Positions 1-64,000 of a stretch of DNA of 64,000 bases are shown here, piece by piece. The DNA comes from an uncultured Alphaproteobacteria bacterium (GTDB lineage Bacteria; Pseudomonadota; Alphaproteobacteria; HIMB59; GCA-002718135): the NCBI GenBank assembly GCA_902620425.1, contig CACNHX010000003.1, forward strand, positions 133,199-197,198. Direction: 5' to 3'. The first letter of the stretch is position 1. Each line of letters starts with the position of its first letter. Position numbers and translations under genes: made by a program. The notes under the pieces were generated by a model. It saw only the letters and a program-made list of their open reading frames with translations, was not told the DNA's origin and did no database searches.

Positions 1-899
1 TTTATCATTTCATCTGTTGGCTCATCTGTAATAAAATGCCTGCATAATTTTGTTGAGACAAATTTGATACAGATTGGGTGTGTTGCCAAATCATGAATTA
101 CTTTTGCAAGTTCTCTTTTTGCATCGTTTTTGTATTTAACTCCTAAAACTATTTTATCTCCTTTTTGATGCATTTCCTGATCAAACCATATATCGCCGGT
201 TTCTAAATTTTTTCTATCCCATTTGTGCACCCAACCTGTCATGATATAGGCTAACTGAATAACATCTTCCTGAGTATATCCAGCATTAGGAGAAACTGTA
301 TGTAACTCTAATAATTCTCTTGCATGATTTTCGTTTATCGTTTCTCCCCACTCCATTCCTTTTTTAGAATTAGGGCCAAAAGATTCTGAATTATCAAGGT
401 GATGAATCATACACCATGAAGTTGTAACTGACTGAACCATTTCTTCAAAAGTTTTAACCATGTTAGGTCTAATAATTTCACGTTGATAAGGTCCGGTACT
501 AAACTCTGCTAGAAAATCTTTTTCACTTATTGCAAAATGATTTCCCCAAAAAAGCCAGAAACGCTCGAAAACAGGTTGTTTGGAATACTTTGTTTGAAAA
601 TGACGAATAGCATGTTCATTTAATTCAAAATATCTTTCACCAGTTTTTATTCTTAATTCATCTTTTGCTTTTCTATACGCATGTTTATCGTTTTTAAATT
701 TTTTTCTTAAAACTTCTCTATCTCCGTACACCCATTCACCATATTTTTTTCTTAAATCTTTTTCTGTTGGAATTGTTCCAGGCCACAAGAGATCAGGTAT
801 AGTATCTAATTGATTTATTGCCCAATTAAGTGGATCTTTATCTGGTGTTTCATTTGGCGACAGGCCAAACGCTACTCGTCTATAAAAATTTAATGACAT
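1..899 (-). CDS. DUF1800 family protein (3' end outside window)
   Basis: An open frame runs without a stop from an ATG at 899 down to the left edge, so about 300 residues are seen and the C-terminus is missing. The N-terminus reads SLNFYRRVAFGLSP, and near residue 185 there is ENHARELLELHT followed by GYTQEDVIQLAYIMTGW. These are the signatures of DUF1800, a widespread family of unknown biochemical role that often lies beside a DUF1501 (sulfatase-like) gene; any such partner would be to the left of the window. Its start is 52 bases from the divergent TrpF-like gene, so both promoters must lie in or near that gap. The family call is firm; the function is unknown. Confidence 0.85.
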   Translation of the reverse strand, partial: MSLNFYRRVAFGLSPNETPDKDPLNWAINQLDTIPDLLWPGTIPTEKDLRKKYGEWVYGDREVLRKKFKNDKHAYRKAKDELRIKTGERYFELNEHAIRHFQTKYSKQPVFERFWLFWGNHFAISEKDFLAEFSTGPYQREIIRPNMVKTFEEMVQSVTTSWCMIHHLDNSESFGPNSKKGMEWGETINENHARELLELHTVSPNAGYTQEDVIQLAYIMTGWVHKWDRKNLETGDIWFDQEMHQKGDKIVLGVKYKNDAKRELAKVIHDLATHPICIKFVSTKLCRHFITDEPTDEMI

Positions 900-951
900 A
901 TATAAAAAAAAATAGTTTACATATATTTATAATTTTTAAAAATAAAATTAA

Positions 952-1602
952 ATGAAAAATATACCTTTAAAAATTTGTGGCATAACAAATGTGAAATCTG
1001 TTGAAGTGGCGCATAAAAATAAAATAAAATCATTGGGTTTTGCAAGTAAAAATTTAAATGGACCAAACACAGTTAGTGATAAAAAAATACAATCATTAAT
1101 TAAAGAATGTAAAAATTATAAGATAGAATCAGTACTTCTAACTCGGTATGTATCTTTAGAAAAACTAATAGAACAAATAGATTTTACAAAACCAAAGACA
1201 ATTTCATGTTCATATCATTTTCCTAAAAAAGATTTGTTAAAAATAAAAAAAATATTTAGAAAATTAAAAATAGGTATTGCAATTAATCCAGAAAATTTTG
1301 ATAAAAAATACATTGAATCAATTAGAAGAATTGTTGATGTTATTTATTTTGATATGAATGTTTATAGGAAAAAGAGTATTAAAAAATATTCATTGAGAAA
1401 AAGTATTAAACAAATACAGTTTATAAAAAGTAAAAATATTCCAGTATATATTGGTGGCGGTATAGATAAAAAAAATGTTTCCAAGATTCTAAAACAAATA
1501 TCGCCTTTTGGATTAGATATTTCTAGAAGCTTAAAAAATCAGAGAAATTTAATTTCTAAATCAAAACTCAAAGATTTTTTAAATCAAATTTCGGTAGGAT
1601 AA
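952..1602 (+). CDS. trpF: divergent phosphoribosylanthranilate isomerase (TrpF)-like protein
   Basis: A 216-residue TIM-barrel protein. The N-terminus has the TrpF signature KICGIT (residues 7-12), whose Cys is the general base in TrpF. An Asp in IYFDMN occupies the place of the general acid, and the late loops GGGID and GLDISRSLK resemble the phosphate-binding GGL and VDVSSG loops. However, the usual QLHG strand and GSGK loop cannot be recognised, and the sequence is very rich in Lys and Ile. TrpF isomerises phosphoribosylanthranilate in tryptophan synthesis. Here it is a lone rightward gene, not with trpB/trpA, facing the pabB-folK operon and overlapping the end of folK by 24 bases tail to tail. 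It may be the true TrpF or a paralogue with another substrate. Confidence 0.6.
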   Translation: MKNIPLKICGITNVKSVEVAHKNKIKSLGFASKNLNGPNTVSDKKIQSLIKECKNYKIESVLLTRYVSLEKLIEQIDFTKPKTISCSYHFPKKDLLKIKKIFRKLKIGIAINPENFDKKYIESIRRIVDVIYFDMNVYRKKSIKKYSLRKSIKQIQFIKSKNIPVYIGGGIDKKNVSKILKQISPFGLDISRSLKNQRNLISKSKLKDFLNQISVG

Positions 1603-2079
1603 TCGTCTAATAATATATTTATTTTGTAATTCTTTCGATAATACTTTTATTGATTTTTTTTCAAGCGGATGTCTGAAAAATGGATCAATATCAAGTATTG
1701 GATATAACACAAAGTCTCTTTCAGCGGCTCTTGGGTGAGGAATTATTAAATTTTTTTTATTAAATATTTGTTTGCCAAAAAAAATAATATCCAAATCAAT
1801 GTTTCTTGGACCATTGATAATTTTTTTATTTTTTTTTAATTTTTTTTCAATTTCATAAATATTATTTATTAATTCTAATGGCTGCTGTTTGGTTAATAGT
1901 TTTATTGCAGTATTAAAAAAATTACTTTGCGATTTATATCCATAGGGTGAAGAAATATAAATGTTTGCAAATTTTTTTATATTACCAATATTTTCTAATT
2001 CTCTAACGGCACAGCGTAAATTAAATATAGCATTACCTAGATTTGAGCCAAGCGCGATTATTGTTTCAGTTTGATACAC
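1579..2079 (-). CDS. folK: 2-amino-4-hydroxy-6-hydroxymethyldihydropteridine pyrophosphokinase
   Basis: HPPK transfers pyrophosphate from ATP to 6-hydroxymethyl-dihydropterin, the step before dihydropteroate synthase. The 166-residue protein has the family's length and motifs: ALGSNLGN near the N-terminus, the signature GPRNIDLDIIFF near residue 90, and IPHPRAAERDFVL near residue 115. The start is GTG at 2079, inside the end of folB (14-base overlap), which fits translational coupling. It is the last gene of the leftward pabB-pabA-pabC-folP-folB-folK operon and runs 24 bases into the oppositely oriented TrpF-like gene. No terminator hairpin is visible after it. Confidence 0.95.
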   Translation of the reverse strand: MYQTETIIALGSNLGNAIFNLRCAVRELENIGNIKKFANIYISSPYGYKSQSNFFNTAIKLLTKQQPLELINNIYEIEKKLKKNKKIINGPRNIDLDIIFFGKQIFNKKNLIIPHPRAAERDFVLYPILDIDPFFRHPLEKKSIKVLSKELQNKYIIRRLSYRNLI

Positions 2080-2410
2080 TTAGAGATTCAGCTCCATATT
2101 TTTTTGCTACAGCTGTTTTATTAATTGTAATTTTAACTTTTTTTATTTTAAATTTTTTTTCAAGAGCATTGGATGTTTTTATTATTAAATGCTCAAGAGT
2201 ATGTGATTGAGATTTCTTTATGAAAGTTTTTAAATATTTTGTAATAGATGAATAATCCTTCACATTATTTATATTGTTTAAATCTAGTGAGTTTTTAATA
2301 GGATAACTAAATTCTAATGTTACCTTTAACAACTGTTTTTTCTTTCTCTCTTGAGCAGTGATACCTATATTTGCACTGATGGATAAGTTTTTAATTTCTA
2401 CTTTGAACAT
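2066..2410 (-). CDS. folB: dihydroneopterin aldolase
   Basis: FolB cleaves 7,8-dihydroneopterin to 6-hydroxymethyl-dihydropterin and glycolaldehyde. The 114-residue protein has the family layout: an N-terminal strand, then GITAQERKKKQ near residue 16 (matching the usual G-x-x-x-x-E-R-x-x-x-Q catalytic and binding segment), DYSSI near residue 52, HTLEHL near residue 70, and INKTAVA near residue 96, whose Lys is the expected catalytic lysine. ATG start at 2410 overlaps the end of folP by 13 bases, and its end overlaps folK. Its place between folP and folK supports the assignment. Confidence 0.92.
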   Translation of the reverse strand: MFKVEIKNLSISANIGITAQERKKKQLLKVTLEFSYPIKNSLDLNNINNVKDYSSITKYLKTFIKKSQSHTLEHLIIKTSNALEKKFKIKKVKITINKTAVAKKYGAESLSVSN

Positions 2411-3216
2411 AGTTTTTCAAAAATTTTTAATGATTGAGACGTTTCTTTTATGTCGTGAACTCTAAATATATCAACTCCCTTTTGATAACAATATAATGCA
2501 GAAGCGATAGAACCTCCCAATCTTTGATTTGTTTCACTTTTATCTATGAAGTTGATCCAGCTTTTTCTAGATGACCCTAATAATAATCCATATCCCTTAA
2601 ACTTAAACTGATTAATTTTTTGCATGATTTCTATATTCTGTTTTAAATTTTTACCAAAACCAATACCTGGGTCAAACCAAACTTTGGATGAAGGAATTTT
2701 TATTTTTTCTAATTGTGTAATTTTCTTAAGAAATATTTTTTTAATATCTTGTACAACATTATTATATGAATGTATTTTCTTTTGCATAGTTTTAGGTGGT
2801 GCAGGTGTGTGCATTAAAATTAAACCAGTTTTAAATTTTTTAGTTAAAAAGAATAAATCTTCAGAACCACCGAAGACATCATTTATAATATGTGCTCCCA
2901 TATTTAATGCATATTCTTGTGTTTCAATTTTATTGGTATCAACTGATATGACAAATTTATTTTTTGGCAATTTTTTTAATATCGGGTCTAATCTTTTAAC
3001 TTCTTCTTTGTGTGTTAATGGATCTGAGCCAGGTCTTGTACTTTCTGCTCCAATATCAATAATACTTGCTCCATTTTTTACCATTTCTTTAATATTTTTT
3101 AGTGCATCTGAACTTTTAAAACTCTTTCCACCATCACTAAAAGAGTCGGGAGTAACATTACATATTCCCATTACCGTAGGACTAGATAGTTTAAAATTAT
3201 AATTTCCTAATTTCAT
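2398..3216 (-). CDS. folP: dihydropteroate synthase
   Basis: DHPS joins p-aminobenzoate to hydroxymethyl-dihydropterin pyrophosphate; it is the sulfonamide target. All hallmark motifs are present in the 272-residue TIM barrel: MGICNVTPDSFSDGG (residues 16-30) with the pyrophosphate-binding loop, DIGAESTRPGS near residue 55, DPGIGFGKN near residue 183, LLLGSSRKSWI near residue 212 and VHDIKET near the end. The ATG at 3216 overlaps the stop of pabC by four bases (ATGA type). Neighbours upstream make p-aminobenzoate and neighbours downstream make the pterin, so the operon gathers both substrates of this enzyme. Confidence 0.97.
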   Translation of the reverse strand: MKLGNYNFKLSSPTVMGICNVTPDSFSDGGKSFKSSDALKNIKEMVKNGASIIDIGAESTRPGSDPLTHKEEVKRLDPILKKLPKNKFVISVDTNKIETQEYALNMGAHIINDVFGGSEDLFFLTKKFKTGLILMHTPAPPKTMQKKIHSYNNVVQDIKKIFLKKITQLEKIKIPSSKVWFDPGIGFGKNLKQNIEIMQKINQFKFKGYGLLLGSSRKSWINFIDKSETNQRLGGSIASALYCYQKGVDIFRVHDIKETSQSLKIFEKLCSK

Positions 3217-3968
3217 TTCAATAATATTTTTGAATATTTTTTTAATAACAAATTATACATTTTCATTGAAGATCTATACCAATTAAATTGTTTAATAAAA
3301 GAAATACTAACCACACCTTTACCAGAACCAACTAAAAGTATTTCACTAAATTGATGTAGACTAGAAATATTAATATCTGTTCTATGAATTTTATAAGGTA
3401 GATTTTTAATTAAGTATTCTAGAGTAATTCCATGATAATAGTAATTTTTTGGAATTAATAATTTATTACTGTTTACAAAAATTAAATTGGTCGTAGAACC
3501 TTCTAAAATTTTATTGTTAAAATAAAAAAGAATCTCTTCTTTTTGTAAATTAATTTTTTTTTGTAAAGAAATTATTTTTTTGTACTGTAAGTTTTTGAAG
3601 TTAGGTAAAGCCCGTTGGAATCTAAAAAATTTTGCAGTAAAATACTTATGATCTTTGTTTCGTTTACGTACAGATAATGAGATTATTTTTTTTGTGACTG
3701 CAATTCTTAATAGGTGGTCGTAATTTTTAATTTTAGAATATTTATTTAAAAAATTAATTAAAAAATTTTTTGAAATCTTAACATCAATGCCAAAATATCT
3801 TAAATCTTTATTTAGTTTTTTTAAGTGCTGATCGACTAAAATAAAATTTGGCTCTTTGCCAAAAAGTCTAATGGTTGTAAAGATACCCTTGTAACCCCAA
3901 AGAGAATTGAATTTAAGTAATTTAAAATTCTTAGCGTGAAAGGATTTTTTTAATAAGATATTTTCCAT
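3213..3968 (-). CDS. pabC: class IV aminotransferase, probable aminodeoxychorismate lyase
   Basis: A 251-residue fold-type IV PLP enzyme. ILEGSTTNLIFVNSNKLLIP (from about residue 154) is the conserved segment of the family, preceded by LPNFKNLQYKK, which holds the likely Schiff-base Lys, and followed by GITLEYLI. The GSGKGVVSI stretch near the end fits the C-terminal phosphate-contacting part. The family includes 4-amino-4-deoxychorismate lyase, branched-chain and D-amino-acid transaminases. Its position between pabA and folP, overlapping pabA by 38 bases, favours the lyase that releases pyruvate and p-aminobenzoate. The sequence is divergent, so the substrate rests mainly on context. Confidence 0.8.
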   Translation of the reverse strand: MENILLKKSFHAKNFKLLKFNSLWGYKGIFTTIRLFGKEPNFILVDQHLKKLNKDLRYFGIDVKISKNFLINFLNKYSKIKNYDHLLRIAVTKKIISLSVRKRNKDHKYFTAKFFRFQRALPNFKNLQYKKIISLQKKINLQKEEILFYFNNKILEGSTTNLIFVNSNKLLIPKNYYYHGITLEYLIKNLPYKIHRTDINISSLHQFSEILLVGSGKGVVSISFIKQFNWYRSSMKMYNLLLKKYSKILLK

Positions 3969-4488
3969 GCGGAGTTAAAAATGAATCTGGGTGAAACTGT
4001 AATCCATAGACTTTATTAATATCATCTTCAACCGCCATTGCTACATTTGTTTTTACACAACGCATTGTAATTATCATTGATTGAGAAACAAATGGTTCAG
4101 CCATTTTTAAGGAATGATATCGACCTCCAAGGAAATTAAAATTTTTTTTAAAAATTGATTTATCATTTATAACTTTAATATAACTCTGATAACCATGAAG
4201 AATATTTTTTTGTTGAACTATTTTTGCCCCTTCACAAAAAACTATTTGTTGGAAACCTAAACATATACCTAATATTTTTTTCTTTCCTTTATATTTATTG
4301 TAAATCTTAGTTGTTAAGGGATAATCTTTTGGTTCACCAGGCCCTGGTGAAAGAACGATGGTCGAAGATTTTTCTAGTTTTATTTGATCTATTTCATAAT
4401 AATTTGAAACAAATGTTGGCTCAATACTATCTAGTAGATGAGCTAAATTGTATGTGAATGAATCTTCGTGATCAATAAGATAAATCAT
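3931..4488 (-). CDS. pabA: aminodeoxychorismate/anthranilate synthase glutamine amidotransferase subunit
   Basis: A 185-residue class I glutamine amidotransferase that supplies ammonia to its chorismate-binding partner. Visible are DHEDSFTYNLAHLL at the N-terminus, the oxyanion-loop motif LSPGPGEP near residue 47, the nucleophile elbow GICLGFQ near residue 76 with the catalytic Cys, and GLQFHPDS near residue 163 with the catalytic His. The start shares one base with the stop of pabB (TAATG). Because the adjacent genes are pabB, pabC and folP, the main role is probably p-aminobenzoate synthesis. In many bacteria one such subunit also serves anthranilate synthase, and that cannot be excluded. 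Confidence 0.93.
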   Translation of the reverse strand: MIYLIDHEDSFTYNLAHLLDSIEPTFVSNYYEIDQIKLEKSSTIVLSPGPGEPKDYPLTTKIYNKYKGKKKILGICLGFQQIVFCEGAKIVQQKNILHGYQSYIKVINDKSIFKKNFNFLGGRYHSLKMAEPFVSQSMIITMRCVKTNVAMAVEDDINKVYGLQFHPDSFLTPHGKYLIKKILSR

Positions 4489-5693
4489 TAGTTAAATAGA
4501 TCTAAAAGTGATTTAACTTTAATATAATTTTCATTATATTCTTTTTTTGCGGTACTGCCTAAGATCACACCACTAGCAACTGATAATTCGATATCATTTT
4601 TAAAATTAAGTAATGTTCTAATCATTATGTTAAATCGCATATCACCATTTGAATGTATAATTCCAAAACTGCCTGTATAAATATTTCTGTCAAATTTTTC
4701 TTTTCTATTTAGAAGTTGAATAGTACTAATTTTTGGACAACCAATGACTGAACCACCTGGCATTAAAGAAGAAATTATATCATGGTTACTCATTTTATTT
4801 TTTATAACTCCCTTGATTGTCGTAACGTAATGAAAAAGATCTCGATATTCCTCAACTTTTTTTAGTTTATCTATTTTTACAGATCCTGTTTTACAAATTT
4901 TAGACAGATCATTTCTTTCCATATCAACAATCATGTTATGTTCTTTAGTTTCTTTTTCATTTCTTCTAAAAAATGTGAGAGCTTTATTTTTATTTAACTG
5001 CTTTGTTTTTCTTAATGTTCCAGCAATAGGTTTAGTTCTAATTGTATTATCTTTTTTCAATATGAGTGTCTCTGGTGAACAACTTACGATATTATAGTCT
5101 TTTTCCCTTATAAGAAAACTTTCAGGTGATTCATTCATTTTCATTAGCTTCCAAAAAAGATCAATAGAATTGATATTACCTTTTTTCGAATATGTTTGAG
5201 CTATTTTAATTTGATAAGTTTTTCCCTGTTTAATATTTTTAGAGAAATTATTAAATATCTTAGAGTACTGCTTTAAAGATAAATTAAGATTAAACTTTTT
5301 ATTTAACTGTAAATATTTTTTCGAATTGATACTTATATTTCTAAAGTTGGGTTTAATGCTTTTGATTATTATTTTTTTACCAATACTAATTTTAGTTTGT
5401 GGTTTGTAAAATACACCGCTATGAAAGTTTGTAGATCGCTGTTTTGGAAACTTTATTCCTATATTTTCACAAAGAAGTTTATAGCCAAAGAAACCAACAT
5501 AACAATTCAATTCTTCAATCTTAGATTTTTTTGATTTTGATTGGATATTAAGAAAATATTTTAGATTTTTTTTATTAATAATAATTCTTCTAGAAAAATC
5601 AGTATAGATGTCATAACCCTTATCAGTTTTATAAATTATAAGAGGTTTATCTGATTGATATAGTCTATTTAGATATTCTTTATTGTTCAGCAC
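4488..5693 (-). CDS. pabB: aminodeoxychorismate synthase component I
   Basis: A 401-residue chorismate-binding enzyme converting chorismate to 4-amino-4-deoxychorismate with ammonia from PabA. Conserved segments: SPESFLI near residue 189, SCSPETL near 204, PIAGT at 222-226, IVDMERNDL near 255, and PGGSVIGCPK followed by YTGSFGI in the last quarter. PGGS-x-x-G-x-PK with YTGS is PabB-like, whereas TrpE usually has PAG and YGG. Residue 224 is Ala where the E. coli-type enzyme has the nucleophilic Lys (PIKGT). The start is GTG at 5693, and only 28 bases separate it from the divergent DUF2141 gene, so its promoter must reach into that gene. Confidence 0.88.
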   Translation of the reverse strand: MLNNKEYLNRLYQSDKPLIIYKTDKGYDIYTDFSRRIIINKKNLKYFLNIQSKSKKSKIEELNCYVGFFGYKLLCENIGIKFPKQRSTNFHSGVFYKPQTKISIGKKIIIKSIKPNFRNISINSKKYLQLNKKFNLNLSLKQYSKIFNNFSKNIKQGKTYQIKIAQTYSKKGNINSIDLFWKLMKMNESPESFLIREKDYNIVSCSPETLILKKDNTIRTKPIAGTLRKTKQLNKNKALTFFRRNEKETKEHNMIVDMERNDLSKICKTGSVKIDKLKKVEEYRDLFHYVTTIKGVIKNKMSNHDIISSLMPGGSVIGCPKISTIQLLNRKEKFDRNIYTGSFGIIHSNGDMRFNIMIRTLLNFKNDIELSVASGVILGSTAKKEYNENYIKVKSLLDLFN

Positions 5694-5721
5694 TTGATTC
5701 TATTATAATTAGGATACTTAT

Positions 5722-6144
5722 ATGAAAAGTTTTTTTACTAAAATATTCTTTTTTGGCTTAACAGTCACATGGTCTTTAGGTCTTTTTGCACATGGAACTA
5801 TCATTTTTCCAAATGTAGAACATGGTGATGGCTACATTGATGTTAAGATATATGACTCAAAAGATAGCTTTTTGGATGAAGAATTAGCAATTGAGAGCGT
5901 TAGAAAAAGAGTGCAAAAGGGTGAGGTTGTAGTTCCTTTGAGTAAGATACATGAAGGAAAAATAGCAGTTGTTGCCTATCACGATGAAGATTCAGATGGA
6001 AAATTAAAGACTGGATTATTCTGGAGACCAAAAGAAGGTTTTGCCTTTAGTAATAATTATCAACCAAAAGGTCCTCCATCATTTGAAAAAGCCGCAATCG
6101 TTTTAGTTCATGGCGAACCCGTGGTAATAGAACTTAATTATTAA
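5722..6144 (+). CDS. DUF2141 family secreted protein
   Basis: A 140-residue protein with a clear Sec signal peptide: KSFFTK, then a hydrophobic stretch to about residue 20, with cleavage likely after LFA (LFA-HGT). The mature part has the DUF2141 hallmarks IAVVAYHDEDSDGKLKTGLF near residue 83, KEGFAFSNN near 108 and GPPSFEKAAI near 118. It is predicted periplasmic or secreted and has no known activity; the acidic DEDSDGK loop could bind a metal, which is speculation. It is the first gene of the rightward run and is followed 11 bases later by cysS. Confidence 0.85.
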   Translation: MKSFFTKIFFFGLTVTWSLGLFAHGTIIFPNVEHGDGYIDVKIYDSKDSFLDEELAIESVRKRVQKGEVVVPLSKIHEGKIAVVAYHDEDSDGKLKTGLFWRPKEGFAFSNNYQPKGPPSFEKAAIVLVHGEPVVIELNY

Positions 6145-6155
6145 AAATTATATTG

Positions 6156-7538
6156 ATGTCATTACAGTTACAAAACACATTAAGTGGTAAAAAAGAATTT
6201 TTTAAACCAGTTAATCCAGATCATGTAAGAATATATGCTTGCGGTCCAACTGTTTACAATTTTGCGCACATAGGTAATGCGCGTATGGCAGTTGTAAATG
6301 ATTTATTAGTCCGTGTATTAAAAACACAATTTAAACAAGTGACCTATGTATCTAATATCACTGATATTGATGACAAGATTATAGAAGCTTCTAAAGAAAC
6401 AGGCGACGACATTAGTGTTATCACAAATAAATATACAGAGATTTACAATAATGACATGAGTGCACTTGGCGTTAATCTTCCTGATATTCAACCAAGAGCA
6501 ACTGATCATATTAAAGAAATGATCGAGTTGATAAAAAAATTAATTGATGAAAATAAAGCTTATGAAAAAGAGGGTCATGTTTTATTTCATGTGCCAAGTT
6601 TTGATAATTATGGAATTCTTTCAAAAAGAAATAGAGACGAACAAATAGCTGGAAGCCGTGTTGAAGTAGCGCCGTTCAAAAAAGATCCGGCAGATTTTAT
6701 TTTATGGAAACCATCTCCCACACCCTTACCTGGTTGGGATTCACCTTGGGGATTTGGAAGACCAGGATGGCATTTAGAGTGCTCCGTTATGTCAGAAAAA
6801 TCATTAGGCCTTCCTTTTGATATTCATAGCGGTGGTATTGACTTGGTGTTTCCGCATCATGAAAATGAAATAGCACAAACTTGTTCCATATCTGAAAATA
6901 AAGATCCTAAAGATTTTGCAACTTATTGGTTTCATAATGGATTTGTTAATGTTGAGGGAGAAAAAATGTCAAAGTCAATTGGCAATATTAGACTCGTTCA
7001 TGATCTCAATAAAAAATATAAGGGAGAAGTTTTGCGATTAACATTGTTGTCAGCTCATTACAAACAGCCACTGAACTGGACAGAAGAAATCATTGAACAA
7101 AATAGCAAAATGATAGATCGACTTTATAGAGTGCTATTAGAGCTGTCAGAAGTTGAAATAGATTCTAACTTACCATCTGATTCTATAATGGAATCATTTT
7201 TAGATGATTTGAATACACCTAAAGTCATTGCAAAACTTAATGAAGAAGCAAATGATGCTTCATCTGCATCTGATGAAAGAAAAAAAGAAATCAAAAAAAA
7301 TCTTCTTTCTGCCGGTAAAATATTAGGTATTCTTGAAGATGATCCAGGAAATTGGTTAGGTTATAATCAAAAAGATACTGAAAACACTGAAGAAATTGAA
7401 AGGTTGATAAATGAACGTAATGAAGCTAGACGCAGTAAAAATTTTAATTTGGCAGATACTATTAGGGACACATTAAAAGATAAAGGGATAGAAATAGAAG
7501 ATACTGATAAAGGAACGATTTGGCGGAAATCTAGATGA
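6156..7538 (+). CDS. cysS: cysteinyl-tRNA synthetase
   Basis: Class I synthetase charging tRNA-Cys. Near residue 28 is [17 protein letters not shown], with the first zinc Cys and the HIGH-type motif; LECSVMS near residue 208 and [11 protein letters not shown] near 230 supply the other zinc ligands; KMSKSIGN near 270 is the KMSKS loop. About 460 residues, the usual length. I take the ATG at 6156 because the preceding TTG (6153) adds only one residue. It follows the DUF2141 gene closely, and its end overlaps thrS by four bases (ATGA), so the two synthetases are probably co-transcribed and translationally coupled. Confidence 0.97.
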
Positions 7539-9460
7539 GTGAAAAGATAATAATTACATTTCCAGATGGAAATAAAAAAGAAGTCGATAAAGGCATCAAT
7601 GGTCTTGAATTGGCATCGGAAATTTCTAAATCTCTTGCCAAAGAATCAGTTGCTATAAAAATTAATAATGAGATAAAAGATATTAGTTTACCTATTAATG
7701 GTAATGCATCTGTAGCGATTTTAAAAAGAGATAGCGAGGAAGCACTTGAATTAATACGACATGATTGTGCTCACGTAATGGCAGAAGCTGTCCAGGAATT
7801 ATTTCCTGGAACACAAGTTACAATTGGTCCAGCAATTGAAAATGGTTTTTATTATGATTTTGCAAGAGATGAACCTTTTACTGTTGCAGATCTTCCAAAA
7901 ATTGAAAAGAAGATGCACGACATCATTCAAAGAAATAAAAATTTCATAAGAGAAGTGTGGTCTAAAGAGGAATCGATAAAATATTTTAAAGACAAAGGTG
8001 AAGACTATAAAGTTGAACTAATTAATGATCTGCCTGATAATGAGGAAATTAGTATTTACAAACAAGGTGATTGGTTAGACTTGTGCCGAGGCCCTCATAT
8101 GGTTTCAACAAAACAAATTGGTAAAGCATTTAAATTAATGAAAGTTGCTGGCGCTTACTGGCGAGGTGATTCATCTAATACAATGCTAACAAGAATTTAT
8201 GGAACGGCCTGGGCAACAGAAAAAGATCTTGAACAACACCTTTTACAAATTGAAGAAGCAGAAAAAAGAGATCACCGAAAACTAGGAAGAGAAATGGATT
8301 TATTTCATTTTCAGGAAGAGGCTCCTGGAGCAGTGTTTTGGCATCCTAAGGGTTGGACATTATTCCAATCGCTAATAAATTATATGCGAAACAGACAAGA
8401 CAAGGCAGGTTACGTAGAAACTAATACGCCAGACATGATGGATAAGTCTCTATGGGAAACGTCTGGTCACTGGGACAAATTTAGTGACATGATGTTTAGA
8501 ACTGAAGCAAAAGACGATAAAATTTATGCTATCAAACCAATGAATTGCCCTGGTGCTGTAGAAATTTTTAAACAAGGATTAAAAAGTTATAGAGACTTAC
8601 CATTTCTATTATCTGAATTCGGAAAAGTACATCGTTATGAACCATCAGGTGCTCTTCATGGATTAATGAGGGTGAGAGCATTTACACAAGATGATGCACA
8701 TATATTTTGTACAGAAGATCAAATTACACAAGAGAGTAAAACGGTATGTGATTTGATACTTAGTATCTATAAGGACTTTGGTTTCGATAATGTTAGAATT
8801 AAATTTTCTGACCGTCCTGAAAAACGCGTAGGGGATGATGCTATTTGGGATAAAGCTGAGGCTGCATTAATGCAAGCCATGGAAGCAACAGGTCTCGAGT
8901 ATACACTCAACCCAGGAGAAGGTGCATTTTACGGTCCAAAATTAGAGTTTGTTTTACGTGATGCAATTGGCAGAGACTGGCAATGCGGAACACTGCAAGT
9001 AGATTTAAATTTACCTGGAAGATTGGGAGCCACTTATATTGGAGAAGATGGTAATAAAAAAATACCAGTCATGTTGCATAGAGCTCTATTTGGTTCCTTA
9101 GAGAGATTCACTGGCATTCTAATTGAACATTATGCAGGCCATCTTCCATTTTGGCTTTCACCATTGCAAGCTGTAGTTGCTACAATTACATCTGATACAG
9201 ATGAGTATGCTTATAAGGTACAAAAAGCATTAGTATCGAAAGGAATTAGGGCCGAAATAGATACACGTAATGAAAAAATTGGTTATAAAATACGTGAACA
9301 CAGTAATAGTAAAGTGCCAGCAATTATTGCTGTTGGAAAAAAAGAAGCTGAAGATAAAACAGTATCTGTTAGAAGAATTGGATCCTCTGAAACAAAGACC
9401 TTTAAATTAGAAGATATTGTTACTAGCTTATCTAAAGAAGCAAAATCACCAATAGAATAA
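7535..9460 (+). CDS. thrS: threonyl-tRNA synthetase
   Basis: Class II synthetase of 641 residues, normal length. Domains in order: an N-terminal TGS domain (about 1-60), the editing/SAD region with [20 protein letters not shown] near residue 70 and CRGPH near 185, the catalytic core with MNCPG near residue 337 and [23 protein letters not shown] near 368, [13 protein letters not shown] near 513, and a C-terminal anticodon-binding domain. Zinc ligands are the Cys of MNCPG and His residues of the later motifs. It overlaps cysS by four bases and hemB starts four bases after its stop, indicating one operon. Confidence 0.98.
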
Positions 9461-9463
9461 AAA

Positions 9464-10465
9464 ATGAATAACATGCAAGGCAAGTTTCCAAGTACAAGAC
9501 TTAGACGTAATAGAATGAAAGAATATTCTCGTCGTTTAGTTGCTGAAAATACACTTAGTGTTAATGATTTAATCTTGCCTCTATTTGTATGCGAGGGAAA
9601 CAAGGTTGATGATCCTATTAATTCGATGCCTGGTGTAAGCAGATACTCTATTGATAAACTTTTAAGTGAAGTAGAAAAAGCTGTTAAATTTAATATTCCT
9701 GCTATTGCAATTTTTCCGCAAATTGAAAGTGGCCTTAAAAATTCTGAGGGAAGTTTAGCTGTAGATGAAAACAATTTGGTATGCAGATCAATTAAAAGTA
9801 TCAAAAAAGATTTTCCAAATATTGGTATTGTATGTGATGTTGCGTTAGATCCTTTTACGGATCATGGGCATGATGGTTTAGTTATAAATAATAAAATAGA
9901 TAATGATAAAACTTTGGAGGTTTTGGAACAACAGGCTCTAGTCCAAGCGAATGCTGGTTGTGATGTAATCGCCCCATCAGATATGATGGACGGTAGGGTT
10001 GGAAGAATAAGAAGTGCGTTAGATTCAAATAATTTAACTGATACCCTAATACTTTCTTATGCCGCAAAATACGCTTCAGGTTTTTATGGACCTTTTAGAG
10101 ATGCTATAGGTTCTGGTTCTAGTTTGGGTAAAGATGGTAAATTAACTTATCAAATGGATCCATCAAACAGTGAGGAAGCGATTAGAGAAGTTGGATTAGA
10201 TATAAGTGAAGGTGCAGATATGGTAATGGTTAAGCCTGGTATGCCCTATCTTGATATTATTTCTAGAATAAAATCAGAATTTAAAGTTCCAACTTTTGCC
10301 TATCAAGTATCTGGTGAATATTCGATGATAAAAGAATCAATTAATAAAGGTTGGCTCAATGAAAAAGTTATAATGGAATCTCTTTTATCTTTTAAAAGAG
10401 CTGGGGCAAATGGTATACTAACTTACTTTGCATTAGAAGCTGCTGAAAAATTAAAAAATGAATAA
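9464..10465 (+). CDS. hemB: porphobilinogen synthase (delta-aminolevulinate dehydratase)
   Basis: Condenses two 5-aminolevulinate molecules to porphobilinogen in heme synthesis. The 333-residue TIM barrel has LPLFVCEG near residue 38, [12 protein letters not shown] near 170 with one active-site region, and [12 protein letters not shown] near 254 with the Schiff-base Lys. The metal region reads [14 protein letters not shown], with Asp instead of the Cys cluster of zinc-type enzymes, so this is the magnesium/potassium-type enzyme usual in Alphaproteobacteria. It lies between thrS and hisI and overlaps hisI by eight bases. A heme-dependent katG lies 1.5 kb downstream, but no regulatory link is visible. 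Confidence 0.96.
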
Positions 10466-10931
10466 CATTCAATTTGAAAAAAGGAAATCTATAGAACAAG
10501 TTGAGGAGTCAAATGAGCTTGCTCCAAAATTTGACTCAAATGGGCTGATACCAGTTGTAACAACAGATTTTTCATCTGGTGAACTACTTATGCAAGGTTA
10601 TATGAATGAAGAAGCTTTTAAAAAAACTATAAGTTTGGGCGAAGCTGTTTATTTTTCTAGAAGTAGAAATACCCTTTGGCATAAGGGCAAAACAAGCGGA
10701 TTAACACAGAAGATAAAAGAAATAAGAATTGATGATGATCAAGATTGTGTTTGGTTAAGGGTTGATGTCAAAGGTGGTGCTAGCTGTCATGTAGGATATA
10801 GATCATGTTTTTATAGAAGTATTCCATTGGATAATTCTAGCTCTAAAGTTGTTCTTAAATTTGAAGAGAAAGAAAAAGTTTTTGATCCTGAAGAAGTATA
10901 TAAAGGTGCCCCAAATCCTACTAAACTATAA
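10458..10931 (+). CDS. hisI: phosphoribosyl-AMP cyclohydrolase
   Basis: Opens the adenine ring of phosphoribosyl-AMP, the third step of histidine synthesis. The 157-residue protein has [10 protein letters not shown] near residue 45, [17 protein letters not shown] near 67, the metal-binding DDDQD near 94 and the zinc motif [13 protein letters not shown] near 108. A tail of about 35 residues follows the domain. It is separate from the main his operon at 34680-38213, as in many Alphaproteobacteria, and is not fused to HisE, which is its own gene at 34680. The ATG lies within the end of hemB, and its stop shares a base with the ribA start. Confidence 0.96.
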
Positions 10932-11521
10932 TGTCAGACAAATTAAAGTTTATTGAGACTAGTAAACTTCCAACAGATATTGGTGAGTTCACTGTGCATG
11001 CCTTTACAGATGAAAATGAATCTAAAGATCATTTAGCAATATGTATGGGTGACTTGCTTACCGATGAGCCAGTTTTATCAAGAATTCATTCGCAATGTAT
11101 TACAGGGGAATCTTTTTTTAGTATGAGATGTGATTGTAGATTCCAACTAACTGAATCATTAAAACAAATTGCTCAAAATGGAAGAGGGGTTATTTTTTAT
11201 CTTCAACAAGAAGGAAGAGGTATTGGTCTTTCAAACAAAATTAAAGCATATAGTTTACAGGATAAGGGACTAGATACCGTTGAAGCTAATCATCAATTGG
11301 GTTTCAAAGATGATGAGAGAACATATGAAAATATTGCTGGAATGGTAAAATATTTAGCAATCAAAAAATTAGATTTGATGACTAATAATCCAAAAAAAAT
11401 AAAAGCGCTTGAAGATATGGGTATCAAAGTAAATCAAAGAATTCCTATCTTCTCAGACACCAATAAGTATAATGAAAAATATATCTCAACTAAGAAAAGC
11501 AAACTTGGTCATTTAATCTAA
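10931..11521 (+). CDS. ribA: GTP cyclohydrolase II
   Basis: Converts GTP to the first riboflavin-pathway intermediate. In 196 residues: RIHSQCITGESFFSMRCDCRFQL (about residues 49-71) carries the three zinc Cys of the family; YLQQEGRGIGLSNK near 95 is the GTP-binding and catalytic segment; LMTNNPKKI near 150 is the C-terminal signature. It is a stand-alone cyclohydrolase II, not fused to the dihydroxybutanone-phosphate synthase RibB. ATG start shares one base with the hisI stop (TAATG), and the cupin gene starts directly after its stop. Confidence 0.96.
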   Translation: MSDKLKFIETSKLPTDIGEFTVHAFTDENESKDHLAICMGDLLTDEPVLSRIHSQCITGESFFSMRCDCRFQLTESLKQIAQNGRGVIFYLQQEGRGIGLSNKIKAYSLQDKGLDTVEANHQLGFKDDERTYENIAGMVKYLAIKKLDLMTNNPKKIKALEDMGIKVNQRIPIFSDTNKYNEKYISTKKSKLGHLI

Positions 11522-11926
11522 GTGGAAGCAGATAATTTAATAAAAAAACTCAATATGATAAGTCATCCTGAAGGAGGACATTATGTTGAAAATTTTAAGA
11601 ACGAAAATGTTAGTCAAATTTATTACTTATTAAAGAGGAACGAAAAATCACATTGGCATCGATTAACTAAAAATGAAATATTACATTTTTATTCTGGAGA
11701 TCCTCTAGAAGTTTTCACATCAAATGACGGAGTTAATTATGAAGTTTTTTCTTTAGGGTCAGATCATAATTATATTTACACCATAACAGCGAACACATGG
11801 TTTGCTATGAGATCTTCTGGTGCTTTCAGTTTAATTGGATGCACTGTCGCACCTGCTTTTGATTTTGATGATTTTGAACTTGCACCTGCGACGTGGCGAC
11901 CTGAAAATTTCAAAATTGAGTTATAG
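11522..11926 (+). CDS. cupin_5 (DUF985) family protein
   Basis: A 134-residue cupin. The family motifs are clear: MISHPEGGHYVENF near residue 12, IYYLLKRNEKSHWHRL near 31 and ILHFYSGDPLEV near 53, then a C-terminal GCTVAPAFDFDDFELA. His residues in HWHR and HPEGG are the usual cupin metal ligands. The start is GTG immediately after the ribA stop, so it ends the cysS-to-ribA run. DUF985 proteins have been linked to sugar or nucleotide-sugar chemistry, but no substrate can be assigned here. Confidence 0.82.
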   Translation: MEADNLIKKLNMISHPEGGHYVENFKNENVSQIYYLLKRNEKSHWHRLTKNEILHFYSGDPLEVFTSNDGVNYEVFSLGSDHNYIYTITANTWFAMRSSGAFSLIGCTVAPAFDFDDFELAPATWRPENFKIEL

Positions 11927-11986
11927 TTTTCACTTTTCTTTAATTTAAATTCTTTATATATTAGTATTAAATAACGGAGGTTCTAA

Positions 11987-14122
<2,136 letters not shown>

Positions 14123-14141
14123 AAATAATTTAAATTAATTT

Positions 14142-14171
14142 AAAAGTGGAACTCTAAGTTCCACTTTTTTT
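14142..14171. terminator. bidirectional intrinsic terminator between katG and the SnoaL-like gene
   Basis: A perfect 12-base-pair stem, AAAAGTGGAACT and AGTTCCACTTTT, with the three-base loop CTA, followed by T residues on the plus strand and by T residues on the minus strand as well (AAAA on the left arm). It lies 19 bases after the katG stop and touches the stop codon of the convergent gene, so it probably ends both transcripts. Confidence 0.88.
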
Positions 14172-14490
14172 ATTTTGGCATATTGGTTGCCCCAGTTTCT
14201 AATGAAATTATTTTGCCATCTTTATATTTGTATACCGCCATCACAGCTTGTGTGTTGCCATCTTTAAAAGTAACAAAAGAGTGATGTATCCCAATCTCGT
14301 CATTTTCGTATACAATTCTAGACTTATCATCATTAATATCGTCACTCATAGCCCAGCCAATAACGTCAGACTTTGATAAAACATTACCACTAGAATGCAT
14401 TGTAAATTTGAAATCATCATGAATAATTTCGTTCATTCCTGCTTCATCTTTTTCATTAAAAACCTTCATGTATTTTTCTAGTATTGACAT
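14170..14490 (-). CDS. SnoaL/NTF2-like small protein
   Basis: A roughly 106-residue protein with the pattern of the NTF2-like superfamily: an N-terminal helix (SILEKYMKVFNEKD), DDFKFTMH near residue 25, and a sheet region ending AVYKYKDGKIISLE. The ATG at 14490 is chosen because AGGAGA lies just before it; the earlier TTG at 14505 would place the ribosome site inside the gene. NTF2-like proteins are enzymes or binding proteins of many kinds, so no function is assigned. It follows the nucleoside-type permease genes on the same strand, 54 bases after the last one. Confidence 0.65.
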   Translation of the reverse strand: MSILEKYMKVFNEKDEAGMNEIIHDDFKFTMHSSGNVLSKSDVIGWAMSDDINDDKSRIVYENDEIGIHHSFVTFKDGNTQAVMAVYKYKDGKIISLETGATNMPK

Positions 14491-14544
14491 ATTTTCTCCT
14501 AGCAAAAATAGAGTATATAGGAATTTTTTTAAATAAGTATTTAA

Positions 14545-15516
14545 TTATCTTTCTTTAATGTAAGGTTGTCCAATAGCGTTAGGAGCTATCGCTTTACCAA
14601 CAAAGCCCGCAAGCAAAACAACTGTTAGTACATATGGTATTGCCTGAATTAACTGTACTGGTATTTCACCTATTGCAGGTAATTCTACCCCCTGCAATCT
14701 AATTTGAAGAGCATCAGTAAATCCAAATAGTAAACAAGCAAATAGTGCAGTTTTAGGATGCCACTTTCCAAAGATCATTGCTGCTAAAGCTAAGTATCCT
14801 CTTCCCGCTGACATTTCTCTAAAGAAATTTGCATTAACTGCTGTTGATAGGTGTGCTCCTGCAAAAGCAATTAAAACACCATTGATTGCTAGTGCTTTAT
14901 ATCTCATGGCAAAAACGTTAATACCGGCTGTATCAACAGCACTTGGGTTTTCTCCTACTGCTCTTAGTCTTAGTCCAAAACTAGTTTTAAAAACAACCCA
15001 AAAGACTAATGGGACTGAAAGATAAGCTAGATAAACAAAAATATAATGTCCACTTAATATATCACTATAAATTGTTCCTACTATTGGTATATCTCTTAAA
15101 CTTTCAGCAAAAGGAAGGTTAACTTCTAAAAAACGCTGATCTTCATTAAGTGTTGGCGTTAGACCTGCTTGTCCAAACCAAGCTGCTGCTAATGCTGTGG
15201 TTAAACCAATTATTAAAATATTGATTGCAACACAAGATACAACTTGATCACCTTTATATGTAACAGATGCAAAGCCATGTAACATAGATAAACTTACACA
15301 TGCGATAATTGCTAGTAATAAACCTAGCCAAGGATTACCTAAAAAATAAGAACCTACTGCTGCAACAAAAGCAGCCATAAGCATTTTTCCCTCTAAACTA
15401 AAATCAATAACCCCTGATCGTTCTGCAAATATTCCAGCCATCGCTGCGAAAACTAAAGGTGTTGAAATTCTTAAAGTAGAATTAATCAATGAAGCAATAT
15501 CAGATAAAAATTCCAT
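14545..15516 (-). CDS. ABC transporter permease, BMP/nucleoside type (second subunit)
   Basis: A 323-residue inner-membrane protein with about eight to ten hydrophobic segments. RSGVIDFSLEGKMLMAA near residue 32 and the later GENPSAVDTAGINV segment near 189 are hallmarks of the permease family of BMP-dependent importers (B. subtilis NupQ/YufQ type, related to branched-chain amino acid and sugar permeases). It partners the permease upstream, with which it shares a base at 15516. Together with the double ATPase and the BMP protein it forms a complete importer, probably for nucleosides. Confidence 0.9.
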   Translation of the reverse strand: MEFLSDIASLINSTLRISTPLVFAAMAGIFAERSGVIDFSLEGKMLMAAFVAAVGSYFLGNPWLGLLLAIIACVSLSMLHGFASVTYKGDQVVSCVAINILIIGLTTALAAAWFGQAGLTPTLNEDQRFLEVNLPFAESLRDIPIVGTIYSDILSGHYIFVYLAYLSVPLVFWVVFKTSFGLRLRAVGENPSAVDTAGINVFAMRYKALAINGVLIAFAGAHLSTAVNANFFREMSAGRGYLALAAMIFGKWHPKTALFACLLFGFTDALQIRLQGVELPAIGEIPVQLIQAIPYVLTVVLLAGFVGKAIAPNAIGQPYIKER

Positions 15517-16631
15517 TACGCACTTGCCTTCATGTTTAGTCTATTGACAAAAAAGCTTTCAATTTGTGGTCTAAATAAATTTTCTAAAGCTCCACTGAAT
15601 AAAATAATTACTCCCTGAACAGCAACAAACATATATCTAGTTATGTTTGGCATATCAAAAGTAACTTCAGACCCTCCCTGGTATAAAATACCAAATAAAA
15701 ATGCAGCTGGGAAAATTCCTATTGGATGATTTCTTCCCATTAATGCAACTGCAATTCCAGTGAAGCCATAACCAGCAGGAAATCCTGCTACTATTTTATG
15801 GTGAACTCCTAATATTTCATTAACACCTAGTAATCCCGCCAAGCCTCCTGAAATACACATCGCTATGATTATATTTTTATATGGTGAAATGCCTGCATAA
15901 ATTGCTGCTTGTGTATTGTGCCCCACAGCCCTCATTTCATAACCCCATCTTGTTTTCCAAACTAAAAACCATACAAAAACTGAAGCCAAAATTGCTAGTA
16001 AAAAAGAAATATTTAATGGAGAGTATCTTATTTTAACTCCAAACAGACCAGCAAAATCTTTAAAACTTGGAAACCATTGTTCTTTTGGTAAAGCAACAGT
16101 ATGTGGTCCCATTTGTGCCGTGTCTCTTATTACATCAACTAATAAGAATACCATTAATGATGCTGCTATAAAATTAAACATAATGGTGGTAATTACTACG
16201 TGACTACCTCTGGTTGCCTGAAGGTATGCAGGTATAAATGCCCAAGCTGCACCAAAAACAACAGCGCCGGCAATAGATAATAACCACACTATTGGCACAG
16301 GTAAAAAACTAAAATTTATCGCAACTAAGAAAACGCCAAGTCCACCAATATAGGCTTGGCCTTCTCCACCTATATTGAAAAGCCTACAATGAAACGCAAC
16401 AGCAAATGCCAAGCCAGTAAATACAAAATTTGTAGTGTAGTAAAGTGTATACGCAAAACCTTCAATATAACCAAAAGAACCATAAATGATTAATCTTACT
16501 GCCTCATAAGGATTTTCTCCTGCAATGAATATAAACAGGCCCGAAACAAGTAATGCTAAAGTTAAATTTACAAGTGGAACAATAAGATTTGAAACCCACC
16601 AAGGTACTTTGGATTTATCTACTGGCGCCAT
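15516..16631 (-). CDS. ABC transporter permease, BMP/nucleoside type (first subunit)
   Basis: A 371-residue multi-pass membrane protein. FNIGGEGQAYIGGLG near residue 85, RGSHVVITTIMFNFIA near 141 and RAVGHNTQAAIYAGI near 234 are conserved in the NupP/YufP-type permeases of BMP-family importers. It directly abuts the ATPase gene at 16631 and the second permease at 15516, each with a one-base overlap, so the three are co-translated. The N-terminus, PWWVSNLIVPLVNLTLALLV, enters the membrane at once without a cleavable signal. Confidence 0.9.
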   Translation of the reverse strand: MAPVDKSKVPWWVSNLIVPLVNLTLALLVSGLFIFIAGENPYEAVRLIIYGSFGYIEGFAYTLYYTTNFVFTGLAFAVAFHCRLFNIGGEGQAYIGGLGVFLVAINFSFLPVPIVWLLSIAGAVVFGAAWAFIPAYLQATRGSHVVITTIMFNFIAASLMVFLLVDVIRDTAQMGPHTVALPKEQWFPSFKDFAGLFGVKIRYSPLNISFLLAILASVFVWFLVWKTRWGYEMRAVGHNTQAAIYAGISPYKNIIIAMCISGGLAGLLGVNEILGVHHKIVAGFPAGYGFTGIAVALMGRNHPIGIFPAAFLFGILYQGGSEVTFDMPNITRYMFVAVQGVIILFSGALENLFRPQIESFFVNRLNMKASA

Positions 16632-18151
16632 TACACTACTCCTGCCATCAACAAACCTAACTCACGGTCAGTTACATTTATATTATCTTTTTCACCTACA
16701 ATCTTTCCATCAAACATTACAACAATTCTATCCGACAATGAAAGCACTTCATCTAATTCAACAGATACCAAAAGTATTGCTGCCCCTCTGTCTCTCATGT
16801 CTATCAATCTTTGATGAATAAATTCAATTGCACCAATGTCTACACCTCTCGTTGGTTGACCAACTAATAATACTTTTGGATTTTCATTTAGTTCTCTACT
16901 TAAAATTATCTTTTGTTGATTCCCTCCAGAAAAATTAGATGTAATTAAGTTTGGTGATTGAGGTCTTACATCATACTCTTCCATTATTTTCTTAGAATGA
17001 GAAATTATATCTCTATGATTTAAGACAGATGACTTTGAAAAAGGTTGTTGATCGTGGTAACCAAAAATTAAATTTTCATAGGCTTTAAAATCTGTAACTA
17101 GACCCATCCTCTGTCTATCCTCAGGAACATGAGCTAACCCCTTATCTTTTAACTCTCTTGGGTCCAAGAAATTTTGACTATCCGATACTTTTTTTCCTTC
17201 TAAATATATTTCTCCAGACTCAACCTTTCTTATGCCAGAGAGTGCCTCTAATAATTCTGTTTGTCCATTTCCAGTTACACCAGCTAAGCCTAATATTTCT
17301 CCTGAACGAATTTCTAAATCAACATTCTTTACTCTTGTTACGTCAAGATCATCTTTAACTGTGAGATTCTTAACCTTAAATGAAACTTCTCCTGCTTTTA
17401 CTTCAGATTTATCGAGTCTTAGTAATACACTTCTTCCAACCATCATCTCAGCCAATTGTTCTTTATTTGTGTTTTCTGTTTTGGTATGACCTACCATTTC
17501 ACCCTGACGCATCACAGAAACTTCACTTGTTAAATCCATTATTTCAATTAATTTGTGTGTAATCAGAACTATTGTTTTGCCTTCTTCTTTCAAGGATCGT
17601 AATATTTTAAAAAGCTCATCAACTTCTTGAGGTGTTAAAACACCTGTTGGTTCATCAAGTATAAGAATTTCTGCACCCCTATAAAGTGACTTTAAAATTT
17701 CAACTCTTTGACGGAAACCAACTGATAAATCAGAAATAGTAGAGTTAAGATCAATGTTTAATTTATATGTGTCACATAAATCTTTTAAATCTTTTTTTGC
17801 TTTTTCTAAATTTTTTCCAAATACGAGTTCGCCTTCAAATCCTAGAATAATATTTTCTAAAACTGTAAAATTTTCTACCAACATAAAATGTTGATGCACC
17901 ATACCAATGCCATTGATAATTGAATCTTTTGGTGATCTAAGATTTATTTCTTTACCATTTACTTTTATTGTTCCTGAGTTAGCTTGATAGAGGCCAAAAA
18001 CGATACTCATTAACGTTGACTTACCTGCGCCGTTTTCTCCAATTATTCCGTGGATTGTACCTTTGTTAATTGTAAGATTTATATTCTTGTTGGCATGAAC
18101 GTGGCCAAAAGATTTATTTATATTTGTTAGTTCTAGGATAGGTGAGACCAT
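16631..18151 (-). CDS. ABC transporter ATP-binding protein with two ATPase domains, nucleoside type
   Basis: A 506-residue protein with two fused ABC ATPase domains. The first has Walker A GENGAGKST near residue 37, signature DLSVGFRQRVEI near 142 and Walker B ILILDEPTG near 160. The second has the weaker P-loop GVTGNGQTE near 293, signature NFSGGNQQK near 408 and VLLVGQPTRG near 430, where Gln replaces Asp-Glu, as usual for these ribose/nucleoside-type fused ATPases. It energises the two permeases that follow. ATG at 18151, 47 bases after the BMP gene. Confidence 0.93.
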   Translation of the reverse strand: MVSPILELTNINKSFGHVHANKNINLTINKGTIHGIIGENGAGKSTLMSIVFGLYQANSGTIKVNGKEINLRSPKDSIINGIGMVHQHFMLVENFTVLENIILGFEGELVFGKNLEKAKKDLKDLCDTYKLNIDLNSTISDLSVGFRQRVEILKSLYRGAEILILDEPTGVLTPQEVDELFKILRSLKEEGKTIVLITHKLIEIMDLTSEVSVMRQGEMVGHTKTENTNKEQLAEMMVGRSVLLRLDKSEVKAGEVSFKVKNLTVKDDLDVTRVKNVDLEIRSGEILGLAGVTGNGQTELLEALSGIRKVESGEIYLEGKKVSDSQNFLDPRELKDKGLAHVPEDRQRMGLVTDFKAYENLIFGYHDQQPFSKSSVLNHRDIISHSKKIMEEYDVRPQSPNLITSNFSGGNQQKIILSRELNENPKVLLVGQPTRGVDIGAIEFIHQRLIDMRDRGAAILLVSVELDEVLSLSDRIVVMFDGKIVGEKDNINVTDRELGLLMAGVV

Positions 18152-18198
18152 AAAATTGTTTAGATCTTAGGTCTCACCTGATATTTAAAATAATTCTA

Positions 18199-19176
18199 TT
18201 ACTCTTGTGACCAGTCAGCTACTTCCATAGAGCCGCTCACAATTTCTGCTGCTGCTGCTTCTACAGCTGATGCCATTTCAGAAGTTACCATTCCGTCTTC
18301 AGTAGCATAACCGACCATACCTTCTGCTAAACCAAGAATGTGAATTCCTGACTCGAAAGAACCAGCTTCTGTCTTTTGCGCTTGCTCAAAAATTGTTAAG
18401 TCCAAACGCTTTAGCATAGAAGTAAGCATATTACCTGGGTGCATCCAGTTTTGGTTTGTGTCAACACCGATACCCATAATGCCTGCATCAGCTGCTGCTT
18501 GAAGAACACCAATACCTGTTCCACCTGCTGCTTGATAAACAACATCTGCACCACCATCAATTTGTGCTTTTGTTAACTCAGCACCTTTAGTTGGGTTGTT
18601 CCATGCTTCTGGTGTTGTTCCAGTCATATTAGCTAAAACTGTAATGTTAGGATTAACATATTGAGCACCTTGCTCATAGCCTCCTTGGAACTTTCTAATT
18701 AAAGGAATATCCATTCCTCCAACAAATCCAATTGTTCCACTTTCAGACGCCATAGCCGCAATCATACCAACTAGGAATGAGCCTTCGTGTTCCTTGTAAC
18801 AAGCTTGATAAATGTTACTAGCTGGATCATCTACCCAACAAACATCAACTGCAACAAAGTTTGTATCCGGATAATCTGGAGCAACTGCTGCAACTGCATC
18901 TGCTTGAGCAAAACCCATTGCTACGATTAGAGATGCGCCTCTATCTGCGATCTTTCGCATACCTTGTTCAATTTGAGTGTTATTTGAAGCTTCAAATTCA
19001 ACCATGTCCCAACCAAGTTCATTTTGAACTCTTAATGCGCTTTCGTAAGCTAGCTCGTTAAATGATTTATCGAACTTTCCTCCAGAGTCATATACAACTC
19101 CAATTTTATTTGCAAACGCACTTGAAGAGAAGACAAGAGCGAAAGAAACTGTAAAAATACTTAAAATTTTCTTCAT
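18199..19176 (-). CDS. BMP family periplasmic substrate-binding protein
   Basis: A 325-residue solute-binding protein with a signal peptide (KKILSIFTVSFALVFSSSAFA, cleavage likely before NKIGVVYD). The mature part has the BMP fold: DKSFNELAYE near residue 37, GMRKIADRGASLIVAMGF near 71, GFVGGMDIPLIRKFQGGYEQGA near 150, and GIGVDTNQNW near 235. There is no lipobox Cys, so it is a free periplasmic protein rather than a lipoprotein as in Gram-positives. Family members bind purine nucleosides or related solutes. It heads the transporter operon, with a strong ribosome site (AAGGGGGA) and a TATAAT box (19201-19206), and the base composition is richer in GC than its neighbours, as in highly expressed genes. 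Confidence 0.92.
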   Translation of the reverse strand: MKKILSIFTVSFALVFSSSAFANKIGVVYDSGGKFDKSFNELAYESALRVQNELGWDMVEFEASNNTQIEQGMRKIADRGASLIVAMGFAQADAVAAVAPDYPDTNFVAVDVCWVDDPASNIYQACYKEHEGSFLVGMIAAMASESGTIGFVGGMDIPLIRKFQGGYEQGAQYVNPNITVLANMTGTTPEAWNNPTKGAELTKAQIDGGADVVYQAAGGTGIGVLQAAADAGIMGIGVDTNQNWMHPGNMLTSMLKRLDLTIFEQAQKTEAGSFESGIHILGLAEGMVGYATEDGMVTSEMASAVEAAAAEIVSGSMEVADWSQE

Positions 19177-19200
19177 ACTAAAAATCCCCCTTAAATATGA

Positions 19201-19206
19201 ATTATA
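19201..19206 (-). promoter_or_regulatory. probable -10 box of the BMP transporter operon
   Basis: On the minus strand the sequence is a perfect TATAAT, 25 bases before the BMP start codon, followed by a strong ribosome site. No convincing -35 hexamer is seen 16 to 18 bases upstream, so the assignment is tentative. It would give the transporter its own promoter downstream of upp. Confidence 0.4.
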
Positions 19207-19293
19207 GATATCCCACTGATAACATTTTCTTGATAAAAAAATGCATTAAAAAATGAGATAATGGATAAATAATAGGATTTTTTATGGATAACT

Positions 19294-19914
19294 TCAAGTA
19301 CCCATATACCTATCACCTGCGTCACCTAGGCCTGGTACAATGAACTTATTTTTATTCAACTTTGCATCAATATTACATGTAAATATATGAATGCCTTTTT
19401 GCTTTTTTTGGATATTTTTAATACCTTCGGGAGCAGCAAGTAAAGAAACTAAAAATATATCCTTAATATTAACGCCTTTATTTTTTATTAAATTGATTGC
19501 AGCAATTGAAGAATTACCTGTGGCCAACATTGGATCTAGAATTAACACTTTTTTATTTTTAACTCTTGGAAGTTTAAAGAGGTATTCTACAGGTTCATAA
19601 GTTTGTTCGTCGCGGTATAAACCTATGTGGCCTTTTTCAGCTTCCGGTAAAAACTTTGCAAACCCCTCAAGTAACCCTAAACCAGCACGTAAAATTGGGA
19701 CCAAAATGATCGGTTGACCCAAGGCTGTACCACTCATTTTTTTTAGAGGTGTTTCAATTGTTTGTTTTTTAAAGGGAACGTATTGAAGAACATCAGAAGC
19801 AATAAGGTAGCTTATTTCATTCATAGTTTGTCTAAAAACAGTATTTGATGTTTTTTTATTTCGTAAAATTGTTAATTTGTATTGAACGAATGGTGATTTA
19901 ATTACTGTAATCAT
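19294..19914 (-). CDS. upp: uracil phosphoribosyltransferase
   Basis: Joins uracil and PRPP to make UMP. The 206-residue protein has the family length; the PRPP-binding loop reads LDPMLATGNSS near residue 126, and the uracil-binding C-terminus reads VPGLGDAGDRYMGT at the very end. PILRAGLGLL near residue 74 is also typical. It lies on the same strand directly upstream (117 bases) of the BMP-type importer, which suggests that transported nucleosides or bases feed into pyrimidine salvage. ATG start at 19914, 35 bases from the divergent lipoprotein gene. Confidence 0.96.
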   Translation of the reverse strand: MITVIKSPFVQYKLTILRNKKTSNTVFRQTMNEISYLIASDVLQYVPFKKQTIETPLKKMSGTALGQPIILVPILRAGLGLLEGFAKFLPEAEKGHIGLYRDEQTYEPVEYLFKLPRVKNKKVLILDPMLATGNSSIAAINLIKNKGVNIKDIFLVSLLAAPEGIKNIQKKQKGIHIFTCNIDAKLNKNKFIVPGLGDAGDRYMGT

Positions 19915-19949
19915 ATGCGATTACATATATAGAAATCCCACTAAGAGCA

Positions 19950-20435
19950 ATGCGGTTATCAATTTATTTTTTAACATTAGTGTTTTTATCTAGCTGTACG
20001 ACTATTGAAGTTGGAAGAGAAGTTGTTAAAGTTGGGGCGGTTGTAAAAGATAAAGTTGAGGAAACTATTACAAAAAAAGAGCCAGAAATTATTGAAGATA
20101 AAACTATTGTTGAAGAACAACAAATTATCACTGAAGAAAAAGAAGAGGAAAAAACTATAGTTAAGGAGCAGCAAAAAATCGCAAAAATAAATTTCATGGG
20201 AAAACAACTTGCTGAGATTAAACAAAAACTAGGACAGCCTAATTTAGCAAGATCTGATGGCTCCGTGCATATGATGCGATATGATAGTATTTCATGTAGG
20301 TTGTTTATCTTCTTTAATATAAACTCAAATATTAAGAGAGTAGAATATTTTGAATTTCGAGACTCTTTAGGAGAGCTTATAAATACAAAGAACTCGATAG
20401 AAGAATGTTATAAAGAATACGACTTTACTAGCTAA
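19950..20435 (+). CDS. putative lipoprotein with acidic repeat and SmpA/OmlA-like C-terminus
   Basis: A 161-residue protein with a lipoprotein signal peptide: RLSIYFLTLVFLSSC, with Cys at 16 as the lipidation site. A highly charged middle (about residues 45-78) contains an imperfect duplication, KTIVEEQQII and KTIVKEQQKI, 17 residues apart. The C-terminal domain (about 80-155) has FMGKQLAEIKQKLGQPNLARSDG followed by RYDSISCRLFIFF, resembling the SmpA/OmlA-like domain found in many alphaproteobacterial lipoproteins. Function unknown; probably periplasm-facing outer-membrane lipoprotein. Its end overlaps the end of the pyruvate carboxylase gene by eight bases, tail to tail. Confidence 0.6.
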   Translation: MRLSIYFLTLVFLSSCTTIEVGREVVKVGAVVKDKVEETITKKEPEIIEDKTIVEEQQIITEEKEEEKTIVKEQQKIAKINFMGKQLAEIKQKLGQPNLARSDGSVHMMRYDSISCRLFIFFNINSNIKRVEYFEFRDSLGELINTKNSIEECYKEYDFTS

Positions 20436-23400
20436 TTTCAACAAGCAAATCTTTGGTTTCCACATTATCGCCAGATGCAACATTAATTGATTTGATTGTT
20501 CCACTTTTATCAGCGTTTATTGTAGTTTCCATTTTCATAGCCTCGATCACTAGTAACTTATCACCTTTAATCACCTTACTACCTGATTGAACAAATATTT
20601 TAGCAACTTGGCCTGGCAAAGGAGATCCGACCTGATCCAAATTATTATCATCTGCTTTAGCTCTTTGTGTTATATTTTTTGAAAATTCTTTATTTTCTAT
20701 ATCTATTGTTCTTGGTTGTCCGTTAATTTCGAAAAACACGGAGCACTTTCCATTACTATTGACTTCACTTTTTGCTAAATATCTTAAGATAAGGTTTTTT
20801 CCTTTATCAATTTCTATCGTGTATTCTTTATCTTGTTGAGGGCCATAAAAAAATAATTCTGTTGAAAGAATTGATGTATCACTAAACTCCTTAAAGTGAT
20901 CAACATAATCTTTAAAAACTTTTGGATACATTAAGTAAGACGCTAGATGTGTTTGATTAATTTTCATCCCTATTTCATCTTCTAAATTTTTGGCTTCTTT
21001 ATCTAAGTCAACTGATTCTAAAATTTCCCCAGGTCTCTTTGTTAAAGGTTTAGTATCACCAAGAACTTTCTTTTGTAGTTCTTTTGGAAAGCCTCCTTGC
21101 GGTATACCAATCTCCCCTTTAAAAAATTCGATGACTGAAGCAGGAAAAGAAATTTCTTTTTTTAGGTCTAACACATCTTCTTTGGATAAATCATTGGCGA
21201 TCATATAGAGCGCCATATCACCTACAATTTTAGAAGAAGGTGTAACTTTAACAATATCACCAAAAAGTTGGTTTACCTCTGCATATTTATTAGCAACCAT
21301 TCCCCACTTATCAGTTGTAATTCCCAATGATCTCGCTTGTTCTTTTAAATTTGTAAACTGACCGCCAGGCATTTGGTGAAGATACACATCAGAACTACCA
21401 CCTTTGAAATCGGTTTCAAATGCATGATAATTTTGACGAACTTGTTCCCAATATAAAGATAGTGTTCTTATAGCCTCTTCATCAAGTTTTGGGTCTTGAT
21501 GATTTTGTTTCATTATAGATACGATAGATCCAAGTGCAGGTTGTGATGTTAATCCACTCATCGAATCAATTGCAAGATCCACGATATCTACTTTTTCTTC
21601 TATAGCAGCTAGAACTGAAGCTGATGAAGTACCAGATGTATCATGAGTATGAAAATGAATTGGAAGATCAGTTGTTTGTTTGATTTCATTAACTAATTTT
21701 TTTATAGCATTAGGTTTTGCTAATCCCGCCATATCTTTAATAGCGATAATATGTGCTCCTGCTTTTTCTAAATCTTTTACAAGATCAATATAATATTTTA
21801 ATGTATATTTTTTCTCATTTGGATCAGTTACATCATTTGTATAACAGATAGTTCCTTCACAAATTTTATTTTGATTGCGTACTTCATCAATTGCAACACG
21901 CATATTATCAATTAGATTTAATGAGTCAAAAACTCGGAATACATCAATTCCAGCTTCTGCTGATTGTTGAATGAAATGTTTAACAACGTTATCTGGATAA
22001 TTTTTATATCCAACAGCATTAGATCCTCTAAAGAGCATTTGTTTAAGAAGGTTAGGCGCCCTTTTGTTTAATCTTGCTAATCTATCCCAAGGATCCTCTT
22101 TTAAAAAACGCATCGATGTATCGAAGGTTGCACCGCCCCAACATTCTAATGAAAACAAGTTGCTTAGATTTTCACTATAATATTCAGCAATGTTAATAAG
22201 ATCATCTGTTCTCATTCTTGTAGCAAGAAGTGATTGGTGTGCATCACGCATCGTTGTGTCAGTAATTAGGGTGTATGGTGTTTCTTTTATTTTTTTTGCA
22301 AATTTTTCTGGACCTAAAGTTTGTAAATCCTTTACATAATTATTTTTTTCACTTTTAGTGTTTGAAATAGGAATTTGAACTTCTACAGTCGAATTATTAC
22401 TGACTCTTCCAGATACATCATTGTGTCCATTTACAATTATATTCCCAAGATAAGATACAATTTTTGATGCTCGATCTTTTTGCGGATTATAAGCATAGAG
22501 CTCTTTTTTAGTATCCACAAAATTGGTATTGTAATTTCCTTCAAGGAAATCTTTATTGTTTATAAGAGATTCAAGAAATACTAAATTTGTTTTAACACCT
22601 CTAATTCTAAATTCTCGTAAAGCCCTATCCATTCTTTTAATACAGTCGTCTTGATGCTTTGCCCAAGTTGTTACTTTTACAAGTAAAGAATCATAATACG
22701 GTGTGATGATCGAACCTGAAGAAGCATTTGCTGCATCTAGCCTCACTCCAAAACCAGCGGCTGATCGGTAAGTCATTATCTTCCCATAATCTGGCATAAA
22801 ATTATTAAGCGGATCTTCGGTAGTAACTCTACATTGAATAGCAAATCCATTTAGATGAATGTCTTCTTGTTTAGGAAGAGCTGGATGATCGCCAATTTTT
22901 TCACCTTCTGCAATTTTAATTTGAGCTTTTACAATATCAATACCAGTTACTTCTTCTGTTACTGTATGTTCAACTTGAATTCTTGGGTTAACTTCAATGA
23001 AATAAAATTCGCCAGATTTTTTATCAAATAAAAATTCAACAGTTCCTGCACCAAAGTATTTAACTTGTTTTGCAATTTTAATGGCAGCGTTACAAATTTC
23101 TTCTCGAGTTTTATTTTCAAGAAAATGTGCAGGTGCTCTTTCAATAATTTTTTGATGCCTTCTTTGAAGAGAACAATCTCTTTCAAAAAGATGTATGATA
23201 TTTCCGTGTTTGTCACCTAAAATTTGAACTTCAATGTGCGCAGCATCTTCTAAAAATTTTTCTATAAATACTTCATCTTTTCCAAAAGCTTTTAGTGACT
23301 CACTTTGAGCAGTTGTAATTTGATCAATTAATTCATTGCTTGATCTAACAACACGCATTCCTCGACCGCCACCACCCCAACTGGCTTTAACAATTACTGG

Positions 23401-23868
23401 GTAACCAATTTTCTCAACTTCTTTTTCAACACTTTTTAAATTTTTTTTTGTTACAAGAACAGACGGAACGGTGCCTACCTTTGCTTCTTCCGCAACTTTT
23501 TTAGCTTCAGTTTTATTTCCAAATCTTTTTAGTATTTCTTTGCTAGGTCCAATAAATGTTATGTCATTTTTTTCACACTGCTCAGCCAGTTCAGGACTCT
23601 CAGATAAAAATCCATAACCTGGATGGATAGCATCAACCTTTGCATCTTTAGCAATTTTAATAATCGAGTCTATGTCCAAATATGCTTGAATTGGACCTTT
23701 ACCTTCACCTACTAAATAACTTTCATCCGTTTTAAATCGGTGAATAGCAAAACGGTCTTCTTTAGAATAAATAGCGGCTGTTTTAATACCAGACTCTTCA
23801 GCAGCTCTAAAAATTCGAATAGCAATTTCACTTCTGTTTGCTGCTAAAATTTTACCAATCTTTTTCAT
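20428..23868 (-). CDS. pyc: pyruvate carboxylase
   Basis: A biotin enzyme carboxylating pyruvate to oxaloacetate to refill the TCA cycle. The single chain of about 1146 residues has all parts: a biotin carboxylase domain (1-450; KASWGGGGRGMR ATP-grasp loop, EVNPRIQVEHTVTE), a carboxyltransferase domain (about 530-800; TMRDAHQSLLATRMRT, ECWGGATFD), an allosteric/linker region, and a C-terminal biotin carrier with EAMKMET. The ATG at 23868 is preferred over the TTG one codon earlier. It is a lone leftward gene with a 212-base gap upstream, so it has its own promoter, which I could not place. This four-domain form is complete with no sign of decay. Confidence 0.97.
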   Translation of the reverse strand: MKKIGKILAANRSEIAIRIFRAAEESGIKTAAIYSKEDRFAIHRFKTDESYLVGEGKGPIQAYLDIDSIIKIAKDAKVDAIHPGYGFLSESPELAEQCEKNDITFIGPSKEILKRFGNKTEAKKVAEEAKVGTVPSVLVTKKNLKSVEKEVEKIGYPVIVKASWGGGGRGMRVVRSSNELIDQITTAQSESLKAFGKDEVFIEKFLEDAAHIEVQILGDKHGNIIHLFERDCSLQRRHQKIIERAPAHFLENKTREEICNAAIKIAKQVKYFGAGTVEFLFDKKSGEFYFIEVNPRIQVEHTVTEEVTGIDIVKAQIKIAEGEKIGDHPALPKQEDIHLNGFAIQCRVTTEDPLNNFMPDYGKIMTYRSAAGFGVRLDAANASSGSIITPYYDSLLVKVTTWAKHQDDCIKRMDRALREFRIRGVKTNLVFLESLINNKDFLEGNYNTNFVDTKKELYAYNPQKDRASKIVSYLGNIIVNGHNDVSGRVSNNSTVEVQIPISNTKSEKNNYVKDLQTLGPEKFAKKIKETPYTLITDTTMRDAHQSLLATRMRTDDLINIAEYYSENLSNLFSLECWGGATFDTSMRFLKEDPWDRLARLNKRAPNLLKQMLFRGSNAVGYKNYPDNVVKHFIQQSAEAGIDVFRVFDSLNLIDNMRVAIDEVRNQNKICEGTICYTNDVTDPNEKKYTLKYYIDLVKDLEKAGAHIIAIKDMAGLAKPNAIKKLVNEIKQTTDLPIHFHTHDTSGTSSASVLAAIEEKVDIVDLAIDSMSGLTSQPALGSIVSIMKQNHQDPKLDEEAIRTLSLYWEQVRQNYHAFETDFKGGSSDVYLHQMPGGQFTNLKEQARSLGITTDKWGMVANKYAEVNQLFGDIVKVTPSSKIVGDMALYMIANDLSKEDVLDLKKEISFPASVIEFFKGEIGIPQGGFPKELQKKVLGDTKPLTKRPGEILESVDLDKEAKNLEDEIGMKINQTHLASYLMYPKVFKDYVDHFKEFSDTSILSTELFFYGPQQDKEYTIEIDKGKNLILRYLAKSEVNSNGKCSVFFEINGQPRTIDIENKEFSKNITQRAKADDNNLDQVGSPLPGQVAKIFVQSGSKVIKGDKLLVIEAMKMETTINADKSGTIKSINVASGDNVETKDLLVEIS

Positions 23869-23871
23869 CAA

Positions 23872-24080
23872 GCCACCATTAAATAAGGATTATTACTTAA
23901 TATTTTTTCGGTGATGCATCTATATGTTCCTTACTGAATTAGCAAGAGATCAAAGGAATTTAGCCATTTTTTAGGATTTGGAAGCAATTATAAATTGATA
24001 ATAAAATGCAAATTATCGATTTAATATCTGTGCACATATGTCCCTTTATCAGAAAGGTTATTTTATATTAATGTGAAATT
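23872..24080. other. intergenic region between divergent pyc and DUF2244 genes
   Basis: About 210 bases without a gene. It must hold the promoters of the leftward pyc and the rightward DUF2244 gene. A small hairpin, CCTTT-ATCAG-AAAGG, lies at about 24043-24057 in the DUF2244 leader. No riboswitch, RNA gene or clear operator was recognised. Confidence 0.5.
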
Positions 24081-24527
24081 ATGAATTCATTAAATGAAAA
24101 TATAAGACCTTATCAAAGCTGTTCTAAATCAGTCTTTTTAGTTTTAGGAATTATTTTTATAAGTTGGATTTCATTATTCTCTATTTTTCTTATTGTACAA
24201 GGTGCATGGCCTGTATCTATATTTCTTGGACTTGAATATCTGATAATTTTTTATTTAATCCGCTTATATTTCAAAGAAAAAAATATTAAGGATGAAATTA
24301 ACATTAATCAAAAAGAAATATCTATAAGAAAATATAAAGGTGATAAACTTTTACATTCATCCAAATTTAGCACTTATTGGTCTAAAGTTTTTTTTACAAA
24401 ATTTAAAAACACTTCCAAGTTATCAATAAGAGAATCAGATAAAGAAACTGAAGTTGCAACTTTCTTGCATGCTGATTTAAAGGAAAATTTGTACTTTAGA
24501 ATTAAAAAACAATTAAGCTATTATTAA
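24081..24527 (+). CDS. DUF2244 family membrane protein
   Basis: A 148-residue protein with two adjacent transmembrane segments near residues 17-38 and 43-63, joined by a short loop with QGAWPVSIFLGLE, which is the DUF2244 signature. The remainder is a cytoplasmic beta-rich domain with RKYKGDKLLHSSKFSTYWSKV. The family is common in Alphaproteobacteria, often near cytochrome oxidase genes, but has no known activity. Here it stands alone between pyc and dapB and overlaps the end of dapB by four bases tail to tail. Confidence 0.82.
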   Translation: MNSLNENIRPYQSCSKSVFLVLGIIFISWISLFSIFLIVQGAWPVSIFLGLEYLIIFYLIRLYFKEKNIKDEININQKEISIRKYKGDKLLHSSKFSTYWSKVFFTKFKNTSKLSIRESDKETEVATFLHADLKENLYFRIKKQLSYY

Positions 24528-25327
24528 AATAACAAATCATTCATATTGAAAAGACCTGTTTTCTTTTTAGAAATAAAGATAGCTGCTTCTATAGCCCCAT
24601 CTACAAAAATTGATCGATTATTAGCTTTATGAACTAGATCAACTCTATCATTGGCTCCTATAAAACTTACTGTATGTTCACCTGCAATTTCACCGCCTCT
24701 TGTAACAGAAAAACCAATGTCGCCTTTTTTTCTAGATGTTAGTTTTTTTGTACGATCAAAAACTTTTGATTTATTTAACTTAGTTTTTCTTCCCTCCGCA
24801 GCATATTCACCTAGTGATAATGCAGTTCCTGATGGAGCATCTTTTTTATGTTTATGATGAGTCTCAGCAATTTCAATATCATAATCTGTATCTTTTAAAG
24901 CTGATGCTGTTTGTTTTACTAAGTTAAATAATAAGTTAACGCCCAAACTCATGTTAGAAGACATGAGTATAGGTATTTTTTTTGAAAAACTTTTTACTTT
25001 CTTTTTTTGAGCATCCGTCATTCCGGTTGTTCCAATAACAACTGCTGTTTTATTTGCAGAGGCGATCTTAAGATTATCTAAAGTAGACTCAGGTGTTGTA
25101 AAATCAATTATGACATTTGCTTCTTTGATTAACTGAGCTGCATTAGCTATAACTAATTTTGCAGAGTGTATACTTGAAACTTTGTTTAACGGTTTGTTTA
25201 TATCTTTATGTTTTTTGTATTCAAAGCCACCGACAAATTCTAAATTTTTATTTTTTAAAATTTGTTTCGATATTTCCTGACCCATTCGGCCAAGACAACC
25301 TGCAACTGCTATTTTAATTTTTGCCAT
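24524..25327 (-). CDS. dapB: 4-hydroxy-tetrahydrodipicolinate reductase
   Basis: Reduces the dihydrodipicolinate-type intermediate of lysine and diaminopimelate synthesis. The 267-residue protein has the Rossmann loop GCLGRMGQEI near residue 10, the nucleotide-contacting VIGTTGM near 96, and the catalytic segment ETHHKHKKDAPSGTAL near 154, with the His and Lys of the family. Diaminopimelate is needed for peptidoglycan. In many Alphaproteobacteria dapB follows dnaJ, and the same holds here: it starts 41 bases downstream of dnaJ on the same strand, so they may be co-transcribed. Confidence 0.97.
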   Translation of the reverse strand: MAKIKIAVAGCLGRMGQEISKQILKNKNLEFVGGFEYKKHKDINKPLNKVSSIHSAKLVIANAAQLIKEANVIIDFTTPESTLDNLKIASANKTAVVIGTTGMTDAQKKKVKSFSKKIPILMSSNMSLGVNLLFNLVKQTASALKDTDYDIEIAETHHKHKKDAPSGTALSLGEYAAEGRKTKLNKSKVFDRTKKLTSRKKGDIGFSVTRGGEIAGEHTVSFIGANDRVDLVHKANNRSIFVDGAIEAAIFISKKKTGLFNMNDLLF

Positions 25328-25368
25328 AAAAACTTCTTATACTTTGGTGATTGTAAGTTGAAAAGAAA

Positions 25369-26502
25369 TTAAGTTAAATCTTCCCAGACTTCTTTTAATT
25401 TTGAGAAAAAACCTTGCGATTTTGGACTGTGTTTTTTTGAAGTTCCTCCTTCATTTTCGAACTCTCTTAAAATATCTTTTTGTTTGCTATTTAGGTTGAC
25501 TGGTATTTCAACATTTGCTTGCACATACATATCTCCACGTCTGCTTTGTCGAAGTATACTCATTCCTTTACCGCGTAGTCTAAATTGCGTTTCAGATTGA
25601 GTTCCCGCTGGAATATTTAGTCTGGCTTTTTTTCCCTCTATTGTTGGTACTTCTATTTCGCCACCTAAAATAGCTGTGGTGATTGAAATTGGTATTTCAC
25701 AAAATAAATTTTCTTCTTCTCTTTCAAAGAGTTTGTCCTTTTGAACTTCAACAAAAATATATAGATCCCCACTTCCTGCACCTCTTTCACCAGGTTCTCC
25801 TTCACCTGCTATTCGAATTCTTGTACCAGTATCAACACCAGCAGGAATAGTAACAGAAATTGTTTTTTGCTTTTTTATGTTTCCAGTTCCAGAACATTTA
25901 AGACACGGATTTTTTATACTTGAACCTTCTCCGCCACATGTAGGGCATGGTCTTTCAATAGAAAAGAAGCCTTGTTGTGATCGAACTTTACCTGCGCCGC
26001 CACAAGTAGAACAGGTACTTGGTCCAGATTTATCTGCACTTCCAGTTGCTGCACATGCATCACAACCAACATAAGTTGGAATTCTTATTTGTGGTTTCTT
26101 TCCAGTGAAGGCTTCGAATAGTGAAACAGACATATTATAACGAAGATCACTTCCTCTTTGAGGTCCTCGTCTTCTTGATGATTGTCCTCCAAAACCCCCA
26201 CCAAAGAACTCTTCAAAGATATCAGAAAAGCCGCCTGCAAAATCTCCAAAGCCTTGAGCTCCACCCATTCCACCTTGTTTGAAAGCGTCATGTCCATATT
26301 GATCATAAGCTGATCTTTTTTCTGAATCTTTTAGAACTTCGTAAGCAGCAGCTGCTTCTTTAAATTTTCTTTCAGCAGTCTTATCGTCCTTGTTTCGATC
26401 AGGATGATATTTCATGGCTTGTTTTCTATAAGCTTTTTTTATTTCATCATCACTAGCATTTCGTTGAACGCCTAGTATCTCATAGAAATCTTTATCAGCC
26501 AC
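25369..26502 (-). CDS. dnaJ: chaperone DnaJ
   Basis: Hsp40 co-chaperone that stimulates DnaK. The 377-residue type I protein has a J domain with the HPD motif (KYHPDRNKD near residue 31), a Gly/Phe-rich region (about 75-115), four zinc-binding CxxCxGxG-type repeats ([32 protein letters not shown]), and the C-terminal substrate-binding domains. The start is GTG at 26502, preceded by a strong AGGAGG ribosome site; an overlapping out-of-frame ATG should not mislead. It follows dnaK by 28 bases and is probably co-transcribed with it. Confidence 0.98.
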
Positions 26503-26530
26503 ATCTCCTCCTTATAAAAATTATGGAGCG

Positions 26531-28453
26531 TTAATCTTTTTTATCTTCGTCTACTTCTTCAAATTCTGCGTCTACAACCTTTTCATCTTTTGTATTATCA
26601 GCTGATGGTTCAGCACCAGACGGATCAGGCTGAGGTCCCGCACCTTGAGGGTTTTGTTTATAAATTGCTTCACCCATTTTTAGGGATGACTGAACCAGTG
26701 CTTCAGTTTTAGATTTTATAGCTTCTAAATCCTCGCCGTCTTTTACTTTCTTGAGTTCTTCAATATCCTCTGTGATTTTGTTTTTATCAGCTTCAGGAAT
26801 TTTATCTCCGTGCTCTTTTAAGTTCTTTTCAGTTTCATTAATTAAACTATCAGCATGGTTTCTAGTATCAACAGCTTCTCTTTTCTTTTTGTCCGCTTCA
26901 GCATTTTCTTCTGCTTCTTTAACCATTTTTTCAATCTCTTCATCTGATAATCCACCAGAAGCCTGGATCTTAATTTGTTGTTCTTTACCAGTTGATTTGT
27001 CTTTAGCCGAAACATTTACAATACCATTTGCATCAATATCAAAAGTTACTTCAATTTGAGGCATGCCTCTTGCAGCTGGGGGAATACCTACTAAATCAAA
27101 CTGACCTAATAATTTGTTATCCGCAGCCATCTCTCTTTCACCTTGGAAAACTCTAATTGTTACTGCACTTTGATTATCTTCAGCTGTAGAGAATACTTGG
27201 CTTTTCTTTGTTGGAATAGTTGTGTTTTTATCAATTAGTTTTGTAAATACACCGCCAAGTGTTTCAATACCAAGTGATAAGGGTGTAACATCAAGTAATA
27301 AAACATCTTTGACATCACCTTGTAATACGCCTGCTTGAATAGCAGCACCAGATGCAACAACTTCATCTGGGTTAACACCTTTATTAGGCTCTTTACCAAA
27401 GAAGTTTTTTACTATCTCAGTTACTTTAGGCATTCTTGTCATACCACCGACTAAGATAACATCATCGATTTCAGCGGCTTGTAATCCAGCATCTTTAAGT
27501 GCCATTTCGCAAGGTTTTAAACTTTGGTTTAAAAGTTCCCCAACAATAGCTTCTAGTTTAGCTCTAGATAGTTTAATCGTTAAATGTTTAGGGCCAGATT
27601 GATCAGCTGTTATGAATGGCAAATTAACTTCTGTTTCAGTTGAGCTTGATAATTCAATTTTTGCTTTCTCAGCAGCCTCTTTCAAACGTTGAAGGGCAAG
27701 TTTATCTGAGCGTAAATCAATACCATTATCTTTTTTGAATTCGTCAGCTAGATAATCAATAATTTTAAGATCAAAATCTTCACCACCAAGATGCGTATCA
27801 CCATTAGTTGATTTAACTTCAAAAACACCGTCGCCTATTTCTAAAATGGAAATATCAAATGTACCTCCACCTAGATCGTAAACAGCAACAGTACCAGTTT
27901 TCTTTTTATCTAAACCATATGCTAACGCTGCAGCAGTAGGCTCATTAATAATTCTTAAGACTTCTAGTCCAGCAATTTTTCCAGCATCTTTTGTTGCTTG
28001 TCTTTGAGCATCATTAAAATATGCAGGAACTGTTATAACTGCTTGTGTAACACTGTCTCCTAAAAAAGACTCTGCTGTCTCTTTCATTTTTTGTAAAATA
28101 AATGCACTAATTTGACTTGGACTATATTTATCTCCACGTGCTTCTACCCAAGCATCACCGTTATCACCTTTTACTATTTTATAAGGTACCAGTCCGCTGT
28201 CAGACTTAACAGCTTCATCCTCAAATGTTCTTCCAATTAATCTTTTTATGGCAAATAAAGTATTTTCAGAATTAGTTACTGCTTGTCTTTTAGCTGATTG
28301 TCCAACAAGTTTTTCTTTTGTGTCACTGAATGCTACCATTGATGGTGTTGTTCTTCCACCTTCTGAGTTTTCAATTACTTTTGCTTCCTTACCGTCCATT
28401 ACTGCAACGCAGGAATTTGTAGTACCTAAATCAATACCGATTACTTTTGCCAT
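26531..28453 (-). CDS. dnaK: chaperone DnaK (Hsp70)
   Basis: ATP-driven chaperone of 640 residues, the standard length. It opens with [16 protein letters not shown], has the phosphate-2 motif [11 protein letters not shown] near residue 191, [16 protein letters not shown] near 332, the [14 protein letters not shown] linker start near 390, and ends with an acidic tail ([12 protein letters not shown]), as usual for bacterial DnaK. A sigma-32-type promoter and a palindrome lie directly upstream, and the ribosome site is AGAGGA. Gene order hrcA-grpE-dnaK-dnaJ-dapB on one strand makes a complete chaperone cluster. Confidence 0.99.
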
Positions 28454-28470
28454 ATTTTTTATCCTCTTTA

Positions 28471-28505
28471 CTTAATTATTTACCAATCATCATTGGTTAA
28501 TTAAG
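28471..28505 (-). promoter_or_regulatory. interrupted palindrome at the dnaK start region (operator or leader hairpin)
   Basis: The minus strand reads CTTAATTA-ACCAAT-GATG-ATTGGT-AAA-TAATTAAG: 14 paired bases with a four-base loop and one three-base bulge. It starts directly after the -10 element of the predicted sigma-32 promoter and so spans the likely transcription start. It is not the CIRCE sequence (TTAGCACTC-N9-GAGTGCTAA). As DNA it is placed like a repressor operator; in read-through RNA from grpE it would fold as a hairpin. Confidence 0.55.
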
Positions 28506-28533
28506 ATATGGGAAAAAAGTTTTAAAATACAAG
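28506..28533 (-). promoter_or_regulatory. sigma-32 (RpoH) promoter of dnaK
   Basis: On the minus strand CTTGTAT (28533-28527), a 14-base spacer, and CCCATAT (28512-28506). This matches the sigma-32 consensus CTTGAAA-N(11-16)-CCCATnT at 12 of the 13 defined positions with ideal spacing. The dnaK start codon is 53 bases downstream of the -10. It lies in the 125-base gap between grpE and dnaK, giving dnaK-dnaJ a heat-shock promoter separate from hrcA-grpE. Confidence 0.8.
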
Positions 28534-28578
28534 GATGTTTGGAATTTATATTAAAAAAAACAAGTAATTTAAGGGTTT

Positions 28579-29250
28579 TTATGACTTTTCTTTACTCTCA
28601 TTTTCAGGATTATCTTCTTCATTTTCTTCTTTAGGTTTTTCTGTTTTAGCGACTGGTTTTTTGGAAACTCCAACCATTGCTGCTCTGAGCAATCGGTCAT
28701 GCATTGTATAACCAGATTGGACTTCCTGTACTACTGTTCCTTCTTCAACATCATTATTTTCAACTTCCATCATAGCCTGATGAAAATTATGGTCAAATTT
28801 TTGGTTTAAAGTTTCAATTTTTTTGACACCATGTTTTTCAAGAGTACTTTTGAATTCTTTTAGAACCATTTTTAAACCATCAATAAGATTTTTTATGCCT
28901 TCTGGATGATTTTCATTCTTTGGTAATGCATCTAGCGCTCTTTCTAGATTATCTCCTGGCGATAGAATATCTCTTGCTAAGTTTATGCTACCAAACTTTA
29001 TTGTTTCAATTTTTTCTCGTTCAAATCTTTTTCTAAGATTTTCCATTTCAGCGAGTAATCGAATTTTTTCTTCTTTTAGTGTTTCTATTTCCTTTTCAAA
29101 ACTATCTTCTTCTATATTTTCATCTTCATTTGTCTCTTCTGAATCTGTGTTTTCTTGGCTATCATTATTATCTTCTTCGTTTTCAACATTCTCAGAATCA
29201 GGTTCTTTAATTTCTTCTTGTTGGTTATCTTCTTCTTTTTTTTCAACCAT
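28579..29250 (-). CDS. grpE: nucleotide exchange factor GrpE
   Basis: Releases ADP from DnaK. The 223-residue protein has a long, very acidic N-terminal tail (about residues 1-50, mostly Glu, Asp, Asn), a coiled-coil helix (EIETLKEEKIRLLAEMENLRKR), and the C-terminal beta domain with the family signature GVKKIETLNQKFDHNFHQAM and VQEVQSGYTMHDRLLRAAMVGVSK. The tail is longer and more acidic than in E. coli. Its ATG shares one base with the hrcA stop (TAATG), so the two genes are coupled. Confidence 0.97.
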   Translation of the reverse strand: MVEKKEEDNQQEEIKEPDSENVENEEDNNDSQENTDSEETNEDENIEEDSFEKEIETLKEEKIRLLAEMENLRKRFEREKIETIKFGSINLARDILSPGDNLERALDALPKNENHPEGIKNLIDGLKMVLKEFKSTLEKHGVKKIETLNQKFDHNFHQAMMEVENNDVEEGTVVQEVQSGYTMHDRLLRAAMVGVSKKPVAKTEKPKEENEEDNPENESKEKS

Positions 29251-30296
29251 TAATCAATCACCTTTCCAATAATTTTAGACGTATAATCAACCAGTGGAAC
29301 TATTTTTGAGTAGTTTAATCTTGTTGGTCCAACTACACCTATAGCTCCTATAATTTCTTGATCATTATTTTTATATGGGGCCATTACCATAGAAAGACCA
29401 GAGTGTTTAAACAAAAAATTTTTAGATCCAATAAAAATCTGAACCCCTTTTGCTTTTCCTGCAGTTTCTAATATATCCACAAAACTAGATTTTTTCTCAA
29501 TTTCATCAAAAAGATTTCTTATTTGATCTAAATCTTTCGAAACAATTTCATCTTTTAATAAATTTGATTGACCATGTAGAAAAATATAAGGATTTTTAAT
29601 ATTAGGCTGAGTTTCAATAATACCCTGTTGAATTAACTTTGAAGAAATTAATTCTAGTTCATTTTGTGAATTTTTTATTTCTGTTTGAATAAGTCTTTTT
29701 ATTTGAGAAATATTTTTGTTAGTAAACTTTGATGTAAGATAGTTTGAGGCCTGTATTAATAATGAACTATTATATTTTCCATTATCTTCAATGATACGAT
29801 TTTCTACTTCTCCGTTCTCATAAGCAAGAATAAGCATTAATTGACTACTATTTAATCGAATAAACTCAACATGCTTTATGTTTTTTTGAAATTTTGGTGC
29901 AATAACTATTCCTGCATAACTCGATAATCCTGAAATCGCCTTGGAAGCAACATCGAGCACCTCTTCATAAGATTTTCCCTTTGTTAAGCACTGTTGTTTA
30001 ATATTTTCTTTATCTATTTTTGAAATTCTTCCAAACTCTAAAAGTCCGTCCACAAAAAACCTCATACCCTTCTCAGTAGGCATTCTTCCAGCTGATCTGT
30101 GTGGGGCATAAAGTAGTCCTTCTTTTTGTAAATTTGATAAAATAGATCTAATTGATGCTGAGGAAAGATTTAATCCTCCCATCTTCATAATTGTTTCTGA
30201 TCCTGCTGGAGACCCAGTTTTAAGATATGACTCAACTAATTTTTTGAAAATTAATTTCGACCTATCATTAATTTGTGCATATACATTATCAGACAT
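29250..30296 (-). CDS. hrcA: heat-inducible transcription repressor HrcA
   Basis: A 348-residue repressor that in other bacteria binds CIRCE elements and is stabilised by GroEL. The N-terminal winged helix contains NDRSKLIFKKLVESYLKTGSPAGS and LSSASIRSILSNLQKEGLLYAPHRSAGRMPTEKGMRFFVD, which are the family's most conserved segments; the rest is the GAF-like and dimerisation part, with IGAIGVVGPTRLNYSKIVPLVDY near the end. No CIRCE element is present in this window, so its targets here (probably groESL elsewhere) are unseen. It is divergent from rph with a 47-base gap. Confidence 0.97.
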   Translation of the reverse strand: MSDNVYAQINDRSKLIFKKLVESYLKTGSPAGSETIMKMGGLNLSSASIRSILSNLQKEGLLYAPHRSAGRMPTEKGMRFFVDGLLEFGRISKIDKENIKQQCLTKGKSYEEVLDVASKAISGLSSYAGIVIAPKFQKNIKHVEFIRLNSSQLMLILAYENGEVENRIIEDNGKYNSSLLIQASNYLTSKFTNKNISQIKRLIQTEIKNSQNELELISSKLIQQGIIETQPNIKNPYIFLHGQSNLLKDEIVSKDLDQIRNLFDEIEKKSSFVDILETAGKAKGVQIFIGSKNFLFKHSGLSMVMAPYKNNDQEIIGAIGVVGPTRLNYSKIVPLVDYTSKIIGKVID

Positions 30297-30343
30297 AAAA
30301 ATTTTATTTAAAAATAATTTTTATCTACTATTATTAAATTTAT

Positions 30344-31054
30344 ATGAGAAAAGATAGATCCTTCAATCAAATGCGTAAAATTTCATTTGAGAAAAACGTG
30401 AATATTCATGCAGATGGTTCATGCTTAGTAAAGTTTGGAAATACGCATGTACTTTGTCTTGCAACAATTGACGAAAAGGTTCCTCACTGGTTAAAAAATA
30501 CTGGCAAAGGTTGGGTTACAGCAGAATATGGTATGCTGCCAAGGTCTACAAATACAAGAATGGATAGAGAGGCAGCAAAAGGAAAGCAGTCAGGTAGAAC
30601 GCAAGAAATTCAAAGGTTAATTGGGCGTAGCTTAAGATCTATTGTGGATCTTTCAAACCTTGGAGAGCGTCAAATAAAAGTAGACTGTGATGTTATTCAA
30701 GCAGATGGCGGGACAAGAACTGCTTCTATCAGTGGTGGTTTTATTTCTTTATATCTGGCAATAGAAAAATTAAAGAATAATTATAATCTTCAAAAACCAA
30801 TTATCAAAAACTTTATAGGAGCAGTATCAACTGGCATAGTGGAAAATAAAGCATTATTGGATCTAGATTATAGGGAAGACTCCGAAGCTCAAGTAGATGC
30901 AAATTTTGTAATTTGTGATTCAGATGAAATATCTGAAATACAAGTTACTGGGGAGGAATTTTTTTTCAATGATACTCAGTTTACAGAAATGTTTTCACTG
31001 GCAAAAATTGGAGTTAAGGAAATAATATCTAAACAAAAAGAGGCTTTGAAATAA
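30344..31054 (+). CDS. rph: ribonuclease PH
   Basis: Phosphorolytic 3'-to-5' exoribonuclease that trims tRNA ends. The 236-residue protein has the family length; clear segments are GSCLVKFGNTHVLC near residue 25, GWVTAEYGMLPRST near 55, EIQRLIGRSLRS near 88, DCDVIQADGGTRTASISG near 116 and DLDYREDSEAQVDANFV near 170. It heads the rightward pair rph-rdgB, and rph-rdgB next to hrcA is the usual alphaproteobacterial order. Confidence 0.98.
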   Translation: MRKDRSFNQMRKISFEKNVNIHADGSCLVKFGNTHVLCLATIDEKVPHWLKNTGKGWVTAEYGMLPRSTNTRMDREAAKGKQSGRTQEIQRLIGRSLRSIVDLSNLGERQIKVDCDVIQADGGTRTASISGGFISLYLAIEKLKNNYNLQKPIIKNFIGAVSTGIVENKALLDLDYREDSEAQVDANFVICDSDEISEIQVTGEEFFFNDTQFTEMFSLAKIGVKEIISKQKEALK

Positions 31055-31055
31055 A

Positions 31056-31637
31056 TTGAGGCAATTATTATTTTTCTCAAATAATAAAAATAAAATAATT
31101 GAAATTAAAAAAATTTTTAAGAAATTTAATCTAGAGCTTCTTTCGTTAAATGATCTAAATATAAGTAATGAGCCAGAGGAAACTGGTAAGACTTTTGAAG
31201 AAAATGCAAAAATTAAATCAGACTATGGATTTAATAAAACTGGCATTCCTTGTTTTGCGGATGACTCAGGAATATGCATCGAAAGCTTAAATTGGAAACC
31301 AGGTGTTCTTTCAAAAAGATTTTTAAATGATTTCAAAAGTAATGAGGCTTGTTTTAAAAGTGTTATTAAAAGTACTAAAAAAAATAGTCAACAAAATGCT
31401 TACTTTAAAACTTCAATAAGCCTAACAGTTAAAGAGAATCAAAACGTAGTATTTAATGGAAAAATTGATGGAAAAATTTCTGAACAAGCTAAGGGTGGAT
31501 TTGGTTTTGGTTATGATCCAATTTTCATTCCTAAAAATTATAACAAAACATTGGCCGAACTAAGCACTAGAGAAAAAAATGAAATTAGCCATAGGTCTAT
31601 AGCTATAAAAAAGTTAATTAACTTTTTAATTAATTAA
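31056..31637 (+). CDS. rdgB: RdgB/HAM1 family non-canonical purine NTP pyrophosphatase
   Basis: Hydrolyses dITP, XTP and similar nucleotides, keeping them out of DNA and RNA. The 193-residue protein has LFFSNNKNKIIEIKKI at the N-terminus, TGKTFEENAKIKSDYG near residue 47, CFADDSGICIESL near 68 and GGFGFGYDPIFIP near 147, all family hallmarks. The start is TTG at 31056, one base after the rph stop, since the first conserved strand begins at once. The last codons include a 20-base perfect palindrome (31608-31627), and the gene overlaps the end of the next, oppositely oriented gene by eight bases. Confidence 0.95.
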   Translation: MRQLLFFSNNKNKIIEIKKIFKKFNLELLSLNDLNISNEPEETGKTFEENAKIKSDYGFNKTGIPCFADDSGICIESLNWKPGVLSKRFLNDFKSNEACFKSVIKSTKKNSQQNAYFKTSISLTVKENQNVVFNGKIDGKISEQAKGGFGFGYDPIFIPKNYNKTLAELSTREKNEISHRSIAIKKLINFLIN

Positions 31638-32958
31638 TTACAAATGAATTTCCGTTATTTATTTTTAAAATGTTAAGATCTCTTTCAATCATATTATCTT
31701 TAAAATAAAAGTTTCCATCTACACCATTAAATTTTTTATTTGGATTATTTAATAATTTTACTAAATCTCCAATTTTATATTTTTTTGAATAAATGAAATT
31801 TATTAAACCCATAACATCATATGGAAGTGTTGAAATTCTTAAAAACTCATCATCATATATTTCCATATAATTATTAATTATATTTATTCGATTTGTTTCC
31901 GGAATTCCTGGAAATATTGCTCCCTGTAAAGAAGGTTCATAGAAAAAAGTTTTATCATCTATTACTCCAGTTCCCATAAACTGTACAAGATTAGGGTCTA
32001 TATCGTAGTAAGGGAGAAGAGGCGCAACCTGTAATAAATTCAAGCCATAATCAGCAATTAAGATATGTGTGAAATCATAGTCACTCGTAGTTTTAAATCT
32101 TTCTAATTTTTTTAATCTTTTTTTTGATTTTTCATCTTTCTTAGAAGATAAAATTTGTTTTTGTCTATTCAATTCATATTTTCTCAATTCATATTTTCCT
32201 AATTCTTTTATTGATTCTCTTACATTTGATAGTTCGTCTTTATAGGAAGATCTGTTGACTAATATTGCTGGGCTTTCAAGAATAATATCATCAATTAGAC
32301 TGTTTATTAAATATCCATATTCATTTTCAGGATAAAGTAGTGCAACTTTTGCATCATCTTTTAAATACAACATTAGTTGTGAAAGTTCGTTTTGTGGAAA
32401 AAAATTTATTAAATAAACACAATCTTTTGCTTGTGATGGTTTAGAAGAGTATGAAAAAAATATTACTTTATGAGTACAATAATTATTTAAGAAATTTGAA
32501 TATTTGGATTGGATTGGTCCTAGAAAAATCTTCCCAGGTAATAGATTTTTTTCTATTATTTTTTTTAAATCATTTTCATTTTCAAAAAATTCAATTTGTA
32601 TAACAACATTATTTATACCAAGATTATAAACTCCCAATTCATAGGTATTTAAAAATTGTTCTGTGATTTTTTTATCATCGTCTTTTGCGAATAAAGCAAT
32701 GATTGTTTTGTCTAAAACAACATCATCGATAATCTTATTCTGCTTATCTTGTTTGTTTTCTTTTTTTTCAATTACTTTATTTTTGCTTTTAGTATCAATT
32801 GATTTTTCAGAATTGGTTGTTTCCTGAGTGTTTTTTGTATCTTGTTTAGATAAATTTACTGGAGTACATGAAATTATAAATATAAATATATAAATAATGG
32901 ATAATATTATTAATGGCCTATCAATTGTAGCAACACCTATTGGCAATTTAGATGACAT
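31630..32958 (-). CDS. LpoA-like penicillin-binding protein activator lipoprotein
   Basis: A 442-residue lipoprotein: a hydrophobic segment ends in the lipobox IISC near residue 31. After a Lys/Ser/Thr-rich linker, the main part (from about residue 85) resembles periplasmic-binding-protein folds of the LppC/LpoA group: IALFAKDDDKK, FLGPIQSKYSNFL, VALLYPENEYGYLINSLIDDI, THILIADYG, LVQFMGTGVIDD and LQGAIFPGIPE. Such proteins sit divergently to rsmI in many Proteobacteria and activate a peptidoglycan synthase in enteric bacteria. The ATG at 32958 lies inside rsmI; TTG at 32946 is an alternative start. No start is visible closer to the hydrophobic segment. Confidence 0.8.
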   Translation of the reverse strand: MSSKLPIGVATIDRPLIILSIIYIFIFIISCTPVNLSKQDTKNTQETTNSEKSIDTKSKNKVIEKKENKQDKQNKIIDDVVLDKTIIALFAKDDDKKITEQFLNTYELGVYNLGINNVVIQIEFFENENDLKKIIEKNLLPGKIFLGPIQSKYSNFLNNYCTHKVIFFSYSSKPSQAKDCVYLINFFPQNELSQLMLYLKDDAKVALLYPENEYGYLINSLIDDIILESPAILVNRSSYKDELSNVRESIKELGKYELRKYELNRQKQILSSKKDEKSKKRLKKLERFKTTSDYDFTHILIADYGLNLLQVAPLLPYYDIDPNLVQFMGTGVIDDKTFFYEPSLQGAIFPGIPETNRINIINNYMEIYDDEFLRISTLPYDVMGLINFIYSKKYKIGDLVKLLNNPNKKFNGVDGNFYFKDNMIERDLNILKINNGNSFVIN

Positions 32959-33739
32959 AACCTACAGGGCTGTAAAAATACTTAGGGAATGTGATATTAT
33001 TATTTGTGAAAATCCCAAACATTCACTTAAACTACTAAATAAATTAGGCATTAAAAAGAAATTAATAGCTTTACACGATTATAATGAGCATAAAATTATA
33101 GATCAAATTAAAAGTCTATTAAAAAATAAAAATTGTGTTCTAATTTCTGATGCCGGGTCACCACTTATTTCAGATCCTGGGTATAATCTAGTGCAATTTT
33201 GTATTGCAAATAATATTAGAATTACATCTGTGCCTGGTCCCTCATCAGTTGTGTCAAGTTTACAGCTATCTGGATTGCCAATATCAGAATTTGCTTTTTA
33301 TGGTTTTGTTCCAAAATCCAAAAGAAAAATAGAAGATCTTGTTAAAACTATTTCTCAAGAAAAAAGGACTTCTGTATTTTTTGTCTCAAGTCATAAATTG
33401 ATTGTTTTTCTAGATTGCCTAGAAAATATTATGACTGATAGATCAATTTCAATATGTAAAGAACTCACAAAAGTAAATGAATTTGTTTTTAGAGGAGCTC
33501 CAAGCAATATAAAAAATAAAATACTAGAAGATAAAGAAAATATTAGAGGGGAGTTTGTTGCTGTTATAGAAGGTCAGACAATAAAAAAACATGATTTTGA
33601 CGAAATTGATTTATATAGAAAAGAAATTGAGAAAATGAGCGAAAAATTTACTTTGACCGACATCGTGGAAATAGTACATAAATTTACAAAAATTAATAAA
33701 AATATAATTTATAAATGGTTATTAAAACTAAAAAAATAA
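32897..33739 (+). CDS. rsmI: 16S rRNA (cytidine-1402 2'-O)-methyltransferase
   Basis: Methylates C1402 of 16S rRNA using SAM. The 280-residue tetrapyrrole-methylase-fold protein opens with LSIVATPIGNLDDITYRAVKIL, then has IICENPKHSLKLL, ALHDYNEH, VLISDAGSPLISDPG near residue 93 and VPGPSSVVSSL near 116, all RsmI signatures. The ATG at 32897 is the only suitable start before the conserved strand. Its first 62 bases are shared head to head with the LpoA-like gene. The usual E. coli order lpoA-rsmI divergence is kept. Confidence 0.97.
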   Translation: MDNIINGLSIVATPIGNLDDITYRAVKILRECDIIICENPKHSLKLLNKLGIKKKLIALHDYNEHKIIDQIKSLLKNKNCVLISDAGSPLISDPGYNLVQFCIANNIRITSVPGPSSVVSSLQLSGLPISEFAFYGFVPKSKRKIEDLVKTISQEKRTSVFFVSSHKLIVFLDCLENIMTDRSISICKELTKVNEFVFRGAPSNIKNKILEDKENIRGEFVAVIEGQTIKKHDFDEIDLYRKEIEKMSEKFTLTDIVEIVHKFTKINKNIIYKWLLKLKK

Positions 33740-33741
33740 CA

Positions 33742-34323
33742 ATGCGCGTTGTATCTCCGTTATTCATATTATTGGCACTATTAAGTTATGGATGCTCACC
33801 AACAGGCATGCTTGCAACTGGTGGAAGTAGTGCTTTGGTTGTTGCAGAGGGCGAAAGATCTTTTGGAGAAGTAATTGATGACACTTCAATAAAGGTATCA
33901 ATAGCTGCAAGTTTTTTGGAAGCTGGAAATAATTTATTTGTTAATATTAACACGAGTGTATTAGAGGGTAGAGTTTTGTTAACTGGTTTAGTTGATAATC
34001 AGGAAATAAGAATTGAAGCAGTAAGATTAGTATGGGAAGTTGAGGGTGTTAAAGAAATTATAAATGAAATTGAAATAGGGAACAGATTAACGTTAAAAAA
34101 CTATGCTAGCGATTTATGGATAAACACACAAGCAAGAGGTGTTGCTGCCAAAACTATAGGTCTGAAATCAGTTACATACAATTTCGAAACAATTCAAGGT
34201 AAGGTATACGTTGCTGGAATAACCACTAGACCAGATCTATTAGAATTAATGATCAATGCTTTAAAGGACATTAAGGGTGTAAATGAAATTGTTAACTACG
34301 TAATAATTAAAGAAAAAAGTTAA
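33742..34323 (+). CDS. BON-domain lipoprotein
   Basis: About 193 residues. The signal peptide RVVSPLFILLALLSYGC ends in a plausible lipobox Cys. Two BON domains follow: the first (about residues 50-110 of the mature chain) has DDTSIKVSIAASFLE, VNTSVLEGRVLLTGLVDNQE and VEGVKEIINEI; the second has TIQGKVYVAGITTRPDLLELMINALKDIKGVNEIVNYV. BON domains associate with membranes, and the E. coli DolP-type protein, also near lpoA-rsmI, supports outer-membrane integrity. The ATG at 33742 lies three bases after the rsmI stop and starts the signal peptide properly; an upstream ATG at 33715 overlaps rsmI. Confidence 0.85.
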   Translation: MRVVSPLFILLALLSYGCSPTGMLATGGSSALVVAEGERSFGEVIDDTSIKVSIAASFLEAGNNLFVNINTSVLEGRVLLTGLVDNQEIRIEAVRLVWEVEGVKEIINEIEIGNRLTLKNYASDLWINTQARGVAAKTIGLKSVTYNFETIQGKVYVAGITTRPDLLELMINALKDIKGVNEIVNYVIIKEKS

Positions 34324-34324
34324 T

Positions 34325-34675
34325 TTATCTCAACTTACCAATTTTTTCTCCAGCTAAAATATGAATATGGAAATGAGGAACTTCCTGGCCGCCATTTTCT
34401 CCTGAGTTTGTGATTAATCTATAACCAGCATTTTCAATTTCAAGATTACTTATTACTAGCTGAACGTTTTTAAAAAATGTAGTTATATTAGTATTATCTG
34501 CATTTTTAAGAAAATCAGAAAATGTTATACATGGAAACTTTGGTATACCCAAAACATGTACTTTAGCCTGAGGGTTAATATCGTTAAAAAATAGACTAAA
34601 CTCATCTTCATAAACTTTGTTACAAGGAATCTCATTTCTGATTATTTTTGCAAATATATTGTTTTCGTCGTACAT
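34325..34675 (-). CDS. HIT family hydrolase (HinT-like)
   Basis: A 116-residue histidine-triad protein. The N-terminus has NIFAKIIRNEIPCNKVYED, and near the end is the triad motif HFHIHIL, with the three His of the HIT family; GYRLITNSGENGGQEVPH just before it is typical of the HinT branch. HinT enzymes hydrolyse AMP-linked phosphoramidates. It is the last gene of the leftward his operon, four bases after hisE, a position common in Alphaproteobacteria. It ends one base from the convergent BON gene. Confidence 0.93.
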   Translation of the reverse strand: MYDENNIFAKIIRNEIPCNKVYEDEFSLFFNDINPQAKVHVLGIPKFPCITFSDFLKNADNTNITTFFKNVQLVISNLEIENAGYRLITNSGENGGQEVPHFHIHILAGEKIGKLR

Positions 34676-34679
34676 CGAT

Positions 34680-34952
34680 TTATCTTCTTTTATCTAGCTC
34701 TTTATAAATTTCATTCATCGTAATCTTTTTGGACTTGAGTAAAACCAATAGATGGTAAATCACATCAACCGCCTCTTCAATTGTTCTTTTCTTTGATCCC
34801 TTTAGAAAATCTATTATCAACTCCGATGCTTCTTCTCCAAATTTTTGAGCTATTTTTTTTGGTCCTTGTTTTAATAGTTTATTCGTATATGAGTTTTTGT
34901 TACTAGTTTTTATTCTACTATTAATAATTTCATTCAAATCTTCAATTTTCAT
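34680..34952 (-). CDS. hisE: phosphoribosyl-ATP pyrophosphatase
   Basis: Second step of histidine synthesis, removing pyrophosphate from phosphoribosyl-ATP. The 90-residue all-alpha protein of the MazG-like group has KIAQKFGEEASELIIDFL near residue 32, whose E-E-x-x-E binds magnesium, and EEAVDVIYHLLVLL near 58 with the second acidic site. It lies four bases after hisF and just before the HIT gene; the partner HisI is a separate gene at 10458. Confidence 0.95.
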   Translation of the reverse strand: MKIEDLNEIINSRIKTSNKNSYTNKLLKQGPKKIAQKFGEEASELIIDFLKGSKKRTIEEAVDVIYHLLVLLKSKKITMNEIYKELDKRR

Positions 34953-34956
34953 AATT

Positions 34957-35712
34957 TTAATCTCTGATATTTATATTTTTATCTTTTAAGTATTTCTTTA
35001 CCTCTTTAATGCTAATTTCATTAAAATGAAAGACAGAGGCGGCTAATAAGGCATCAGCCTTACCTTTAACTACTCCATCATAGAAATGATCTAATGTTCC
35101 AACGCCCCCACTAGCAATAAGTGGTATTTTTAAAAATTCTGATACTTCACTTAACAAAACATTATCAAAACCTGATTTCGTCCCATCTTTGTCCATTGAG
35201 GTTAAAAGAATTTCACCAGCGCCTAAATCTTGAATTTTTTCTATCCAATTCAATGCAAGTAAATTTGTTTTTTTTGTTCCGCCATGAGAATAAACGAACC
35301 AATCATTATTATGTTTTTTTGCATCAACGGCCACAACTATACATTGATTGCCAAAATATTCTGAAGCCTGTTTAATTATATTTGGGTTTTTAATTGCTGC
35401 TGAGTTTATAGATACTTTATCAGCACCTGCTTTAAGTAAAGCGTGTATATTTTCTATTGATGAAATTCCGCCGCCGACTGTAAGAGGAATAAACACTTCA
35501 TTTGCTGTCTTTTCTACTACATTTACCATAGTATCTCTTTTTTCTAAGGACGCACTAATATCTAAAAAACATATTTCATCCGCACCATTATCGGAATAAT
35601 GTTTTGCTTGTTCAACCGGGTCTCCTGCATCAATTAAGTTTAAAAAATTAATTCCTTTTACCACTCTTCCATCTTTTACATCTAGGCATGGAATGATTCT
35701 TGTTTTTACCAT
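34957..35712 (-). CDS. hisF: imidazole glycerol phosphate synthase subunit HisF
   Basis: The cyclase half of the enzyme that closes the imidazole ring; works with HisH, which supplies ammonia. The 251-residue beta/alpha barrel opens with [19 protein letters not shown], including the catalytic Asp of LDVKDG, and has [10 protein letters not shown] near residue 128, with the second catalytic Asp. [10 protein letters not shown] near residue 77 and [14 protein letters not shown] near 195 are the phosphate-binding loops. It starts one base after the hisA stop. Confidence 0.98.
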
Positions 35713-35713
35713 T

Positions 35714-36451
35714 TTAGTTTAAAATTTTTTGAGCTTCTACTAAATCAATCTTCCCTTCATAAAAGGATTTACCTGAGATTATTCCTTCAATATTTTTAAG
35801 GTTAAGTTTTTTTAGATTTATTAAATCAGAGTAATCTGTTAAGCCGCCTGCGATAATAATTTTTTTACTAAATTCTATTTGGTTTATTTTTTTTAGAAAA
35901 TTATTAATAAAATCTAAGTTTAGACCTTCTAACATTCCATCGTTTTGAATATCTGTAATTACATATCCTCTAATTTTAGCACTATTATAAATATCAAGAA
36001 TATCTTGTATTTTCTTTCCTGAATTTTCATCCCACCCTTTTATCATTATATTATCTTCAAGAATATCTAATGATATATACACTTTGTCATCATACTGATT
36101 TGATAAAGCTATAACCTCATCTGGTTTTTCAACAGACATAGACCCAATAATCAAATTGTTTATTCCAGCCTCAAAATATTTTTTTGCTAAATCTAAATTT
36201 CTAATTCCACCCCCTAATTGTATTGGAATTGAAATTGATTTTCTAATTATCTTAATTGTTTCAAAATTAACATTTGATCTACCAAATGCAGCATCTAAAT
36301 CAATCAGATGTAATTTTTTACAACCAATTTGCTCAAAGTAGATAGCTTGTTTTTCTGGATCTTCATTGTAAACAAAACTGGAACTATCTTTGCCTTTAGA
36401 TAGCCTAACGCATTTATTATCTTTTAAATCAATAGCTGGTATAATTAGCAC
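35714..36451 (-). CDS. hisA: phosphoribosylformimino-AICAR ribotide isomerase
   Basis: Amadori-type isomerase of histidine synthesis. The 245-residue barrel opens with [18 protein letters not shown], holding the catalytic Asp, and has [17 protein letters not shown] near residue 50, [11 protein letters not shown] near 77 and [14 protein letters not shown] near 138 with the second catalytic Asp. The start shares a base with the stop of the GNAT gene. Since the TrpF-like gene at 952 is divergent, dual HisA/TrpF activity (as in PriA) could be asked, but nothing in this sequence argues for it. Confidence 0.97.
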
Positions 36452-36993
36452 TACAGATTTTTGTAGTAATAATAGCCTTTAATAAAACTACCATTAATAT
36501 ATGCATAGTATGGGTTTTCACCCCATTTTGTGTAATTTTTGCCTGTAAAAAGTTTTATTGCTGCATCTTGTGTTTCTCTGACAGCTAATTGTAAAGATTT
36601 AATGTTGTCTTCTTTTGCAATTTTTTCAGTATGATCAATCATTGTCTTAGCTAAACCATAACCTCTTGCCCATGGGGCAACAAATTGTCTTCTTATTCGT
36701 GCAATATTTTTTCTAGACTCAATGTTCGGAGCTTCATAAGCAAGTTGGAGAGTTCCCGCTATTACCCCATTGAGTCTACCAACTATTAGTTTAATGTATT
36801 TATCATTAGTTCTTTTAGTCCAGTATTCAGTTAAAATATCTCGTGTAGGAACTCTTAACCAACCAAAACCTCCTCCAGCTTTAATTGCTTGTTCGGTAAT
36901 ATTACATAGATCTGCTAAATCTACTTCTGTAAGTGTTTCAATATTATCTACTGAAATATTAATTTTTTCTTTTAGTTGCGTAGACATGTTCAT
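36451..36993 (-). CDS. GNAT family N-acetyltransferase within the his operon
   Basis: A 180-residue GNAT-fold protein. VGRLNGVIAGTLQLAYEAP near residue 75, then RRQFVAPWARGYGLAKTMIDHTEKIAKEDN near 105, is the acetyl-CoA-binding motif A (Q/R-x-x-G-x-G/A type), and AAIKLFTGKNYTKWGENPYY near 147 is the motif B end. It sits between hisH and hisA, overlapping hisH by four bases, and is therefore co-expressed with histidine synthesis genes. The substrate is unknown. Confidence 0.82.
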   Translation of the reverse strand: MNMSTQLKEKINISVDNIETLTEVDLADLCNITEQAIKAGGGFGWLRVPTRDILTEYWTKRTNDKYIKLIVGRLNGVIAGTLQLAYEAPNIESRKNIARIRRQFVAPWARGYGLAKTMIDHTEKIAKEDNIKSLQLAVRETQDAAIKLFTGKNYTKWGENPYYAYINGSFIKGYYYYKNL

Positions 36994-37619
36994 AATCTAA
37001 TAAATTCTTTTAATAAGTTTAATCCCTGGGAGGAGCTTTTTTCAGGATGAAACTGGACGCCATATATATTTTCTTTTCCAACAATTGAAGCAAAATTTGT
37101 TCCATACTTAGTTTCCGCCAAAATATTGTCTTTGTCAGCACAATCAAAATAATAAGAATGAACGAAATAAAAATCATTTTGAAATGAGATTAGGTTATTA
37201 TATTTAGAATTTTTCGGTATTACTAAATTCCATCCCATATGAGGAAGTTTTAAATTATCTCGTGGTAATAATTTAATTTGACCGTCTATCCAACCAAGTC
37301 CTGTAAAAACTCCGTTTTCTTCGCTTGTTTTAGCTAACATTTGCATACCAACACATATACCCAAAAACGGTTTCTTTTTTATTAATGCAAACTCACAAAG
37401 CTCATCAATCAATCCATCAGTTTTTTTTAAACCATTCATGCATGTAGAAAATGCTCCTTGCCCGGGCAAAACAATATGGGTTGAGCTTTTTACATCATTT
37501 AGTTTTTTTGAAATTAATACTTCAGCCTCAATATCATTGTCTTTTGTTATCTTAATAAAAGATTTTTGTGCAGATAAAACATTGCCTGAGCCGTAATCGA
37601 CAATAGTGATCTTCTTCAT
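36990..37619 (-). CDS. hisH: imidazole glycerol phosphate synthase glutamine amidotransferase subunit
   Basis: Provides ammonia to HisF. The 209-residue class I amidotransferase starts ITIVDYGSGNVLSAQKSF, has the nucleophile motif FLGICVGMQMLA near residue 84, and GVQFHPEKSSSQG near 189 with the catalytic His and Glu. VLPGQGAF near residue 51 is the oxyanion-region loop. It lies between hisB and the GNAT gene in the operon. Confidence 0.97.
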   Translation of the reverse strand: MKKITIVDYGSGNVLSAQKSFIKITKDNDIEAEVLISKKLNDVKSSTHIVLPGQGAFSTCMNGLKKTDGLIDELCEFALIKKKPFLGICVGMQMLAKTSEENGVFTGLGWIDGQIKLLPRDNLKLPHMGWNLVIPKNSKYNNLISFQNDFYFVHSYYFDCADKDNILAETKYGTNFASIVGKENIYGVQFHPEKSSSQGLNLLKEFIRL

Positions 37620-37625
37620 TAAAAA

Positions 37626-38213
37626 TTAAAGAGTACCTTTTGATGATGGTATGGTGTCTTTTCTTCTGTTATCTATTTCGACAGCAATTCTTAAACTTTT
37701 AGCAAAGGCTTTAAAGCAAGATTCAATGATATGATGATTGTTTTTTCCATACAGGTTTTCAATATGTAAATTACATTTTGATTCATTTGAAAAAGCCTTA
37801 AAAAATTCATGGAATAGTTCTGTATCCATTTCGCCAATTTTTTTTAAACCAAGATTAACATTCCACACAAGTTCTGGTCTACCACTTAAATCAATAACGC
37901 ATCTTGATAAACACTCATCCATTGGAACATATGAAAAGCCATATCTATTTATTCCCTTCTTATCATCCAGTGCTTTGTTTATAGCTAAAGCAATTGCGTA
38001 AGCTGTATCTTCGACTGAATGATGAAGATCAACATTAATATCTCCTTCACATTTTAATTCTATATCTATCAAGCTGTGATGGGATAATAATTCAAGCATA
38101 TGATCTAAAAAACCTATTTGTGTTGAAATTTTAGGTTGGCCAGTTCCATCTAAGCTAATCTCACAACTTATCTTAGTTTCTTTAGTATTTCTCTCAACTT
38201 TACCTTTTCGCAT
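37626..38213 (-). CDS. hisB: imidazoleglycerol-phosphate dehydratase
   Basis: Dehydrates imidazole glycerol phosphate, using manganese. The 195-residue protein has [19 protein letters not shown] near residue 33, [14 protein letters not shown] near 66 and [17 protein letters not shown] near 160, whose His and Glu residues are the metal ligands. It is the dehydratase alone, not fused to histidinol phosphatase. It is the first gene of the leftward his operon, divergent from hslVU with an 81-base gap. Confidence 0.98.
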
Positions 38214-38257
38214 TTTTGCCTAATATCAGTGAAATATGATTTATTCTAGGTAAATTA

Positions 38258-38285
38258 CTTGATAAAAATAATTAAATAGCCATCT
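38258..38285 (+). promoter_or_regulatory. sigma-32-like promoter of hslVU
   Basis: CTTGATA (38258-38264), a 14-base spacer, and GCCATCT (38279-38285), close to CTTGAAA-N(11-16)-CCCATnT with the same 14-base spacing as the dnaK promoter. The hslV start codon (38295) is only 9 bases downstream of the -10 element, so the transcript would be nearly leaderless, and there is no ribosome site in between. Confidence 0.7.
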
Positions 38286-38294
38286 TATCAATTA

Positions 38295-38843
38295 ATGGAA
38301 AAAAACATTATTAAATCAACAACTATTGTAGGAATTAGAAAAGATAATCTTGTTGTTATTGCGGGTGATGGTCAGGCTAGTCTTGGCAATACCGTAATGA
38401 AATCAAATGTTAAAAAAATTAGAAGACTCGGTGTTGATGAAACTGTTATCTCTGGTTTTGCAGGATCTACTGCAGATGCATTTGCTTTATTTGAAAGATT
38501 AGAAGGTAAATTAGATCAATATAAGAACCAACTTAAAAGAGCTTGTGTAGAATTAGCTAAAGATTGGAGAACGGATAGATATCTTAGAAGATTAGAAGCA
38601 ATGATGATAGTAGCTGATAAGGATGTAAGCCTATTGTTATCTGGTACAGGTGATGTAATTGAATCGGACGATGGAATACTTGCAATAGGTTCTGGGGGTC
38701 CATACGCAAATAGTGCTGCTAAAGCATTGATGAAAAACACAAAAATGAATGCAAAAGAAATTGCTTTAGAGTCACTTAATATAGCTGCAGATATTTGTAT
38801 TTATACAAACCACAATATTATTTCAGAAACAATTGAGCTATAG
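38295..38843 (+). CDS. hslV: ATP-dependent protease peptidase subunit HslV
   Basis: Proteasome-like threonine protease partner of HslU. In the 182-residue protein the conserved core begins [37 protein letters not shown]; the first Thr (residue 9) would be the nucleophile after removal of the eight-residue propeptide EKNIIKS plus Met. [14 protein letters not shown] near residue 135 is also conserved. The ATG at 38295 is right next to a sigma-32-like promoter and lacks a ribosome site. hslU follows one base after the stop. Confidence 0.96.
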
Positions 38844-38844
38844 A

Positions 38845-40158
38845 ATGGAATCTAGTTTTAGCCCAAGAGAAATTGTTTCTGAATTAGATAAATTTATCAT
38901 TGGTCAGAACAAAGCAAAAAAGGCTGTTGCGGTTGCTTTAAGAAATAGATGGAGAAGAAAACAACTTGATGATTCTTTAAAAGAAGAAATTGTACCAAAA
39001 AATATCTTAATGGTTGGTCCAACAGGTTGTGGAAAAACAGAAATATCAAGGAGACTTGCTAAGTTAGCAAATGCACCTTTTGTTAAAGTTGAGGCAACTA
39101 AATTTACAGAGGTTGGATATGTTGGAAGAGATGTTGAACAGATAATAAGAGATCTCGTTGAAATAAGTATTACAAAAACAAAAATACAAATGGGCCAAGA
39201 AGTAAAGGCAAAAGCAGAAAAAAATGCAGAGGAAAGAATTTTAGATGTTTTGGTTTCTAAAAGCTCAACACCAGCTACTAGAGATAACTTTAGAAAAAAA
39301 CTAAGATCAGGTGAATTAAATGATAATGAAGTTGAAATTCCAGTTTCAGCTAATGCAAATTTAAGTTTACCAACTATGGACATACCTGGCATGCCTGGTT
39401 CTCAAATGGGTATGATTAATTTAGGCGATGTGTTTGGAAAAGGTTTTGGCAATCAAAAGAAAATGAAAAAAATGAGTGTCAAAGACTCACATGCGTATTT
39501 GTTAAATGAGGAAACCGATAAACTTTTAGATAAAGATAAAATAAACTCAAGAGCATTAAATGATGTAGAGCAGAATGGTATCGTTTTTATAGATGAAATA
39601 GATAAAATTACTTCTAGAGCTGATAGAAGTGGTGCGGATGTTTCAAGAGAAGGTGTTCAAAGAGATTTATTACCACTTATTGAGGGAACTTCAGTTACTA
39701 CAAAATATGGTGTTGTAAAAACAGATTATATTTTGTTCATTGCCTCCGGAGCATTTCACTTATCAAAACCATCAGATATGCTGCCTGAACTTCAAGGTAG
39801 ATTACCAATTAGAGTCGAGCTTGATAGTCTTAGTAAAAAAGATTTTAAACTTATTCTTACCGAAACACAAAACAGTTTGATTAAGCAGTATCAAGGACTT
39901 CTTGGAACAGAGAAGGTTGATTTGAAATTTGAAGAAGATGGAATTGATACAATAGCTTCTCTATCTACAGAGATAAATCAGAACGTAGAAAATATAGGCG
40001 CCAGAAGGCTCCATACTGTAATGGAAAAACTACTTGAAGAGGTTAGTTATACAGCCTCAGATATAGGTCCTACAGAAATCGTAATTAATAAAGAATACGT
40101 TGAAAATAGCCTGGGAGAACTTATTAAAAGTCAGGACTTATCTAAGTTTATATTGTAA
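38845..40158 (+). CDS. hslU: ATP-dependent protease ATPase subunit HslU
   Basis: AAA+ unfoldase that feeds HslV. The chain of about 437 residues opens with [35 protein letters not shown], has Walker [15 protein letters not shown] near residue 54, Walker [11 protein letters not shown] near 245, an inserted I domain between them (about 110-230), and ends with LSKFIL, the C-terminal tail type that docks into HslV. The ATG at 38845 is preferred; the in-frame TTG at 38833 lies inside hslV. Confidence 0.97.
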
Positions 40159-40187
40159 AGCTCATTTAATTTTTTAAAAGTTGTAAA

Positions 40188-41522
40188 ATGAGTATTTTTA
40201 AAAGCATCAAATTTGAATTACTTATTTTAGTATTAATTACATTAAGTATTTTTGTTTCTTTTAATTTAGATTTTTTATTTTATAGTTATTTTATAAACTT
40301 AAGTGAGTGGGTAAATGGAGTTTTTCTAAAAGAATTTTTTTCAGAAATAACAAAACTTGGTAGTTCGTCTTGGTATTTTTCTATTACAATAATAGGTTTT
40401 GTTATTTTTTATATAAACAACAAACTACAAATCATAAAAACTAAATCAGCAAAAAACCTTTCCTATTTTTTTATTTCTTCTTTTATTTATATTTTGACAG
40501 TTGGGATAATTACTCAAATTATAAAACATGTGGTAGGAAGGCCTAGACCAAATCATACTAATTTCGAAGACGTTTTTAGTTTTAAATATTTTACCATGGA
40601 GTCAAATTTTCATTCTTTTCCTTCTGGACACTCTTCTACCATATTTATCATTTGCTTTATTTTTGTTTCTGCTTTTCCAAAATTAAAATATTTTTTTTAT
40701 TTTTTAGCATCAATTGTTGCTTTTAGTCGAGTTGTTGTGAGCGCACACTTTTTTACAGATATTGTTGCTGGAGCAATTTTAGCTTTAATATTATTTAAGC
40801 TTTTAAATAAATTAATAGAAAATAAATATAATAAATACAAATTTTCAAATTTAATTCCTGAAAAACATTCTGAGATTTTTTATTATATTCTAATTTTGTT
40901 TTTTAGTTGTGTGTTTGTGACTGCCGGCCCATCCTTAGATTTATATGTATCATCTTTGTTTTATAGGGGTGAATCACAATTTGAATTACAAAGTTTTGAT
41001 TTAACTTCAATATTGTTTCGAGATATTTTATTACCACTAATACTTATTTATATTTTAATTTTACCAATAGTTGGGAGATTCTTTAAAATTGATAAAATTT
41101 TTTTTAATTATAAATTTTCTATTAAGGAAATAGTTTTATTGTGGATTTCTCAAATAATCAGTGTTTTAATTTTTGTTAATCTTATACTAAAAAATTTTTG
41201 GGGTAGGGCAAGACCAAACGATGTAGTTGAGTTGGGTGGAAAAGAATCTTTTTCCCCGTGGTTTGAAATAAGAAATGCTTGTGAAACAAATTGCTCCTTT
41301 GTTTCAGGCGATGCCTCTGTTGGCTTTTCCATTATAATTCTATATTTAATCACAAAAAATATAATTTTCCTCCATGCAAGCTTTGTTGCTGGTTTTGTAT
41401 TTGGCTTGATTAGAATAATGGCTGGCGGTCATTTTTTAAGTGACATTTTTTTTGCTGGCTTTTTTATTGTAATTTTAAATATATTTTTATTTGAATTGTA
41501 TAAAAAATATTATGTTAAATAA
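40188..41522 (+). CDS. tandem double PAP2-superfamily membrane phosphatase
   Basis: A 444-residue, very hydrophobic protein that carries the three PAP2 phosphatase motifs twice. First set: K113-HVVGRPRP-121, PSGH at 145-148, and R181-x5-H187-x3-D191 (SRVVVSAHFFTD). Second set: K335-NFWGRARP-343, VSGD at 372-375, and R409-x5-H415-x3-D419. So the second domain is intact except that the motif-2 His is Asp and Pro is Val. Each half has several membrane segments. PAP2 membrane enzymes remove phosphates from lipids such as undecaprenyl pyrophosphate, phosphatidate or lipid A. It overlaps the following glycosyltransferase gene by 11 bases, which suggests a role in lipid-linked sugar or LPS modification. 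The exact substrate is unknown. Confidence 0.85.
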   Translation: MSIFKSIKFELLILVLITLSIFVSFNLDFLFYSYFINLSEWVNGVFLKEFFSEITKLGSSSWYFSITIIGFVIFYINNKLQIIKTKSAKNLSYFFISSFIYILTVGIITQIIKHVVGRPRPNHTNFEDVFSFKYFTMESNFHSFPSGHSSTIFIICFIFVSAFPKLKYFFYFLASIVAFSRVVVSAHFFTDIVAGAILALILFKLLNKLIENKYNKYKFSNLIPEKHSEIFYYILILFFSCVFVTAGPSLDLYVSSLFYRGESQFELQSFDLTSILFRDILLPLILIYILILPIVGRFFKIDKIFFNYKFSIKEIVLLWISQIISVLIFVNLILKNFWGRARPNDVVELGGKESFSPWFEIRNACETNCSFVSGDASVGFSIIILYLITKNIIFLHASFVAGFVFGLIRIMAGGHFLSDIFFAGFFIVILNIFLFELYKKYYVK

Positions 41523-42897
41523 AATTCTATTGCCATCATTTATTTTTTTACTTTTATTAAAAATTGGTGCCTTAAATTTTACCACCTTTAATTTGTTTGG
41601 TGATGAAGCACAGTATTGGTTATGGTCAAAAGATATTGACTTTGGTTATTTTTCGAAACCCCCTTTTTTGTCCTGGATAATAAGAGTTTATACAGAAATA
41701 TTGGGCAGTAGTTTTGTTTCATTAAAACTTCTACCATCGTTTGTTTATTTGTTGATTTCCTGGAGTATTTATAATCTTTTAATTAACACTGGATTAAACA
41801 AAAAGGATTCATTCGCAGGTTGTTTAATTTTTTTATTTATACCCGCTGTTTCTTTTTCATCTTTTATAATTAGTACTGATCTTTTTTTATTATTATTTTG
41901 GACACTTTCACTTAATGAATTAGTTAAGATCAATGGTGAACATAGTTTAAAAAATTTTATATTATTAGGTATTTTTCTGGGGTTAGGTTTTTTATCAAAA
42001 TACGCAGCTATATATTTTGTGATTTGTTTATTTCTTTTAATTTCATTTGATAAAAGATTTAGAAAAATTTTTTTTGATAATTTATTTGGTTTTTGTCTTA
42101 CCTTTTTATGTGTATTTGTAATTATCGTGCCAAATATTATTTGGAACTTTAATAATGACTGGATAACACTTCAGCATACTTCGGATAATGCAAATTTTGG
42201 AAATATTGAAATAGATCTCATTAGGGGTTTAGAATTTTTGTTAATTCAAGTTTTAATGTTAGGCCCATTTATGGTTTTGGGTGGGATATTTGGATTTAAT
42301 AAATGGAACTATATTCAAAAAATTTTTCTAGTATTTTCTATGCCTATAATTTTAATTGTTTTAGTAGAAGCTATTATTGTCAGAGCTAATGCAAATTGGG
42401 CTGCTCCAGCTTTAATTTCTTTATTTGCTCTTTTATATATTAGAATTAATAATTCTTTTTTAAAGATAGCTAATTACATGTTTAATTTTATTGTCTGCTT
42501 AATTCTTTTTGTAATGATTGGAATGAGCTATCCGTCTAAAATTTTTGACCGAATAAGTGGTATAAATGATTATGCTCTAAAAATTTACAGTGGTTCTTCA
42601 GGTGGTGTTGTAAAAAATATAGTAGTTTCAGATCGGCTTTTGTTTTCAAGCTTTAGTTTTGAATTAAGAGATAAGGATATTAATTTATATATGCCGCATA
42701 AAGAAGGTAGTGAAATAACAAACCACTTTAAAATAGTATCCCCTCTTAATAAAAATATAAATGAAAACTTTACTTTAATTGGGAGCCCCTCAGATATTAA
42801 TTATTTAGAGAAAGAATATAAGGTGTTAAAAATAAATTCACCTGATCAGAAATTTACAAAAAGAAAACTTGATGTTTACGAGGTTGTGTTTGAATAA
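41512..42897 (+). CDS. GT39/ArnT-like membrane glycosyltransferase
   Basis: About 461 residues with roughly ten or more hydrophobic segments. Near the N-terminus, FGDEAQYWLWSKDIDFGYFSKPPFLSWIIR is the hallmark of the PMT/ArnT (GT39, GT-C fold) family: D-E-A after the first membrane helix and the Y-x-x-K-P-P loop. Such enzymes move a sugar from a polyprenyl-phosphate carrier to lipid A or another acceptor in the periplasm. A soluble C-terminal part follows the membrane domain. The ATG at 41512 is chosen over an upstream TTG; it overlaps the PAP2 gene, indicating co-translation. Confidence 0.88.
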   Translation: MLNKILLPSFIFLLLLKIGALNFTTFNLFGDEAQYWLWSKDIDFGYFSKPPFLSWIIRVYTEILGSSFVSLKLLPSFVYLLISWSIYNLLINTGLNKKDSFAGCLIFLFIPAVSFSSFIISTDLFLLLFWTLSLNELVKINGEHSLKNFILLGIFLGLGFLSKYAAIYFVICLFLLISFDKRFRKIFFDNLFGFCLTFLCVFVIIVPNIIWNFNNDWITLQHTSDNANFGNIEIDLIRGLEFLLIQVLMLGPFMVLGGIFGFNKWNYIQKIFLVFSMPIILIVLVEAIIVRANANWAAPALISLFALLYIRINNSFLKIANYMFNFIVCLILFVMIGMSYPSKIFDRISGINDYALKIYSGSSGGVVKNIVVSDRLLFSSFSFELRDKDINLYMPHKEGSEITNHFKIVSPLNKNINENFTLIGSPSDINYLEKEYKVLKINSPDQKFTKRKLDVYEVVFE

Positions 42898-43543
42898 ATT
42901 TCTAATAATTTTTATTATATTTGTAATTAATACATCCTATGCAAATAATTTTAGTGCAGAATATAAGGTCAGCACAACGGGAATTAAAATTGGTAATTTT
43001 AGTTGGTCATTAAATATTAATGATAATATTTATCAAACAGAAATTAATTTGAAAAATTCTGGTATTTTTTCACCTTTATATAAATTTGAAGGAAGCTATC
43101 TTTCAGCCGGGGTTATTGAAAACAACGTATTTAAGACTCAGAATTATAAACAGTTTTGGAAAACTAATAAGAAAACAAAAATAGTAAAAATGTCTTTTGA
43201 TGATTATTTAATTGAATTAAAACAAGAACCCATAGAAAAAGAAATAGCTAGGGTAGACCTAGAAGACTTATATTTATATTTTGACCCAATCACCTCTTTT
43301 ATAAATATTTTACATGGAAAAAAAGAGGTAAAAACAATTGATGGGAGAAGAATTTACACACTTAAACAAAACGAAAGTGAGGATGGAAATATAATTTTAG
43401 AAATTAAAGACTATGTAAATATTTGGGCTGACCATAAAAGAAATGATTTAAAAAAAATTGAATTTTTAGTTAAAGATGATTTACTTCCATATGAAATTCT
43501 TATTCATTTCAAAAAAAGGGTATTTAAGTTAGAAAGAATTTAA
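42890..43543 (+). CDS. DUF3108 family exported protein
   Basis: About 218 residues. A signal peptide, NKFLIIFIIFVINTSYA, precedes a beta-rich mature part beginning NNFSAEYKVSTTGIKIGNFSWSL, the typical opening of DUF3108. YFDPITSFINILHG and KIEFLVKDDLLPYEILIHF are further matches in style to the family. Predicted periplasmic, function unknown. The start is uncertain: TTG at 42890 has a GAGG site eight bases upstream and gives a proper signal peptide; ATG at 42872 and TTG at 42869 would add basic residues in front. It overlaps the glycosyltransferase gene, so it belongs to the same operon, and its end overlaps the smr gene by four bases. Confidence 0.75.
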   Translation: MNKFLIIFIIFVINTSYANNFSAEYKVSTTGIKIGNFSWSLNINDNIYQTEINLKNSGIFSPLYKFEGSYLSAGVIENNVFKTQNYKQFWKTNKKTKIVKMSFDDYLIELKQEPIEKEIARVDLEDLYLYFDPITSFINILHGKKEVKTIDGRRIYTLKQNESEDGNIILEIKDYVNIWADHKRNDLKKIEFLVKDDLLPYEILIHFKKRVFKLERI

Positions 43544-44079
43544 AACTTTTTTTTTCTTAAATAAACAAAAAGAGCTCCGTCACCCCCATTTTCAAAACCC
43601 GCATCTTGATATGTTAAGATATATTTCTTGATATCATCTTCGTTTATCCAGTTTATTATTGAGTTTTTAATCTTTCCATAGAAAAGTTTAGGGTTTGTGT
43701 CCAGCTCATTTTCAATTTTTTTATGAACACCTTTTCCAGTAATTATTAGCAAACATCTTTTATTCTTGTTATAATTTTTTTTAACCTCACTTATAAATTT
43801 TTCATGTGCTTCGACTAAACCGTAACCGTGAAGATCAATTCTTCTATCTATATTAATTTTCCCCCGCTTAAGCTCCTTGTTAACCTCGCCAAATGATAGT
43901 TTAAATTCTGAGCTACTAACTTTTTGTGCGGTTATTGTTTTTTTGCTGGTATTTAAAGTATTAGTTTTTTTATCTAATTTTACAATTTTTTTATTAGTTG
44001 TTTTTGCCTTAACTATGGATGTATCTTTTTTAAAAGGTTTTACTCCCTTCATGTTTTTTAGAAAAAAATCTTCTTCCAT
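43540..44079 (-). CDS. Smr domain protein
   Basis: A 179-residue protein. The N-terminal half (about 1-85) is Lys/Thr-rich and probably unstructured; the C-terminal Smr (small MutS-related) domain has RRIDLHGYGLVEAHEKFISEV near residue 80 and the CLLIITGKGVHKK loop near 108, then AFQDAGF-like AGFENGGDGALFVYLR at the end. Smr domains are nucleases acting on nucleic acids or ribosome-linked mRNA. In many Alphaproteobacteria an Smr gene follows tim44 and mltA near the origin; here it follows the lysozyme gene, sharing one base with it. Confidence 0.9.
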   Translation of the reverse strand: MEEDFFLKNMKGVKPFKKDTSIVKAKTTNKKIVKLDKKTNTLNTSKKTITAQKVSSSEFKLSFGEVNKELKRGKINIDRRIDLHGYGLVEAHEKFISEVKKNYNKNKRCLLIITGKGVHKKIENELDTNPKLFYGKIKNSIINWINEDDIKKYILTYQDAGFENGGDGALFVYLRKKKF

Positions 44080-44507
44080 TATTTTTTTGTATAGTTTTTA
44101 ATTAAATTCTTTACTCTTTCAGGTGTTTGCAAATACCATAGACTGTCTAACATCTCTAGTGATGCCATGAATTTTTGTTTTTTGTTTAGAAAATAAAGCA
44201 TTTTCTTAAATTTAGAGACGCCTTTTGCCCCAAGTTGGAAAAGCATTTCTATTAATAATTCTTTATCAGAAGTTGTATGACCTTTTTTAAAAAAATTTTT
44301 TTTGTATTGTTCGTGTGCTTTTTTAAAGTCTATCTCAAACAATTTTTCAAAATATTTTTTTTTAAATTTTTTAATGTAATATTTATTTTCTTTTTCTGTA
44401 ATAAGATGACCATAGCCAATAGTATAAAAACCTAATTGATCTTGATAAGGCTTATCAGAATAACCCTCATTTTTTTTAATTCGGTTTTTGAGTTCTTTAA
44501 GGGACAA
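44079..44507 (-). CDS. T4-type (GH24) lysozyme
   Basis: A 142-residue muramidase with the phage T4 lysozyme pattern. RIKKNEGYSDKPYQDQLGFY, then TIGYGHLIT, puts Glu14, Asp23 and Thr29 at exactly the same spacing as Glu11, Asp20 and Thr26 of T4 lysozyme. The C-terminal lobe also matches: LFQLGAKGVSKFKKML and WYLQTPERVKNLI correspond to the FQMG-x-x-GV-x-x-F and WYNQTPNRAK segments. There is no signal peptide or membrane segment. It lies between the Tim44-like and Smr genes, overlapping smr by one base, with the same AT-rich composition as its neighbours and no other phage gene nearby. This is the slot of mltA in related bacteria. Confidence 0.88.
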   Translation of the reverse strand: MSLKELKNRIKKNEGYSDKPYQDQLGFYTIGYGHLITEKENKYYIKKFKKKYFEKLFEIDFKKAHEQYKKNFFKKGHTTSDKELLIEMLFQLGAKGVSKFKKMLYFLNKKQKFMASLEMLDSLWYLQTPERVKNLIKNYTKK

Positions 44508-44510
44508 ATA

Positions 44511-45092
44511 TTAAGTTTGAGTTAATATCCATATAGGACTAGAGGAGTTTACCGGTTTTTCAAAAGTCCAGGTGTCTTTATTTTTAACAATAGAACCCTC
44601 ATCATTATTTAACATCTGTTCACTAATAAAATTGACTGATATTGATATCGTATTATTTTCTACTTTCGCATCTGCGATACCCTCTACAATAAGTGAATAA
44701 AATTGTGATTCTGGATTGTTTGTTTTTTCATCAATTGCTTTTTCAAAAGCAGAATAAACATCTTTAGACACAAGGTTTTTTAATGTTTTTTTATCTCCGT
44801 TGTTGAAAGATGAAATTATAATTTCAAAAGCTTTCTTGGCACCATCAAGAAACTCTCTGTGGTTAAAATTATTTACTTTTTTATATACGGCCTCAAGCTT
44901 TGTCTCATTATCCATTAGTGATGGTATTTTTTGAACATCTTCTTGTTTTTTGGTTTCTTGAGGTTTTGGCTCTGAAATATTTTTTTGAAACCCTGTTCTT
45001 TTCCCTAAAACACTCCTAAGTCTATAAATAATAAATCCAGCAATAGCTGCAAAAATTAGAATATCAAAAAATTGAAGGTCGCCGTAAATCAT
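44511..45092 (-). CDS. Tim44-like domain protein
   Basis: A 193-residue protein with an N-terminal membrane segment (FFDILIFAAIAGFIIYRL, about residues 8-25), a short polar linker (KRTGFQKNISEPKPQETKK), and a C-terminal Tim44-like domain with FNHREFLDGAKKAFEIIISSFNNGDKKTLKNLVSKDVYSAFEKAI. Bacterial proteins of this type are inner-membrane anchored and face the periplasm or cytoplasm; in Alphaproteobacteria they lie next to mltA and secB near the origin. Here the neighbours are the lysozyme and dnaQ, and secB is absent. ATG at 45092, 30 bases after dnaQ. Confidence 0.88.
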   Translation of the reverse strand: MIYGDLQFFDILIFAAIAGFIIYRLRSVLGKRTGFQKNISEPKPQETKKQEDVQKIPSLMDNETKLEAVYKKVNNFNHREFLDGAKKAFEIIISSFNNGDKKTLKNLVSKDVYSAFEKAIDEKTNNPESQFYSLIVEGIADAKVENNTISISVNFISEQMLNNDEGSIVKNKDTWTFEKPVNSSSPIWILTQT

Positions 45093-45122
45093 TTGATTTT
45101 AATATAATAACTTTTTTAAATA

Positions 45123-45797
45123 TTAATAGTTAAATTTTTTCCAAAGGGGGTTTTTTAGTTTTTTTAACATTTCTTTATGGGCAAGATAATCTTCTTTATT
45201 AACTTCTATTATTTTGGTTTTTGTTTCGTTTTTATTGTTAATTTGTGAGTTTTTTTCGTCAATGTTTGAATCCAGCTCCATAGAAAATTGCTTACCTCCT
45301 CTTAACTCTAAATAAACTGCGGCTAGAAGTTGGGAATCAAGTAAAGCTCCGTGAAATGATCTATCTGATAAATCAATGTTAAATCTTCTACACAAATAGT
45401 CGAGGTTAGCTATTCTTGTATTTAGAACTTCTCTTGCAAGAGAAACTGTATCAACTACAGGATTATCTAAATGAGGTAATCCTAAGATTGACAACTCATT
45501 ATTTATAAAACCTAAATCAAATGATGCATTGTGAATTATCAATGTGTCGTTTTTCAAAAAATTTAAGAGCTCCTTATGGTTTTCTTCAAATGGTTTTTGT
45601 TGATTAAGAAAATCATCTGAAAGACCCACGATTTTTTTTGCCCCTTCGCTTATACTTCTGTCTGGTTTGCAATAAAATTGGAGTGTGTTTCCTGTAGGAA
45701 CATAGTTTTTAAGTTCCACACAACCAACTTCTATTATTCTGTCACCGGTCTTATAATCAAGGCCTGTGGTTTCTGTATCAATTACTATTTCTCTCAT
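45123..45797 (-). CDS. dnaQ: DNA polymerase III epsilon subunit
   Basis: Proofreading 3'-5' exonuclease of the replicase. In the 224-residue protein, IVIDTETTGLDYKTGDRIIEVGCVE (Exo I) opens the chain; IHNASFDLGFINNELSILG near residue 90 is Exo II; and RSFHGALLDSQLLAAVYLEL near 147 is Exo III, with the catalytic Asp and Glu residues and the conserved His. The C-terminal tail (about 185-224) is the part that normally binds the alpha subunit. It is part of the leftward run dnaQ-coaE-aroE-maf in the usual alphaproteobacterial order. Confidence 0.96.
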   Translation of the reverse strand: MREIVIDTETTGLDYKTGDRIIEVGCVELKNYVPTGNTLQFYCKPDRSISEGAKKIVGLSDDFLNQQKPFEENHKELLNFLKNDTLIIHNASFDLGFINNELSILGLPHLDNPVVDTVSLAREVLNTRIANLDYLCRRFNIDLSDRSFHGALLDSQLLAAVYLELRGGKQFSMELDSNIDEKNSQINNKNETKTKIIEVNKEDYLAHKEMLKKLKNPLWKKFNY

Positions 45798-45805
45798 TAT
45801 TTTAA

Positions 45806-46396
45806 CTAAAGTTTACTTATTAGCTTATTAATCTTAATTTTATAATCCTTTAATGTCGAGTTGTTATAAATAACATAATCTGATTTCTTTTTTCTTATAA
45901 TATCTGATGTTTGAGATCGAGTTATATTTTTAAATTGTTTTTCGGTCATTTTTCTTGTTTTTTTTAATCTTTTTAATCTTACTCGTTTGGAGGCTATTAC
46001 CGATATTACTTTATTGAACTGTTTCTCTAAATTGTTTTCAAACAACAATGGTATATCAATAAAAATTAATTTTGTTTTTTTTTGTTTTTCTTTTTTTATA
46101 AAATCAGACCTCTTTTTTCTAACTATTTTAAATATGTATAACTCAAGCTTTTTTCTTATTTGTTTATTTTCAAAAATAATCTTTGATATAATTTTTTTAT
46201 CTATGTTTTTTTTTGAAATGGACTTGGACAAACCTATGGTACGCAAATAAGTAACAAATTTTTTCTCAGGGTTTTTATATATTTTGGCCACCTGCTCATC
46301 TGAGCTGTGAATTTTAAAACCTTTTTCTTTTAATTTACTACAAAAGGTGGATTTACCCGATCCTATGCCGCCTGTTATTGCTATAGTTTTTGTCAT
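45806..46396 (-). CDS. coaE: dephospho-CoA kinase
   Basis: Last step of coenzyme A synthesis. The 196-residue protein has the P-loop AITGGIGSGKSTFCSKL near residue 6, the lid/core region with IFIDIPLLFENN near 111, and ARxRL-like SKRVRLKRLKKTR near 133. Very Lys-rich, as its neighbours. The ATG overlaps the stop of aroE by one base. Confidence 0.94.
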   Translation of the reverse strand: MTKTIAITGGIGSGKSTFCSKLKEKGFKIHSSDEQVAKIYKNPEKKFVTYLRTIGLSKSISKKNIDKKIISKIIFENKQIRKKLELYIFKIVRKKRSDFIKKEKQKKTKLIFIDIPLLFENNLEKQFNKVISVIASKRVRLKRLKKTRKMTEKQFKNITRSQTSDIIRKKKSDYVIYNNSTLKDYKIKINKLISKL

Positions 46397-47178
46397 TAAA
46401 TTTTTTTATAAATAGCGTTAAGCATTTTTTCATCAACAGATGGGTTTTTACCAAACCACATTTTAAAACACGGTTTGGCCTGTTCTATCAACATTGATAT
46501 TCCATAAATCTTTTTATTCTTCGGAAACTGTTTGAGAAATGAGGTGTTTTTTGGGTTGTAAACAATGTCACTTACAATTGTGGATTTGGTAATAAGTTTT
46601 ATGTGTTTTTTCAATATAGGGTTTATAGGTGTAGTATTAATTATTAAAAAAACTCCCTCAAGGTACGTTTCAAGATCACTATATTTTTTTGTATACTCAG
46701 TGTTTTTTGAATACTTAATTTTTTTCTTAGATCTGTTGAAAATTAAAATATCCTTAAATCCCCTCTTCTTTAACACATAGTGAATAGCATGTGATGCGCC
46801 CCCATAACCCAAAATAATAACTTTTCTATTTTTGGTTTTTTTTATATTTGGTAGGGTTTTGTAATATCCTGTCCAATCGGTATTTGTTCCTTTAATAGTT
46901 TTTTTATTTGTTACACAATTAACTGCACCTATTTTTTTTGCATGAGCGTCTATTTTGCCAAGATGTTTTATAATTTTGTTTTTAAATGGAATTGTAACAT
47001 TAAGACCAAGTGTGTCTTTTTTTTCTAAAACATCTTTTATTTTATTATGAAAGTTTTTTTCTGTAAGCTCTAAATACCCGTAGCTTGCTTTAATGTTGTA
47101 TTTTTTAAACCAATAGTTAAATATTTTTGGTGAAAGACTTTTAGATGCTTTGTTCCCAACTACGTAAAGTTTTTTCAT
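46396..47178 (-). CDS. aroE: shikimate dehydrogenase
   Basis: NADP-dependent reduction of 3-dehydroshikimate in the path to chorismate, the substrate of PabB. In 260 residues: SKSLSPKIFNYWF near residue 13, LNVTIPFKNKI near 57 with the catalytic Lys, NTDWTGYYKTL near 98, the NADP loop GYGGASHAIHY near 125, and the C-terminal helix MLIEQAKPCFKMWFG. It overlaps maf by four bases in the leftward run from the putative origin. Confidence 0.95.
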   Translation of the reverse strand: MKKLYVVGNKASKSLSPKIFNYWFKKYNIKASYGYLELTEKNFHNKIKDVLEKKDTLGLNVTIPFKNKIIKHLGKIDAHAKKIGAVNCVTNKKTIKGTNTDWTGYYKTLPNIKKTKNRKVIILGYGGASHAIHYVLKKRGFKDILIFNRSKKKIKYSKNTEYTKKYSDLETYLEGVFLIINTTPINPILKKHIKLITKSTIVSDIVYNPKNTSFLKQFPKNKKIYGISMLIEQAKPCFKMWFGKNPSVDEKMLNAIYKKI

Positions 47179-47765
47179 TTTTTTGAATATAAATAATCTA
47201 GTAAATTAAATAAAGGTAATCCCATAACATTAAAATAATCTCCTTTTATGCTCTCTATAATATTTGGCCCTAAACTTTCTATTTGATAACACCCTACAGA
47301 GCTTAGTATTTGTTTACCTGTTTTTTTTAAATATGTATTTATTTCTCTGTTATTAAGTTTTCTTATTTTAACATGGGTTTTTTCGTAATTTTCCCAAATC
47401 TTAGATCCATTTAAACAAATAGTTAGTCCAGATACTATTAGATGTGTCTTTCCTGACAAAGACTTGATTTTTTTTTTGGCTTTCTCAATAGAGTTTACTT
47501 TATCTAAAATTTTTCCATTGTGATAAATGACGGTATCACAACCTAAAACAATTTTATTGGCATACAGTTTTTGTCTACTTACACTTCTTGCTTTTTCATA
47601 AGAAAGTTTTTTTGCAAAAATCTCAGGCTTTGTTTTTCTATTAATGGTTTTTTTAATATCCTCTTCGTTGCAATTTGGTTTTTTTTGTGTGAAATTTAAT
47701 CCTGCATTTTTTAATATTTTGTATCTAGATTTGCTTGAACTGGCTAATATAAATTTTTGGTGCAT
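47175..47765 (-). CDS. maf: Maf-family nucleoside triphosphate pyrophosphatase
   Basis: Hydrolyses non-standard pyrimidine or other nucleotides and can slow division. About 196 residues: FILASSSKSRYKILKNAGL at the N-terminus is the Maf signature; KIVLGCDTVIYHNGKILDK near residue 70 and GCYQIESLGPNIIESIKGDYFNVMGLPL near the end are the other conserved blocks. The ATG at 47765 is chosen because the conserved strand follows at once; an upstream start at 47798 would add a hydrophobic stretch not seen in the family. It is the first leftward gene next to the origin candidate. Confidence 0.94.
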   Translation of the reverse strand: MHQKFILASSSKSRYKILKNAGLNFTQKKPNCNEEDIKKTINRKTKPEIFAKKLSYEKARSVSRQKLYANKIVLGCDTVIYHNGKILDKVNSIEKAKKKIKSLSGKTHLIVSGLTICLNGSKIWENYEKTHVKIRKLNNREINTYLKKTGKQILSSVGCYQIESLGPNIIESIKGDYFNVMGLPLFNLLDYLYSKK

Positions 47766-48187
47766 AAATGTGTTAATAAAAATTATAGTTATAAACACTA
47801 TTAAATATAATTTGAATTTAAGAAATAGTTCTTTTGTTTTAAAAATGTGTTGTTAACAACTTAATAACTTGTCTTAATATTATAAGGAGGATGTTAATAT
47901 GTTTGTTATACAAAATTAATAACAAGTTATTAGAAATTTATTAAATTGCTAATTATTTAAAAATAATAATTTTTTTTCGATATTCTTTAAATTAACATAT
48001 TTGTTAGGTTTATTATTCATATGTTGGTAAATAAAGAATGATGTAATAATAAAGCAGTAATTAAGGTTTTGAACCTTACAACTAATACAACAATTAAATA
48101 TATAAATTATATATTTATTATTATTTTGACATTAACTTCAATTTTGATTATTAAAATATTTCATTTCTAAACCACCCCAACAACAGT
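47766..48187. other. candidate chromosomal origin of replication (oriC) between maf and rho
   Basis: A gene-free stretch of about 420 bases, by far the longest in the window, extremely AT-rich, from which housekeeping genes run outward on both sides (maf-aroE-coaE-dnaQ left, rho-mnmE-mnmG-rsmG-parA-parB right). In Caulobacter the origin lies between the maf-aroE-coaE-dnaQ side and the hemE...rho...parAB side, so the position matches. Inside: an 11-base inverted repeat TAATAACTTGT (47862-47872) and ACAAGTTATTA (47922-47932), a 7-base hairpin TAAGGTT-TTG-AACCTTA (48062-48078), and three 8-of-9 matches to the DnaA box TTATnCACA (47771-47779 minus, 47789-47797, 48013-48021). Such matches are weak evidence in AT-rich DNA; the context carries the call. 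Confidence 0.6.
48126..48154 (+). promoter_or_regulatory. probable sigma-70 promoter of rho
   Basis: A perfect TTGACA (48126-48131), 17-base spacer, and TATTAA (48149-48154, four of six to TATAAT). Transcription would start near 48161, giving a leader of about 27 bases that contains the only C-rich patch of the region (CCACCCCAACAACA, 48172-48185) and no ribosome site. Confidence 0.5.
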
Positions 48188-49444
48188 ATGAATTTACAGG
48201 AATTAAAAGGAAAAGAACCTCAAGAGCTTTTAAAACAAGCAGACAAACTTGGTATAGAAAACCCCTCTTCTCTTAGAAAGCAAGATTTGATGTTTGCAAT
48301 TTTAAAAACAATTGCTGAAGAGGGTGAAATTATTACTGGTTTAGGGGTTATTGAAATTATGCAAGATGGTTTCGGCTTTTTAAGATCTTCAGAGTCAAAT
48401 TATCTTCCAGGTCCAGATGATATCTATATTTCTCCATCTCAAATTAAAAAATTTAGCTTAAGAACAGGTGATAGCGTCGAAGGTGAAATTAGATCTCCAA
48501 AGCAAGGAGAAAGATATTTTGCCATAACTAAAATTAACAAAATAAATGGTCAAGAAACTGATTTAGTTAAGAACAGGGTTAACTTTGAAGATTTAACACC
48601 ATTGTATCCTGAAGCAAGGTTCAAACTTGAACAAGAAAAACCTATGCCAGATAACACGGAGAGAATAATTGATATTATTGCTCCTCTTGGAAAAGGACAA
48701 AGACAATTAATTGTTGCACAGCCTTTCACCGGTAAAACAATAATTATGCAAAAAATTGCTAATGCTATAACTGCTAATAGTCCAGACGCTAAACTGATTG
48801 TTCTGCTAATTGATGAAAGGCCAGAAGAAGTTACAGACATGCAAAGATCAGTTAAGGGCGAGGTAATTAGTTCAACTTTTGACGAACCTGCTTCACGCCA
48901 CGTTCAGGTCGCTGAAATGGTAATTGAAAAAGCTAAAAGACTGGTTGAATATAAACATGATGTTGTAATTCTTCTTGATTCAATCACAAGACTTGGAAGA
49001 GCTTATAACACCGTTGTTCCATCTAGTGGAAAGGTATTAACAGGCGGTGTTGATGCTAATGCACTACAAAGACCAAAAAGATTTTTCGGGGCTGCAAGGA
49101 ACGTAGAAAAAGGCGGATCACTTACAATTATTGCTACTGCTTTAATAGACACAGGAAGCAGAATGGATGAAGTTATCTTTGAAGAATTTAAAGGTACTGG
49201 TAATAGTGAAATGGTTCTAGATAGAAAACTTAGTCAAAAAAGAACCTATCCAGCTTTCGATATTGGTAAGTCAGGAACAAGAAAAGAAGAATTATTACTT
49301 GATAAAGACGAGCTTGGAAAAATCTTTATTTTAAGAAAAATACTAGCCCCAATGGGAAGCACAGAAGCCATGGAATTCTTGTTAGATAAAATGAAAAATA
49401 CAAAAACTAACAACGAATTCTTCCAAAGCATGGGAACTAAATAA
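48188..49444 (+). CDS. rho: transcription termination factor Rho
   Basis: Hexameric RNA helicase ending transcription. The 418-residue protein has normal length: N-terminal Rho_N helices ([14 protein letters not shown]), the RNA-binding cold-shock-like domain with [26 protein letters not shown], Walker [15 protein letters not shown] near residue 178, Walker [14 protein letters not shown] near 257 and the R-loop region [13 protein letters not shown]. It is the first rightward gene from the origin candidate. The leader is short and C-rich, which would suit Rho autoregulation. Confidence 0.98.
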
Positions 49445-49507
49445 ATATAAATTTTTTTATAATCTTTCCTATTTACTTAATATCATCTTGGGTTTAATTC
49501 CCAAAAA

Positions 49508-50794
49508 ATGAAAGCTTCCAAAGAGACAATTTTTGCTCTTGCTACACAAAGAGGTAAATCAGGTATAGCTGTTTTTAGGGTTTCGGGAAAAAGTTCTCAT
49601 ACAATAATTAAATCAATATCTTCTAAAAAAAAATTTAAAACAAAATTTGCTACATTAAACAATTTATTAGACGGAAAGAGCGTTGTAGATCAGACGCTAA
49701 CAACTTTTTTTAAATCACCAAAAAGCTATACAGGGGAGGATATGGTGGAAATATCTTGTCATGGAAGTATTTCTGTAATTAACAAAATAACTAAAACCCT
49801 GTTAAAAAAACAGATCAGACTTGCTGAGCCCGGAGAGTTTACTAAAAGAGCTTTAATGAATGATAAGCTTAGTGTTTTAGAAGCTGAAACAATTAATGAT
49901 TTAGTTAATGCAGAAACTGAAAATCAAAGAAAGATAGCCATTGGTAATTTAAGTGGAAATTTAGATAAATTAATTAATGAAATATCGAATAAACAAAAAA
50001 AACTTCTTGCAGATATAGAGGCGATAATTGATTTTGCTGATGAAGACCTTCCTAAAGAAATATACAAAAACATAAAAGAACAAAATAAGAACATATACAA
50101 ACAAATTCAAAATATTATCGAAAGATCGACTTTATCTAGACAAATTTATACCGGCTTTAGAATAACTATTATTGGAAAGCCAAACACAGGAAAATCTTCC
50201 TTTATTAATTATATTAATAATAAGGAGGTTTCTATAGTTACTAATATACCAGGAACTACAACAGATTTAGTAAGCTCCACGTTAGATATAAAAGGAGATA
50301 AATACACATTTATTGATACAGCTGGAATAAGAAAATATAAGAATTTAATTGAAAAAATAGGTATCGAAAGATCCTTAGAGAGTGCTGAAAAGTCTGATTT
50401 AAATATAGTTTTTCTCAAAAACAATGAAAAGAAAAACTACAGTAAAATCAAATCTAAAATATTTGTTAAATCAAAATATGATACAAATAAAAAGAAAATT
50501 AGCGGGGTACATAGTATATCATCAGTATCTGGTTATGGAATTGAGCCTCTTATTAAAACCATATCTTCAAAATTAAAGAAAAAACCAGTTTCTGGACCTG
50601 TCTTTTCACGTGAAAGACATATGGAAAGCCTTAAGAAATCCTTTGAACTACTTAAACATTTAGATTTAAAAGAAATAGATATTGCTGCTGAAAATGTTAG
50701 AAGATCAATCATGTATATTGATGGAATTAATCAAAAATTTGATATTGAGAAAATTTTAGATATAATATTTAGTGATTTTTGTATAGGCAAGTGA
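49508..50794 (+). CDS. mnmE: tRNA uridine-5-carboxymethylaminomethyl modification GTPase MnmE
   Basis: With MnmG modifies U34 of certain tRNAs. In 428 residues: N-terminal folate-binding domain (ETIFALATQRGKSGIAVFRVSG, then ISCHGS near residue 81), helical domain, G domain with IIGKPNTGKSSFINY near 220 and FIDTAGIR near 264, and the C-terminal CIGK motif that ends the protein. The G4 motif reads SKYD rather than NKxD. A small stem TTGGG-CCCAA (49488-49504) ends just before the ATG. The gene contains one parS-like palindrome at 50604-50615. Confidence 0.97.
   Translation: MKASKETIFALATQRGKSGIAVFRVSGKSSHTIIKSISSKKKFKTKFATLNNLLDGKSVVDQTLTTFFKSPKSYTGEDMVEISCHGSISVINKITKTLLKKQIRLAEPGEFTKRALMNDKLSVLEAETINDLVNAETENQRKIAIGNLSGNLDKLINEISNKQKKLLADIEAIIDFADEDLPKEIYKNIKEQNKNIYKQIQNIIERSTLSRQIYTGFRITIIGKPNTGKSSFINYINNKEVSIVTNIPGTTTDLVSSTLDIKGDKYTFIDTAGIRKYKNLIEKIGIERSLESAEKSDLNIVFLKNNEKKNYSKIKSKIFVKSKYDTNKKKISGVHSISSVSGYGIEPLIKTISSKLKKKPVSGPVFSRERHMESLKKSFELLKHLDLKEIDIAAENVRRSIMYIDGINQKFDIEKILDIIFSDFCIGK
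50604..50615. other. parS-like centromere site inside mnmE
   Basis: A perfect 12-base palindrome TTTCACGTGAAA, the core of the parS consensus TGTTTCACGTGAAACA; 13 of 16 positions match (50602-50617). It encodes Ser-Arg-Glu with CGT for Arg, whereas AGA is used for the next Arg and is the common choice here. It lies 2.7 kb from parA. Confidence 0.65.
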
Positions 50795-50806
50795 TTTCAC
50801 GTGAAA
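50795..50806. other. parS-like centromere site at the mnmE-mnmG junction
   Basis: A second perfect TTTCACGTGAAA, 191 bases from the first, starting right after the mnmE stop codon. 12 of 16 positions of the extended parS consensus match. It occupies the short gap before the mnmG ATG. Two such sites close together near parAB and the origin candidate are what a ParB-binding centromere would show. Confidence 0.65.
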
Positions 50807-50812
50807 AGAGAT

Positions 50813-52678
50813 ATGGATAATAAATTTGATGTAATTGTAATTGGTGGAGGGCATGCAGGCGTAGAAGCAGCATGCTCATCTGCAAGAACTGGATCAAAAA
50901 CAGCTTTAATTACTCATAAAGTTGATAAAATAGGAGAAATGTCATGTAATCCTGCAATTGGAGGTCTTGGAAAAGGACATTTAGTAAAGGAAATAGATGC
51001 TTTAGATGGAATTATGGCCAAAGCTACAGACAGATCCTGTATACAATTTAGAATGCTAAACTCGAGCAGAGGTGCTGCTGTAAGAGGTCCGAGGGCTCAA
51101 ACAGACCGTATTTTATATAAAAACGCCATAAATAAGCTTGTATCTGAGCAAAAAAATCTTCAAATTATTGAGGGCTCAGTAGAAGATTTAATTGTTTTAA
51201 ATAAACAGGTAAATGGAGTTATTTTAGGAGATAATAAAAAGATAATGTCCAAATCTGTGGTTTTAACTACAGGCACTTTCTTACAAGGGTTAATAAGAAT
51301 AGGCTCCGAGAAACAAGAAGCTGGTAGGGTTGGTGATAAACCATCAATAAAGCTTGCAAAAAAACTTAAAGAACTAAAGTTTTCAATAGGCAGATTGAAA
51401 ACAGGAACACCCCCAAGATTACTTAAAAAAACTATAAATTTCAATGACTTAGATGAACAACGCCCAGATAAAAAACCCGTTCCATTTTCTTTTATCAACA
51501 GAGATATCCACATTCCTCAAATATCTTGTTTTATTACTCATACTAATAAAAATACCCATGAAATTATCGCTAAGAACTTGAGCCTATCACCAATGTATTC
51601 AGGTGAAATACAATCAATGGGAGCTAGGTATTGCCCATCTATTGAAGATAAAATTCATAAATTCAAAAATAAGTCATCACATCAGATATTCCTTGAGCCA
51701 GAAGGATTAGATAGTGATTTAATATATCCAAATGGAATATCCTCTTCACTTCCAACTGAAATTCAAGAGCAGTTTGTTAAAACGATTAAAGGTTTAGAGA
51801 ATGTTACAATTACACAACCTGCTTATGCAATTGAATATGATTTTGTTGACCCACAAGAACTAACACACACACTTGAAACAAAAAAAATAAAAAATTTATT
51901 TTTTGCAGGGCAAATAAACGGAACAACCGGATACGAAGAAGCAGCTGCACAAGGCATAATGGCAGGGATAAATGCATCACTTAAAACAACATCTAATAAA
52001 GAATTTATAATACCCAGGTCCTCTGGATATATAGGTGTTTTGATAGACGATTTAGTTACAAAAGGGACTAAAGAGCCATATAGAATGTTTACTTCAAGGT
52101 CCGAATACAGACTTTTACTTCGGGCTGATAATGCAGATTTAAGACTTACACCCCTTGGAATTGATATAGGTTGTGTTGATATAGACAGGCAAAGAGAATT
52201 TGAAAAAAAATCTAGAAGGATAAAAGAGGGGTTTAAATTTGTTAAAAATCACAAATTCTCTCCAGACGCACTTCTGAAAAAGGGTATAAAAATAAACAAA
52301 GATGGAAAGAAAAGAAATATCATAGACCTTTTGTCGTTTTCTAATATTACAACCACCAAGCTTAAAAAAATACTTCCTGAATTAAGTGATTTAGAAGACG
52401 ATGTAATAGAACAAATAGAAATTGAAGCTAAGTACTCAGGTTATCTTGATAGGCAAAGAATGGATATTCAAGATTTTGAAAAAGAAGAAAGTTTAACAAT
52501 TCCAAAATCAACTAATTATAAACTAGTTGGCAGCTTGTCCAATGAGATAGTAGAAAAATTATCGAAAATTAAACCACCAACTCTTGGAGCAGCCTCAAGA
52601 ATATCGGGCGTAACACCAGCAGCCACCATAGCACTTCTTAGATATATTAAAAAAAATAAAAATAAAAAAGCAGCATAA
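50813..52678 (+). CDS. mnmG: tRNA uridine-5-carboxymethylaminomethyl modification enzyme MnmG (GidA)
   Basis: FAD-dependent partner of MnmE. About 621 residues: [20 protein letters not shown] at the N-terminus is the FAD-binding motif; [24 protein letters not shown] near residue 46, [14 protein letters not shown] near 85, [11 protein letters not shown] near 195 and [17 protein letters not shown] near 370 are family signatures. The ATG at 50813 with AAAGAG just upstream is preferred; a GTG at 50801 also lies in frame but falls in the parS-like palindrome. It is followed one base later by rsmG. Confidence 0.97.
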
Positions 52679-52679
52679 T

Positions 52680-53285
52680 TTGGATAAAAGCGCTGTAATA
52701 AAAAAATACAATCTTAACAGAAAGCAAATTGATTTAATCAATAGCTACATACTAAAGTTAACAAAAAGCAACCAAATACACAATTTAGTAGGGCCCTCCA
52801 CACTTGATGTTGCTTGGGATAGACATATTAATGATTCATTACAGTTGTCTGAATTTATTTTGAAAAAAAATGCATCAATAATTGACCTTGGTACCGGTGC
52901 TGGGTTACCAGGAGTGATCTTACATATTTTTGGGTATTCAAATATATTATTGATCGACTCTAAGATGAAAAAAATAAACTTTATTAGAGAATTTGCATAC
53001 GAGCAGAATTTAGTAATAAAAACTATTTGCACAAGGGTTGAAAAAATTAAAAATCAAAAATTTGACTTTATTATCTGTCGAGCTTTTGCTCCATTAGCAA
53101 AATTATTAGATTATTCACGCTTTTTTACCAAAAAAAATACATCACTGCTTTTTCTAAAAGGAAGAAGTGTTAAGAAAGAAATACACGATGCAAAAAAATC
53201 CTTTAGCTTTGAATACGATCTTTATCCGAGTCAAAGTGAGGGTGATGGGTGTGTATTAAAAATAAACAAATATAACAAACTGTGA
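52680..53285 (+). CDS. rsmG: 16S rRNA (guanine-527 N7)-methyltransferase
   Basis: SAM-dependent methyltransferase acting on 16S rRNA, also known as GidB. The 201-residue protein has KLTKSNQIHNLVGPST near residue 27, the SAM-binding loop IIDLGTGAGLPGVIL near 66 and FDFIICRAFAPLAKLL near 121. The start is TTG at 52680, one base after the mnmG stop, as no ATG precedes the conserved part. Its stop overlaps the parA start (GTGA). Confidence 0.95.
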   Translation: MDKSAVIKKYNLNRKQIDLINSYILKLTKSNQIHNLVGPSTLDVAWDRHINDSLQLSEFILKKNASIIDLGTGAGLPGVILHIFGYSNILLIDSKMKKINFIREFAYEQNLVIKTICTRVEKIKNQKFDFIICRAFAPLAKLLDYSRFFTKKNTSLLFLKGRSVKKEIHDAKKSFSFEYDLYPSQSEGDGCVLKINKYNKL

Positions 53286-54055
53286 AAAAAATTATTTCTA
53301 TATCCAACCAAAAAGGGGGTGTCGGTAAAACGACAACCACAATAAATCTAGCTACTTCATTAGCCGCAGTGAAAAAAAATGTTTTAATTGTAGATGCTGA
53401 CCCCCAAGGCAATGCCAGCACTGGGCTTGGACTCAACTACAACGATAGAAAACCATCGATTTATGAAATGATTCATGAAAAGAAACTTCTTACAGAAGGA
53501 ATAAAAGAAACATTAATTCCTGGTCTAAAAATAATTGGAGCAAACACAGATCTGGCTGCTGCGGAGGTAGAGTTAACAAATTTTGAAAATAGAGAGTTTA
53601 TATTTAAATCAATTTTTCATGAAATTAATAATTTTGATTTTATTTTTGTAGACTGTCCACCAGCACTTGGTTTGTTAACTATAAATTCATTAGTAGCATC
53701 TGACACTACACTAATTCCTCTTCAGTCAGAGTTTTTTGCTTTAGAGGGCCTTTCAGCGCTTATGCAAACAATCAAATTAATTCAACAAAACTATAATAAT
53801 AATCTTCAAATCGAAGGAATACTATTAACAATGTTAGATAAAAGAAACTCATTGAGTTCCTTAGTTGAAAAAGATGTAAGGCAACATTTTGGTGACCAAG
53901 TTTACAAAACAACAATTCCAAGAAATGTTAAAATATCAGAAGCCCCAAGCCATGGCAAACCAGCATTGGTATACGATACACAAGCTGCGGGCTCCTTAGC
54001 TTATATTGAGCTTGCAAAAGAAGTAATTTTAAATCAAAATAAAAACCATGAATAA
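53282..54055 (+). CDS. parA: chromosome partitioning ATPase ParA
   Basis: Walker-type ATPase that moves ParB-parS complexes to segregate origins. The 257-residue protein opens with IISISNQKGGVGKTTTTINLATSLA (deviant Walker A with the signature Lys), followed by VLIVDADPQGNASTGLG, FIFVDCPPALGLLTINSLVASD near residue 120 and VKISEAPSHGKPALVYD near 220. GTG start overlapping the rsmG stop. It is 5 kb from the origin candidate and 2.5 kb from the two parS-like sites. Confidence 0.97.
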   Translation: MKKIISISNQKGGVGKTTTTINLATSLAAVKKNVLIVDADPQGNASTGLGLNYNDRKPSIYEMIHEKKLLTEGIKETLIPGLKIIGANTDLAAAEVELTNFENREFIFKSIFHEINNFDFIFVDCPPALGLLTINSLVASDTTLIPLQSEFFALEGLSALMQTIKLIQQNYNNNLQIEGILLTMLDKRNSLSSLVEKDVRQHFGDQVYKTTIPRNVKISEAPSHGKPALVYDTQAAGSLAYIELAKEVILNQNKNHE

Positions 54056-54890
54056 AGAAAACAAACTAGGCATGGGACTGGGAGCTCTTCTGTCAACAAC
54101 AAGTAATAAAAACGAAACAAATAATATCGTCCAAAAAATTAATATTTCCCAAATATTACCGAACCCATCTCAACCGAGAAAAAACTTCAAAGATGAAGAA
54201 CTTAAGGAACTTTCATCATCAATTAAAAATCAAGGACTAATTCAACCTATTATTGTCAAACCAACAGACGATAATCAATTTCAAATTATTGCAGGAGAAA
54301 GAAGGTGGAGAGCATGCCAGCTAAATGGAATGCACGAAGTCGATTGTGTGATTAAAGATCTTGATGATACAAACGTTTTAGAGGCAGCATTAATAGAAAA
54401 TATTCAAAGAGAAGACCTAAATGTAATTGAAGAGGCAAACGCTTATAGAGGGCTTATTGATATAAAAAATATAAACAATGAGACTTTAGCAAAGCTAATT
54501 GGAAAAAGCTCAAGTTATGTTTCTAACATCTTGCGTCTTTTAGAATTAGACCAAAAAATACAAGAAATGGTAATAAATGGTGATTTGTCAATGGGTCATG
54601 CAAGAGCTCTTATTGGTGTTCCTGACGCTATAAATAAAGCAAAGGAAATAATTGAAAAAAAACTTAGTGTTAGAGAGGTTGAAAAGATCACATCTTCTTT
54701 TAAAAAAAATAAGTTAAAAAAAATATCTAAAGATCCAAATATCGCTGATCTTGAGAAAGAGCTATCTGACAAGATAGGCCTTAAAACGTCCATACAATTT
54801 AATGATAATGGCTCATCTGGATCGCTCACACTTTACTATTCTGACTTGAATCAACTTGATGATTTAATGAAAAGGCTTAAGAAACAGTAA
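54048..54890 (+). CDS. parB: chromosome partitioning protein ParB
   Basis: Centromere-binding CTPase that loads at parS. In 280 residues: an N-terminal ParA-contacting end (GMGLGALLS), the CTP-binding boxes NPSQPRKNF, QPIIVKP and IIAGERRWRA (about residues 36-88), AALIENIQREDLNVIEEA near 106, the helix-turn-helix with LAKLIGKSSSYVSNILRLLEL near 147 and MGHARALIGVPD near 182, and a C-terminal dimerisation domain. It overlaps parA by eight bases and holA by 14 bases tail to tail. Confidence 0.97.
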   Translation: MNKENKLGMGLGALLSTTSNKNETNNIVQKINISQILPNPSQPRKNFKDEELKELSSSIKNQGLIQPIIVKPTDDNQFQIIAGERRWRACQLNGMHEVDCVIKDLDDTNVLEAALIENIQREDLNVIEEANAYRGLIDIKNINNETLAKLIGKSSSYVSNILRLLELDQKIQEMVINGDLSMGHARALIGVPDAINKAKEIIEKKLSVREVEKITSSFKKNKLKKISKDPNIADLEKELSDKIGLKTSIQFNDNGSSGSLTLYYSDLNQLDDLMKRLKKQ

Positions 54891-55821
54891 TTTTTTTTAT
54901 ACCTAAAAAAAAACGAAGACCAGAAATTAAAGACAGCCCACTTTCTTGCCTTAAGCTTTTTTCAGTAGAAGATATCAAGTTGATAAGCTGTTTCTTTTTT
55001 TTTAAATTAAATTTTTTGTAAACAGATATTAGAAATTTTTTTTCTCTAAATAAATATTTTGGTATTCTATTTAAATATTCTTCTTGGTTATTACAATCAA
55101 TTATCATTTGGCATAAATATTTACAATAATAATAAAAATCGTTTACATCAGAGTTTGAAATAATTTTTTCTCTATAAATGTTAACTATTTCACCATTCTT
55201 TTTTAACAAACTAAAAAAGATTTTTTCTTTTCCTGATTCATCTATGGATAAAAGTTTAGTTATATTTTCAATATTTATTTCATGCTGATCTAATTCAAAA
55301 ATTTTTTTTAAGCCACTCTCAAGAAAAGCATATCTGCTATCTAGTTTATCAATTAAAAACCAGAATATATCACGCGGTATTATTATTTTGCCTTCTTCTA
55401 AATACTTATTTAATATTCTAATTTTAGAATCTTTATCCAACTCATAACAATCAACCACACAAGCATTATTATTATTAATTAAAATTTTTTTCACCAACCT
55501 TGATTTTTGAGAATTTTCATAAATAAATATAAAAACTGAGTTAGATTTTATAATTTTATTTAAATTATTTTCATTAACACCCTTACAATTTCTGCTTAAA
55601 TAGATTTTGTGGTTTTCAAATAAACCATTTTGATCGATAAAATTTTCTAATGAGTCAATTTTGGAAATTTCTATATTTTTATTTATTTGATATTTTTCCA
55701 AGATTGATTGTGAAACTTTCTCCATTAAGGTTGTTTCATTTCCATTAATAAAATAAACCTTTTTATCTATAAGAAAATTATCACTAAGAATTATCCTAAT
55801 GGGGTCAGTCTTCATAGACAA
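54877..55821 (-). CDS. holA: DNA polymerase III delta subunit
   Basis: Clamp-loader subunit that opens the sliding clamp. The 314-residue protein is divergent but has the HolA layout: an N-terminal domain with VYFINGNETTLMEKVSQSIL, a middle with FIFIYENSQKSRLVKKI, DCYELDKDSKIRILNKYL, and LSIDESGKEKIFFSLLKK, and a helical C-terminal domain with LINLISSTEKSLRQ. Position between lptE and parB, the standard alphaproteobacterial order, supports it. It overlaps lptE by ten bases. Confidence 0.85.
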   Translation of the reverse strand: MSMKTDPIRIILSDNFLIDKKVYFINGNETTLMEKVSQSILEKYQINKNIEISKIDSLENFIDQNGLFENHKIYLSRNCKGVNENNLNKIIKSNSVFIFIYENSQKSRLVKKILINNNNACVVDCYELDKDSKIRILNKYLEEGKIIIPRDIFWFLIDKLDSRYAFLESGLKKIFELDQHEINIENITKLLSIDESGKEKIFFSLLKKNGEIVNIYREKIISNSDVNDFYYYCKYLCQMIIDCNNQEEYLNRIPKYLFREKKFLISVYKKFNLKKKKQLINLISSTEKSLRQESGLSLISGLRFFLGIKKITVS

Positions 55822-56300
55822 TCATTTAAATTTAAACCGGACAAAAGAGCGATAAACCTGTTCAAGTTTTCAGACACTGCCAATTCATACTTATTTTCAA
55901 GAGATATGTCGGATCCATAATTATATCCGGAAGATTTTGGTATTATAGAAAAACTTGATAATATCTCTTTTTTATAAGTCACACATTTATTTAGATTTGA
56001 TTCAAGCACATATATAAATCTTAACTCGTACCTTAAATTAGATATTGCTTGATTTGTTTCAACCGATCTTTTTGTTTGTTTTTCTTCTATCTTTATTGAT
56101 AGATAATATTCTTCTCTTTCGTTATTACCAAAAAACATAGGAACATAGGATTTAACAAACGGCAAATCTTTTCCCTTGATCTCTACCTTTGTGTTATCAT
56201 AAAGTGGGTTGATAAGATTCTCTTTGCCACTATAAACAAATTGTAAATTACTACATGATAAAAAAAAATAAAAACACAACAGTATAGAAAACTTTTTCAT
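55812..56300 (-). CDS. lptE: LPS-assembly lipoprotein LptE
   Basis: A 162-residue lipoprotein: signal peptide [15 protein letters not shown] with the lipidation Cys at 16, then a short domain. Sequence similarity to LptE is low, as usual for this family, but the size, the lipobox and the location between leuS and holA match LptE across Proteobacteria. With LptD it inserts LPS in the outer membrane. The start overlaps the leuS stop by four bases. Confidence 0.8.
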
Positions 56301-58810
56301 TTGGTTACCAAGTTTACTATCTTTCCAGGAACATATATTTCCCTCTTTATATTTTTATCAGTTAGGTTTTTTTTTATTTTATCATTATTTTTTGCCATTT
56401 CTAAAACCTTTTCCTTTTTGAGATTTCCATCTAATTTGATAACGCTTTTTATTTTTCCATCAATCTGAATTGCAATATTTAAAATATTAATTTTCTTTAC
56501 ATTCTCCGTTGGCCAATTTTCATTAATACATAATGTCTCAGCCCCAAGATTATGCCAAATTTCTTCACTAATATGTGGAACAAATGGCTGTAAAATAATT
56601 GAAAGTTTTTTTAAAGACCACTCAAGGTTGGTTTTAGTAATTTTATTTTTTGATATACTTTCACTTAAAATGTTTACAAATTCATAAATTTTTGCAACAG
56701 ACTTATTAAATTGAAAGTTTTCTATATTTTCTGAAACTTGATTAATTATATGTTTTAGATTTTCAATAATTTGACCATCATCTATTTTTATTTCACCATA
56801 TGCTTTAAACCTATGAACAAGTTCATATAATTTATTTATAAATTTATAAGATGACGCTATTCCGGTATTAGTCCATTGTAAATCTCTTTCTGGAGGACTA
56901 TCAGACAACATAAACCATCTTGCGGTATCTGCACCATACAAATTTATAATATCATTAGGGTCAACAACATTTTTCTTAGATTTACTCATTTTTTCAATCT
57001 TACCAGCCTCAACCTTAATTCCGTTATTATCTATTAATATCTTACCGTTCTTTTCGACATGTTTAGGCTCAATCCATTCACCTTGTTTGTTTTTAAAAGT
57101 TAGATGAGTAACCATGCCTTGAGTAAACAAACCTTTGAAAGGCTCATCTAAATCAAAGTATTTTAAATCTCTTAAGGCCTTTGTGAAAAACCTTGAGTAA
57201 AGAAGATGTAATATAGCGTGTTCAATACCTCCTATATATTGATCTACAGGTAACCAATATTCTATATCCTTTTTATCAAAAGGCCTTTCCAATCTGGCAT
57301 TGCAATATCTAAAATAATACCAAGATGACTCAAAAAATGTATCAAACGTATCCGTTTCTCTAATTGCTTTCATCCCTGTTTTAGGACAAATTGTTTCTTT
57401 CCAGCCTTCAATATTATTAAGAGCGGTTGAAGACTCGCTGAAGTTTTCTATTTCTGGAAGTTTAACGGGAAGATCAGAATTCTCAACTGCCAATATTTTA
57501 CCGTCTTCTCTATATATTATAGGTATTGGGCAGCCCCAAAATCTTTGTCTCGAAATACCCCAGTCTCTAAGTTTATAATTTGTTTTCTTTTTTCCGATAT
57601 TTTTATTTTCTATCTCAGAAATAATTTTATTTTTTGCTTCTTCAACAGTTAAGTTGTTTAGAAAATTTGAGTTAATTATTATTCCAGGCTCTGTAAAGGC
57701 TTCATTTTTGATTTCAAATTTATCATCTACAACATCTTTTGGTTTTACTACAGGAATAACGTCTAGACCATATTCAATTGCAAAATCTAAATCTCGTTGA
57801 TCATGAGCAGGGCAACCAAAGATAGCTCCAAGACCATATTCTTTTAAAACAAAATTTGCTACAAATATAGGTAGTTTTTTATTTTCTATAAAAGGATGAT
57901 CTACAAATAGACCTGTATTAAAACCTCTTTTAAACTTTTCAGGATTTATACCATTACATTCTTCAATAAATTTTTTTAAACTTTTATTATCTTTAGAAAT
58001 TGACTTAGACAATTCATGATCTGCAGATATTGCTATGAAAGTAGCACCGAATATAGTGTCAGGTCTTGTTGTGAAAACCCTAATACATCTATCTTTTTTT
58101 GAAATCTTAAAATCAATTTCAACACCTATTGATTTACCTATCCAATTTGATTGCATAATTTTAACTTTATTAGGCCAGCTGGATAAGGTATCTAAACCGG
58201 CCAGAAGCTCATCTGAGTATTTACTTATTTTTAAAAACCATTGAGAAAGCTTTTTCTTTTCTATTGCTGCACCTGATCTCCAACCTCTACCATCTATTAC
58301 CTGTTCATTTGCAAGAACTGTTTTATCGACAGGATCCCAATTAACCTCAGCCTCTTTTTTATAAGCAAGACCAGCATTAAACATGTCAATGAAAAATTTT
58401 TGTTCGTGTTTATAATATTCTGGGTGACAAGTAGCAATTTCCCTACTCCAATCTAGAGACAGACCCATTTGCAATAATTGTTCTTTCATGGTTTTAATAT
58501 TTTCATATGTCCACTTTTTAGGATGTTTCTTTTCTGTTAAAGCAGCATTTTCTGCAGGCAGACCAAAAGCATCCCATCCCATTGGATGTAACACATTAAA
58601 ACCCTTCATTTTTTTATATCTAGCAACAACATCTCCTAACGTATAATTTCTTACATGTCCCATATGTATTTTACCAGATGGGTAGGGAAACATTTCTAAT
58701 ACATAATATTTTTTTTTATCTTTATTCTTTGTTGTCTGAAAAGTATTTTTTTTTGACCAAGTATCCTGCCATTTCTTTTCAATTACTTTATGATTGTATC
58801 TTGATGACAC
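56297..58810 (-). CDS. leuS: leucyl-tRNA synthetase
   Basis: Class I synthetase of 837 residues. [19 protein letters not shown] near residue 43 holds the HIGH-type motif; [16 protein letters not shown] near 75; the editing domain has [13 protein letters not shown] near 250; [16 protein letters not shown] near 530 and KMSKSKKN near 610 lie in the catalytic core; the C-terminal domain ends the chain. Length and motifs are normal. First gene of leuS-lptE-holA, four bases after the DUF3576 gene. Confidence 0.98.
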
Positions 58811-58814
58811 TTAC

Positions 58815-59420
58815 TTAACTTGATTGTAACTTTAGTTTTTTTGCTCTATTTAATATAGCGTTTTCAATTTTTATATTATTTTCTTTGTTTATTTTTTTGT
58901 TTATCCATGTCTGATTTTTAAGTTCTTGACAAAATGATGTTACTCTTAAGTTTTCAGTTTTAAGTTCCATTCCTGAAATAAATATATTGAGTTTACATCT
59001 TTCATTATAATTTTCATCTGTTGAATACCAATCTGTAATTATAGTACCACCAATTTGATCAGCAGAGCTTAGGGGCATGAAATCAATCGTCTCTAATGCA
59101 CCTCTCCATAAAAATACATTAACATTCATGCTTGAAACTAATTTTCCCTGATCACTATTTTTTTTTCCTCCCAAAATACCATCAACTGACAACCCTCCTT
59201 TTCCTAACATTCCACCACCACTTTGAAGCCTTGTTTCGGCATCCCTCATTGCAAGATCCATGTCTAATGCAGAATTAAATTTTGTACCCGACCTATCTAT
59301 TATGTGTTGTCTTGTCTGGGCCTTAGACCACAGCTCTTTCATTTCTTCTTCAGTTTTTTTGTTGTTGCATGAAAAAACAAAAACCAAAGACGATAGTAGA
59401 AGTAATCGTACTAAAATCAT
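58815..59420 (-). CDS. DUF3576 family lipoprotein
   Basis: A 201-residue protein with a lipoprotein signal peptide (LVRLLLLSSLVFVFSC, Cys at 18). The conserved core NVFLWRGALETIDFMPLSSADQIGGTIITDWY near residue 105 is the DUF3576 signature, followed by a beta domain. In Alphaproteobacteria a DUF3576 gene is regularly found just upstream of leuS-lptE, so a role in outer-membrane building is plausible but unproved. A Gly-rich stretch (GGGMLGKGGLSVDGILGG) lies in the linker. Confidence 0.88.
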   Translation of the reverse strand: MILVRLLLLSSLVFVFSCNNKKTEEEMKELWSKAQTRQHIIDRSGTKFNSALDMDLAMRDAETRLQSGGGMLGKGGLSVDGILGGKKNSDQGKLVSSMNVNVFLWRGALETIDFMPLSSADQIGGTIITDWYSTDENYNERCKLNIFISGMELKTENLRVTSFCQELKNQTWINKKINKENNIKIENAILNRAKKLKLQSS

Positions 59421-59460
59421 TGATCAATAATTATTGTATTCAGGGCTAAATGTAAAACAT

Positions 59461-59492
59461 AAAAAAAACGGCACTAGTTAAAGTGCCGTTTT
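59461..59492 (-). terminator. intrinsic terminator of the porin gene
   Basis: AAAACGGCACT (59465-59475) pairs perfectly with AGTGCCGTTTT (59482-59492) around the loop AGTTAA, an 11-base-pair stem. On the minus strand the stem is followed by eight T residues. It lies 23 bases after the porin stop codon. Confidence 0.92.
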
Positions 59493-59514
59493 CTAAAGAT
59501 AAAAAAATCTTTAA

Positions 59515-60558
59515 TTAGAATGACATATTTGCACCGATGTACCAAGCAGATCCATCAGTAGTGTCATTAACACCTTCATCTCCTGAGTCAACGTCAGTAT
59601 AACCAAGAATTGCAGTTACACCTGCTGCCACAGCATATGAGATACTAGCTGAAGTAACGTCTTTTGAATCTTCTGTTGTACCAGCAGTTCCAATAGCACC
59701 ATCTTTTGATGATCCTGAAGCTACACCAACATTAAATGTTAAGTCTCCAGTTACATACTTAATACCAGCTTTTACTACTTCACCAGCAACTTCGTTTCCG
59801 TTTTTATCACCAGCAGTAGTATCACCGTCAGCAAAACCAACAGCAACTGTTAAATCACCTGTTACGGCACTTACACCTAAGTGTATACCACCAGTATCGT
59901 TAGTGATTGCAGTAGCACCAGTTTTTGAACCTTCAGTACCAGACCAACCACCACCGATTGTTACAGCACTGTCACCTAAATCAGTTACATATGTTGCACC
60001 AATTGCATAGTGACTATCTGTTCTGTAAGTTGGTACAGCAGCAGCACCTGAGTCAGTTGAAGCTGAAACTGATAGAGATAAACCATCAGCAAAGAAATCA
60101 GCTGCAGTGTGATACTCAATACCTAATGCAGTTGAACCAGTCATAAAGTCTAAACCAGTTGGAGCTGAGTTAGTAGATGTAACAGTTACACCTTCTGCAC
60201 CAGCTGAACCAGGAATAGATACAGCATGTGATCCAGATGCGTTACCAGCATTTAATACATCAAGCTTTGAGCCATCAGTGAATGCTAAAGTAAAGCCAGC
60301 ATCATAATCTTCTTTTGTGTTTTCATCCATTACTTTAAAGCTAGATGAAATAGTCATACCACCATCAGTGGTTTCAGATAATGAAACAGTAAAGTTGTTA
60401 TCATTTACCTGAGCGTTAGTGTCTGTTCCACTTGTAGGTGAATCAAACTCAACACCAGTTTGGTGGTTACCACTCATTGAAGCTGTTACTGCTTCAGCAA
60501 CTGAAGCGGCACCAAGCGTAGAAACAAGAGCAGTTCCCATTAATAGTTCTTTTTTCAT
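59515..60558 (-). CDS. porin-like outer membrane beta-barrel protein
   Basis: A 347-residue outer-membrane protein. Signal peptide KKELLMGTALVSTLGAASVAEA, then alternating polar/hydrophobic strands (NNFTVSLSETTDGGMTISSSFKV, AGFTLAFTDGSKL, AIGATYVTDLGDSAVTIGGGW, TDLTV-like repeats) and a terminal aromatic, YIGANMSF, as in general porins. It is rich in Gly, Ser, Thr and Ala and clearly higher in GC than its neighbours, with a strong ribosome site (AAAGGAG), a promoter with a 17-base spacer, a two-hairpin leader and a strong terminator: the marks of a very highly expressed gene. Pore substrate unknown. It is inserted between the DUF3576 and yggS genes. Confidence 0.88.
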   Translation of the reverse strand: MKKELLMGTALVSTLGAASVAEAVTASMSGNHQTGVEFDSPTSGTDTNAQVNDNNFTVSLSETTDGGMTISSSFKVMDENTKEDYDAGFTLAFTDGSKLDVLNAGNASGSHAVSIPGSAGAEGVTVTSTNSAPTGLDFMTGSTALGIEYHTAADFFADGLSLSVSASTDSGAAAVPTYRTDSHYAIGATYVTDLGDSAVTIGGGWSGTEGSKTGATAITNDTGGIHLGVSAVTGDLTVAVGFADGDTTAGDKNGNEVAGEVVKAGIKYVTGDLTFNVGVASGSSKDGAIGTAGTTEDSKDVTSASISYAVAAGVTAILGYTDVDSGDEGVNDTTDGSAWYIGANMSF

Positions 60559-60574
60559 AATTACTCCTTTTGAG

Positions 60575-60614
60575 TTAATGAATATTCATTAAATATAAGT
60601 AACAATACTTATAT
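60575..60614 (-). promoter_or_regulatory. two adjacent hairpins in the porin mRNA leader
   Basis: An 18-base perfect palindrome TTAATGAATATTCATTAA (60575-60592) abuts a 9-base-pair inverted repeat ATATAAGTA-ACAA-TACTTATAT (60593-60614). Both lie between the predicted transcription start and the ribosome site, so the porin mRNA would begin with two stem-loops. Confidence 0.65.
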
Positions 60615-60622
60615 TGAGGCAT

Positions 60623-60651
60623 TATCTATTTAAAAATTGAATAAATTACAA
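60623..60651 (-). promoter_or_regulatory. probable sigma-70 promoter of the porin gene
   Basis: Minus strand TTGTAA (60651-60646), a 17-base spacer and TAGATA (60628-60623). The implied start site, around 60616, puts the first base just before the leader hairpins, which supports the assignment. Confidence 0.55.
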
Positions 60652-60686
60652 AAAAAGCATAATGAATTACTATATTTTTTAAATTA

Positions 60687-60706
60687 ATGTTGTTTTTATA
60701 CAACAT
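60687..60706 (+). promoter_or_regulatory. inverted repeat upstream of yggS
   Basis: ATGTTGT and ACAACAT, a perfect 7-base inverted repeat around TTTTAT, ending eight bases before the yggS start codon. It could be a leader hairpin hiding the start or a small operator. No ribosome site is visible between it and the ATG. Confidence 0.35.
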
Positions 60707-60714
60707 ATAAGTTT

Positions 60715-61350
60715 ATGTTTAATATTAAAAAATACAACGAAATAAGCAATTTTTTAAAAAATTCTAGTAATTTAGCCAAAATTGTTGCTATATCAAAAAA
60801 TCATCCATTAGAAAGTGTATTGGAGGCAATTAGTTCTGGAGTTTATATATTTGGTGAAAATAGAGTTCAAGAGGCGCAAGAAAAATTTCAAGAGATAAAA
60901 AAAAATAATCAAAAAATCGAACTGCACTTAACAGGCCCTCTTCAATCTAATAAAGTTAAAACAGCTATACACTTGTTTGATGTTTTTCACACACTTGATA
61001 GAGAAAAGGTTGCAAGAGAATTTTCAAAATATAGTGATCTTTTAAAAAATAAAAAAATATTTCTCCAAATTAATACTGGTAAAGAAAAAACAAAGAGTGG
61101 AATTTTTCCTGAGGATACAAAAGATTTTTTATTTTTTTTAAAAGATGAAATGAAATTATCCATTAAAGGTCTAATGTGTATACCTCCTTTTGATGAAGAT
61201 CCAATAATTCATTTTGCTAAATTGCGATCTCTTGCAAATGAAAATAAAATTGATGAACTAAGCATTGGTATGAGCAATGATTACGAGAAGGCATTACAAT
61301 TTAATCCCACATATATCAGACTAGGCACTATTTTGTTTGGACAAAGATAA
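60715..61350 (+). CDS. YggS family PLP homeostasis protein
   Basis: A 211-residue single-domain PLP-binding protein (YggS/PROSC group). IVAISKNHP near residue 25 holds the PLP Lys; FGENRVQEAQEKF near 46, HLTGPLQSNKVKTAI near 70, and LSIGMSNDYEKAL near 182 with RLGTILFG at the end are the family hallmarks. It buffers pyridoxal phosphate and does no known catalysis. In Alphaproteobacteria yggS usually lies beside the DUF3576-leuS genes on the opposite strand, as here apart from the inserted porin gene. Confidence 0.95.
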   Translation: MFNIKKYNEISNFLKNSSNLAKIVAISKNHPLESVLEAISSGVYIFGENRVQEAQEKFQEIKKNNQKIELHLTGPLQSNKVKTAIHLFDVFHTLDREKVAREFSKYSDLLKNKKIFLQINTGKEKTKSGIFPEDTKDFLFFLKDEMKLSIKGLMCIPPFDEDPIIHFAKLRSLANENKIDELSIGMSNDYEKALQFNPTYIRLGTILFGQR

Positions 61351-61952
61351 TGAAAAATAGATTAAAAATATTTTCTGATGAAAAAATTTATAATTTTTTA
61401 AAAATGTTATTTTCTGATTATGAAATAAAATTAATGAGGCTCAAAGATGTTGAGCGTAATAAACAAAGTGCAGACCCAAATATTGTTATCATTCGCAATG
61501 ATAAAGATCTTAATCTAATTAACTTTAAAAATTTAAATGATAATTTTTTGGTAATAACTCATATGAACATAAATCTTTTGAGTTTTGAAGATAATCTAAT
61601 GCAAATAAAAACCCCGCTTTCAATAAAACGATTAAAAAATAAAGTTGAACATTTTGTACAGAATTTAAAAGTTAAATTTCATGATATATCTATTGATAAT
61701 GATAAAATAATAAATCTAGAAAATAGTTCTTTTTGCTACTTAACTAAAATTGAATACGAAATTTTAAGATATTTAATAATAGAGAAACAAACAAATAAAA
61801 ACTTTATAAAAGAAAATATTTTGAATATTAAGTCAAATATTGAAACTAATTCTCTTGAAAGTCACCTAACCAGAATAAGAAAAAAAATGAACATAGTAAG
61901 AACAGCTGTAAAAATACAAACAAAGAATGAAAATTTATTAATTACTGTTTAA
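61350..61952 (+). CDS. orphan winged-helix regulator with degenerate receiver-like N-terminus
   Basis: A 200-residue protein. The C-terminal half (about 120-200) has the OmpR/PhoB winged-helix pattern: FCYLTKIEYEILRYLIIEKQTNKNFIKENIL, then SNIETNSLESHLTRIRKKM and a final ILLITV-type hairpin. The N-terminal half (about 1-110) has the size of a receiver domain, but the strand where the phosphoacceptor Asp should be reads IVIIRND, and the usual acidic pocket is not evident. So it probably acts without phosphorylation. The start overlaps the yggS stop by one base, and no sensor kinase is nearby. It overlaps lolA by four bases tail to tail. Confidence 0.7.
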   Translation: MKNRLKIFSDEKIYNFLKMLFSDYEIKLMRLKDVERNKQSADPNIVIIRNDKDLNLINFKNLNDNFLVITHMNINLLSFEDNLMQIKTPLSIKRLKNKVEHFVQNLKVKFHDISIDNDKIINLENSSFCYLTKIEYEILRYLIIEKQTNKNFIKENILNIKSNIETNSLESHLTRIRKKMNIVRTAVKIQTKNENLLITV

Positions 61953-62533
61953 TTAAAATATTTAGGATTTATTAGTTTAAATAAATTTTTATCAAACTCT
62001 TCATTATAATTATGATTATAAATAGATAATTTCAAAACTTCGTTTTCAATCTTAAGCTCTACGGCTCTTAACACTAATGGAGATTTTTCAAAATAAACTT
62101 TAATTTGAAACTCTCTGTCTTCGATATCAAACCCATTTTTTTTAAGTATCAATTCATTATCTTTCACCCCTATTGTGCCGTCTTTAAAAAAGAGGGGATT
62201 TCTAAAAATATCGTAAAAGAACCAGGCATTAGTGTTTTTTGGATTAAAAAACTCATCCTCTTCAAGTTCATAGTTATAATACATAGCTTTATTTTCGTCT
62301 AAAATAATCAAAATTTTTGTTGGAGAAAAATATTCAGCCCTAACTCTTTTATTGCCAACAAAAACTTTTCCTTCACTTAAATTCTCACTATCTGTTTGAA
62401 TAAAAGAAGCAGAAAAATTCTTTAGTTTATTAAGATGAGTCAAAATTTTTGTTTTTTCATTATTGGTTGAATAGACCTTGTGTGAAAATAATAAAAAAAT
62501 AATTATAAATATACTAAATATATATTTTTTCAT
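61949..62533 (-). CDS. lolA: outer-membrane lipoprotein carrier protein LolA
   Basis: Periplasmic shuttle that carries lipoproteins to the outer membrane. The 194-residue protein has a signal peptide (KKYIFSIFIIIFLLFSHKVYS), then the LolA pattern: LNKLKNFSASFIQTDSENLSEGKVFVGNKRVRAEYFSPTKILIILDENKAMYYNYELEE split over residues 32-95, and PLVLRAVELKIENEVLKLSIYNH near 150. It lies directly after ftsK on the same strand (four-base overlap), the usual order ftsK-lolA in Alphaproteobacteria. Confidence 0.93.
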   Translation of the reverse strand: MKKYIFSIFIIIFLLFSHKVYSTNNEKTKILTHLNKLKNFSASFIQTDSENLSEGKVFVGNKRVRAEYFSPTKILIILDENKAMYYNYELEEDEFFNPKNTNAWFFYDIFRNPLFFKDGTIGVKDNELILKKNGFDIEDREFQIKVYFEKSPLVLRAVELKIENEVLKLSIYNHNYNEEFDKNLFKLINPKYFN

Positions 62534-64000
62534 TTTTTAAGTACATGTCTCTTACCTGCATTATTTGCTTCGCTTATGACTCCATCTTCTTCCATTTTCT
62601 CAACTATTCTAGCAGCTCTATTGTAGCCAATTTGAAGATATCGCTGAATGTAACTAGTTGAAACCTTCTGTTGTTTGATCACTATCTCCACTGCCCTTCC
62701 ATAAAGATCATCATTATTGTTTGAAATTAAATCATCTTTTGTGTTTAAAGTTAATTCTTCTTCAGATAGTGATATTTCTTTTTTATAATCAAATGTTGCT
62801 TGTTTTTTTATATGAGTAACAACTTTATAAACTTCGTTTTCAGATACAAACCCACCATGGAGTCTTTTTATTATCCCACCATTTTCTAAGAATAACATAT
62901 CACCACTTCCCAGCAACTGTTCAGCTCCCATCTCATTTAAAATTGTTCTGCTATCAAACTTACTAGATACTTTATAACTAATCCTGCTTGGGAAATTTGC
63001 TTTTATAGTACCAGTAATAACATCAACACTAGGTCTTTGAGTAGCTGTAATCAAATGAATACCAGAAGCTCTTGCCATTTGAGCTAATCTTTGTACTAAT
63101 GACTCTACTTCTTTTCCTGCTACCATCATCAAATCCGCCATTTCATCAATCACCACAACAATAAAAGGCATTTTTTCAAGAAGAATTTCTTGTTTTTCAA
63201 TAATTGGCATTCTAGTATCATCATCTATGCCTGTTTGAACCTCTCTAAACAATTTTCTTCCAGAAGAAATTGTTCTTAAAACCTTATCATTATAAGAATC
63301 TATATTTTTTACATTTAAAGAGCTCATTAATTTATATCTATTTTCCATTTCTCTAACTACCCACTTAAGAGCGAATACAGCTTTTTTTGGATCAGTAACT
63401 ACGGGTGTTAAAAGATGAGGAATATCTTCATAAATACTTAATTCTAACATTTTAGGATCAATTAATATCAGCTTGCATTCATTAGGTTTAAATTTGTAAA
63501 GTATACTTAATATCATTGTGTTAATTCCTACGGATTTTCCTGAACCAGTTGTTCCAGCAATTAATAAATGAGGCATGCGCTCTAAATTAGCAAATACACT
63601 TTTACCTGATATATCCTTACCAAGACCAAGCGTAAGGGAGTCATTTTCTATTTCAAATTCATCTTCTTCAATTAAATCACCAAACAAAACACTATCTCTT
63701 TTAGTATTAGGTATTTCGATTCCTAAACTTGTCTTACCAGGCTGTGTTGAAATTCTAGCTGAAATTGAAGACATTGCTCTAGCAATATCATCAGACAAAC
63801 CTATTACTTTACTAGATTTTATTCCTGCATTTGGAACAAATTCAAACAAAGTTACAATCGGACCACTACTAAATCCAACAATCTTTCCTTCAACACCATA
63901 TTCAGATAGCGTTTTTTCTAATTTCATTGCAGCATTAGTATTTATTTTATCTAATTCTCGATTTTTGTTATTTTTCAAATTTGATTTTGAAAGTAGATTT
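62530..64000 (-). CDS. ftsK: DNA translocase FtsK, C-terminal part (5' end outside window)
   Basis: The frame is open to the right edge of the window, so the N-terminal membrane domain and linker are missing. Seen are about 490 residues: the alpha domain (KLEKTLSEYGVEGKIVGFSSGPIVTLFEF), the RecA-like motor with Walker A IAGTTGSGKSVGINTM and Walker B PFIVVVIDEMADLMM, ARASGIHLITATQRPSVDVITG, and the gamma winged helix (VSTSYIQRYLQIGYNRAARIVEKMEEDGVI) that reads KOPS sequences. FtsK pumps chromosome ends and activates dimer resolution at division. A TTG at 63978 should not be taken as the start. Confidence 0.97.
   Translation of the reverse strand, partial: NLLSKSNLKNNKNRELDKINTNAAMKLEKTLSEYGVEGKIVGFSSGPIVTLFEFVPNAGIKSSKVIGLSDDIARAMSSISARISTQPGKTSLGIEIPNTKRDSVLFGDLIEEDEFEIENDSLTLGLGKDISGKSVFANLERMPHLLIAGTTGSGKSVGINTMILSILYKFKPNECKLILIDPKMLELSIYEDIPHLLTPVVTDPKKAVFALKWVVREMENRYKLMSSLNVKNIDSYNDKVLRTISSGRKLFREVQTGIDDDTRMPIIEKQEILLEKMPFIVVVIDEMADLMMVAGKEVESLVQRLAQMARASGIHLITATQRPSVDVITGTIKANFPSRISYKVSSKFDSRTILNEMGAEQLLGSGDMLFLENGGIIKRLHGGFVSENEVYKVVTHIKKQATFDYKKEISLSEEELTLNTKDDLISNNNDDLYGRAVEIVIKQQKVSTSYIQRYLQIGYNRAARIVEKMEEDGVISEANNAGKRHVLKK

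Follow-up and report, generated by a model that had tools for sequence, protein, structure and literature searches.

An old, family-wide phage-type lysozyme gene behind Tim44 in marine Alphaproteobacteria of the order HIMB59

Phage T4 lysozyme (the gene e product; PF00959, GH24) is about 31% identical to the cellular lysozyme that we describe here, which is 22 residues shorter than the 164-residue T4 chain and which, unlike its T4 counterpart, is encoded by a chromosomal core gene that has no lysis partner gene and starts with TTG behind Tim44. The closest cultured relatives are the lysozymes of the pelagiphages HTVC119P, EXVC032P (Baldr) and HTVC111P, which group with the cellular clade; pelagiphage-type lysozymes are phage lysis genes with acidic products (pI 4.6 to 6.5 in nine rows), whereas the cellular ones are basic. 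A likeness within the class is the muramidase domain of SpmX (Caulobacterales), also a phage-type lysozyme that became an alphaproteobacterial core gene and also devoid of a signal peptide. As described in PMC5347347, SpmX carries a proline-rich linker and two C-terminal transmembrane (TM) segments, it binds cytoplasmic partners and oligomerises, and no activity was detected. The cellular lysozyme, by contrast, is a lone domain with a full triad in another genomic place; its 142 residues contain no C-terminal linker with two TM segments, and it scores 13.9 bits with the NCBIfam LysLocSpmX equivalog, for which the cut-off is 700. MltA, which belongs to a different Pfam family (PF03562 versus PF00959), cuts the same glycosidic bond as lysozyme, is exported and yields anhydro products. 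Co-option of phage lysins is already known; what is new here is that the active site is kept. The literature searched contained no description of this chromosomal lysozyme, and the main texts of PMC10308909 and PMC10734472 make no mention of lysozyme.

In the window, by which we mean the whole stretch of 64,000 nucleotides that was analysed, the gene lies between a Tim44-like gene and smr, as a first-pass annotation of the DNA had stated:

44079..44507, minus strand: lysozyme gene, T4-fold (GH24-type), 142 aa, a domesticated phage lysozyme
44505..44507, minus strand: TTG start codon of the lysozyme, 3 nt behind the Tim44 stop
44511..45092, minus strand: Tim44-like gene (PF04280) with one N-terminal hydrophobic segment, directly upstream of the lysozyme
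43540..44079, minus strand: smr gene (PF01713), its ATG sharing one base, the final one of the stop codon, with the lysozyme gene
45123..46396, minus strand: dnaQ-like gene (RNase_T match) and a gene that we take, from its sequence, to be coaE-like, upstream on the same strand
40188..43543, plus strand: PAP2, PMT_2 glycosyltransferase and DUF3108 genes, a convergent neighbour block

The 142-residue product matches PF00959 at 35.7 bits (curated cut-off, 22.3) and no other Pfam domain, PF03562 (MltA) included, and it has the two-lobe T4 lysozyme fold, in keeping with the C-terminal match seen in the first pass. The T4 triad proposed there is likewise confirmed: the pattern Glu-8aa-Asp/Cys-5aa-Thr falls on E14, D23 and T29, encoded as follows.

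44466..44468, minus strand: codon of catalytic Glu14 (T4 E11), kept in 111/111 cellular loci
44439..44441, minus strand: codon of catalytic Asp23 (T4 D20), kept in 111/111 cellular loci
44421..44423, minus strand: codon of catalytic Thr29 (T4 T26), kept in 111/111 cellular loci

The cleft residues H34, Q91, W124, Q127 and R131 are invariant in all 28 diverged cellular rows. Estimates of dN/dS, which are rough for so short a gene (Nei-Gojobori), run from 0.04 to 0.21 in 10 pairs, in the range of smr (0.085 to 0.16) and above Tim44 in 9 of the 10. Judging from the intact triad and cleft, the gene would very probably still encode a catalytically competent, active muramidase. The cellular lysozymes have a pI of 9.4 to 10.3; we considered this positive charge as a sign of wall binding and dropped the idea, given that the coaE and aroE products are equally basic and that the charge may only reflect an A-rich genome.

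The window belongs to assembly GCA_902620425.1 (G000; 1,540,741 bases in 19 contigs, 90.77% complete). According to PMC10734472, the order HIMB59 (AEGEAN-169 marine group) comprises two GTDB families, HIMB59, with a mean estimated genome size of 1.47 Mb and both pure cultures of the order, and GCA-002718135, with a mean of 1.70 Mb; we infer that the latter is the lysozyme-bearing family and the former its sister. A family profile search found the lysozyme in 85 of 162 genomes of the order, all of them in the GCA-002718135 family and spread over 6/6 of its genera, with no match in any sister-family genome of this sample. Tim44 was found by a Tim44 family search in 84 of 110 lysozyme-family genomes, including all 10 that are at least 90% complete, and in each of the 84 the two genes adjoin within 30 bp on the same strand. 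The two genome lists agree except for G120, in which the sole lysozyme match, at a weaker E of 1.2e-28, sits on a phage contig. The 26 family genomes without Tim44 also have no lysozyme at the locus, the plain reading being that the locus is missing; the 20 of them that are listed are 53 to 85% complete. In G142 the lysozyme frame ends at 140 residues, and the match runs over one stop at its end.

The order coaE-dnaQ-tim44-lys-smr, with DUF3108 convergent behind, recurs in 111/111 loci (31, the window's own included, plus 80, with some species represented in both sets). No phage gene stands beside the lysozyme in the window, as already noted in the first pass, or in any of the 111 loci, and the gene does not have the setting of a phage endolysin, which belongs to a phage or prophage and has holin or other lysis genes for neighbours. 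Restriction to a single assembly, a flanking prophage and an assembly join are excluded, and the lysozyme of this family is real, old and family-wide. The closest records with the gene are uncultured Alphaproteobacteria isolates with AG- names, presumably single-cell genomes, and Pelagibacteraceae AG-337-I02, many titles saying MAG; more distant ones include Pelagibacterales SAG-MED31 and MarineAlpha5 bins. In the sister family, Tim44 and smr overlap each other in five of five loci, and no third gene separates them. The PAP2 phosphatase/PMT_2-type/DUF3108 block, which separates smr from hslU in the lysozyme family, is missing from that place in five sister-family loci. Across the class, some lysozyme match occurs in 43 of 386 genomes; 40 of these genomes lie outside the family, with E values no better than 1.4e-15. 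A lysozyme in the same slot elsewhere in the class was sought and rejected: in the 27 outside-family loci examined (L268-L294, drawn from part of the class matches), profiles of this order picked out neither Tim44 nor smr within about 1.5 kb.

Where did the gene come from? A maximum-likelihood tree was built on 146 columns from 90 rows, to which an initial 231 had been reduced; it is midpoint rooted, and its bootstrap had not settled. In it, the 28 cellular rows form one clade with 100/100 support, and this clade groups at 96/92 with 18 phage rows, whose own support is 88/86 and which are Pelagibacter podophages, marine viral contigs and the G120 phage. Further out stand other viral contigs, the T4-like phage CC31, Alteromonas phage P24 and phage-type lysozymes of other Alphaproteobacteria. 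The lysozymes of the three cultured Pelagibacter phages named above are 41 to 44% identical over 92 to 94% of the protein, the best IMG/VR matches are about 45% identical, and the cellular lysozymes themselves diverge to about 44 to 50% protein identity. Cys takes the place of the catalytic Asp20 of T4 in 10 of the 18 phage rows (L298, L300, L123 and L142 among them), whereas the cellular lysozymes keep Asp. Because phages surround the cellular clade, we infer a direction from phage to host, and a phage endolysin was almost certainly captured and fixed in the family. The first-pass annotation had proposed an old capture from a T4-like phage; the old capture stands, and the source is instead a pelagiphage-type podophage lineage.

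Based on the single clade and the unbroken synteny, we propose that the endolysin of a pelagiphage-like podophage was captured long ago, as far as the tree goes, either in the ancestor of one family of the order or in that of the whole order, the sister family then having lost it, that it was placed exactly between Tim44 and smr, and that it would have been inherited there since. With two families of the order sampled, loss in the sister family may have occurred instead of gain in the lysozyme family. Horizontal spread within the family was also considered and is not supported, the cellular clade being single; on the 146 columns, many of its inner forks lack resolution.

A phage contig (L306; G120 contig C11, 17000-27967) is present inside an assembly of the same genus as the window. 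It encodes a portal (phrog_1216), a major head protein (phrog_371), a GroES-like co-chaperonin (phrog_3188) and its own lysozyme, which groups with the pelagiphages, and this phage may be a virus of the lysozyme-bearing lineage. Directly before the phage lysozyme, at 6122-6511 on the minus strand of L306, lies a 129-residue protein that belongs to phrog_2524, a family with no assigned function; its C-terminal half appears hydrophobic by eye, and it looks like a holin candidate.

TTG stands at the aligned start in 105 of 111 loci and one codon upstream in four more (L104, L105, L107, L120), leaving two (L006, L103) with TTG at neither place; none of the 111 has ATG there. TTG was also seen in six loci of other genera and one of G142, some of these genomes overlapping with the 80-locus set. 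When the nearest start codon within six codons was counted for the neighbours in the same loci, ATG opened tim44 in 106/111, smr in 110/111, dnaQ in 105/111, aroE in 78/80 and coaE in 79/111 (no start codon was found for coaE in 31). The lysozyme start follows the Tim44 stop in frame in 88 of the 111 loci (by 3 nt in 83, 6 in 2 and 9 in 3) and out of frame in the other 23 (by 4 nt in 19, 2 in 2 and 5 in 2). A read-through Tim44-lysozyme fusion was rejected on account of these 23 loci and of two stops in a row in L009 and L028. A hidden upstream start with a signal sequence was rejected by eye: followed upstream, the lysozyme frame meets a stop codon at that of Tim44, or a little behind it, in most of 31 loci, and where the frame stays open further upstream the encoded peptide is not hydrophobic. 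Given that TTG is one base from ATG and has been kept despite divergence to such low identities, its conservation suggests selection for weak or coupled initiation, and we posit that the muramidase is made at a low level by a weak TTG right behind the Tim44 stop.

Can such a protein reach the wall? As the first pass had it, and as hydropathy and the window neighbours bear out, there is neither a signal peptide nor an adjoining holin. No TM segment is present either (the highest KD19 in this protein is 0.5), nor is there the N-terminal signal-anchor of SAR endolysins, the highest KD19 within the first 40 residues of the 28 cellular rows being 0.59. A search of 110 family genomes for one holin-like family, phrog_2524, found it in one, only on the G120 phage contig. 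Thus, no route to the periplasm is visible, and with no signal peptide and no adjoining holin the muramidase is expected to remain cytoplasmic in the manner of phage endolysins.

The first-pass annotation had further placed the lysozyme in the usual position of mltA and suggested that it had perhaps replaced a peptidoglycan-trimming enzyme. MltA (PF03562) occurs in 220 of 289 class genomes, and in 29 of the 30 best-scoring class loci it stands just behind Tim44 on the same strand, as the lysozyme does in its family, so that the first pass was right about the Tim44-mltA pairing for this sample; on the other side, smr was seen behind mltA in only 4 of the 30, and ten further frames downstream of mltA matched CCG (5), LysE (1), PIN (1) or no Pfam family (3). 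No MltA was found in any of 101 genomes of the two families (G000 and 100 relatives), and mltA was probably lost from the order HIMB59 or its ancestor. The slot behind Tim44 is filled by the lysozyme in the GCA-002718135 family and empty in the sister family. SLT matches occur in 96 of the 101 genomes (two in G000, one a 582-residue Slt70-like frame), MltB-type PF13406 in 11 of 12 genomes tested, G000 included, and MltG PF02618 in 6 of 8 lysozyme-family genomes tested; MltG was not found in G000 or in the 4 sister-family genomes tested. The remaining transglycosylases of G000, of MltB type and Slt70 type, lie at C4:75497-76423 and C1:304900-305232. The absence of mltA agrees with the proposed replacement, but a one-for-one replacement is only possible, because the sister family, also without mltA, has an empty slot and because other transglycosylases remain.

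In total, we consider the whole best explained, with a probability of roughly 0.5, by an ancient capture that left an active, dosage-limited muramidase acting on the cell's own wall. This reading is favoured because the catalytic and cleft residues are invariant. In this model, the most likely substrate that the lysozyme hydrolyses is glycan strands in the peptidoglycan of its own cell, and it would take over or supplement the trimming done by MltA in relatives; for this, a little of the enzyme would have to reach the periplasm by a leaderless route or on membrane stress. That own-wall trimming is its main role we regard as not quite an even bet. The sister family lives without MltA and lysozyme, so that the function is not essential to the order, and with Slt70-type and MltB-type enzymes and, in most lysozyme-family genomes tested, MltG still in place, trimming is not obviously missing.

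Could the domain instead act as SpmX does in Caulobacter, as a cytoplasmic scaffold that binds proteins or oligomerises and whose enzymatic activity is no longer used? The missing export signal is what such a scaffold would lead one to expect, and PMC5347347 supplies the same-class precedent, SpmX, which has a lysozyme domain and lacks Sec/Tat motifs. The invariance of triad and cleft, the absence of any other Pfam domain and the low score against the SpmX model speak against it, and we think it unlikely; residue conservation alone does not settle the matter, because SpmX also keeps the Glu, as reported in PMC5347347.

We are more doubtful of a combined proposal in which an active phage endolysin, kept in the cytoplasm as a core gene of a whole family of free-living marine bacteria and tamed mainly by its TTG, serves either as a built-in lysis charge on membrane breach (by a phage holin or depolarisation) or, by leaderless export, in wall turnover. 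In a stricter form, the charge would act only when the inner membrane is breached by a phage holin, depolarisation or cell death, and would lyse doomed cells quickly, for phage defence or recycling. The endolysin architecture without an export signal, the kept triad and a conserved weak start that would keep the dose harmless all suit this idea, and the lineage seems to meet phages with such lysozymes, as on the G120 phage contig; a related marine viral contig from IMG/VR (L126) has a holin (phrog_3427) directly after its lysozyme. Infecting phages, however, already carry an endolysin, the present gene, in contrast to a typical defence gene, belongs to the core genome and lies in a housekeeping run, and PADLOC anti-phage models matched 0 families for the lysozyme and its five neighbours, which also led us to reject it as a known defence gene. 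We judge the strict form improbable.

A housekeeping role in the cytoplasm, with imported or recycled muropeptide chains or some other beta-1,4 glycan as the substrate to be cleaved, would account for both a cytoplasmic location and an intact active site. T4-type lysozymes, however, prefer polymeric, peptide-bearing glycan, and no recycling gene was recognised among the named neighbours, which makes this reading very unlikely. A recent prophage remnant, contamination or an assembly artefact, which a phage-type gene of slightly low GC (24.7% versus 28-30% in the neighbours) might have suggested, is already refuted by the same placement in separate assemblies across the family and by the lack of adjoining phage genes, and its probability is negligible.

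Alongside SpmX, this gene would stand as a further clear example of a phage lysin turned into an alphaproteobacterial core gene, here with its active site intact. The taming of the lysozyme appears to rest on dose and location rather than on a loss of catalysis. The gene offers a way to test directly by what means (start codon, coupling, location) an enzyme that could kill the cell is rendered harmless, and also whether a lasting link exists between a Tim44-like protein and enzymes that cut the wall.
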